Part shown: one piece after another, positions 1 to 33,295 of the stretch
How the letters are laid out: each line of letters opens with the position of its first letter
How positions within the stretch are numbered: position 1 is the stretch's first letter
Source: Acidobacteriaceae bacterium
Lineage (GTDB): Bacteria > Acidobacteriota > Terriglobia > Terriglobales > Acidobacteriaceae
Reading direction: 5' to 3'
Assembly: GCA_030037475.1 (NCBI GenBank)
Contig: JASHRH010000266.1
Coordinates: forward strand, 1 to 33,295
Length of the DNA: 33,295 bases
The notes under the pieces: generated by a model
The model's input: the letters and a program-made list of their open reading frames with translations, nothing else
Database searches by the model: none
What the model was told of the DNA's origin: nothing
Made by a program: the position numbers and the translations under genes

Positions 1-1098
1 ATCGTTTCGATCTTTTACACGTCGGGCAGCACCGGAAAGCCGAAAGGAGTCGTACTTTCTCACCGAAACATGGTCGCAGGCGCGCATAGCGTAGCTCAGT
101 ACCTGGACAACGTGGCGTCCGACCGCCTCCTCGCCGTCTTACCATTCAGCTTCGACTACGGCTTCAGCCAGTTGTCCACCGCGTTTCACGTGGGAGCGAG
201 CGTGGTGCTCATGGATTACCTTCTCGCTCGAGACGTGATCGCCCAGGTGGCGAAGCACCATGTGACGGGGCTCGCCGGAGTGCCACCGCTCTGGAGCCAG
301 CTCGCGGACCTCGAATGGCCGGCTACCGCACGCGAGTGTCTACGCTACATCACCAATTCCGGCGGTTCCATGCCGATAGCCGTGCTTCGCAAACTACGAG
401 CATCGCTGCCCCACACACGACCGTTCTTGATGTACGGCTTGACCGAGGCGTTTCGCTCGACGTACCTGCCACCGTCGGAACTGGATCGACGGCCCGAGTC
501 GATCGGCAAGGCCATCCCAAACGCCGAGGTGCTGATCGTGCGTCCGGACGGAACTCCCTGTGCGCCGAATGAGCCTGGAGAGCTCGTGCACCGTGGGCCG
601 CTCGTTTCGCTCGGCTACTGGAACGACCCCGCAAAAACTGCGGAGCGATTCAGGCCCGCCCCTGGTCAGAATCCCGCGCTCGTACTTCCGGAGATCGCGG
701 TATGGTCCGGCGACACCGCTCGGAAGGATGAGCAGGGATTTCTGTATTTTGTCGGCCGACGCGACGAGATGATCAAGACCTCTGGTTACCGAGTGAGTCC
801 GACGGAGATTGAAGAAATCGTATTTTCCACCGGCCTGGTTGCCGATGCTGCAGCCGTAGGTGTCCCGCATTCCGCCCTCGGACAGGCGATCGCCATAGTC
901 GCAACGGCAGCGCCGCACTCCCGGCCGGATACCAACCGCCTACTCGATGCCTGCCGCCAGAAACTGCCGCGATACATGGTGCCCCACCACATCGAATGGC
1001 GCGATTCGATTCCACGCAATCCGAACGGCAAATATGACCGGCCCCGATTGGCGGCGGAACTCAAGGAGCTGTTTACCTCCCTACACGCAAAGCAGTGA
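1..1098 (+). CDS. acyl-CoA ligase (AMP-forming), exosortase A system-associated; 5' end truncated by window
   Basis: Frame 1 is open from base 1 and reads IVSIFYTSGSTGKPKGVVLSHRNMV (AMP-binding P-loop). Also has YGLTEAF, SGDTARKDEQGFLYFVGRRDEMIKTSGYRVSP and the C-terminal PRNPNGKYDR lysine motif. Confidence 0.93.
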   Translation: MVSIFYTSGSTGKPKGVVLSHRNMVAGAHSVAQYLDNVASDRLLAVLPFSFDYGFSQLSTAFHVGASVVLMDYLLARDVIAQVAKHHVTGLAGVPPLWSQLADLEWPATARECLRYITNSGGSMPIAVLRKLRASLPHTRPFLMYGLTEAFRSTYLPPSELDRRPESIGKAIPNAEVLIVRPDGTPCAPNEPGELVHRGPLVSLGYWNDPAKTAERFRPAPGQNPALVLPEIAVWSGDTARKDEQGFLYFVGRRDEMIKTSGYRVSPTEIEEIVFSTGLVADAAAVGVPHSALGQAIAIVATAAPHSRPDTNRLLDACRQKLPRYMVPHHIEWRDSIPRNPNGKYDRPRLAAELKELFTSLHAKQ

Positions 1099-1187
1099 GC
1101 GCCGGATTCGGGGATTCGGCGCAGCTCGGACGCTCCAGCGAGCGATGGCCCTGCCGGTTATTCCGCGAATGGACGCCGAACGGTGCC

Positions 1188-2432
1188 TCACTTTCCGACC
1201 GGTGCTGTCTGATGGGCGGCGGAATGCGGGGCGCCCAGAGCACGGCGATAAACTTCCGCATAACGCCCGACACTTGCGGCCCAGTAACGCTCCCGTTCGA
1301 CGAAGCGTCGTGCGGCCTCCCGCAGGGAGGCGGCCCGGCTTGGATCTCGCAGGAGACTCAACGAGGCGACCGCAAGCGATTTCGCGTCACCCGCCTGGAA
1401 GAGCACGCCGGTTTCTCCATCGCGAATCAACTCCCGATGACCGCCGACATCGGACGCTACCACGAGGCGACCTTGCGCCATAGCCTCGAGAGGCTTGAGT
1501 GGCGTAATGAGTTGAGTCAATCGGGTCGCAATCCGCGGATAGACGAGAATCTCCATCAGACTGTAGTACCGATGGACTTCGTCGTGCCCCACCCACCCGG
1601 TGAATACCACCTTATCCGCAATACCGAGCGCAGCAGCCTCGCGTCGGAGTGAATCGAACTCCGCACCACCTCCTACGAGAAGCAACCGGACGTCCGGCGA
1701 ATCCTCGAGAAGCAACGGCAGTGCCTTGATTAGTGTCGTCAGGCCCTCGTAGGCATAGAAAGAGCCGATGAAACCAATGACACGCTTGTTCTCCAGACCC
1801 AAATCTCGTGCAAGTCCGATATCCGGCGAGTCGATGACCGTGAACTCGGAGGGATCCACCGCATTGGGAATTAGAGTCACGTCCTGCACCGGCACTCCAC
1901 GACCGACGATTTCGCCGCGCAATCCCTCGCAGATCGCCGTCACTTGATCCGCGTGGGTAAGCACCCAGGTCTCCATTGCCCTGCTCGCGCGGTAGCGCAA
2001 ACTGCCGGCCGTCAGAGTCCCATGATCGACCCCCGCGTCCTCCCAGAGCGCCCGCACTTCGTACACGACCGGGATGTCAGCACGTCGAGCTGCGCGCAAT
2101 GCCGCAATTCCCGTCAGACATGGCGAGTGAGCATGCAGTACATCGGGTCTTCTTTCCTCAATGAGCATGGTCAGGCGACGCTCGAGGGTCCGAATGACGG
2201 CAAGCGGGTTCAGCAACCTATGCGTCTCGAAAAATCCGCCCCTGCCCATGGTGCGATGAAACTCGAAACCTTCGACCTGTTCGACGGCTCCTGCTACCGG
2301 GCCCTGCTTGAGACTGGTGAGGTGTACGGTTTCCCAGCCGAGCGCACGCTGATGCCGGAGGATCTCCAGTGTTCGGTACGAATAGCCGCTGTGGATCGGC
2401 ACCGAATGATCGAGCACGTGAAGGATGCGCAT
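1188..2432 (-). CDS. GT4 glycosyltransferase, exosortase A-associated type (TIGR04063-like)
   Basis: MRILHVLDHSVPIHSGYSYRTLEILRHQRALGWETVHLTS...; GT-B C-terminal FIGSFYAYEGLTTLIKALP and KPLEAMAQGRLVVASDVGGHREL. Start set at the internal Met (2432), not the ORF-track start (2474). Confidence 0.9.
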   Translation of the reverse strand: MRILHVLDHSVPIHSGYSYRTLEILRHQRALGWETVHLTSLKQGPVAGAVEQVEGFEFHRTMGRGGFFETHRLLNPLAVIRTLERRLTMLIEERRPDVLHAHSPCLTGIAALRAARRADIPVVYEVRALWEDAGVDHGTLTAGSLRYRASRAMETWVLTHADQVTAICEGLRGEIVGRGVPVQDVTLIPNAVDPSEFTVIDSPDIGLARDLGLENKRVIGFIGSFYAYEGLTTLIKALPLLLEDSPDVRLLLVGGGAEFDSLRREAAALGIADKVVFTGWVGHDEVHRYYSLMEILVYPRIATRLTQLITPLKPLEAMAQGRLVVASDVGGHRELIRDGETGVLFQAGDAKSLAVASLSLLRDPSRAASLREAARRFVERERYWAASVGRYAEVYRRALGAPHSAAHQTAPVGK

Positions 2433-2720
2433 CAGCACGACCTTTGCCCCATGTGTCGCGCCGTAGAGTCGCAAAATTGCCGCCTATATTGCAAGTCGGT
2501 ACGGCCAAAGTTGCGAGCGACCGATTGGCCCGAGAATTCGACTGTTGCCGGTCCATATTCTCGGCGTGTACTATGTCGTCCGTGCAACGACTGCCGCCAT
2601 CGTTCACTCTCATCCGACATCGATATGGACCGAGACGGATTGTACGAAAGTGCGCAGCGACCGAGCCGTCACCAGCCCCCCTCCGATGCAAGCAATCAAC
2701 CAGCCTCGAGAGATTGACGC

Positions 2721-3959
2721 GTGAGTATCGACGAACTGGGCCGCCACGCGCGACATCCCTTTTTCGGGGTACGAGAGGACTGCCTGACGGTGGACGGGCG
2801 GTCGCTGCTCGAGATCGCCGTCCAGGCCGGACGCACCCCCTTTTATGTTTATGTCCGTCGATATATGACGGACCGTGTGAAGGAACTGCGGAGTCTTCTG
2901 CCTGACGACGTACGCTTGCACTACGCCGTCAAGGCAAATCCGATGCCCGCCGTCGTCAACCACATGGCACAGCTGGTGGACGGTCTCGACGTGGCCTCCT
3001 CTCGCGAGATGCAGGTCGCGCTCGACACCGGCATGGTCGCGGCCAATATCAGCATTGCAGGTCCGGGTAAAACAAACGACGAGCTAGCGCAGGCCGCGGC
3101 AGCCGGCATCACAATCAATATCGAATCGGAACGGGAGATCAGGGTGCTCGGCGAGATCGGACGTCGCTCCGGCCGACCCCCCCGGGTCGCGGTCCGTGTC
3201 AATCCGGAATTCGAGCTCAAAACGTCCGGCATGAAGATGGGTGGTGGCCCGAAGCAATTTGGGATCGACAGCGAGCGGGTTCCCGACATTCTTCAGGAGA
3301 TTCGGAGATTACCGCTCGAATTCCGTGGCTTCCACATCTTCAGCGGCTCGCAGAACTTGCGTGTCGATGCGCTCATCGAGGCACAATGCAGGAGCGCCGA
3401 GCTGGCCGCTCGGCTGGCGCAGCATGCGCCCGCTCCCGTACGCATGATCAACTTGGGTGGCGGATTCGGAATCCCGTACTTCCCGGGGGACCAGCCGCTC
3501 GACATCACGCCCATCGGCGCAAATCTTCGTTCGCTCATACCAGAGATCCGTAGCCACATGCCCGATGCCGAGCTTATCCTGGAGCTCGGGCGTTACCTGG
3601 TAGGCGAGTCCGGACTGTACGTTTGCAGGGTGATTGATCGCAAAATCTCTCGGGGCCACACGTTTCTCGTCACCGACGGCGGTCTCCATCAGCATTTGGC
3701 GGCTTCCGGAAATTTTGGCCAGGTCGTTCGCAAGAACTATCCCGTTCTGATTGGGAACCACGTCCGCGAAGCGCAGCGCGAAACCGCTTCGGTCGTGGGG
3801 CCGCTGTGTACACCACTCGACGTATTGGCAGACCGCATGGAGCTCTCAGTGGCCCATGAAGGAGATCTGGTGGTCGTCCTGCAAAGCGGTGCGTACGGCC
3901 TGACGGCGAGTCCTATCGAATTTCTCGGGCACCCCGCTCCGGTCGAACTCGTCGTTTAG
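2721..3959 (+). CDS. pyridoxal-dependent decarboxylase, exosortase A system-associated (fold III, Orn/DAP decarboxylase-like)
   Basis: GTG start; PLP-lysine motif LHYAVKANPMPAVV, INLGGGFGIPYFPGDQPLD, C-terminal QSGAYGLTASPIEFLGHP. Confidence 0.92.
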   Translation: MSIDELGRHARHPFFGVREDCLTVDGRSLLEIAVQAGRTPFYVYVRRYMTDRVKELRSLLPDDVRLHYAVKANPMPAVVNHMAQLVDGLDVASSREMQVALDTGMVAANISIAGPGKTNDELAQAAAAGITINIESEREIRVLGEIGRRSGRPPRVAVRVNPEFELKTSGMKMGGGPKQFGIDSERVPDILQEIRRLPLEFRGFHIFSGSQNLRVDALIEAQCRSAELAARLAQHAPAPVRMINLGGGFGIPYFPGDQPLDITPIGANLRSLIPEIRSHMPDAELILELGRYLVGESGLYVCRVIDRKISRGHTFLVTDGGLHQHLAASGNFGQVVRKNYPVLIGNHVREAQRETASVVGPLCTPLDVLADRMELSVAHEGDLVVVLQSGAYGLTASPIEFLGHPAPVELVV

Positions 3960-3979
3960 TCACCATGCTTCGCGAGGGA

Positions 3980-3995
3980 GCCGACGGCCGTCGGC
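3980..3995. repeat. 16-bp perfect palindrome GCCGACGGCCGTCGGC downstream of the decarboxylase gene
   Basis: Direct reading; lies 20 bp after the stop codon. Confidence 0.85.
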
Positions 3996-4019
3996 GGTGC
4001 CCGGCCTCGAATTTTGTGA

Positions 4020-4040
4020 CGCGCACGGTTGCGCGATTTT
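4020..4040 (+). terminator. weak intrinsic terminator candidate: CGCGCA-CGGT-TGCGCG followed by ATTTT
   Basis: 6-bp GC stem, 4-nt loop, short T run; after the decarboxylase gene and before the TPR gene. Confidence 0.3.
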
Positions 4041-4182
4041 CCCCGATACGCTACAAACCACCAGGTGTCGCGCCGATGACGCAGCCGCCGAGACAGGCTC
4101 GAGCGGGCGCGAGCACACACCGACGCGAGCACACGTGGAATGCGCACCTGCCCGGATCCGAGTACGTAAAGTGTTCTCCCGT

Positions 4183-4851
4183 ATGAAGAAAGCTTCGTTC
4201 GCCATCAGATCACTCGCCGGTACACTTCTGTTTTTTGTCCAGCTCGTCGGTTATGCCCACGCTCAGGACGTTCCTGGATGCGGGTCGCTGGCAAATGCGT
4301 ACGGTCCATTCGACTATCGCAACGCAGCAGCGCATCAACACGACATCCCTCTTGTCGAGAAATTTCACTTCACGCCTCAAGTCGAATTCTTGATACACGG
4401 CTCCACGGGATCGGTGCTCGGCGATCTCGATTACACCCTCCGTGCGATCCCAAATCACCCACGGGCGCTTGCAGCCATGGCTCGCTACGCGTTGCAGGGC
4501 GGGCGATTCCCACCGACCGCGCGGATCCCGAACGCCGAATGCTACTTTCTGCGCGCGCTCGCCTTTACGCCCGACGACCCGACGGTGCACGAGATATACG
4601 CAGATTTCCTCTACAAGCTCCATCGAAACGCGCAAGCGAAGCAGCAGTACGAGGCCGCTCTTCGCATTGCTCCCGGATCGGCGGAGATCAACTATAACGC
4701 TGGTCTGTTCTTCCTCGACCTGGGCGACGTAAAGCGTGCAAAGCAATTGGCGAACATTGCATACGCCGCGGGCTTTCCATTGCCGGGGCTCCGCAACAGA
4801 ATCGCGGCGGCCGAATCCGACGCCCGAGTGCATCATGTGCCCGACAGATAA
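4183..4851 (+). CDS. secreted TPR-containing protein of unknown function
   Basis: Signal peptide MKKASFAIRSLAGTLLFFVQLVGYAHAQ; TPR-like helices (DPTVHEIYADFLYKLHRNAQAKQQYEAALRIAPGSAEINYNAGLFFLDLGDVKRAKQLANIAY). Start placed at Met 4183 rather than 3997. Confidence 0.8.
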   Translation: MKKASFAIRSLAGTLLFFVQLVGYAHAQDVPGCGSLANAYGPFDYRNAAAHQHDIPLVEKFHFTPQVEFLIHGSTGSVLGDLDYTLRAIPNHPRALAAMARYALQGGRFPPTARIPNAECYFLRALAFTPDDPTVHEIYADFLYKLHRNAQAKQQYEAALRIAPGSAEINYNAGLFFLDLGDVKRAKQLANIAYAAGFPLPGLRNRIAAAESDARVHHVPDR

Positions 4852-4869
4852 ATCGCGGCTGTCTCACTC

Positions 4870-6240
4870 GTGTCGCTGACCGCAATCGTCTTTCTGGTCG
4901 CATTCGCGACCGCATGCGTTCTGGCGCTCGTTCGCCACCCGATCTACGGCCTCGGAGCGTATGTCGCAACGCTCTACTTCGATCCTGCAGGCCAGTGGTG
5001 GGGCCAGGGCGCCATACAAGAAGTTCGGTGGGAATTCCTGCCGGCCATCGTGACACTCGTTGCGATGTTCCTCCACGGGAAACGCACGGCAGCACTGTCC
5101 GCACTTCACAGCGGTCCGTTCTGGGGATTCGTAGCCTACGTCGGATGGGTGGCAATCCAAAGTTCGTGGGCGCTCGATCCGGTCGCCCATCGAGAGCTGC
5201 TCACGATCTGGGTCAAGTTCCTGATCGTCACCATCATGATCTCTGGATGCATCGATTCCTGGAGCCACTTTCGGCTCTTTCTATGGCTCAACGTCGTAGG
5301 GTCCTTTTATCTGGGATGGCTCTCCTACACGGAATACAGCGGCGGCCGGTTTCAAGGTTTCGGTGGCGGAAGCTTCGGCGAGGCGAATGCTGGCGCCCTC
5401 GAACTGGTCATCGGATTGGTTATCGCGGCCACACTCTTTCTAGGCGGCCGCTGGCGCACAAGGACGATACTCCTCCCCCCAATCGCAATTATCGCCAACG
5501 GTATAGTGACCACGATAAGTCGTAGCGGCTTTCTGGCTGCGCTCGCATCCCTGTTCACCTTCAACATATTTGCTCCGAGGTCGTTGCGTTGGCGCGTCGG
5601 CTTCCTGTCCGCTGCCGCGGTCGTGCTTTTCCTGTCGCTCACCACGACCGGCTACTGGAACCGGATGCAGACGATCAAATACGAAGGTGCCGACCTCCCG
5701 GGCATCGATACCGGAGGAGGTCGGCTGGACATCCTCTACGCGCAATGGCGAATTTTCGAGGAACATCCCCTCGGATGCGGCGCCATGTGTACGACCGTGC
5801 TCAGCCCGCAATTTGTCCCTGAGCAATATCTTTCCGGCGGACCCGGCGGACAGCGGGCATCCCACAACACATTCATGAGCATGCTGGTCGACCAGGGGAT
5901 CCCTGGCGGGATCCTATATCTCGCCCTGCTCCTTTGGACCTATGTCGCACTGCGCCGCGCCACCAAAGCCCTGCGACGTCGTAGGGATTTCCCCGCCATC
6001 GTTCTGCCAGGCCTCGCGGCAGTAATGGTCGCCATCACGGTGGCCGACCTTTTCGTCGAGTACACGCGCTTAGAGGCTCGCGTTTGGTTTGTCGGCCTCT
6101 TGATCACTCACGCTCGACTCGTCTCGAGGGATGCCGCAAACGCCCGAAGAGCAGCGATCACAGAGCCGCCGGTGGCCTCGACGCTCTCCGCACCCAACGC
6201 TTACGGCCCGGTCCGACCGCGCGCTCTGACCTGGCGCTGA
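4870..6240 (+). CDS. probable O-glycosylation ligase, exosortase A-associated (TIGR03097-like, Wzy/WaaL fold)
   Basis: GTG start; multiple hydrophobic TM segments, FGGGSFGEANAGALELVIGL and GGQRASHNTFMSMLVDQGIPGGILYL (ligase His motif region). Starts 18 bp after the TPR gene stop. Confidence 0.88.
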   Translation: MSLTAIVFLVAFATACVLALVRHPIYGLGAYVATLYFDPAGQWWGQGAIQEVRWEFLPAIVTLVAMFLHGKRTAALSALHSGPFWGFVAYVGWVAIQSSWALDPVAHRELLTIWVKFLIVTIMISGCIDSWSHFRLFLWLNVVGSFYLGWLSYTEYSGGRFQGFGGGSFGEANAGALELVIGLVIAATLFLGGRWRTRTILLPPIAIIANGIVTTISRSGFLAALASLFTFNIFAPRSLRWRVGFLSAAAVVLFLSLTTTGYWNRMQTIKYEGADLPGIDTGGGRLDILYAQWRIFEEHPLGCGAMCTTVLSPQFVPEQYLSGGPGGQRASHNTFMSMLVDQGIPGGILYLALLLWTYVALRRATKALRRRRDFPAIVLPGLAAVMVAITVADLFVEYTRLEARVWFVGLLITHARLVSRDAANARRAAITEPPVASTLSAPNAYGPVRPRALTWR

Positions 6241-6264
6241 TAGAACGCTTCTCTACGGACCCCG

Positions 6265-8454
6265 TCAAGTCCGCGGCACGAACGCGAACTGTGGAGTGTT
6301 GCTGGCCCCATCCGCCTGCGGCGTGTAATTCGGCGCTGCCTGTATCAGTGCGTATGCGGCGACGGCGCCCGAGATTCCGGCGTCGATGGCTTGCGCGATG
6401 ATCGAGATGTGGAGCGCCCAGTATCCACTGCCCGGATTGGAGGTGTCGCCTGCGCTCGTGGCGGTATCCGAATCGTGCTGCAGAAGCGTATCGCCCGGAT
6501 TCGCAGTGATGGACGTGGAGAGTCCGTCACTTGACACGTAGGAAGCATACGCCTGGGGGATCGTCATGAAGACCGGCGCCGCGGGAGTGCTCGAATTCAT
6601 CAGGTAAGGGCGCGCATAGGTGCAGGCACGACGAAAGTTCCAAGTCGAGTTATTTCCGATCGTCAGAAGCGTATCCTGATAGACGAAGTTCCGAATCGAC
6701 TCGAGATCCGACTGATTTGACAAGCCCTCAATACCGAGATCTGCGATGTGGCCGAGCGCCATGCCCTGGAAAGCGACCATCCAGGCGCCGCCCCACCATT
6801 CGTTGGTCGGATAATTCGCGGCGGTATACCCATCATACTGCCCGAGCCATCCGATCGAGTTCTTGAACGTGCCGTTGTCGATCGTCCCCAGGACGTAGCG
6901 CTGATTGTTCCACTGCGCCGTGTCATGGATACTCTGTACGAATGCCGCCTGAAGCTCCGCGTCAGCCGTCGGTAGCGCCGCCCCGTTGATTCCGGTAGGG
7001 GTAATTGCCGCCGTCTGGCCCATGGTGCGCCAACACCAAGCCGTGCCGCGAGTTGTCAGAGGCGCATTAATGCATGCGAGTACCCCGCCTCCCTGCCGGG
7101 TAGGCGGGTTCGACTCCAGAATGTCGTCCATTGCGGCGAATTGCAGGGACTCGAGCTGCGTCCACCGACCCTCGATCAGATGCGCGAGATATCCATTCGA
7201 TGGATGATGCGCAATATCCCACGGACCGTTGGTGCCCCCCGACGGGGTGGGAGGCGCCGTCCCCCAGCCGCTTGTCAGGGTCGTCTGAGGATAGCTCAAA
7301 TAATTGCAAACGCGTCCCGTATTCTCGTCACGGTAGTGTATGGGCCATCTACCCGACCCACGATTGTTGCTGATGGTCGCCGCGTAGGCGCGCGAATCCG
7401 CCGTAGTGCAGTAGAGCGCCTCCCATTGAGGAAGAACGCCGATCGACGGTTGGTAACCAGCATTGCCCATTCTGGCCGTCCAGTTTCCGAGCGCAAAGGG
7501 CACGGGATTCAACGCGGACGCCAGACTCGCAAAGGCGGCCGACGACGGATTCGTATAGCCATAGTTGGGGACCATTCGAGTGGCCCGCAGGTACGCCGCA
7601 TCGTGGGTGGGTGTAATTTGTGGGTTTGTACCAATCCAATCCACTCGCGACCAACGCGTATGGGAATAGTGAGCGAGGCTCGCGGAGAACGTCGTCGAAC
7701 CACCTACGTTCAGGGCGATCGTATAGTCGCGCTCTCCGGGTGCTGGGACGTTCATCCATCCGTTCTCGACGACCGTCTCGATTTCTGTCGTGCCATTGGA
7801 ATACGCCCGAACGAAGAACCACATTGCGACGTGCGCGTCGGTCGTCGGACAGTAATAGTGAAATTCCGACATCACCGGACCCAGTATCTGCCTGACGCGC
7901 CCTGCGGACCCTTTGTTCCAATTGGAAAGATCGACTCCGAGACAGGACTGCAATGCGTACGTTCCCGTTACGGCTCCCGTGAACGTCGCAGTCACATTCA
8001 GGCTCTTCGGCTCGGCGACGGTCGATTCCGAGGGCGCCGAAGAAGTCGTAGCGAGCGTTATCGTCTGTAGCGCGTTCTGCGTAAACGACGCAATTCCGCT
8101 CAGTACCGCAAATTTCGCGCTCCCATCGGGCCACCTATTGAGGATCGTCGCCTGCGAGCTCGTGGAGCTCGTCGTGATGTACTGCCCGCTAGGCACATCG
8201 CCCTGCCGGAAGGCGTGCCCAAAAGTCCATCCGTGGGTTCCCGAGCTGGCCGCACTCGTCAGTCCCAACGTGGGCAGACCCACACTCACCGTGCCGCACG
8301 AGGCGGACGCCGACGTACCTCCCACAGCGCTCACCACCGATGGAGGGCAGGGCGACGACCCGAAAGCGACTGCGCTTGCCGCCCCACCAGCCACGCCAGC
8401 AGCGCTGATCAGAAACTGCCGCCTGGTAAGATCCTTCGATCGCACATCACTCAC
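6265..8454 (-). CDS. Tat-exported protein with RIFT-barrel-like N-terminal region; possible polysaccharide lyase-like enzyme
   Basis: GTG start; twin-arginine signal MSDVRSKDLTRRQFLISAAGVAGGAASAVAFG; FGHAFRQGDVPSGQYI...NRWPDGSAKFAVLSG resembles PcRGLX/YetA-type RIFT barrels; C-terminal half has helical-barrel-like segments (RGTAWCWRTMGQTA, TNEWWGGAWMVAFQGMALGHI). Confidence 0.75.
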   Translation of the reverse strand: MSDVRSKDLTRRQFLISAAGVAGGAASAVAFGSSPCPPSVVSAVGGTSASASCGTVSVGLPTLGLTSAASSGTHGWTFGHAFRQGDVPSGQYITTSSTSSQATILNRWPDGSAKFAVLSGIASFTQNALQTITLATTSSAPSESTVAEPKSLNVTATFTGAVTGTYALQSCLGVDLSNWNKGSAGRVRQILGPVMSEFHYYCPTTDAHVAMWFFVRAYSNGTTEIETVVENGWMNVPAPGERDYTIALNVGGSTTFSASLAHYSHTRWSRVDWIGTNPQITPTHDAAYLRATRMVPNYGYTNPSSAAFASLASALNPVPFALGNWTARMGNAGYQPSIGVLPQWEALYCTTADSRAYAATISNNRGSGRWPIHYRDENTGRVCNYLSYPQTTLTSGWGTAPPTPSGGTNGPWDIAHHPSNGYLAHLIEGRWTQLESLQFAAMDDILESNPPTRQGGGVLACINAPLTTRGTAWCWRTMGQTAAITPTGINGAALPTADAELQAAFVQSIHDTAQWNNQRYVLGTIDNGTFKNSIGWLGQYDGYTAANYPTNEWWGGAWMVAFQGMALGHIADLGIEGLSNQSDLESIRNFVYQDTLLTIGNNSTWNFRRACTYARPYLMNSSTPAAPVFMTIPQAYASYVSSDGLSTSITANPGDTLLQHDSDTATSAGDTSNPGSGYWALHISIIAQAIDAGISGAVAAYALIQAAPNYTPQADGASNTPQFAFVPRT

Positions 8455-9060
8455 CGCACTTCTCCCGCCTCACATCGTGGTATCGCCCAGTGATCGGTGT
8501 AGGGCATAGACACGCGGAGCACACCTCAAGACCGAGCCGACGACAGCAGCATTTATACCGATGGATCCAACCCTTGCAACCTGTATCCAAACGGCATCAG
8601 CCTGCGACAGTCTCACCCGTCAAACCCGCGTCGATCCTCACACACGAGTGGCTGTGTACAGAGCGAGAGAACATAATGCTGTGTACGGCATCACGATTGT
8701 TGCAATCCAATCCGATCGACTGCACTCTTCGACCGACAGCCCACGATGTGCCGTGAATCACAATTTCAGTTGCTCGGGCCGCGCCGAGACCCATCGCCCA
8801 GAGTGCTGTGCTACCTTGCCGAGGTGGGCCTGTGGCCGTCCCGTCTGGATACTACCGCGCAGGACCGGTAACCTTCTGACCGATTCAGAGAAGCGCGCAT
8901 GGATTTTGGTCGTCGGCAATGAGCGGCTCGACGGCCGCGGCGGCGAAATCCTCGATCCGGCTCCATCCGGGGGCGTCGCGAGGCAACGACAATTTCAGCT
9001 TTCTTCAATTGCATTGCAGGTGTGAAGCGTGCTGGCAATCCGTCGCGGAGGGCAAATCAC

Positions 9061-10278
9061 ATGAAGCGTCGAGAATTCTTGGCCGGCAGCCTCGGGACCC
9101 TCGGCGCATCGGCGCCCCTGGTGGGAATCGCCGCATCGCTGCCGTGCCCACCGTCGCCGGTCACTGTCACGGGCGGCATCGCGGTTGCCACCCCTTGCCC
9201 GGCCCCAACCGGAACGATGCCCGCATGGTTCAAGAGTGCTTCGGTATTCCAATGGGTAACGTTGCCTTCTCTCAGTACGTCCGGCGTGTTGCCGAATCCT
9301 GTGCCACCCGGCATAACCGGCGTGAAGTCCGTGACGGACGCTTGGGGTGCCGGCGCGTTGCGTCAGAATGGCAGCTATTACATTCTGCATGGCGGGGGCC
9401 ACGGGGACTACGCGGGCAACGAGATCTACGCATTGCAGCTCTCTCTGGACAACCCTCAATGGCAGCGTATCTGGGGCCCGACGCCAAATGCGGACATCGT
9501 GGAAAATCAATACTATTACAACGACTCTCCCCAATCCCCGGCATCGATCCATTCGTATTACTGCCTCGCGTACGACGATCAGGACGACATCTTCATGAGG
9601 TTCACCCGGGGGCGTTTCGGAGTACCGAACTTTGTCGGGGGGATCGACGGGATCCGCTGGGGCGCGTCGAGCTGGGAACAGAACCAAAACAATACCATCT
9701 GGCCCGCGCCTGTCGGGTGCACGTATGCAAATGGGCAATGCAAGGACACGAGCGGAAACGTCTACTTGATCAACTCCTGGAAGAGATTCCTGTGGAATCG
9801 CGCGGCCAATTCGTGGTCCGTACCCATCGCGAATTCTTCCTATTCTCTCCAATCCTCCGGATCGTGCTACGACTCCGCGCGCCATGCGGTCTGGTCCTTC
9901 GGCGGCAGCTACGGCGGCGGCTCCGTTGGCGCTGGCCAGGCCTATATGTGGGACATTTCGACAAACAACGACAGTCTGATCTCCCTCGTGGGCGCCAATG
10001 CGACCTCGATAGACGGAATCAACGCGAACTTCAGCGGCGTTGCGTACGATCCGGTGGCGGACCTGGTATTCGTCTTGACGGGCGACGGCTACATTTATTC
10101 CTTCGTCCCGTCCACCCATGAGGTCACGCGACTCACGACGGCGGGAGCGTCTCTCCCGAATACCCAGTCGACCAGCGCAACCGGTCCGTGGGGTAAATTC
10201 CAGTACGTGTCGCAACTGGGAGGAGTCGTAATCCAGCCGACGTGGGCGTCGCCGACATTCTTCATGCGCACGCATTGA
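9061..10278 (+). CDS. Tat-exported kelch/beta-propeller-like protein
   Basis: Twin-arginine signal MKRREFLAGSLGTLGASAPLVGIAASL; ALRQNGSYYILHGGGHGDYAGNEIYALQLSLDNPQWQRIWGP and repeated blades (ARHAVWSFGGSYGGG, YDPVADLVFVLTGDGYIYSF). Start at Met 9061. Confidence 0.78.
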   Translation: MKRREFLAGSLGTLGASAPLVGIAASLPCPPSPVTVTGGIAVATPCPAPTGTMPAWFKSASVFQWVTLPSLSTSGVLPNPVPPGITGVKSVTDAWGAGALRQNGSYYILHGGGHGDYAGNEIYALQLSLDNPQWQRIWGPTPNADIVENQYYYNDSPQSPASIHSYYCLAYDDQDDIFMRFTRGRFGVPNFVGGIDGIRWGASSWEQNQNNTIWPAPVGCTYANGQCKDTSGNVYLINSWKRFLWNRAANSWSVPIANSSYSLQSSGSCYDSARHAVWSFGGSYGGGSVGAGQAYMWDISTNNDSLISLVGANATSIDGINANFSGVAYDPVADLVFVLTGDGYIYSFVPSTHEVTRLTTAGASLPNTQSTSATGPWGKFQYVSQLGGVVIQPTWASPTFFMRTH

Positions 10279-10308
10279 GGTTCGCGAGCCCGAAATCGAT
10301 GCCGCGCA

Positions 10309-11091
10309 TCAAGCGGGGGGCGTATCCGCGTACAATCTGACCCGCGCTCGGCCCTTCTTCCCGACCGACACGTGGAAGTACGGCGCAACCGTCGATACGA
10401 GAATTTCGACGGACCAGAGTTTGAGGACCACGAGGTCGCCGACCTTCTTGCATCCCAAGTGTGCGTGCGCGCGGCGCGACGCGACGTTGAATCGCGTAAT
10501 TCGGCTGAACGTACACCTGATGCCACGACGAGACAGGTACTCGCTCGTGCAGTGCCAGAGCCCCGCAAAGCCGAGGCCCATCCGGTATTGCGGAAGAACG
10601 ACCAAATCGAAGTCGAATACCGCCGTTTCCGACGGACTGACGACGAACGTACAACGAGCCTCGTCCTCTTCGTACGAGCCGAAACACAGCCAAATATAGC
10701 CGATGATGTCGCTCTTCGAATAGGTCGCCAAGCAGATCGCTCGCTGCGCGAACCTCATCTGCTGTACGCGCGACGGCGCGAGGACAACGCCGAGATCCGG
10801 GTCGCCGGGCTGCAGCTCGCGAGCGGTGAGATTGCGAGCCAGCCTCTGCGGAAGAATCGGTGTCTGCGGGATGGGCTGCACCACCAGCTCGTATATAAGT
10901 ATGCTCAAATGGGACGAGATGCGCGCAAGCACGCGACCGACAACATATATGGAGCCGAGGATCGCCCCGAATTCTCCGATCGGGCTGACGATGCGTCTCC
11001 ACCAAGAGGAACGGGTGGAGAGCGGTGGGCCTTCTCGAGGCGGCACGCCCCCTCCCGAAGCTGTCTTGCGTGCAGTCACCGGAGCTGCCAT
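10309..11091 (-). CDS. GNAT-like acyltransferase domain protein
   Basis: SKSDIIGYIWLCFGSYEEDEARCTFVVSPSETAVFDFDLVVLPQYRMGLGFAGLWHCTSEYLSRRGIRCTFSRITRFNVASRRAHAHLGCKKVGD: acceptor strand, VLPQYRMGLGFAGLW acetyl-CoA site-like motif and final SRRAHAHLGCKKVG are GNAT-like. Confidence 0.65.
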   Translation of the reverse strand: MAAPVTARKTASGGGVPPREGPPLSTRSSWWRRIVSPIGEFGAILGSIYVVGRVLARISSHLSILIYELVVQPIPQTPILPQRLARNLTARELQPGDPDLGVVLAPSRVQQMRFAQRAICLATYSKSDIIGYIWLCFGSYEEDEARCTFVVSPSETAVFDFDLVVLPQYRMGLGFAGLWHCTSEYLSRRGIRCTFSRITRFNVASRRAHAHLGCKKVGDLVVLKLWSVEILVSTVAPYFHVSVGKKGRARVRLYADTPPA

Positions 11092-11118
11092 GAGCGTGAC
11101 GTGCGGTGCATCGAGGTC

Positions 11119-12396
11119 TCACGCACCATTCCACGCTGCGGGCGCCGCGCTCTGATCCAGCAGTTGCGCGAGCCGACCCGCCTGCGCTTCGCGCGAGTAC
11201 GTGGCAATCGTCGACGACGTTGCTCGGCGCCAAGCGTTCGTTCGGATCTCCTCGAGAAACCGTGGCAGAGCAGCCTCGATCTCGGACGCCGAGTCGAGCG
11301 GCACGATGGTGCCCGCTCCGGCGGCTTCCAGGGTTCGCGCCGTGTCGCCTGATGCATCGGTCAGCGCCAGGATGGGTCGGCCGGCCCTGAGATATTCGTA
11401 CAGCTTGGCCGGCACTTGGGCATTGCAGCTCGCCCCCTGCAGGACGAGCAGCCCGTCCGCGGCGAGCATCTCTCGAAGAGCGGGCAGGTAGCCGACGGCT
11501 CCCTCCAGCTTGACGATGTCCCCGATGCCGAGGGACTGGATGTCCGCAGCATACAGCGCTTCGTTGCCGCATGCGCGCAGTATCACCTGCAGCTGCTCGC
11601 CAGAGATGCGTGCCTGATGCTTGAGTGAGGCCAACGCCCGAAACAGGTGAGTCGGATCGCGCTCGCTCGGATCGATGAGGCCGCTATGGACCAGAACCAG
11701 GGCCTGCGCACGCTCTTCTTGCGAGCGTGCCACCCCCGCTCCCGCGGCACGCTCGAACGACTCTTCATCGTATCCATTTTCGATCAGCACGATGCGAGAC
11801 CTACCGTATTGAGGAAAGCGCTCCGCATACATCGATAGCGCTCCCGGTGTCGCAACGACGACCTTGTCGGCGCGATCGAAGATCTCGACCTCGAGCTCGC
11901 GCCAAGCACGGTTGACACGCCGATCGGGCGGATAGTCTCCCTGCCACATTGGATCGCGAAATTCCGCGACCCACGGCAATCCGGTTTGGCGTGCGACCTC
12001 GAGCCCTATGCGGTGCGCAGTCGCAATCGGAAAGGTCGACCAGATCACATCGATGTGGGCGTTACGCACGATCCGTAGCGCCTTGCGTACCCCCCACAGT
12101 CTCCAGCTTGCCCAGCGGTCCGGTAATGCAAAAGCGCGGGGATAGCGCCCGAAGATGCTGAGCGTAGCCGCCGCGTCCAAGCCGAACGCGCGGTACACCT
12201 CGACGTCCCGAGGCAGCTCATTGCCGGAATCTCCCGAAACAGCCTTGTACGCTCTCGTGCAGATCGTGAGCACGACGGGCCGCCACCCATATTTCGGCAG
12301 ATGCTGGGCGAATCTCAGCGTCCGCTGTACGCCGCTGCTGCCCCGGATAGGCGGAAAATGAAATGCAATGAGAAGCACGCTCCGCGAGTTTGTCAT
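11119..12396 (-). CDS. glycosyltransferase family 4-like protein
   Basis: MTNSRSVLLIAFHFPPIRGSSGVQRTLRFAQHLPKYGWRPVVLT; LPWVAEFRDPMW; C-terminal PAKLYEYLRAGRPILALTD. Start at internal Met 12396. Confidence 0.88.
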   Translation of the reverse strand: MTNSRSVLLIAFHFPPIRGSSGVQRTLRFAQHLPKYGWRPVVLTICTRAYKAVSGDSGNELPRDVEVYRAFGLDAAATLSIFGRYPRAFALPDRWASWRLWGVRKALRIVRNAHIDVIWSTFPIATAHRIGLEVARQTGLPWVAEFRDPMWQGDYPPDRRVNRAWRELEVEIFDRADKVVVATPGALSMYAERFPQYGRSRIVLIENGYDEESFERAAGAGVARSQEERAQALVLVHSGLIDPSERDPTHLFRALASLKHQARISGEQLQVILRACGNEALYAADIQSLGIGDIVKLEGAVGYLPALREMLAADGLLVLQGASCNAQVPAKLYEYLRAGRPILALTDASGDTARTLEAAGAGTIVPLDSASEIEAALPRFLEEIRTNAWRRATSSTIATYSREAQAGRLAQLLDQSAAPAAWNGA

Positions 12397-12457
12397 TGCC
12401 TTCCACGCCGTCTCGAGCCGAAGATGGGCCGCTGCCGGCATGCGTGTGCCGGTGCGC

Positions 12458-13351
12458 TCACGCGACGCCCTCGCGTCGGGGAGCGCGCGCGACCTCTGCG
12501 GTCACGGTGTTCAGCCACTGCAACATGTTCATTGACGCCGCCGCAAGCGACCGGTCGGACGAGAAGGTATGGTCGGCGTCGCTCAGGTGACTCTCCGTCA
12601 CGTGTCGGGACGAAAGCCAGCGCTTCCACGGGGGCGATCTGCCGCAGAGGTCCCGAAATTCTCTAGCGGTAAGGTCCCGCCCGCTGAGCAGCAGCAGGAC
12701 GGGTTTTCCGAAGGCTGCGATGCCCTGCTCCATGCGGCGCAAAAAATCCGGCTGTGGCTCGGCTGCGTGACGCTTACCCGCTCGCATAGATCGGTGCAAG
12801 GATCGAAGAAGATCCGCGATGGCGGTGCGCAACTCGAGCTTGCCGGAGAATACCTTGAGCCACAGCGAACGCCGCCACAATCGACCGGCATAGTAATGAC
12901 GCACGACGGCGCGCGCTGCGCCGGCCTCGGTTCTGACCCATGGATTCATCAAGATCAGGCCGGCGAGGCGCACGTCCTTGTTGGAGTACATCAGTGCAGC
13001 CGAAGCGCCGTCACATAGGCCCAGCAGGACGACCCAGCGCATCGTGGACTGCTTTTTATGAAAGGCGTCGATTGCCGCACGGATGTCATCGTCTATCGAC
13101 TCGAATGTCGTCTCGGCGCCCGAACTGTCGCCCATGCCACGATAGTCAAATCGCAGCACTGGGTAACCGGCGTCTGCCAGGAGACGCGCCATGCTCACGA
13201 ATTGTCGGTGGCTGCCTACTCGATATTGCGGGCCTCCAACGACGATCACCACGCCGAGCGCACTCGCCGCCCGCCGGGGCTGGTGCAGTATCCCGACGAG
13301 AGACTGCCCCTGACACTGAAAGACAATCGCCGACTCATCGCTGAAGCGCAT
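12458..13351 (-). CDS. alpha/beta hydrolase, hydrolase 1 of exosortase A system (TIGR03100-like)
   Basis: QSLVGILHQP...GVVIVVGGPQYRVGSHRQFVSMARLLADAGYPVLRFDYRGMGDSSG; nucleophile-elbow-like LLGLCDGASAALMY. Confidence 0.9.
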   Translation of the reverse strand: MRFSDESAIVFQCQGQSLVGILHQPRRAASALGVVIVVGGPQYRVGSHRQFVSMARLLADAGYPVLRFDYRGMGDSSGAETTFESIDDDIRAAIDAFHKKQSTMRWVVLLGLCDGASAALMYSNKDVRLAGLILMNPWVRTEAGAARAVVRHYYAGRLWRRSLWLKVFSGKLELRTAIADLLRSLHRSMRAGKRHAAEPQPDFLRRMEQGIAAFGKPVLLLLSGRDLTAREFRDLCGRSPPWKRWLSSRHVTESHLSDADHTFSSDRSLAAASMNMLQWLNTVTAEVARAPRREGVA

Positions 13352-13363
13352 GCCCAAACCCAA

Positions 13364-14197
13364 TCAGTTCACCCGTCCGTTGGACAGGGCCCGAACGGAG
13401 GCATGGATCATCTCGCGGACTCGTGCAACCTCGACAGTCGCCCAAAACGGCTCTCCCGCGAATGCCTGGAAGGCGATCTTTCGTCCGGTTCTCTCCATCT
13501 GTTCTCGGAGCCTGGCGGCCGCAGAGGACACCGCGCCACCGCCGTCGGGAACGACCTCCATCCAGTACAACGATCCGAATCCCTCAGTGGCGTGCAGCGG
13601 AGGCGTCAATCCGTCCAGATCGGCGGCGAGGTCACTGCCAATGCGATAGCCGGCGACCTCGAGAGTCATGCCACTCGACAGCTTGGAGCGCAGCTCGTCG
13701 ACAGTCTCTTTCCGATCGTCCCCGATCAGCTTGGCGGCCGTGCGCAGTCGTAGGAACTGCGTCAAATGCCTGCGGCCGTCGAACACCGGCTCCCAGAAGA
13801 CGGCACTGCGTACGCTCGCGACGACCCCCCGAGCAGCCGCAGTCAACGCCAATGCCGCACCCAGCCGAACGGCGATGATGGACGTGACGGGGATACGATT
13901 GGCGCTACTCCAGGCGCAAACGTCGGCCAAGTTCTCCTCCCAGCACGACCAGCGGGCATGGTGAAACTCCCCCTCGCTGTCTCCCGTGCCGTAGAGATCG
14001 GGGACGAGCACGGCATGACCCGCCGAAGACAGCTCCATGGCCGTTTCGCTGATCATTCGCCGGCACTTGTTCATTTCTTCTGCGAACGGTGGTACGAACA
14101 AGACACACCCTGTCGGATGTTCCGGCTGCCTGACCAACAGGAAGAGCTTCCCCTGCCGTCCGTCGATGAAATGGCCCGAAACTGTGCTGCTGATCAC
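13364..14197 (-). CDS. alpha/beta hydrolase, hydrolase 2 of exosortase A system (TIGR03101-like)
   Basis: GCVLFVPPFAEEMNKCRRMISETAMELSSAGHAVLVPDLYGTGDSEGEFHHARWSCWEENL. Confidence 0.9.
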   Translation of the reverse strand: MISSTVSGHFIDGRQGKLFLLVRQPEHPTGCVLFVPPFAEEMNKCRRMISETAMELSSAGHAVLVPDLYGTGDSEGEFHHARWSCWEENLADVCAWSSANRIPVTSIIAVRLGAALALTAAARGVVASVRSAVFWEPVFDGRRHLTQFLRLRTAAKLIGDDRKETVDELRSKLSSGMTLEVAGYRIGSDLAADLDGLTPPLHATEGFGSLYWMEVVPDGGGAVSSAAARLREQMERTGRKIAFQAFAGEPFWATVEVARVREMIHASVRALSNGRVN

Positions 14198-14445
14198 ATC
14201 TCGGTCTTTTGGGACACGAATCGCGCGAGCGTACCCACGGTCGTGAACACATCCGCTGTGAGCTCATCATCGTCGACCGTAATGCCGCATCGGTCCTCGA
14301 GGGCCGTGATGACCTGCACGACGGCCATGGAGTCGAGCTCCGGAACACTACCGAGAAGCGGACTGTCCGCGGTGAGCTGATCGGCGCGAGCACCTAAATT
14401 CAAGGTGTCCCGCAGGATATTCTTGACCTGTGTTAGTGCGTCCAT
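14194..14445 (-). CDS. acyl carrier protein, exosortase A system-associated
   Basis: 83 aa; phosphopantetheine site LLGSVPELDSMAVVQVITALED; overlaps the hydrolase 2 start by 4 bp (14194-14197). Confidence 0.92.
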   Translation of the reverse strand: MDALTQVKNILRDTLNLGARADQLTADSPLLGSVPELDSMAVVQVITALEDRCGITVDDDELTADVFTTVGTLARFVSQKTEM

Positions 14446-14628
14446 AACCGAAGTGGCACAATACGCGGGAAATCATACTACGGGCTTCGCAGGGGCCCGC
14501 GCCCGTCCTACGGAAATTGCCCAAGCCTTCACAATCCGCTCCGAACCACATGAACTATACCCGAAACTGCGCTGTAATCGCCTGGGTTTTTTCCGTGATT
14601 TTGGGCACGTGAGTCGTCCGCGACAGCC

Positions 14629-16464
14629 ATGGCGATCTTCGGATACTTGGGAGACTTTGGCGGGCCGACGGGTCTCGACGCACTTTGCGCATACGGTGAC
14701 CGGGTCGCGGCAAAGCGCGGCGAATCCTCCTGCCTCTCGCATTGCGCCCGAGACGCAACGCACGGCTGCTGGGGACCGACCTTGGCGAATGACGGCCCGG
14801 TGACCGTCGTTTTGGACGGACGCCCGGCGCTCGCTCGTACGCACCAAGGCGACGCGGGCCAGGCTTTCCAGCCTGCCGCTGCGATCCTCGCTGACTATCG
14901 TCGCAACGGCATCGCCGTTCTACGTGCCCTGACGGGACCCTTCGCGCTCGCGATAGTCGATGGGAGCGTGCGACGCGTCCTGATCGCGATAGACCGGATG
15001 GGCATCGAGCGGCTCGCATACGCCGTCCGGCCCAATGGAATCGTATTTTCGACATCCGTGATCGATGTCGCCGCGGCGCCCAACGTGGACGCATCGCTCG
15101 ACCACCAAGGGCTCTTCAATTATCTACTCCATCACATGGTGCCGGCTCCCGGCACCTCATTCCTGGGCGTCCAGAAACTCCAGGCGGCGTGTTATGCGCT
15201 TTACGAGAACGGCACCGTCAGAGTCGAACGCTACTGGGCGCCGCAATTCGAGAGGGGGAACCGGGCATCGTTCAAGACTCTGAAAAATCAACTCCATCGG
15301 TCTTTGCGCGACGCTGTGCGAAGTCAGTCGGACGCCTCCAAGAGCATTGGCGCGTTTCTGAGCGGCGGCCTGGACAGCTCGACGGTAGCCGGGATGCTGA
15401 GCGTCACGCGCGGCGCGGCCGCCCAGACGTTCTCCATAGGTTTTGGCTACCCGCAGTATGACGAGCTGCCGTACGCTCGCATCGTCAACGCGCACTTTGG
15501 CTGCGACGGCACCGAATACGTGATCCGCGGCTCCGACATCGTCGACTCATTTCCTCTGATAGCTCGCGCATACGATGAGCCGTTCGGAAACTCTTCGGCG
15601 CTGCCGACGTATTACTGCGCGCGGCTGGCGCGTGACCACGGCGTTCATCATTTGCTCGCCGGCGACGGCGGCGACGAGCTTTTCGCAGGCAATTCCCGCT
15701 ACGCCGATCAGCGCATATTCGAGCTGTACCGTCGGGTTCCGCAATTTCTGCGCCATGGCATCCTGGAACCCTTTGTCTCTCGTCCGCACGCCAGGCTCTC
15801 GCCGCTGAGCCGGCGCATAAGGAGCTATATCGAGCAATCCAATACTCCCTTGCCGGAGCGGCTCGAAAGGTGGAATTTACTGCGCCGCCTGCGAATAGAC
15901 GAGATTCTTTGCCCGGACTTCCTTGCCGCGATAGATCCCGAAGCGCCCTTCATTCAAATGCGAGACCTGTGGAACTCGACCCCGAGCGGAGCCTATCTGC
16001 ACCGAATGCTGTATTACGACTGGCAGTACACCTTGGCCGACAATGACCTCCGGAAGGTCGGAGCCATGTGCGCCTTGGCCGGCATCCGCGTCTCCTATCC
16101 GATGCTGGATGTCGGCGTCGTCGACCTGTCGACCGGTGTGCCGCCCCGAATGATGATGCCGCGCCGCAGGCTGCGGGACTTCTATAAGCGGGCCATGCGC
16201 GGATTTCTTCCGGACGCCGTCATCCACAAGAAGAAACATGGCTTCGGGCTGCCGTTCGGCCTGTGGTTGCGGGAATCGCCGCCACTGCGAGCGTTGATTT
16301 TCGACAATCTGTCGGATCTGCGAAAGCGGCGCATGATCCGACCCGAGTTCCTCGAGCGACTCCTGCATCTTCACGACCGGGAGGATGCCAGCTACTACGG
16401 CGTGTTCGTCTGGGTAGCCGCGATGCTCGAGCAGTGGCTGAGAGAGCACGGCGTTGCAGCGTGA
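14629..16464 (+). CDS. asparagine synthetase-like protein with degenerate glutaminase domain (no Cys2)
   Basis: N-terminus MAIFGYLGDFGG lacks MCGI; synthetase domain intact: GAFLSGGLDSSTVAGML, AYDEPFGNSSALPTYY, LLAGDGGDELFAGNSRY. Confidence 0.88.
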   Translation: MAIFGYLGDFGGPTGLDALCAYGDRVAAKRGESSCLSHCARDATHGCWGPTLANDGPVTVVLDGRPALARTHQGDAGQAFQPAAAILADYRRNGIAVLRALTGPFALAIVDGSVRRVLIAIDRMGIERLAYAVRPNGIVFSTSVIDVAAAPNVDASLDHQGLFNYLLHHMVPAPGTSFLGVQKLQAACYALYENGTVRVERYWAPQFERGNRASFKTLKNQLHRSLRDAVRSQSDASKSIGAFLSGGLDSSTVAGMLSVTRGAAAQTFSIGFGYPQYDELPYARIVNAHFGCDGTEYVIRGSDIVDSFPLIARAYDEPFGNSSALPTYYCARLARDHGVHHLLAGDGGDELFAGNSRYADQRIFELYRRVPQFLRHGILEPFVSRPHARLSPLSRRIRSYIEQSNTPLPERLERWNLLRRLRIDEILCPDFLAAIDPEAPFIQMRDLWNSTPSGAYLHRMLYYDWQYTLADNDLRKVGAMCALAGIRVSYPMLDVGVVDLSTGVPPRMMMPRRRLRDFYKRAMRGFLPDAVIHKKKHGFGLPFGLWLRESPPLRALIFDNLSDLRKRRMIRPEFLERLLHLHDREDASYYGVFVWVAAMLEQWLREHGVAA

Positions 16465-16476
16465 CCGCGGCTCGCA

Positions 16477-17451
16477 ATGAAGAGACCCTCTCCCCTCGAC
16501 TCCGCACTGATCCGCCTCGGCACATCGATGGCCAATCGAGGGGGCAAGAATGCGGCCCTGGCCGTGCTCATGTTTCATCGCGTCTTGCCCGAGCCGGATC
16601 CACTGCTCCCGAGCGAGCCCGACGCATCGACATTTTCCGTCCTGATGGACACCGTCGCTTCTCACTTCAACGTACTCGATCTGACCGACGCCGTGAGGCG
16701 GTTGCGTGACGGGTCGTTGCCCCCTCGCGCCGTCTGCGTCACCTTCGATGACGGTTATGCGAACAACTGCACCGTTGCCCTGCCCATCCTCGCGGCGAAG
16801 GGAATTCGAGCGACCGTGTTTGTCGCCTCCGGCTTTCTCGAGGGCGGCCGGATGTTCAACGACACGATTATCGAGGCGGTGCGTATCGCGCCCGGCACGT
16901 TCGACTTGGCCGATTTCGGGCTTGGCGCGTATCTGCTGCCGGACGACGAGGCGAGGATCCACGCCATAAATGACATCATCCGGAAGATCAAGCACATCGA
17001 GCCTTCCGCCCGCTCGCAGCTGACTGGCGGTATCGCGGCGCGAGCCGGCTTGCGTGGCGCGAGCGCGCTCATGATGACGCACGACCAGGTGCGCCGGCTC
17101 CACCGAGCCGGCATCGAGGTGGGTGCCCACACCGTGAGCCATCCCATCCTGGTCGGCTTGGGCGCCGAGGCGGCTCGCCACGAGATCACGGCCGGCAAGC
17201 ACGAGCTCGAGGCCATCATCGGGGCCCGAGTCAGCCTGTTCGCGTACCCGAACGGCAAGCCAGCGTCCGACTACGACGGCAGACACGTCGCCATCGCCAT
17301 GGAGGCCGGCTTTGAAGCGGCGTTCTCGACGGTCTGGGGTACTGCGGACCGCAGCAGCGACATGTTCCAGATCCCCCGCATCGCCCCGTGGGGAGGAACG
17401 CCGCTGCGCTACGGCTTGCAGATCGCCGCAAGCTACCGGCGGCGCAACTAG
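16477..17451 (+). CDS. polysaccharide deacetylase (NodB homology domain)
   Basis: VLMFHRVLPEPDP, VCVTFDDGYANNCTVALPILAAKGIRATVFVASGFLEG, VGAHTVSHPILVGL. Confidence 0.92.
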   Translation: MKRPSPLDSALIRLGTSMANRGGKNAALAVLMFHRVLPEPDPLLPSEPDASTFSVLMDTVASHFNVLDLTDAVRRLRDGSLPPRAVCVTFDDGYANNCTVALPILAAKGIRATVFVASGFLEGGRMFNDTIIEAVRIAPGTFDLADFGLGAYLLPDDEARIHAINDIIRKIKHIEPSARSQLTGGIAARAGLRGASALMMTHDQVRRLHRAGIEVGAHTVSHPILVGLGAEAARHEITAGKHELEAIIGARVSLFAYPNGKPASDYDGRHVAIAMEAGFEAAFSTVWGTADRSSDMFQIPRIAPWGGTPLRYGLQIAASYRRRN

Positions 17452-18818
17452 GCGCGGCTGTCGCTCGACGGCCGGCCCGCGGACGCGCGGCTGACGACGT
17501 AGCGGTGTTTGCCGGATTTCTCCGGAAGTATCCGCTCCACACGCGTGATCGTGAGCGGCGTATCTGCGCCGAGTCGGCGCGCGAGAGCGGCCAGGAGCTC
17601 CCGCTCGCCGGATTCCGTGAGCTCCGCGCCGGCAACGAGCTGAAGCTCGATCGCGAGATCCTCCGCCTGAATGAACTTGAAGGCACGAACGCCGGGGCGA
17701 TCGCGTACGTCGTAGATCATCGCCAGCGCGTGCATGGCGTTTCCCGAGCGCGTGTGGATGAAGTCCGTCGAGCGACCATATACGCTCCGCCAGACAGGCA
17801 GTCCCCTGCCGCAGGAGCACTGCTGCGTGCCTCGAGCCGCTATATCGCCCGTGCGATAACGGATAAGCGGGAAGTCTGCGGTAGCCAGATGCGTCACGAC
17901 GACCTCGCCCATCGATCCTTCCGGCACCCTGGTCCCGCTCTCGTCGACGAGCTCCACGAGGATGTGCTCGAACGACTGGTGAAGCGAGCCGGACGCGCAT
18001 TCGTGAGCGATGAAACCTGCGTCGCGGGAGCCGTATCCGTTCGCCACCGGCGCGCCAAAGACCTCCTCGATGATCTGACGCTGGTCCGGATACAGCGTCT
18101 CACCCGTCGTGAAAACCACCCGAACACCGACGCTCGTCAGGGCGGCCCCCGCGGCGCGGGCATGTCGCGCCAGACGCGCGATCGCCGATGCATAACCAAA
18201 CATCATTCTTGGCCTGGAATCCCGGATGATCCGCAGGTACTCGTCCATCCTCGCTTCCGACATCTCGAATGCCGGCAGCAAGCGTGAACGAAGCAATCGA
18301 TCGCGCCAGGCTCTCAGCCGGTCCTGCGCGCCCAGCTCGATCGGAGAACCCCAAAGGACGATCTCCGGATCGCCGATGTCGACGCCCCACCAGCGGGTAG
18401 CGCGCCACTTGGCCGCAACGTCGTGCGTCACGCGATCCCGACCCATATAGAATACGAGCGGCTCACCGCTCGATCCTCCGGTGTTGGACCGCACAAGTCG
18501 ACCGGCACGCTCGGATTTGAGCCCTTCCAAGTTTTCGCGGATCAAATCCTTCGTGAGAAACGGCAGCCGCTCGAGCTCATCGGGCGACGACAGATTTTCC
18601 GGATCGAAGTGATGGCGGGAAAATAGCGCTCGGTAATACGGAACGTATGCGCCTGCCGCGAGAAGAAACTTCTTGAGTCGAAGGAGCTGCAGACGCTCGA
18701 GCTCGCGTATCCCGAGCCACTGGGTCCTCTCTAGTTCCTTGCGCAGCGACACGCTGCGATGGCCCTTGACTTTCTCCTGCAGAGGGAAAATGACGTTGCC
18801 GCAGAACCGCGCGTACAC
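17448..18818 (-). CDS. phenylacetate-CoA ligase/CapK-like adenylate-forming protein
   Basis: LRENLEGLKSERAGRLVRSNTGGSSGEPLVFYMGRDRVTHDVAAKWRATRWWGVDIGDPEIVLWG; VANGYGSRDAGFIAHEC; RYRTGDIA. Confidence 0.9.
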   Translation of the reverse strand: MYARFCGNVIFPLQEKVKGHRSVSLRKELERTQWLGIRELERLQLLRLKKFLLAAGAYVPYYRALFSRHHFDPENLSSPDELERLPFLTKDLIRENLEGLKSERAGRLVRSNTGGSSGEPLVFYMGRDRVTHDVAAKWRATRWWGVDIGDPEIVLWGSPIELGAQDRLRAWRDRLLRSRLLPAFEMSEARMDEYLRIIRDSRPRMMFGYASAIARLARHARAAGAALTSVGVRVVFTTGETLYPDQRQIIEEVFGAPVANGYGSRDAGFIAHECASGSLHQSFEHILVELVDESGTRVPEGSMGEVVVTHLATADFPLIRYRTGDIAARGTQQCSCGRGLPVWRSVYGRSTDFIHTRSGNAMHALAMIYDVRDRPGVRAFKFIQAEDLAIELQLVAGAELTESGERELLAALARRLGADTPLTITRVERILPEKSGKHRYVVSRASAGRPSSDSRA

Positions 18819-18819
18819 G

Positions 18820-19923
18820 CTATTCCTCCGCGCGCACCGGCTCGCGGGACCGCAAGACGCGGTTCCCGACGAGCCGCCGATAAAGCTCGAGCCATTGCGG
18901 CCCTACCGCTCTCCAGCTACAGGATCTTGCGAGCGCAAGGCCGTTGAGGCGTAGCGTGTCTCTCAGCCCCGTGTCGCGCAATACGCGCGACACGCCCTCG
19001 GCCATCAGCTCCGGCTGGTCGTGCGGCACGAGCCAGGCTTCTTTGCCGTGCTCGACCATGCACGGCACGCCCCCCACGTCAGTGCTCACGATCGGGACAC
19101 CCGAGGCTGCGGCCTCGAGCAGCGAATTGGGTGTGTTGTCCACGCGACTTGGGTTGAGCACGAGGTCGGCGTCGCGATATAACGCAGCTACGGCCTCGAT
19201 TTCCAAACTTCCCGTAAACCGGACGATTTCCGCCACACCGAGCTGGACAGCCAAGCGCTCGAGCATCGGACGCTCCCGTCCAGCTCCCGCAATGGAAACG
19301 GTGAGGCCCGGGAACTGCCCTCTGAGGATTGCCGTCGCGCGAACCGCGGTATCGATGCCGTATATGCGTTCGAGATTCCGCGCCACCACGATGTGGGCGC
19401 CACCGCACCGCCGCTCGACGGGGGGCTTGAACATCTCCAGATCTACGATATTCGGAATGATCTGAGCTTTGATGTCGTATTGTGCAAATATCCGCTGTAG
19501 AAAGCGCGATGGCACAACCAGCGGCCCACAGTGGCGAAGCGCCGCTCGCACCCCCTCGCCGGACCTCGACAGGAACTCTCCCGCGAGTCCGCCACGATAG
19601 TTCACGACGACCGGCACTCTGCGCAACCTCGCCATCCGGATCGCGGGCGCCGCGAAGAGATGCCAGGCCCAGCCCGAATTCGCCATGACGTGCACCACGT
19701 CGACCTCGCGCAAAATTTTCCCGAGGGTTATCCGGTAAGGGATCAGCCGGAAGATCGCTCTCAGCCCCCTGAAGCCCCCGATCCACGCCGGGCGATACGG
19801 CTCGTTCGTGCGCACGAGGCATACCTCGATTCCTTCCTGCGACAGGAGCCTTCCGATCTGGCGAGTCTGATTCGCCATGCCACCCGTCGGAGGGGGCAGC
19901 GGGCCTACTAACCCTAGCCGCAT
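18820..19923 (-). CDS. glycosyltransferase family 4
   Basis: MRLGLVGPLPPPTGGMANQTRQIGRLLSQEGIEVCLVRTNEPY...; NPSRVDNTPNSLLEAAASGVPIVSTDVGGVPCMV. Start at internal Met 19923 (ORF track starts 20019). Confidence 0.9.
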   Translation of the reverse strand: MRLGLVGPLPPPTGGMANQTRQIGRLLSQEGIEVCLVRTNEPYRPAWIGGFRGLRAIFRLIPYRITLGKILREVDVVHVMANSGWAWHLFAAPAIRMARLRRVPVVVNYRGGLAGEFLSRSGEGVRAALRHCGPLVVPSRFLQRIFAQYDIKAQIIPNIVDLEMFKPPVERRCGGAHIVVARNLERIYGIDTAVRATAILRGQFPGLTVSIAGAGRERPMLERLAVQLGVAEIVRFTGSLEIEAVAALYRDADLVLNPSRVDNTPNSLLEAAASGVPIVSTDVGGVPCMVEHGKEAWLVPHDQPELMAEGVSRVLRDTGLRDTLRLNGLALARSCSWRAVGPQWLELYRRLVGNRVLRSREPVRAEE

Positions 19924-19931
19924 CGGTTCAC

Positions 19932-21863
19932 TCAGTATGACCTCGCCACACGGGCAGGCAGCGACTCGCGCGCGTCCATTACGCCGCGCAGGAACGCCTC
20001 GAACATCAGGATAGTCCACAAGCAGGAACTGAAGTCTCGCCGACCCGACTGATGGGCGTCCACCATCTGCTCGAGCGCTCGCAGATTGAACAGGCCCGAG
20101 TCCGCCAGCACCGGCCCAAGAAGCGCCATGCGAACTCGGTCACGCAAGGGCCCGCGGAACCACGCCGCGAGCGGCACGGCGAAGCCCATCTTGCGGCGGT
20201 AGAGCACCTCGGAGGGCAACCACCGCTCCATCGTCTTCTTGAGCAGGAACTTGCCCTCACCCCCGCGAATCTTCAGATTTGACGGCAAGGTGCAGAGCCA
20301 GTCGACGAGCGAATGATCCATCAAAGGCTCGCGCACTTCGAGTGAATGCGCCATGCTCGCGCGATCCACCTTGGTGTTGATGTCTCCCACCAGATAGGTC
20401 TTCAGATCCAGGTACTGTACGAGCGCGAGCGGATCGTCGGTGCCCGCGCGCCGCGCATGGCGCTCGAAGAGCTCCGCGACGCGATAGCCCCCGAGGGACG
20501 ATTGAAGCGCCGACGAGAACAGCCTGCTTCGCTCCGGTTCCCGCACGATCGATACGCTGTGCAGGTACGCATCTGCCGTGCTGCGCGCGAGCGCCTGGAA
20601 TGTAGCCTTTGCCCGCACCACTCGCGGCGCCCAATCAGCCTTGGGATAGATTCGGCCCAGAAGCCCGAACGCCGGCCGGCGCAACCGCACGGGCAAAATG
20701 GAACGCCAATGCTCCTCCGCGCAGTGCATACGATAGCGACGGTAGCCTGCGAAGTTCTCGTCCGCTCCGTCGCCGGACAGAGCAACCGTCACGTGCCGTC
20801 GAGCGAGTTGACAAACGCGGTACGTCGGAATGGCGGAGCTGTCCGCGTATGGCTCGTCGTAAATACGGGCGAGATCGTCGATGAGATCGAAGTCATCGCT
20901 CGCCACCCGCTCCACGTAGTGACGAGTTCGATAGCGCGTAGCCACCATCTGCGCGAATCGGGTCTCATCGAACGCCGGATCATCGAATGCCATCGAGCAC
21001 GTGTTGACCGGGTCGGCGCTGACGCGCGCCATGGTTGCAACGACGGTGCTCGAGTCTACTCCTCCCGACAAGAAGGCTCCCAAGGGAACGTCGGCGATCA
21101 TTCGCAGCTTGATCGACTCTTCCAGACGGCGATCGAGTTCCGCGACCGCCTCGGGCAGTGCGATTCGCTCCGCGAGCGTGAACCGTGCGTCCCAATACTC
21201 CTGAGGCGCCCCGAGAGGCCCACCACGCTGCAGCGTAAGTGTATGGCCCGGCGGCAGCTTGGCCACGCCTGTAAATATCGTTCGCGGCTCCGCGACGTAA
21301 CCCAGCGCGAAATATTCCTCGACCGCCGCGGGATCGATGTCGCGCACGACGTTCGGATGCAGGCCGACCGACTTGAGCTCCGATCCGAACACGACCTGAC
21401 CGTTGGACAACATCGCATAGAATAGCGGTTTCACGCCGAGCCGATCTCGGGCCAAGAACAGCGTTTCAGTGTTCGCGTCCCAAAGCGCGAACGCAAACAT
21501 GCCCCGAAAGCGCTCGACACAGCGCTCACCCCACGCCTCCCAGGCGTGGACGATGACTTCTGTGTCGCTGCGCGTGCGGAACGTGTGGCCTAACGCTTGC
21601 AACTGAGGAATCAGCGACCGATAGTTGTAGATCTCGCCGTTGAAGACGACGACGACTGACCGGTCCTCGTTATAAAGTGGCTGCTGTCCCGTAGCGAGGT
21701 CGATGATCGACAGGCGGCGGTGGCCGAGGGCAAGGCCCGGCTCAAAATGCTCCCCGCTTCCATCGGGCCCGCGGTGCCGCTGCGAATCGTTCATGCGGCG
21801 CAGCAGCGCCCGATCCAGGTCATTCCGGCCGCGGAGATCACAAATTCCAACGAGGCCGCACAT
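19932..21863 (-). CDS. glutamine-hydrolysing amidotransferase/asparagine synthetase, exosortase A-associated (TIGR03108-like)
   Basis: MCGLVGICDL (catalytic Cys2), MNDSQRHRGPDGSGEH, VVVFNGEIYNYRSL, GAFLSGGVDSSTVVATM, ALSGDGADENFAGYRRY. Start at MCG (21863); the 768-aa ORF-track version has a spurious N-terminal extension. Confidence 0.93.
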   Translation of the reverse strand: MCGLVGICDLRGRNDLDRALLRRMNDSQRHRGPDGSGEHFEPGLALGHRRLSIIDLATGQQPLYNEDRSVVVVFNGEIYNYRSLIPQLQALGHTFRTRSDTEVIVHAWEAWGERCVERFRGMFAFALWDANTETLFLARDRLGVKPLFYAMLSNGQVVFGSELKSVGLHPNVVRDIDPAAVEEYFALGYVAEPRTIFTGVAKLPPGHTLTLQRGGPLGAPQEYWDARFTLAERIALPEAVAELDRRLEESIKLRMIADVPLGAFLSGGVDSSTVVATMARVSADPVNTCSMAFDDPAFDETRFAQMVATRYRTRHYVERVASDDFDLIDDLARIYDEPYADSSAIPTYRVCQLARRHVTVALSGDGADENFAGYRRYRMHCAEEHWRSILPVRLRRPAFGLLGRIYPKADWAPRVVRAKATFQALARSTADAYLHSVSIVREPERSRLFSSALQSSLGGYRVAELFERHARRAGTDDPLALVQYLDLKTYLVGDINTKVDRASMAHSLEVREPLMDHSLVDWLCTLPSNLKIRGGEGKFLLKKTMERWLPSEVLYRRKMGFAVPLAAWFRGPLRDRVRMALLGPVLADSGLFNLRALEQMVDAHQSGRRDFSSCLWTILMFEAFLRGVMDARESLPARVARSY

Positions 21864-23011
21864 CAGGCCGCTCCTCGCCGCCCGCCGGCACACGCGCGGT
21901 ACAGCGCCTCGTAATGCCCCAGCATGCGGCGCAGGGAGAACTCTTCGACCGCTCGGCGACGTGCCGCCTGCCCGTGAGCGCGGCGTAACGCCACGTCGTT
22001 CGAGTACACGAGCAACGCGTTGGCGAGCGCCTCCGCGCTGCCAGGCTGCACCAGACGGCCGGTTACGCCACTTTCCACCAGCTCCCCATTTCCCCCCGTC
22101 GCCGTAGCAATGACCGGCAAGCCGGCCGACATCGCCTCGAGTATGGTGTTCGAAATGCCTTCGCGGCGCGAACCCAGAACGAACACATCCAAGTCTCGCA
22201 GGAGAGTCGGAACATCGTCTCGGCTGCCCGTCAGCCAAGCCGCATCGGCGGCGCCGGCATTCTTCAACTGGGCTTCTGCCTGCGCTCGCAGCTCCCCGTC
22301 GCCCGCCATCACGAGTCTCAGCCGCGATCCTGCGGAGTCACGCCTAGCTTCGATGAATGCCCGCACGATGTTGAGAGGGTCCTTGATTGTACTGAATCGC
22401 GTCACCGTTCCGACCACAACGCTGTGCGGCGGGAAGCGATCGGCTGGCAAAAGACTGCGTTCTGCGCCTTCTCTGGGTCGAAACCGCTCGGTGTCAACCC
22501 CATTGCAAATACGCTGCACTTTGGCGGGCTGGATTCCGACCGTTGAGACCAGCCAGCGCTCGAGCTCCTGCGAGACGGCCACGAACCGATCGATCACCGG
22601 ATTCACCACGCGCCGGAGGGCACGGAATTTGCGACTCGTGCCGTCCGGATCGAACACGTCCCAGCCGTGCTCACCGTGAATGCGCGATGGCACGCCGGCA
22701 AGTCTCGCGACCACAGCGGCATCGACCGTGCTCAGATTCCGCGTATGGACGATCGTCGGCTGCAACTTTCTCAGTAGCGAGAACAAGCGTACGTAAGCTC
22801 CCGGGTCCTTTCCGGGCTTCTTGTGCAGTTCGTGAATCGTCACGTCCGGCCTGTGGATGCGGCCCCGAAAATCGGTCACCGTGGTCAACGCCACCACCGC
22901 ATGCCTGAATGACGCCTCGGGCAGGCCATTGATCACGTTCGCGACGCCGTTCTCGAGACCCCCATAATCGAAGCTGAGAACGATGTGCGCAATGAGCGGT
23001 CGCGTGTCCAC
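21863..23011 (-). CDS. sugar transferase, PEP-CTERM/EpsH1-associated (TIGR03088-like GT4)
   Basis: LIAHIVLSFDYGGLENGVANVINGLPEASFRHAVVALT...IVHTRNLSTVDAAVVARLAGVPSRIHGEHGWDVFD. Stop and next start overlap as TGATG at 21861-21865. Confidence 0.93.
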   Translation of the reverse strand: MDTRPLIAHIVLSFDYGGLENGVANVINGLPEASFRHAVVALTTVTDFRGRIHRPDVTIHELHKKPGKDPGAYVRLFSLLRKLQPTIVHTRNLSTVDAAVVARLAGVPSRIHGEHGWDVFDPDGTSRKFRALRRVVNPVIDRFVAVSQELERWLVSTVGIQPAKVQRICNGVDTERFRPREGAERSLLPADRFPPHSVVVGTVTRFSTIKDPLNIVRAFIEARRDSAGSRLRLVMAGDGELRAQAEAQLKNAGAADAAWLTGSRDDVPTLLRDLDVFVLGSRREGISNTILEAMSAGLPVIATATGGNGELVESGVTGRLVQPGSAEALANALLVYSNDVALRRAHGQAARRRAVEEFSLRRMLGHYEALYRACAGGRRGAA

Positions 23012-23046
23012 GGTTCGAGACCCGCTGACGTTTTCGTCGGACCCAC

Positions 23047-24276
23047 TCAGTGCCGCGAAGGCACGCCGGTTTGCGAGAGGCTCGTCACTTTGCGCCTATC
23101 GAATACCTCACCGATCAGTTCATCGAGACGCTTCATCGAGCTCTCCCAATCGTGGTGTGCGAGCACCTGCTCCCGCGCCGCGCGGGCAAGACGCTCCCGA
23201 AGCGCCGGCGAGTCGAGTACCTTGCCGACCGCTTCAGTGTACTCCTCCGGACTCGAGGCAGTGAGCAAATGGTCGCCGGCAACCGCCTCGACGCCCCGTG
23301 CAGCCTTGTCGCTACAGACCACCGGCACACCCATGGCCATCGACTCGAGAATCTTATTCTGTGTTCCACGCGCAATAGTGAGGGGCGCCACTGTGAGCGC
23401 GGCTCGCGTGACATACGGCCTCACGTCCGGCACGGCGCCCGTAACGCTGACACCGGCCAGGCGCTCCAGTTGGCGGATCGATGCCGGAGGGTCTGCACCG
23501 ACAATCTCAAAGCGCAGTGAAGGACGCCGTACCTGCAACCGCGGAAGCACCTCGCGGCAAAAGGCGATCACCGCCTGCTGGTTGGGGTAGTAATCCATCC
23601 GCCCAACGAAAACGATCAGATTCGCGTCGTATACGGCGTTGGGCTTGAAGAACGCACTATCGACACCGTTTGGAAACCAGTCTGTCCGACCTGTCACTCC
23701 CAGATCCCGCAAGGACGCGAGTTCCGCGCGCGTAGCACAAGTACAGAGGTCGAACTCGCGCGCGAGCTGCGCTTCGATTCGTTCGAGCTTCACGGCCTCC
23801 AGCCAAAAGCCCACGGACACGGGAAACGGCTTGTACCGAACGTACTCGCGCCATTTCTGGGAATCGACATCGACGTAATCCAGGATCTTGACGGCGCGCC
23901 GCTCCGACGCGACGTAGGGCGCAATGGAAGACGAATGCGCGAACACTAGATCGTACGATCCCGTCGCAAGCTCCGATCGAATGAGGCGTGCAAGCCGCGC
24001 AGAATGAAAGTATCCGAAGCTCGACGGCCCCGGTGTCGGCAACCGCGCAGCCATCTGCGCGTACGCGACGGGACCGCGCAATACCTCTATCGCCACTCGC
24101 TCGCAATACCTCTTCAGACCTGCGGCTTCTTCGCGCTCGAGCTCCGTACGAGCGAGCGATGCAACAGATACCCGATGGCCATGCTCGCTCAGATGCCGAA
24201 TGACGTGGAAAGGTCGAACCTTTGCGCCGCTCTTGGGCGGAAACGGCACCCGGTGACTGACGACAAGTACCTTCAC
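23047..24276 (-). CDS. sugar transferase, PEP-CTERM/EpsH1-associated (TIGR03087-like)
   Basis: (GTG start 24276) VKVLVVSHRVPFPPKSGAKVRPFHVIRHLSEHGHRVSVASLAR...ILDYVDVDSQKWREYV...; C-terminal GT-B motifs. Confidence 0.92.
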   Translation of the reverse strand: MKVLVVSHRVPFPPKSGAKVRPFHVIRHLSEHGHRVSVASLARTELEREEAAGLKRYCERVAIEVLRGPVAYAQMAARLPTPGPSSFGYFHSARLARLIRSELATGSYDLVFAHSSSIAPYVASERRAVKILDYVDVDSQKWREYVRYKPFPVSVGFWLEAVKLERIEAQLAREFDLCTCATRAELASLRDLGVTGRTDWFPNGVDSAFFKPNAVYDANLIVFVGRMDYYPNQQAVIAFCREVLPRLQVRRPSLRFEIVGADPPASIRQLERLAGVSVTGAVPDVRPYVTRAALTVAPLTIARGTQNKILESMAMGVPVVCSDKAARGVEAVAGDHLLTASSPEEYTEAVGKVLDSPALRERLARAAREQVLAHHDWESSMKRLDELIGEVFDRRKVTSLSQTGVPSRH

Positions 24277-24411
24277 GGCGTCGCGATTCCATCGGGCTGC
24301 GCAGCCGCCGGAGTTGCGGTGCACAAGATCCAACTCCAGACCGTCGAGCAAAGACACGACATTCGGTCGCGAACGAGGACTCGGTCGGTGCCCCCCATGA
24401 CTCGATTGGGC

Positions 24412-25536
24412 TCAGCCGAGGTGGCGCGCGATAGGAGGTCCGATGAGCCGCGTTACGGGCACCGGAAGGCGGCGCCATAGCCCGATGAGCCCAGCGTATT
24501 TCGCATTGGTCGGACTGACATTCGGAATCTCACGCGCCTTCACCAGGAAGTACTCGTAGCAAAGAGGCTCCGGATCAAATCCCCAGTGGGTCTTGAAATC
24601 GAACGAACCGGTGCCGCGCTTGCTGCGACCAAAGTCGAAGATCTTTGCCCCGCGCTCTCGCGCACGCTCCATGACCTGCCAATACATGAAATCGTTGGCC
24701 GCTACCCCACGCGCAGCGGGCGTGCTGCCGCCGTAATACGGCAAAACCTCGTCGCGGAAGTAAAAGCTGAGCACGCTTGCAACGGGCAGCCTATCGTGCA
24801 GCACCGTGAGCACTTCACACCGATCGGAAAAAGTGTCCCTCAAGAGTCTCACATAGCGCCGCGAGAACACCGGGGTTCCGAGGTTGCGCACGCTCTCTGA
24901 ATAGATTGCATACATTCGATCGGCGTCGGCATCGATCTGCACCTGAAGCTGCTTCTGAATGCCCTTGCGGACCATCGCACGCTGCTTCCGGGGTATCGCA
25001 AGCATGTTCCGCTCGGAGTCCGGATCGATCGGTCGCCGGAACGTCACGTAGAGCTCCTTGCATTGCCACCCGGGATGCTGGCGTCTTCGGTTGCGCATCT
25101 CGAGATAGCTCACACGGAGACGCTGAGCGAGATCGCAGGCCGCTCGCTCGAGCGTCCGGCGCGCCCATTCGTCGGACGCCAGGATTCCACCGTAGACGCA
25201 GAACGGCGTAGAGATCAGAGCGTGCCCAAACAGCAGGCTCTTTACTTCCACGAGCGGAAGGACACCCACGACACGGCCGCCACATTCAGCGTAAAGATAC
25301 CGGGTCCGATGTGCGAATGCCTTTGACAGGACGTTCTGCCATTCGGCCAGATGGAAAAATGTCCCGTCCGGATGATTCAGAACGAAGTCGTTCCACCGTC
25401 CGCAATTTCTAGAATCGAGGGAATTCGCGACGCAAACGCCGTCCCCGGAGACAGTCTGACTGCACCGGTCTGTCGCTTCCTGCGCATCCAGACTCGCTCG
25501 CCCGACCGCCCCCAGAGTTTGGTCCCTACCGCCCAT
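24412..25536 (-). CDS. FemAB-like protein, XrtA/PEP-CTERM system-associated (TIGR03019-like)
   Basis: WNDFVLNHPDGTFFHLAEWQNVLSKAFAHRTRYLYAECGGRVVGVLPLVEVKSLLFGHALISTPFCVYGGILA; FGRSKRGTGSFDFKTHWGFDPEPL. Confidence 0.92.
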   Translation of the reverse strand: MGGRDQTLGAVGRASLDAQEATDRCSQTVSGDGVCVANSLDSRNCGRWNDFVLNHPDGTFFHLAEWQNVLSKAFAHRTRYLYAECGGRVVGVLPLVEVKSLLFGHALISTPFCVYGGILASDEWARRTLERAACDLAQRLRVSYLEMRNRRRQHPGWQCKELYVTFRRPIDPDSERNMLAIPRKQRAMVRKGIQKQLQVQIDADADRMYAIYSESVRNLGTPVFSRRYVRLLRDTFSDRCEVLTVLHDRLPVASVLSFYFRDEVLPYYGGSTPAARGVAANDFMYWQVMERARERGAKIFDFGRSKRGTGSFDFKTHWGFDPEPLCYEYFLVKAREIPNVSPTNAKYAGLIGLWRRLPVPVTRLIGPPIARHLG

Positions 25537-27037
25537 CGCCCGTGGCGGCCGAAGAGGCGTCCAAATTCGGAGGATTCCCGAAATATATCTTGAAGCCGAG
25601 GGTTGCGACCTCCGTCGTGACCGACGAGAAAGGCTCGAGCTCCTTTAGGTAAAGGGCCCGAAGATAGATCGAGGAATGCTTTCCGAGGTGACGCGTGAGT
25701 GTCGTAGAGTACTGCTGCTCCGTGGAATCGGTCGTCGTGGTGTCCATCAGACCGAGCCTGCTCACGGTCGCAGATATGTTCAAGTCCATGAAGGGCCCCA
25801 GGTGCCTGGTGACGTACAGAGTCGCCGAACGCTCGCTGTCTTGGTAGCCGAGGGATACCAGGGTCGGTGCGAGGGCACCCAAAGCGAAATACGACTGCTT
25901 GCTGTCCTCGATCGCGACTCCAATCTCCGTCAGGCGCCCCGTAATCGTAACGGAGCCAGTCAGCGACTTGTCGAGAAAGACCTCCTGCGACAATTGCGTG
26001 AAGGTCGGGGCGTTAGGAACGACAGGGACGACCGGAATCGAGAGCGGCTGGTCGAGCATCGACTCGTCTTGAGTGGTCGGCTTCTCGTGGTAGCTTACCT
26101 CGAGACTCAACAGCCGTCTCTGCCGGCGCCACAGGGCATCGTAGGACTTCCCAAAGAACCGGTGACCGGCGAGCAATTTCAGCTCGTTCAATGGGCCGTC
26201 TCCCCAATCAAACCCGGCAGCCCAGAACGGAGACCCGAGGCCCCCTTCGCTGATGTTGAGCTGCGGGTTGCTTTCCTTTCCGCCCTGCGCAATCAGCCGC
26301 AGCGAAGACGTCGTAAGCACGCCCAGTTGGCCAGTCGCCTGCTCGAAAAGGTAGAGCTCTGAATTCGGGCTTTCGTAGTCCTCCTGCTCGCGCTGATAGC
26401 TCGCGGACCACGTGACCCTGGCATTGTTGTCGACCGAGCTCGCCGTGAACGCTGAATTCTGCTCGTTGCCTTTGAATTGCGGCGCATCCGAGACGCCGAG
26501 CTGCCGCTCCTCGGTGATGCCGCGCGTATAGCTCGCCACGACTTCCACCGACTTGAAGCTGTGCTGCAGGATCGGCTTGACGAGCCCGGTAGTGTAATCA
26601 GCGAAATTTGAGACCGGGAACAGATAGAAGGTGCTGGCCGGCAACGCGGCACTTGCGGCGCCCTGCGTGCGTAGACCCGCGATGTCCAGTTCGAACCAGT
26701 CTGGCAAGACGTGCGTCTGCGACAACAGGTTGCCCGAATGAAGGAAATCGTGCTGACCGTTGCTGAAGAAGAGCCCGTGCAAGGTGTAATCCACCGTGGC
26801 GTTCTCCAGCGCACTGTCGTGAGCGAAGTCGAACCCAGGCTCTGCGACCCAGACTTCGCCCGCCTGCTGACCGGGAGAGGGCGCCATGTCGATGTTGTTC
26901 GTCCAGCTTCCGCTCAGTCCGATGTTGGGCACGAAGGAGGTCGCGGCCGAAGCACCACTCGCGATTCCGCCGAACAGAATCGCGCCCGCCGCATTTGCGA
27001 CCAGGCCGCACGCGCTAAGCGTCCGTCGGACGGTCAT
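25526..27037 (-). CDS. outer-membrane beta-barrel protein, PEP-CTERM system-associated (TIGR03016-like)
   Basis: MTVRRTLSACGLVANAAGAILFGGIASGASAATSFVPNIGLSGSWTNNIDMAPSPGQQAGEVWVAEPGFDFAHDS..., then alternating beta-strand pattern; sits downstream of the BY-kinase as in other XrtA loci. Confidence 0.87.
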   Translation of the reverse strand: MTVRRTLSACGLVANAAGAILFGGIASGASAATSFVPNIGLSGSWTNNIDMAPSPGQQAGEVWVAEPGFDFAHDSALENATVDYTLHGLFFSNGQHDFLHSGNLLSQTHVLPDWFELDIAGLRTQGAASAALPASTFYLFPVSNFADYTTGLVKPILQHSFKSVEVVASYTRGITEERQLGVSDAPQFKGNEQNSAFTASSVDNNARVTWSASYQREQEDYESPNSELYLFEQATGQLGVLTTSSLRLIAQGGKESNPQLNISEGGLGSPFWAAGFDWGDGPLNELKLLAGHRFFGKSYDALWRRQRRLLSLEVSYHEKPTTQDESMLDQPLSIPVVPVVPNAPTFTQLSQEVFLDKSLTGSVTITGRLTEIGVAIEDSKQSYFALGALAPTLVSLGYQDSERSATLYVTRHLGPFMDLNISATVSRLGLMDTTTTDSTEQQYSTTLTRHLGKHSSIYLRALYLKELEPFSSVTTEVATLGFKIYFGNPPNLDASSAATGDGR

Positions 27038-27911
27038 GCGGGTAATAGCCATAAGCGTAGTAATGCTCGGAGAGGTCGTTAATCCGCGTCTGGTTGAGTA
27101 CGCATCGGATGCTCTTCGTCTTATCGAGCGACTCGATCGCCTCCATCACCAGCCCCTGCTGCGTCGATTCCGCGCAGACGACCAGGATAACTTGCTCCAC
27201 CAGCCGACTGAGAACCACCGATTCGTTGGTGGCAAGGAGCGGCGAGGTGTCGAACAGGACGATACGCTGCCTATCGGCCTGGCCAAGAGCGCTTACGAGC
27301 TTCGCCATTCGATGACTCGAGAAGAGCTCCGGCGCGACGGTGGTGGGCCGGCCGGCGGACAGGCACGAGAGGCCCGGAATCTCGGTTTCGATCACGAGGT
27401 TCTCCGGGTCGACGCTCTCGTCCACTATAGCGTCGGTGATGCCTCGCTGGCCTTCGATCTTCAATACGGAGCTCATGTGGCGTTTAGCGACGTCAGCGTC
27501 CACCAACAGCACCGACAGGTCCCTCTCGCGGGCGATGCTGAGCGCCACGTTCAGCGCTACGAACGTCTTGCCCTCCCCGGCAACCGAGCTCGTGACCATT
27601 ATCAAATTTGCGCCGGGCCTCTCGACACCGTCGGTCCAGGCCGTTGCCGCTTCGAGCAACGGCCGCTTGATGCGGCGGATCTGTTCCTGAAAGCGATCGC
27701 TCGCGCCCTCCGGTGGAATGACGCCCTGCGCACGCAGCGTGTCCAACCCGAGCTCAACCGGTGCACGCGGGAGGTGCCGCTCTTTCGACGACTCGGCGAC
27801 GGACGCAATGAGATCACGGCGATGTGTTGCCTGCTGCCCATCCGGCGCATGCTCCTTTTTCACGGATTCCGAGCTTCGCTGCTTTCCGAGAGCGCGTTCG
27901 ATGATGCTCAT
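27015..27911 (-). CDS. XrtA-associated cytoplasmic tyrosine autokinase (BY-kinase; TIGR03018-like)
   Basis: Walker A SSVAGEGKT, Walker A' VLLVDADVAKR, Walker B IVLFDTSPLL, C-terminal Tyr cluster EHYYAYGYYPHDRPTDA. Confidence 0.93.
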   Translation of the reverse strand: MSIIERALGKQRSSESVKKEHAPDGQQATHRRDLIASVAESSKERHLPRAPVELGLDTLRAQGVIPPEGASDRFQEQIRRIKRPLLEAATAWTDGVERPGANLIMVTSSVAGEGKTFVALNVALSIARERDLSVLLVDADVAKRHMSSVLKIEGQRGITDAIVDESVDPENLVIETEIPGLSCLSAGRPTTVAPELFSSHRMAKLVSALGQADRQRIVLFDTSPLLATNESVVLSRLVEQVILVVCAESTQQGLVMEAIESLDKTKSIRCVLNQTRINDLSEHYYAYGYYPHDRPTDA

Positions 27912-27917
27912 CGGATG

Positions 27918-29513
27918 TCATCCCAAAAGAGCATGGGCCAGCTTGCTCAAGGGATCCGCGAGAGCGATCGTCATTCCGTAGACTGCGAACAGCCCGAAGC
28001 CCGCCACGCCCATCAGAACCCACTCTCGGCTCAGCACCGACGACCCGCGACGCCGCCTGATCAAGCTGATCGAGCCGAGCACCGGCAGCCCGGTCATGCT
28101 TGCCAGCATCGCGCGCGTGAGAAACACCGGCCGCAGCCCATTGAGGACCACTGCCACCGCCACACCAACCGCCACAGCCGCGGCCAGCACGCCCGTGATG
28201 AGCCAAGGCCGATCCGGCCCAGTCGCTATCAGCGGCTTCGTCGGCGGATCGATGATGCGGAATTTCACCTGGTCGCTGCTCGCTTCGGCCTGCTCGGAGA
28301 GCCTTGCGGAGTCGAGTCTTTGCAACAACTCTTGATACTGAGTCTTGGTCACTTCGTAGTCGCGTGTTAGCTGCGTGAATTGCGCTTCGACTGTCGGAAT
28401 CGTGCTCACCTTGGATTTCAGATCGCTGACCACGCGCTCCTCCTCGGCGATCTGCTCGTGAAGTTCAGCGACATCTACGTCCGTACTGCTCAGCTCCAGG
28501 CGCAGATTCTGATATACTGGATTTAAATCCAGTGCGTATGCCTGCGCCTGCGCGGCATCCTTAGGCCCGGTGGCCGGCGAGGAACTCGGCTTCGGTGCGC
28601 GTAGTGCTGCGGCCTTTTGCGCTTCCAGCCGCGCAATCGTTTGCTTGAGGGCGATGACACGCGGATATTCGTCGGTGTACTCGAGCAGCATTTGCGCGAG
28701 CTCATTCCGATAGTTGGCGATTTCGGCGTCGATTGAGCCGCCATCAGTTTCCGCATCCGACCCCGACGCGAAGAGTCCGAACGTCGGCTCCTCACCTTGC
28801 AGCTGCTTGCTCAGCTCGGTGCGCCGTTCCTCGGCGAGGCGAAGTTTCGACTCGAGGTCGGCAAGTTTCGAGCTCTCACTCTGCAGGCGGGTGAAGTAAT
28901 CGCCGGATTCCTGGCCCGGCATGAGGCCGACGTTGCGCCGCTTGAAGTCCGCGAGGCGGCCTTCGGCATCGCGCAGTCGACCCTCGTAGTCGTGAATCTG
29001 AGCCACCAAGAACTGTTGAGCAGAGCCGCTGTCCGCTTGCTTGATTCCGAGCGTATCCTCCATGAAGGCATCCAACAGATGCTGCACGACACTCTGGGCC
29101 ATGGCGGGGCTGCGGTCGGAGTAACGGAGCGAATAAACGTTGCCGCTGCCGTCGAGCGTGATCTCGCGCGAAAGCGAATCGATCAGCTTCTCTTGCTGCT
29201 CCGGTGTGTGCGCACGCTGCGCCAAATCGGTCTCGCGCGCCACCCGCTCCAGCTCCGTGCGGCCCTTCATCACGCGCGCCATCATGCTCACGCGGCTCTC
29301 CATGTCCGTGTTTACGGCCAACCCGTGGAGCAGCGGCTTGAGGACGGAGTCCGTATCCACGTAGACACTGGCCCTGGCCTCGTAGACATCGGGAAGCGCC
29401 ACGACAAATCCCCACCCGATGAAGGCGCAAGCCCACGCCGCCACGAGGGCATGCGTCCGGTACCGCCAGGATCCACGGACCTGCATCAACAGCTGAGCGA
29501 GCGTTTCTTTCAC
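27918..29513 (-). CDS. XrtA system polysaccharide chain-length determinant (Wzz-type; TIGR03007-like)
   Basis: N-terminal TM after short cytoplasmic segment, YEARASVYVDTDSVLKPLLHGLAVNTDMESRVSMMARVMKGRTELERVARETDL, long coiled coils, FRIIDPPTKPLIATGPDRPWLI before C-terminal TMs. Confidence 0.93.
   Translation of the reverse strand: MKETLAQLLMQVRGSWRYRTHALVAAWACAFIGWGFVVALPDVYEARASVYVDTDSVLKPLLHGLAVNTDMESRVSMMARVMKGRTELERVARETDLAQRAHTPEQQEKLIDSLSREITLDGSGNVYSLRYSDRSPAMAQSVVQHLLDAFMEDTLGIKQADSGSAQQFLVAQIHDYEGRLRDAEGRLADFKRRNVGLMPGQESGDYFTRLQSESSKLADLESKLRLAEERRTELSKQLQGEEPTFGLFASGSDAETDGGSIDAEIANYRNELAQMLLEYTDEYPRVIALKQTIARLEAQKAAALRAPKPSSSPATGPKDAAQAQAYALDLNPVYQNLRLELSSTDVDVAELHEQIAEEERVVSDLKSKVSTIPTVEAQFTQLTRDYEVTKTQYQELLQRLDSARLSEQAEASSDQVKFRIIDPPTKPLIATGPDRPWLITGVLAAAVAVGVAVAVVLNGLRPVFLTRAMLASMTGLPVLGSISLIRRRRGSSVLSREWVLMGVAGFGLFAVYGMTIALADPLSKLAHALLG
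28516..28533. repeat. 18-bp perfect palindrome ACTGGATTTAAATCCAGT inside the chain-length determinant CDS
   Basis: Direct reading; AT-rich centre in an otherwise GC-rich gene. Confidence 0.85.
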
Positions 29514-29526
29514 ACCTGCTCCCGGC

Positions 29527-30207
29527 TCAAAACATCGACTCGGGTATCACGAGCACGTCCCCGGGGCACATATCCTTGTTCTGGCTAATATCGCCCTTGT
29601 TGAGCAGGTCGCCGAGCCGGACGCGGATTTCGGTCAACTTCCCGTCCGCTGCCTTGCGGACAATTCGGGCGTGATTTAGCGAGGCGTAGGGAGAAAGCGC
29701 GCCGGCTTGAATCACGACGTCCATCACCTTGGTACCATTCTTGTAAGGAAGAGCCAGCGGCTTCTCGACCCCTTGGCCGACGATCTGGATCTGCTCGGCC
29801 AGCATGCCTACGAAATGCGTGACGATCACATTGACTTTCGGCGAGCGCAAATACTGCTTGAGCCTCTCCTCGATCGCGCGGGCTAGCTCGCTCGGCGTCT
29901 TGCCGGTCGCGGGCATCCGGTCTATCAGGGGCATCGAGATGAACCCATCCGGCCTCACCGGCACGTCGCCGCTCAGTTCCTTTTCGTTGAACACGAATAT
30001 GTCGAGCTCGTCCCCGGGTCCAATCTTGTATTCGGACTTGGGGCAGGCCTCTGACGAGGCAGGCGTTCCGCTCGGGCTGTGCCGCTGCGCGTCCGGCTGC
30101 GTTGCGGGGGCACTCATGCAGCTTGTCATGAGAACGGCGCTCGCGAACAGCACCGCGCCGAGCCGCGGCCATCGGAAACGTCTTCTGTCTTGATTGCTCG
30201 TCCTCAT
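29527..30207 (-). CDS. polysaccharide export lipoprotein (Wza-type, TIGR03027-like)
   Basis: Lipobox VLMTSC after signal peptide; YKIGPGDELDIFVFNEKELSGDVPVRPDGFISMPLIDRMPATGKTPSELARAIEERLKQYL; SLBB-like C-terminus. Start at internal Met 30207. Confidence 0.93.
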   Translation of the reverse strand: MRTSNQDRRRFRWPRLGAVLFASAVLMTSCMSAPATQPDAQRHSPSGTPASSEACPKSEYKIGPGDELDIFVFNEKELSGDVPVRPDGFISMPLIDRMPATGKTPSELARAIEERLKQYLRSPKVNVIVTHFVGMLAEQIQIVGQGVEKPLALPYKNGTKVMDVVIQAGALSPYASLNHARIVRKAADGKLTEIRVRLGDLLNKGDISQNKDMCPGDVLVIPESMF

Positions 30208-30264
30208 TCTGCGTCGCCCGTCCGGACAGCTCGCCTGCCAAGCTCTCGCCGCAATCCGGAGGCG

Positions 30265-30280
30265 GCATCGCTCTTGCCAG
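30265..30280 (-). promoter_or_regulatory. candidate sigma-54 (-24/-12) promoter upstream of the export/chain-length operon
   Basis: Minus strand reads TGGCAAGAGCGATGCC: GG-N10-GC spacing correct, -24 TGGCA-G and -12 TGC match the consensus TGGCACG-N4-TTGCW at 9 of 12 defined positions; about 60 nt upstream of ATG 30207. Confidence 0.4.
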
Positions 30281-30336
30281 TGATCGCCGGCGTATCCCCA
30301 TGCGTTGGAGTTGTTAGCTTTCGCTCTGTATCGATT

Positions 30337-30352
30337 CCCCTGCAATCAGGGG
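30337..30352. repeat. inverted repeat CCCCTG-CAAT-CAGGGG
   Basis: 6-bp arms with 4-nt loop in the same intergenic region. Confidence 0.85.
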
Positions 30353-30411
30353 TGACCGCTTCTGAGAGTCTCTGCCTTACCGTCTGTAATTCAGGGTGCC
30401 AAGATGGCCGC

Positions 30412-30430
30412 ACCAGCGCATTGCGCTGGT
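30412..30430. repeat. perfect inverted repeat ACCAGCGCA-T-TGCGCTGGT in the long divergent intergenic region
   Basis: 9-bp arms around a single T, read directly from the sequence. Confidence 0.9.
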
Positions 30431-31194
30431 TCTCACATTTCGTGAGTTGACAATATCATGGAATCGATCAGCGTTTCCCGCCGGAGCAACTAGCGGCAAG
30501 CGTAGAGGGGGCTGGCGGGTAGCGCAGTCCGGCGCCAGATGTGAGCTCCTGCAATGCGCAGCTCATTGTCGCAGGGTTGTCGATGGCCACGGATTGGTCA
30601 AGGCCGGTTGAAAGCTGGCCGTCGCGCTCCACGAGTGGGAATCCGCGCTCGTGAATTCGCCGCCAGCAATGGAGCTCACGGTTGGCGAGTCGTTGGATGC
30701 CGGATCGCCCTCGGCGTGCCAGCCCCGACCTCGCAGGCGATACGGACAAGTTCAAGCTAGGGATGGATAGAGCATCGCGCTTTCGGATGTTGTCGCCGCG
30801 CAGCGGAAACGCACCGCTGGAGAGGCCGCCCTTTCCCAAGTATCTGATTGTACGTGGATTATCTGGCCCGAGGACGCGGCACCGGGCCGCCCGACCGAGA
30901 CGTGCGGTAGCCTTGCATCGACCGGACCCCATCGAGCAGCCTCTGGCCACGGCAGTCCAGCGCGCCTCGGGGGTCGATCGAAGTCCATCGTGCGGCGAAG
31001 GCCTGGCGGATTCTGTCGAGACTCGTATGAGTCATCGGTGGAAACAGAACTCAAAGCGCTTTGCACGCATGCACGACTGCCGCTATCGGGGCTGCCCGAC
31101 AGCGATTGTGATGGCAAACACAGCGTAATGGGTCGTTGCGAGTAAGCTATTGTGCCCGTCCCGGCCCCCGCGCGAAGGAACGACGAGCATCGAG

Positions 31195-32778
31195 ATGACG
31201 CCGAACATGGCCCGGCGCCCGAGCCGTGGCGATACCTCATTCTACGGGGCGCAAATGGAACGAGTCCTGACACGCATCAGCGCGTCGCACACACGCGCCG
31301 TGGCACTGCTGGCTCTGCTGGCGGTCGCGGCCGGCTCGATCTGGCCGACGTGGCCGCCCCTTGCCAGAACGTGGCATGTGATGCCCGAGTACTCGTACTC
31401 GATGTTGCTCGTACCCTTCATCGCGTGTTGGATTGTCGCTCGTAGCGCTTCCCTTCCACCGCCCGCGGAGCGGATGAGCCGTCTCGCCGTCGTTCTGCTC
31501 CTCTCGAGCCTGGCGATATGGCTCGTGGCGTATCGGGCCGCAAGCGCGATTGGAGAGCAATTGCTGATTCCCATTGCCCTGTGGGCCGCGGTGTGGACGG
31601 CGTATGGTCTGCCGATTGCCGCTCGTCTCGCCGCACCGATTGCCTGCCTGTATTTCGCGATCCCGCTGTGGGAGTTTTTTGTTCCAGGGATGCAGCACAT
31701 GGCCGTGGTGGTCTCCGAGACCGCGCTCGGGTGGCTCGGGGTGCCCACGCACATCGACGGAGTCCTCGTGAGCATTCCGGAAGGCACGTTTCAAATTGCC
31801 GAGGGATGCGCTGGGCGCCGCTATCTCATCGTGGCCCTGACGATCGCAGGTCTATTTGCCGGCACGACCGGCATGCGGCCGTGGCGAGCGCTCGGATTCC
31901 TATGCCTTACCGCCATCCTCGCGTTGATCACGAACTGGCTGCGAGTGCTCACGGTGATCTACGCGGGGCACCTCACGGACATGCATAGTTATCTGGTCGC
32001 GCACGAGCATCTGAGCTTTGGGTGGGCCCTCTTCGCGGCCCTCATGGTGGTCATTTGCCTGATTGGCTCACGCCTGGCACCCGCCCGCGAGGCGGCCCCG
32101 GACACCGAGCTGCAGCGATCCACCCAGCCGAACGCCCGAGAGCTCCTCCTGCGGCCCGCTTTGCTCACCACTGTGCTCGTGCTCTGTATCCCCGGAATCG
32201 GGATCATATATGCCGAGAAGGTGGGCGCGTCCACGCTCGATCCGGCCGTCGATTCGAGCCTGAGCTGGCCCAAGAGCACGGGCGCCTGGCAGGGTCCACG
32301 GATATCCGACGACTACTGGCGCCCAATGTATCCCGGCGCCTCGGCCGAGCTACGCGCCAATTACGATGGCCCGAGCGGCGACGTCGAGGTCTTCGTCGCC
32401 CAGTATGAAGAAGCGAGGCGAGGCGCAAAGCTGATCAGCAGTGCCAATACGCTGGTTCCGGAGAATTGGATGGTCGTGCGCGACGGCCGGCTGGGACAAA
32501 GGCCGGGGGATGGAAGAGCCGGACGCGCGAAGGCCATGTGGGTGGAATCCCCAGGCGGGGAAACTTGGCTGATCAGCTACTGGTATCGAGTCGACAGGGT
32601 AGTGACGACGAGCCCTATCGCTGCGCAACTCGCATACGGCATTCTTTCCTGGAAAGGTCCGATCCTCTCTCGCATCGTGGCGGTCGCAACCCGGTGCGAG
32701 CGCCCGTGCGCCCAGAAGCGAATGGCACAGAAGGATTTCTGGAGCGCGGTCGGCTTCCCCTTGCTCGACGAGCCCTGA
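31195..32778 (+). CDS. xrtA: exosortase A with C-terminal EpsI domain; start uncertain (TTG 31150, ATG 31195 or ATG 31255)
   Basis: Multi-TM; catalytic-type motifs AEGCAGRRYLIVAL (Cys codon 31807-31809), TNWLRVLTVIYAGHL (Arg 31942-31944), HEHLSFGWALF (His 32008-32010); then EpsI-like LSWPKSTGAWQGPRISDDYWRPMYPGASAELRANYDGPSGDVEVFVAQY. Confidence 0.88.
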   Translation: MTPNMARRPSRGDTSFYGAQMERVLTRISASHTRAVALLALLAVAAGSIWPTWPPLARTWHVMPEYSYSMLLVPFIACWIVARSASLPPPAERMSRLAVVLLLSSLAIWLVAYRAASAIGEQLLIPIALWAAVWTAYGLPIAARLAAPIACLYFAIPLWEFFVPGMQHMAVVVSETALGWLGVPTHIDGVLVSIPEGTFQIAEGCAGRRYLIVALTIAGLFAGTTGMRPWRALGFLCLTAILALITNWLRVLTVIYAGHLTDMHSYLVAHEHLSFGWALFAALMVVICLIGSRLAPAREAAPDTELQRSTQPNARELLLRPALLTTVLVLCIPGIGIIYAEKVGASTLDPAVDSSLSWPKSTGAWQGPRISDDYWRPMYPGASAELRANYDGPSGDVEVFVAQYEEARRGAKLISSANTLVPENWMVVRDGRLGQRPGDGRAGRAKAMWVESPGGETWLISYWYRVDRVVTTSPIAAQLAYGILSWKGPILSRIVAVATRCERPCAQKRMAQKDFWSAVGFPLLDEP

Positions 32779-32835
32779 GCGTGGCATACCGCACGCGGCC
32801 ATGGCACGATGCATAACAACGGATAGAGACGCACC

Positions 32836-33295
32836 ATGAATGGCAAATACAGACGCGCAGCGAAATGCGTGCGGTTCCTCGGGACGCTGGCGGCTTGCGG
32901 AGCTCTTGCCGCGTGCGGAATCGGCAATAATCCGCAGAGAATGGCAGCGCGTGCGCAAAAGAATCTCGCTGCGCGGAATTTTCGTGCGGCGGCGGTCGAT
33001 CTGGAGAACCTGGTGGCGAGGCAGCCGAACAACGCGCGACTCCGCCTGGAGCTCGCTCAAGCTCAGCTTCACACAAATGCGCGCGAAGCGTCGGTGATCG
33101 ATTTCCGGACGGCTCAGCAGCTGGGCGCGCCGTGGACAGCCGTGTTGCCCGGCCTGGCCGAGGCTCTCCTCGATGAGGGCAAACCCCAGGCAGCTCTCGA
33201 CGAGCTCAACAAGCATCAAGCGGGCGGCACGGATGCCGAGCTGATTTCGCTGCGAGGCCGTGCCCTCGTCGCCCTCAGACAATTCAGCGATGCGC
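32836..33295 (+). CDS. prsT: TPR lipoprotein, PEP-CTERM system (PrsT-like); 3' end truncated by window
   Basis: My translation from ATG 32836: MNGKYRRAAKCVRFLGTLAACGALAACGIGNNPQRMAARAQKNLAARNFRAAAVDLENLVARQPNNARLRLELAQ..., with lipobox LAAC and TPRs. Open to the window edge, hence absent from the ORF track. Confidence 0.82.
   Translation, partial: MNGKYRRAAKCVRFLGTLAACGALAACGIGNNPQRMAARAQKNLAARNFRAAAVDLENLVARQPNNARLRLELAQAQLHTNAREASVIDFRTAQQLGAPWTAVLPGLAEALLDEGKPQAALDELNKHQAGGTDAELISLRGRALVALRQFSDA

Follow-up and report, generated by a model that had tools for sequence, protein, structure and literature searches.

Exosortase-linked polysaccharide loci are widespread. The closest described counterpart of the element reported here is PEP-CTERM, a short tag that is conserved among exported proteins otherwise unrelated and is linked to exopolysaccharide loci (Haft 2006, PMC1569441); this tag is C-terminal and is thought to be recognised by EpsH/exosortase (PMC1569441). 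The two-Cys module described below likewise is a short tag on unrelated proteins in the same type of locus; unlike PEP-CTERM it is N-terminal, follows Tat signals, contains two cysteines and has no transmembrane helix.

The two proteins on which it was noticed, P0001 and P0002, each resemble known families in part. P0001 matches the N-terminal RIFT-barrel model of the PcRGLX exo-rhamnogalacturonan lyases (PF19501, PF21345); unlike these lyases it has no match to the second domain, and its N-terminal module lies outside the family. The full-length homologues of P0001 that were found are phage proteins and proteins of exopolysaccharide loci. P0002 has the predicted fold of kelch/galactose-oxidase-type propellers (PF13964, PF13418, PF13415), models that several of its homologues match; unlike these propellers it carries a Tat signal and the module in addition, and only its propeller part is recognised. 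The nearest non-orthologous relatives of both proteins are homologues encoded in phage virion regions (EBPR siphovirus gp39; IMG/VR L033-L038), which, unlike P0001 and P0002, have neither a Tat signal nor the module.

Locus and origin of the contig

The window, i.e. the whole stretch of 33,295 nucleotides analysed, is filled by an XrtA/PEP-CTERM exopolysaccharide locus, for which profile searches identified an exosortase A-type gene, a chain-length determinant, an export protein and an autokinase, accompanied by a FemAB-like protein, two amidotransferases, hydrolases 1 and 2, glycosyltransferases and an O-ligase-like protein. The coordinates of the features discussed are collected in Table 1. 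When the intergenic region between P0001 and P0002 was scanned for promoters, no sigma-70 site and no convincing sigma-54 site was found; sigma-54 control of this divergent promoter, an idea taken from PMC1569441, was rejected for want of a convincing site.

Judged by composition and by the affinities of its genes, the contig (C422 of G000) looks mis-binned or transferred. The tetranucleotide correlation of the window with the rest of the bin is 0.565 (pieces of the bin, 0.75-0.78), and the O-ligase-like gene is absent from 11 other genomes of the nominal genus. The genes of the locus are mostly 31-76% identical to their counterparts in genomes G967 and G952, which belong to another order; FemAB is 69% identical to that of G967 versus 43% to the nominal family. 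For the main amidotransferase, identity is 76% to that of G952 versus 39-48% to the bin's own family. With a contig of this appearance, searches among the nominal relatives of the bin say little; P0001 and P0002 were searched in the bin's own order and class, and no orthologue was found there.

Table 1. Location of the features discussed; coordinates refer to the window unless a locus is named
Feature	Location	Strand	Remarks
Secreted TPR protein (CGSLANAYGPFDYR...)	3997..4851	+	Kept as neighbour in other genomes
TPR neighbour copies in other loci	L012:159-893; L131:16633-17340; L133:6733-7527		
O-ligase-like membrane protein	4870..6240	+	TIGR03097 match below cut-off; directly adjoins P0001
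P0001, probable polysaccharide lyase-like exoenzyme, 729 aa	6265..8454	-	PF19501 match and G967 orthologue
Two-Cys module of P0001, PCPPSVVSAVGGTSASASC	8296..8352	-	Cys36, Cys53
Tat signal of P0001 (...LTRRQFLISAAGVAGGAASAVAFG)	8359..8454	-	GTG start at 8454
Divergent intergenic region, 606 bp	8455..9060	.	Between P0001 and P0002
P0002, Tat-exported kelch-type propeller (predicted), 405 aa	9061..10278	+	ATG at 9061 (MKRREF...) is the better start
Tat signal of P0002 (MKRREFLAGSLGTLGASAPLVGIAASL)	9061..9141	+	KRREFL motif by sequence
Two-Cys module of P0002, PCPPSPVTVTGGIAVATPC	9142..9198	+	
Exosortase A-type gene, same locus	31150..32778	+	TIGR03109 190 bits (below cut-off of 208); TIGR02602 over cut-off
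Third-family members, about 385 aa	L131:8986-10128; L132:8725-9894		Tat-exported; XrtA-type loci
Kelch/PcRGLX fusion of Nitrospira, at least 1600 aa	L013:4317-9326	+	
PcRGLX-type protein	L085:8555-11047		
Phage PcRGLX-type gene	L034:3941-5935		Shortly after head maturation protease and major capsid gene
Phage kelch-type gene	L038:4097-5197		Shortly after head maturation protease and major capsid gene

The two exported proteins

P0001, a probable polysaccharide lyase-like exoenzyme, comprises, in order, a Tat signal, the two-Cys module, a PcRGLX-type RIFT-barrel domain, and a long region in which PxHYRDE and AHHPS motifs are conserved. The match to PF19501 (PcRGLX_1st) covers residues 65-121 at 24.0 bits (Pfam cut-off 22.1), and PF21345, the central beta-sandwich domain of PcRGLX, was not matched at E values up to 10. 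The GTG start is backed by the G967 orthologue, which begins alike (MSDPNSSDISRRQFL). The Tat motif TRRQFL precedes a hydrophobic stretch; PF10518 matches it weakly (E 4.2), and matches the orthologue at E 1.3e-3. The AlphaFold2 model of P0001 reached a pLDDT of 41.

For P0002, an alternative GTG start at 9022 would give 418 aa. Its assignment as a kelch-type beta-propeller comes from homologues and from a moderate AlphaFold2 model (pLDDT 69, pTM 0.73), with which Foldseek found kelch propellers at E 1e-8 to 1e-11 and TM 0.4-0.5; no kelch Pfam model matches P0002 itself, and its homologues in L012, L013 and L131 do match. In the AlphaFold2 model the module is of low confidence, with pLDDT below 50 over residues 1-63 of P0002. 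The C-termini of both proteins (P0001, ...NTPQFAFVPRT; P0002, ...SPTFFMRTH) are without a PEP motif, transmembrane helix and basic tail.

The shared N-terminal module

An earlier note on this DNA had described a divergent gene pair whose products share collinear 19-residue stretches; genes and stretches are there as described, and the Cys, PPS, V and GG coincide. Nine of the 19 residues are identical without a gap (P, C, P, P, S, V, G, G, C), and the alignment runs on through the Tat signal (BLOSUM62 local score 93). Over the 40 residues after the signal, the observed score was reached by 2 of 20,000 double shuffles; tblastn of P0002 against its own assembly returned the P0001 leader as the sole second match (E 3.3e-4). 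The DNA of the two stretches is identical at 34 of 57 bp (60%) and at 8 of 19 third positions, so that the pair is not a recent duplication.

A search in the order of the genome that contains L012 (a proteobacterium, with kelch genes beside a TPR homologue) found further carriers. G967 encodes a full-length orthologue of P0001, 59% identical, with Tat signal and module PCAPGALSVAGGTSSSTSC; G952 encodes a Tat kelch protein (module PCPPPQISAGEFGNATTAC) together with a Tat-exported member of a third, unnamed family (PCPPPSMSAAGGGTASTPC); and G1068 encodes a Tat kelch protein (PCPPTSLSLDKGDVAYATTSC) and a further member of the third family (PCPPASVSVIGGSTASSNC). Together with the window pair, this amounts to seven copies of the module on proteins of three unrelated families in four genomes, which bears out the earlier proposal that co-located exported proteins, otherwise unrelated, have a module at the mature N-terminus in common. 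All seven copies directly follow a Tat signal of the form RR-x-[FV]-L, and all four loci carry XrtA-system genes. The module spans roughly 20 residues with the pattern P-C-[PA]-P-x2-hydrophobic-[ST]-x2-(GG)-x4-6-x2-C; every copy has P-C-[PA]-P, S/T preceded by a hydrophobic residue, and another Cys 17-19 residues past the first. The GG is present in five copies, and the exact PPS, V, GG pattern is that of the window pair, the wider family being looser.

The module corresponds to no model in the libraries scanned. No full-length family covers the carrier proteins, and no Pfam, NCBIfam or PHROGs model covers the module in the window proteins, in agreement with the earlier note, which had not recognised a named domain; for the other carriers, no Pfam model covers the module, and neither does any PDB entry for the third family and the kelch proteins. 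The third family as such, whose two members are 26% identical to each other, has no Pfam or PDB match and a weak profile match (E 0.003) to kelch-bearing L019.

Module-only profiles, with one family left out of training, were searched against 2048 ORFs. The profile trained without the third family found its two members at E 1e-4 and 9e-3, above all unrelated ORFs; without the kelch proteins, the kelch modules were found weakly (E 0.4-5) and mixed with noise; and without PcRGLX, the lyases were recovered partly, the G967 copy being missed. Such a graded outcome is expected of 19 residues, and position, signal and locus carry the case as much as the profile does. The stretch is indeed short and of low complexity, which together with the weak kelch profiles could be read as chance or convergence, i.e. 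as a side effect of Tat signals and of linkers rich in Pro/Ala/Gly/Ser in GC-rich genomes. We consider this very improbable in view of the shuffling result and of seven copies in loci whose G+C content ranges from 43 to 68%, so that composition does not explain the motif; in addition, the leader profile had no significant match to any further Tat protein of the loci retrieved.

Several broader searches were empty. A strict degenerate DNA pattern recovered only the two known copies from 399 genomes of the bin's class and had no match in IMG/VR, and a relaxed pattern gave scattered, chance-like matches in 296 genomes; these patterns allowed nothing but S (or a similar codon class) behind PCPP and V, and the genomes were of the wrong lineage, so that the negatives mean little. 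Searches of plasmids and phages had no match for P0002 or the third family, nor did plasmids have one for the consensus leader, and among the papers searched none names both exosortase and kelch.

Position and conservation of the module

Most carriers have, by eye, a cleavage site of small residues (AVA, AFA, ASA, SQA or the like) ahead of the PC, and the motif begins 2-5 residues past a plausible cleavage site, which would place it at the mature N-terminus and outside the cleaved region that the earlier note had named as its possible location. The module directly abuts the signal, and might on that account be part of the cleaved signal, or of a signal peptidase or Tat proofreading context, and be absent from the mature protein; with such cleavage sites in front of it, this is highly unlikely, and to our knowledge a Cys-Pro-Pro stretch with two fixed cysteines is no known feature of c-regions. 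Lipoprotein anchoring was rejected as well: the lipobox [LVI]-[ASTVI]-[GAS]-C is absent, and Pro precedes the Cys in all seven copies.

By sequence identity, the module is conserved better than the protein body in distant carriers: between genomes, it is 63% identical in the third family versus 28% for the bodies, and 32-53% in the kelch carriers versus 24-27%; in the close lyase pair (P0001 and its G967 orthologue) module and body are alike (58% and 60%). Copies of the same genome are no more alike than copies of different genomes, which argues against gene conversion; concerted evolution of two copies in one genome was thus not seen. The same observation gives no sign of co-adaptation to a strain-specific partner and in this respect speaks against docking.

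More distant homologues of P0001 and P0002, at 20-35% identity, were found on plasmids, in phages and in many genomes, and none of these has the module. The motif is kept by the closest orthologue and by Tat-exported relatives in two other genomes, so that its absence from homologues, which would have spoken against the earlier note, is confined to part of them: in our sample, non-Tat homologues are without the module and Tat members have it, with one exception, the kelch homologue of G967, which has a Tat signal and no module and so counts against docking. Stray Tat or module flags in L013, L040, L136 and L027 were spurious by eye, lying outside the signal region or inside the propeller.

The kelch homologues of L021, L024, L025 and L027 have, directly ahead of the first propeller strand, a two-Cys loop of their own (CP...GC or the like), superficially like the N-terminal module and distinct from it in position.

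Gene partnership and phage relatives

At least six genomes (the window, G902, G1027, G369, G865 and G967) have lyase-like and kelch genes side by side or in the same locus. In a Nitrospira protein (L013), a kelch propeller, Ig-like and fibronectin III domains and the second PcRGLX domain (PF21345) are fused in one chain, and its gene adjoins an exosortase and EpsI gene. The shared loci and this fusion support joint action on a polymer. Further neighbours are an O-ligase gene next to the PcRGLX-type gene of L085, and FemAB and PrsT adjoining the kelch genes of L080.

The PcRGLX-type protein of L085, from an exopolysaccharide locus, has a dockerin-like C-terminal tail.

The secreted TPR protein is a recurrent neighbour of kelch or PcRGLX genes and has a conserved start (CG-x-L-x-N-x-[YF]-GP-[FY]-DY); no specific family name was found for it. 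It is a candidate docking partner, as a lead only, and it is also present in L133, which has no module.

The phage relatives of P0001 and P0002 are encoded in head-gene regions, and the PcRGLX-type product of L034 and the kelch-type product of L038 may be virion-associated, polysaccharide-acting proteins. An exchange of lyase-like and kelch families between phages and polysaccharide loci is plausible from these relationships.

Proposed function of the module

The mature part of the G952 kelch protein has no cysteine besides the module pair, and for this reason the two module cysteines probably pair with each other as a disulfide. Of the anchoring, pairing or disulfide role that the earlier note had suggested, the disulfide part has thereby become likely, and docking we still infer. 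In the mechanism that we propose, the proteins would be exported by Tat and the signal cleaved just before the module; the two cysteines would join to form a small N-terminal loop on the mature protein; and the loop would dock or anchor the carriers on a common partner or surface site, whereby enzyme and propeller could act together on the exopolysaccharide. Docking would then replace what other bacteria achieve by fusing the proteins. That the module docks or anchors exported proteins in this way has, in our estimation, an even chance of being right.

The same loop might serve as a structural N-cap, which would protect the mature N-terminus or keep the domain at a distance from the membrane, no common partner being involved, and which may have spread between genes in an export leader cassette made up of the Tat signal and the first mature residues. 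Its position just past plausible cleavage sites in all seven carriers, always with a Tat signal, its absence from non-Tat homologues, and the lack of special likeness within genomes all fit a cap; a cap, however, needs no conservation of Cys-Pro-Pro across three folds, nor a restriction to XrtA loci, as seen in our sample, nor a module better kept than the enzyme body in distant carriers. We regard the N-cap as possible, though doubtful. Equally tentative is the full docking proposal, by which the module would be an N-terminal tag, not described before, that docks or retains proteins encoded in XrtA/PEP-CTERM loci, exported by Tat and active on exopolysaccharide.

A module that a lyase-like enzyme, a propeller and a third protein have in common provides a handle for defining an accessory complex, and PcRGLX-like and kelch families that are shared with phages are tied to the same bacterial polysaccharide loci. 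If the docking proposal is true, the module would be an N-terminal counterpart of PEP-CTERM, bringing a propeller and several exoenzymes together on a single partner in the periplasm or at the surface.
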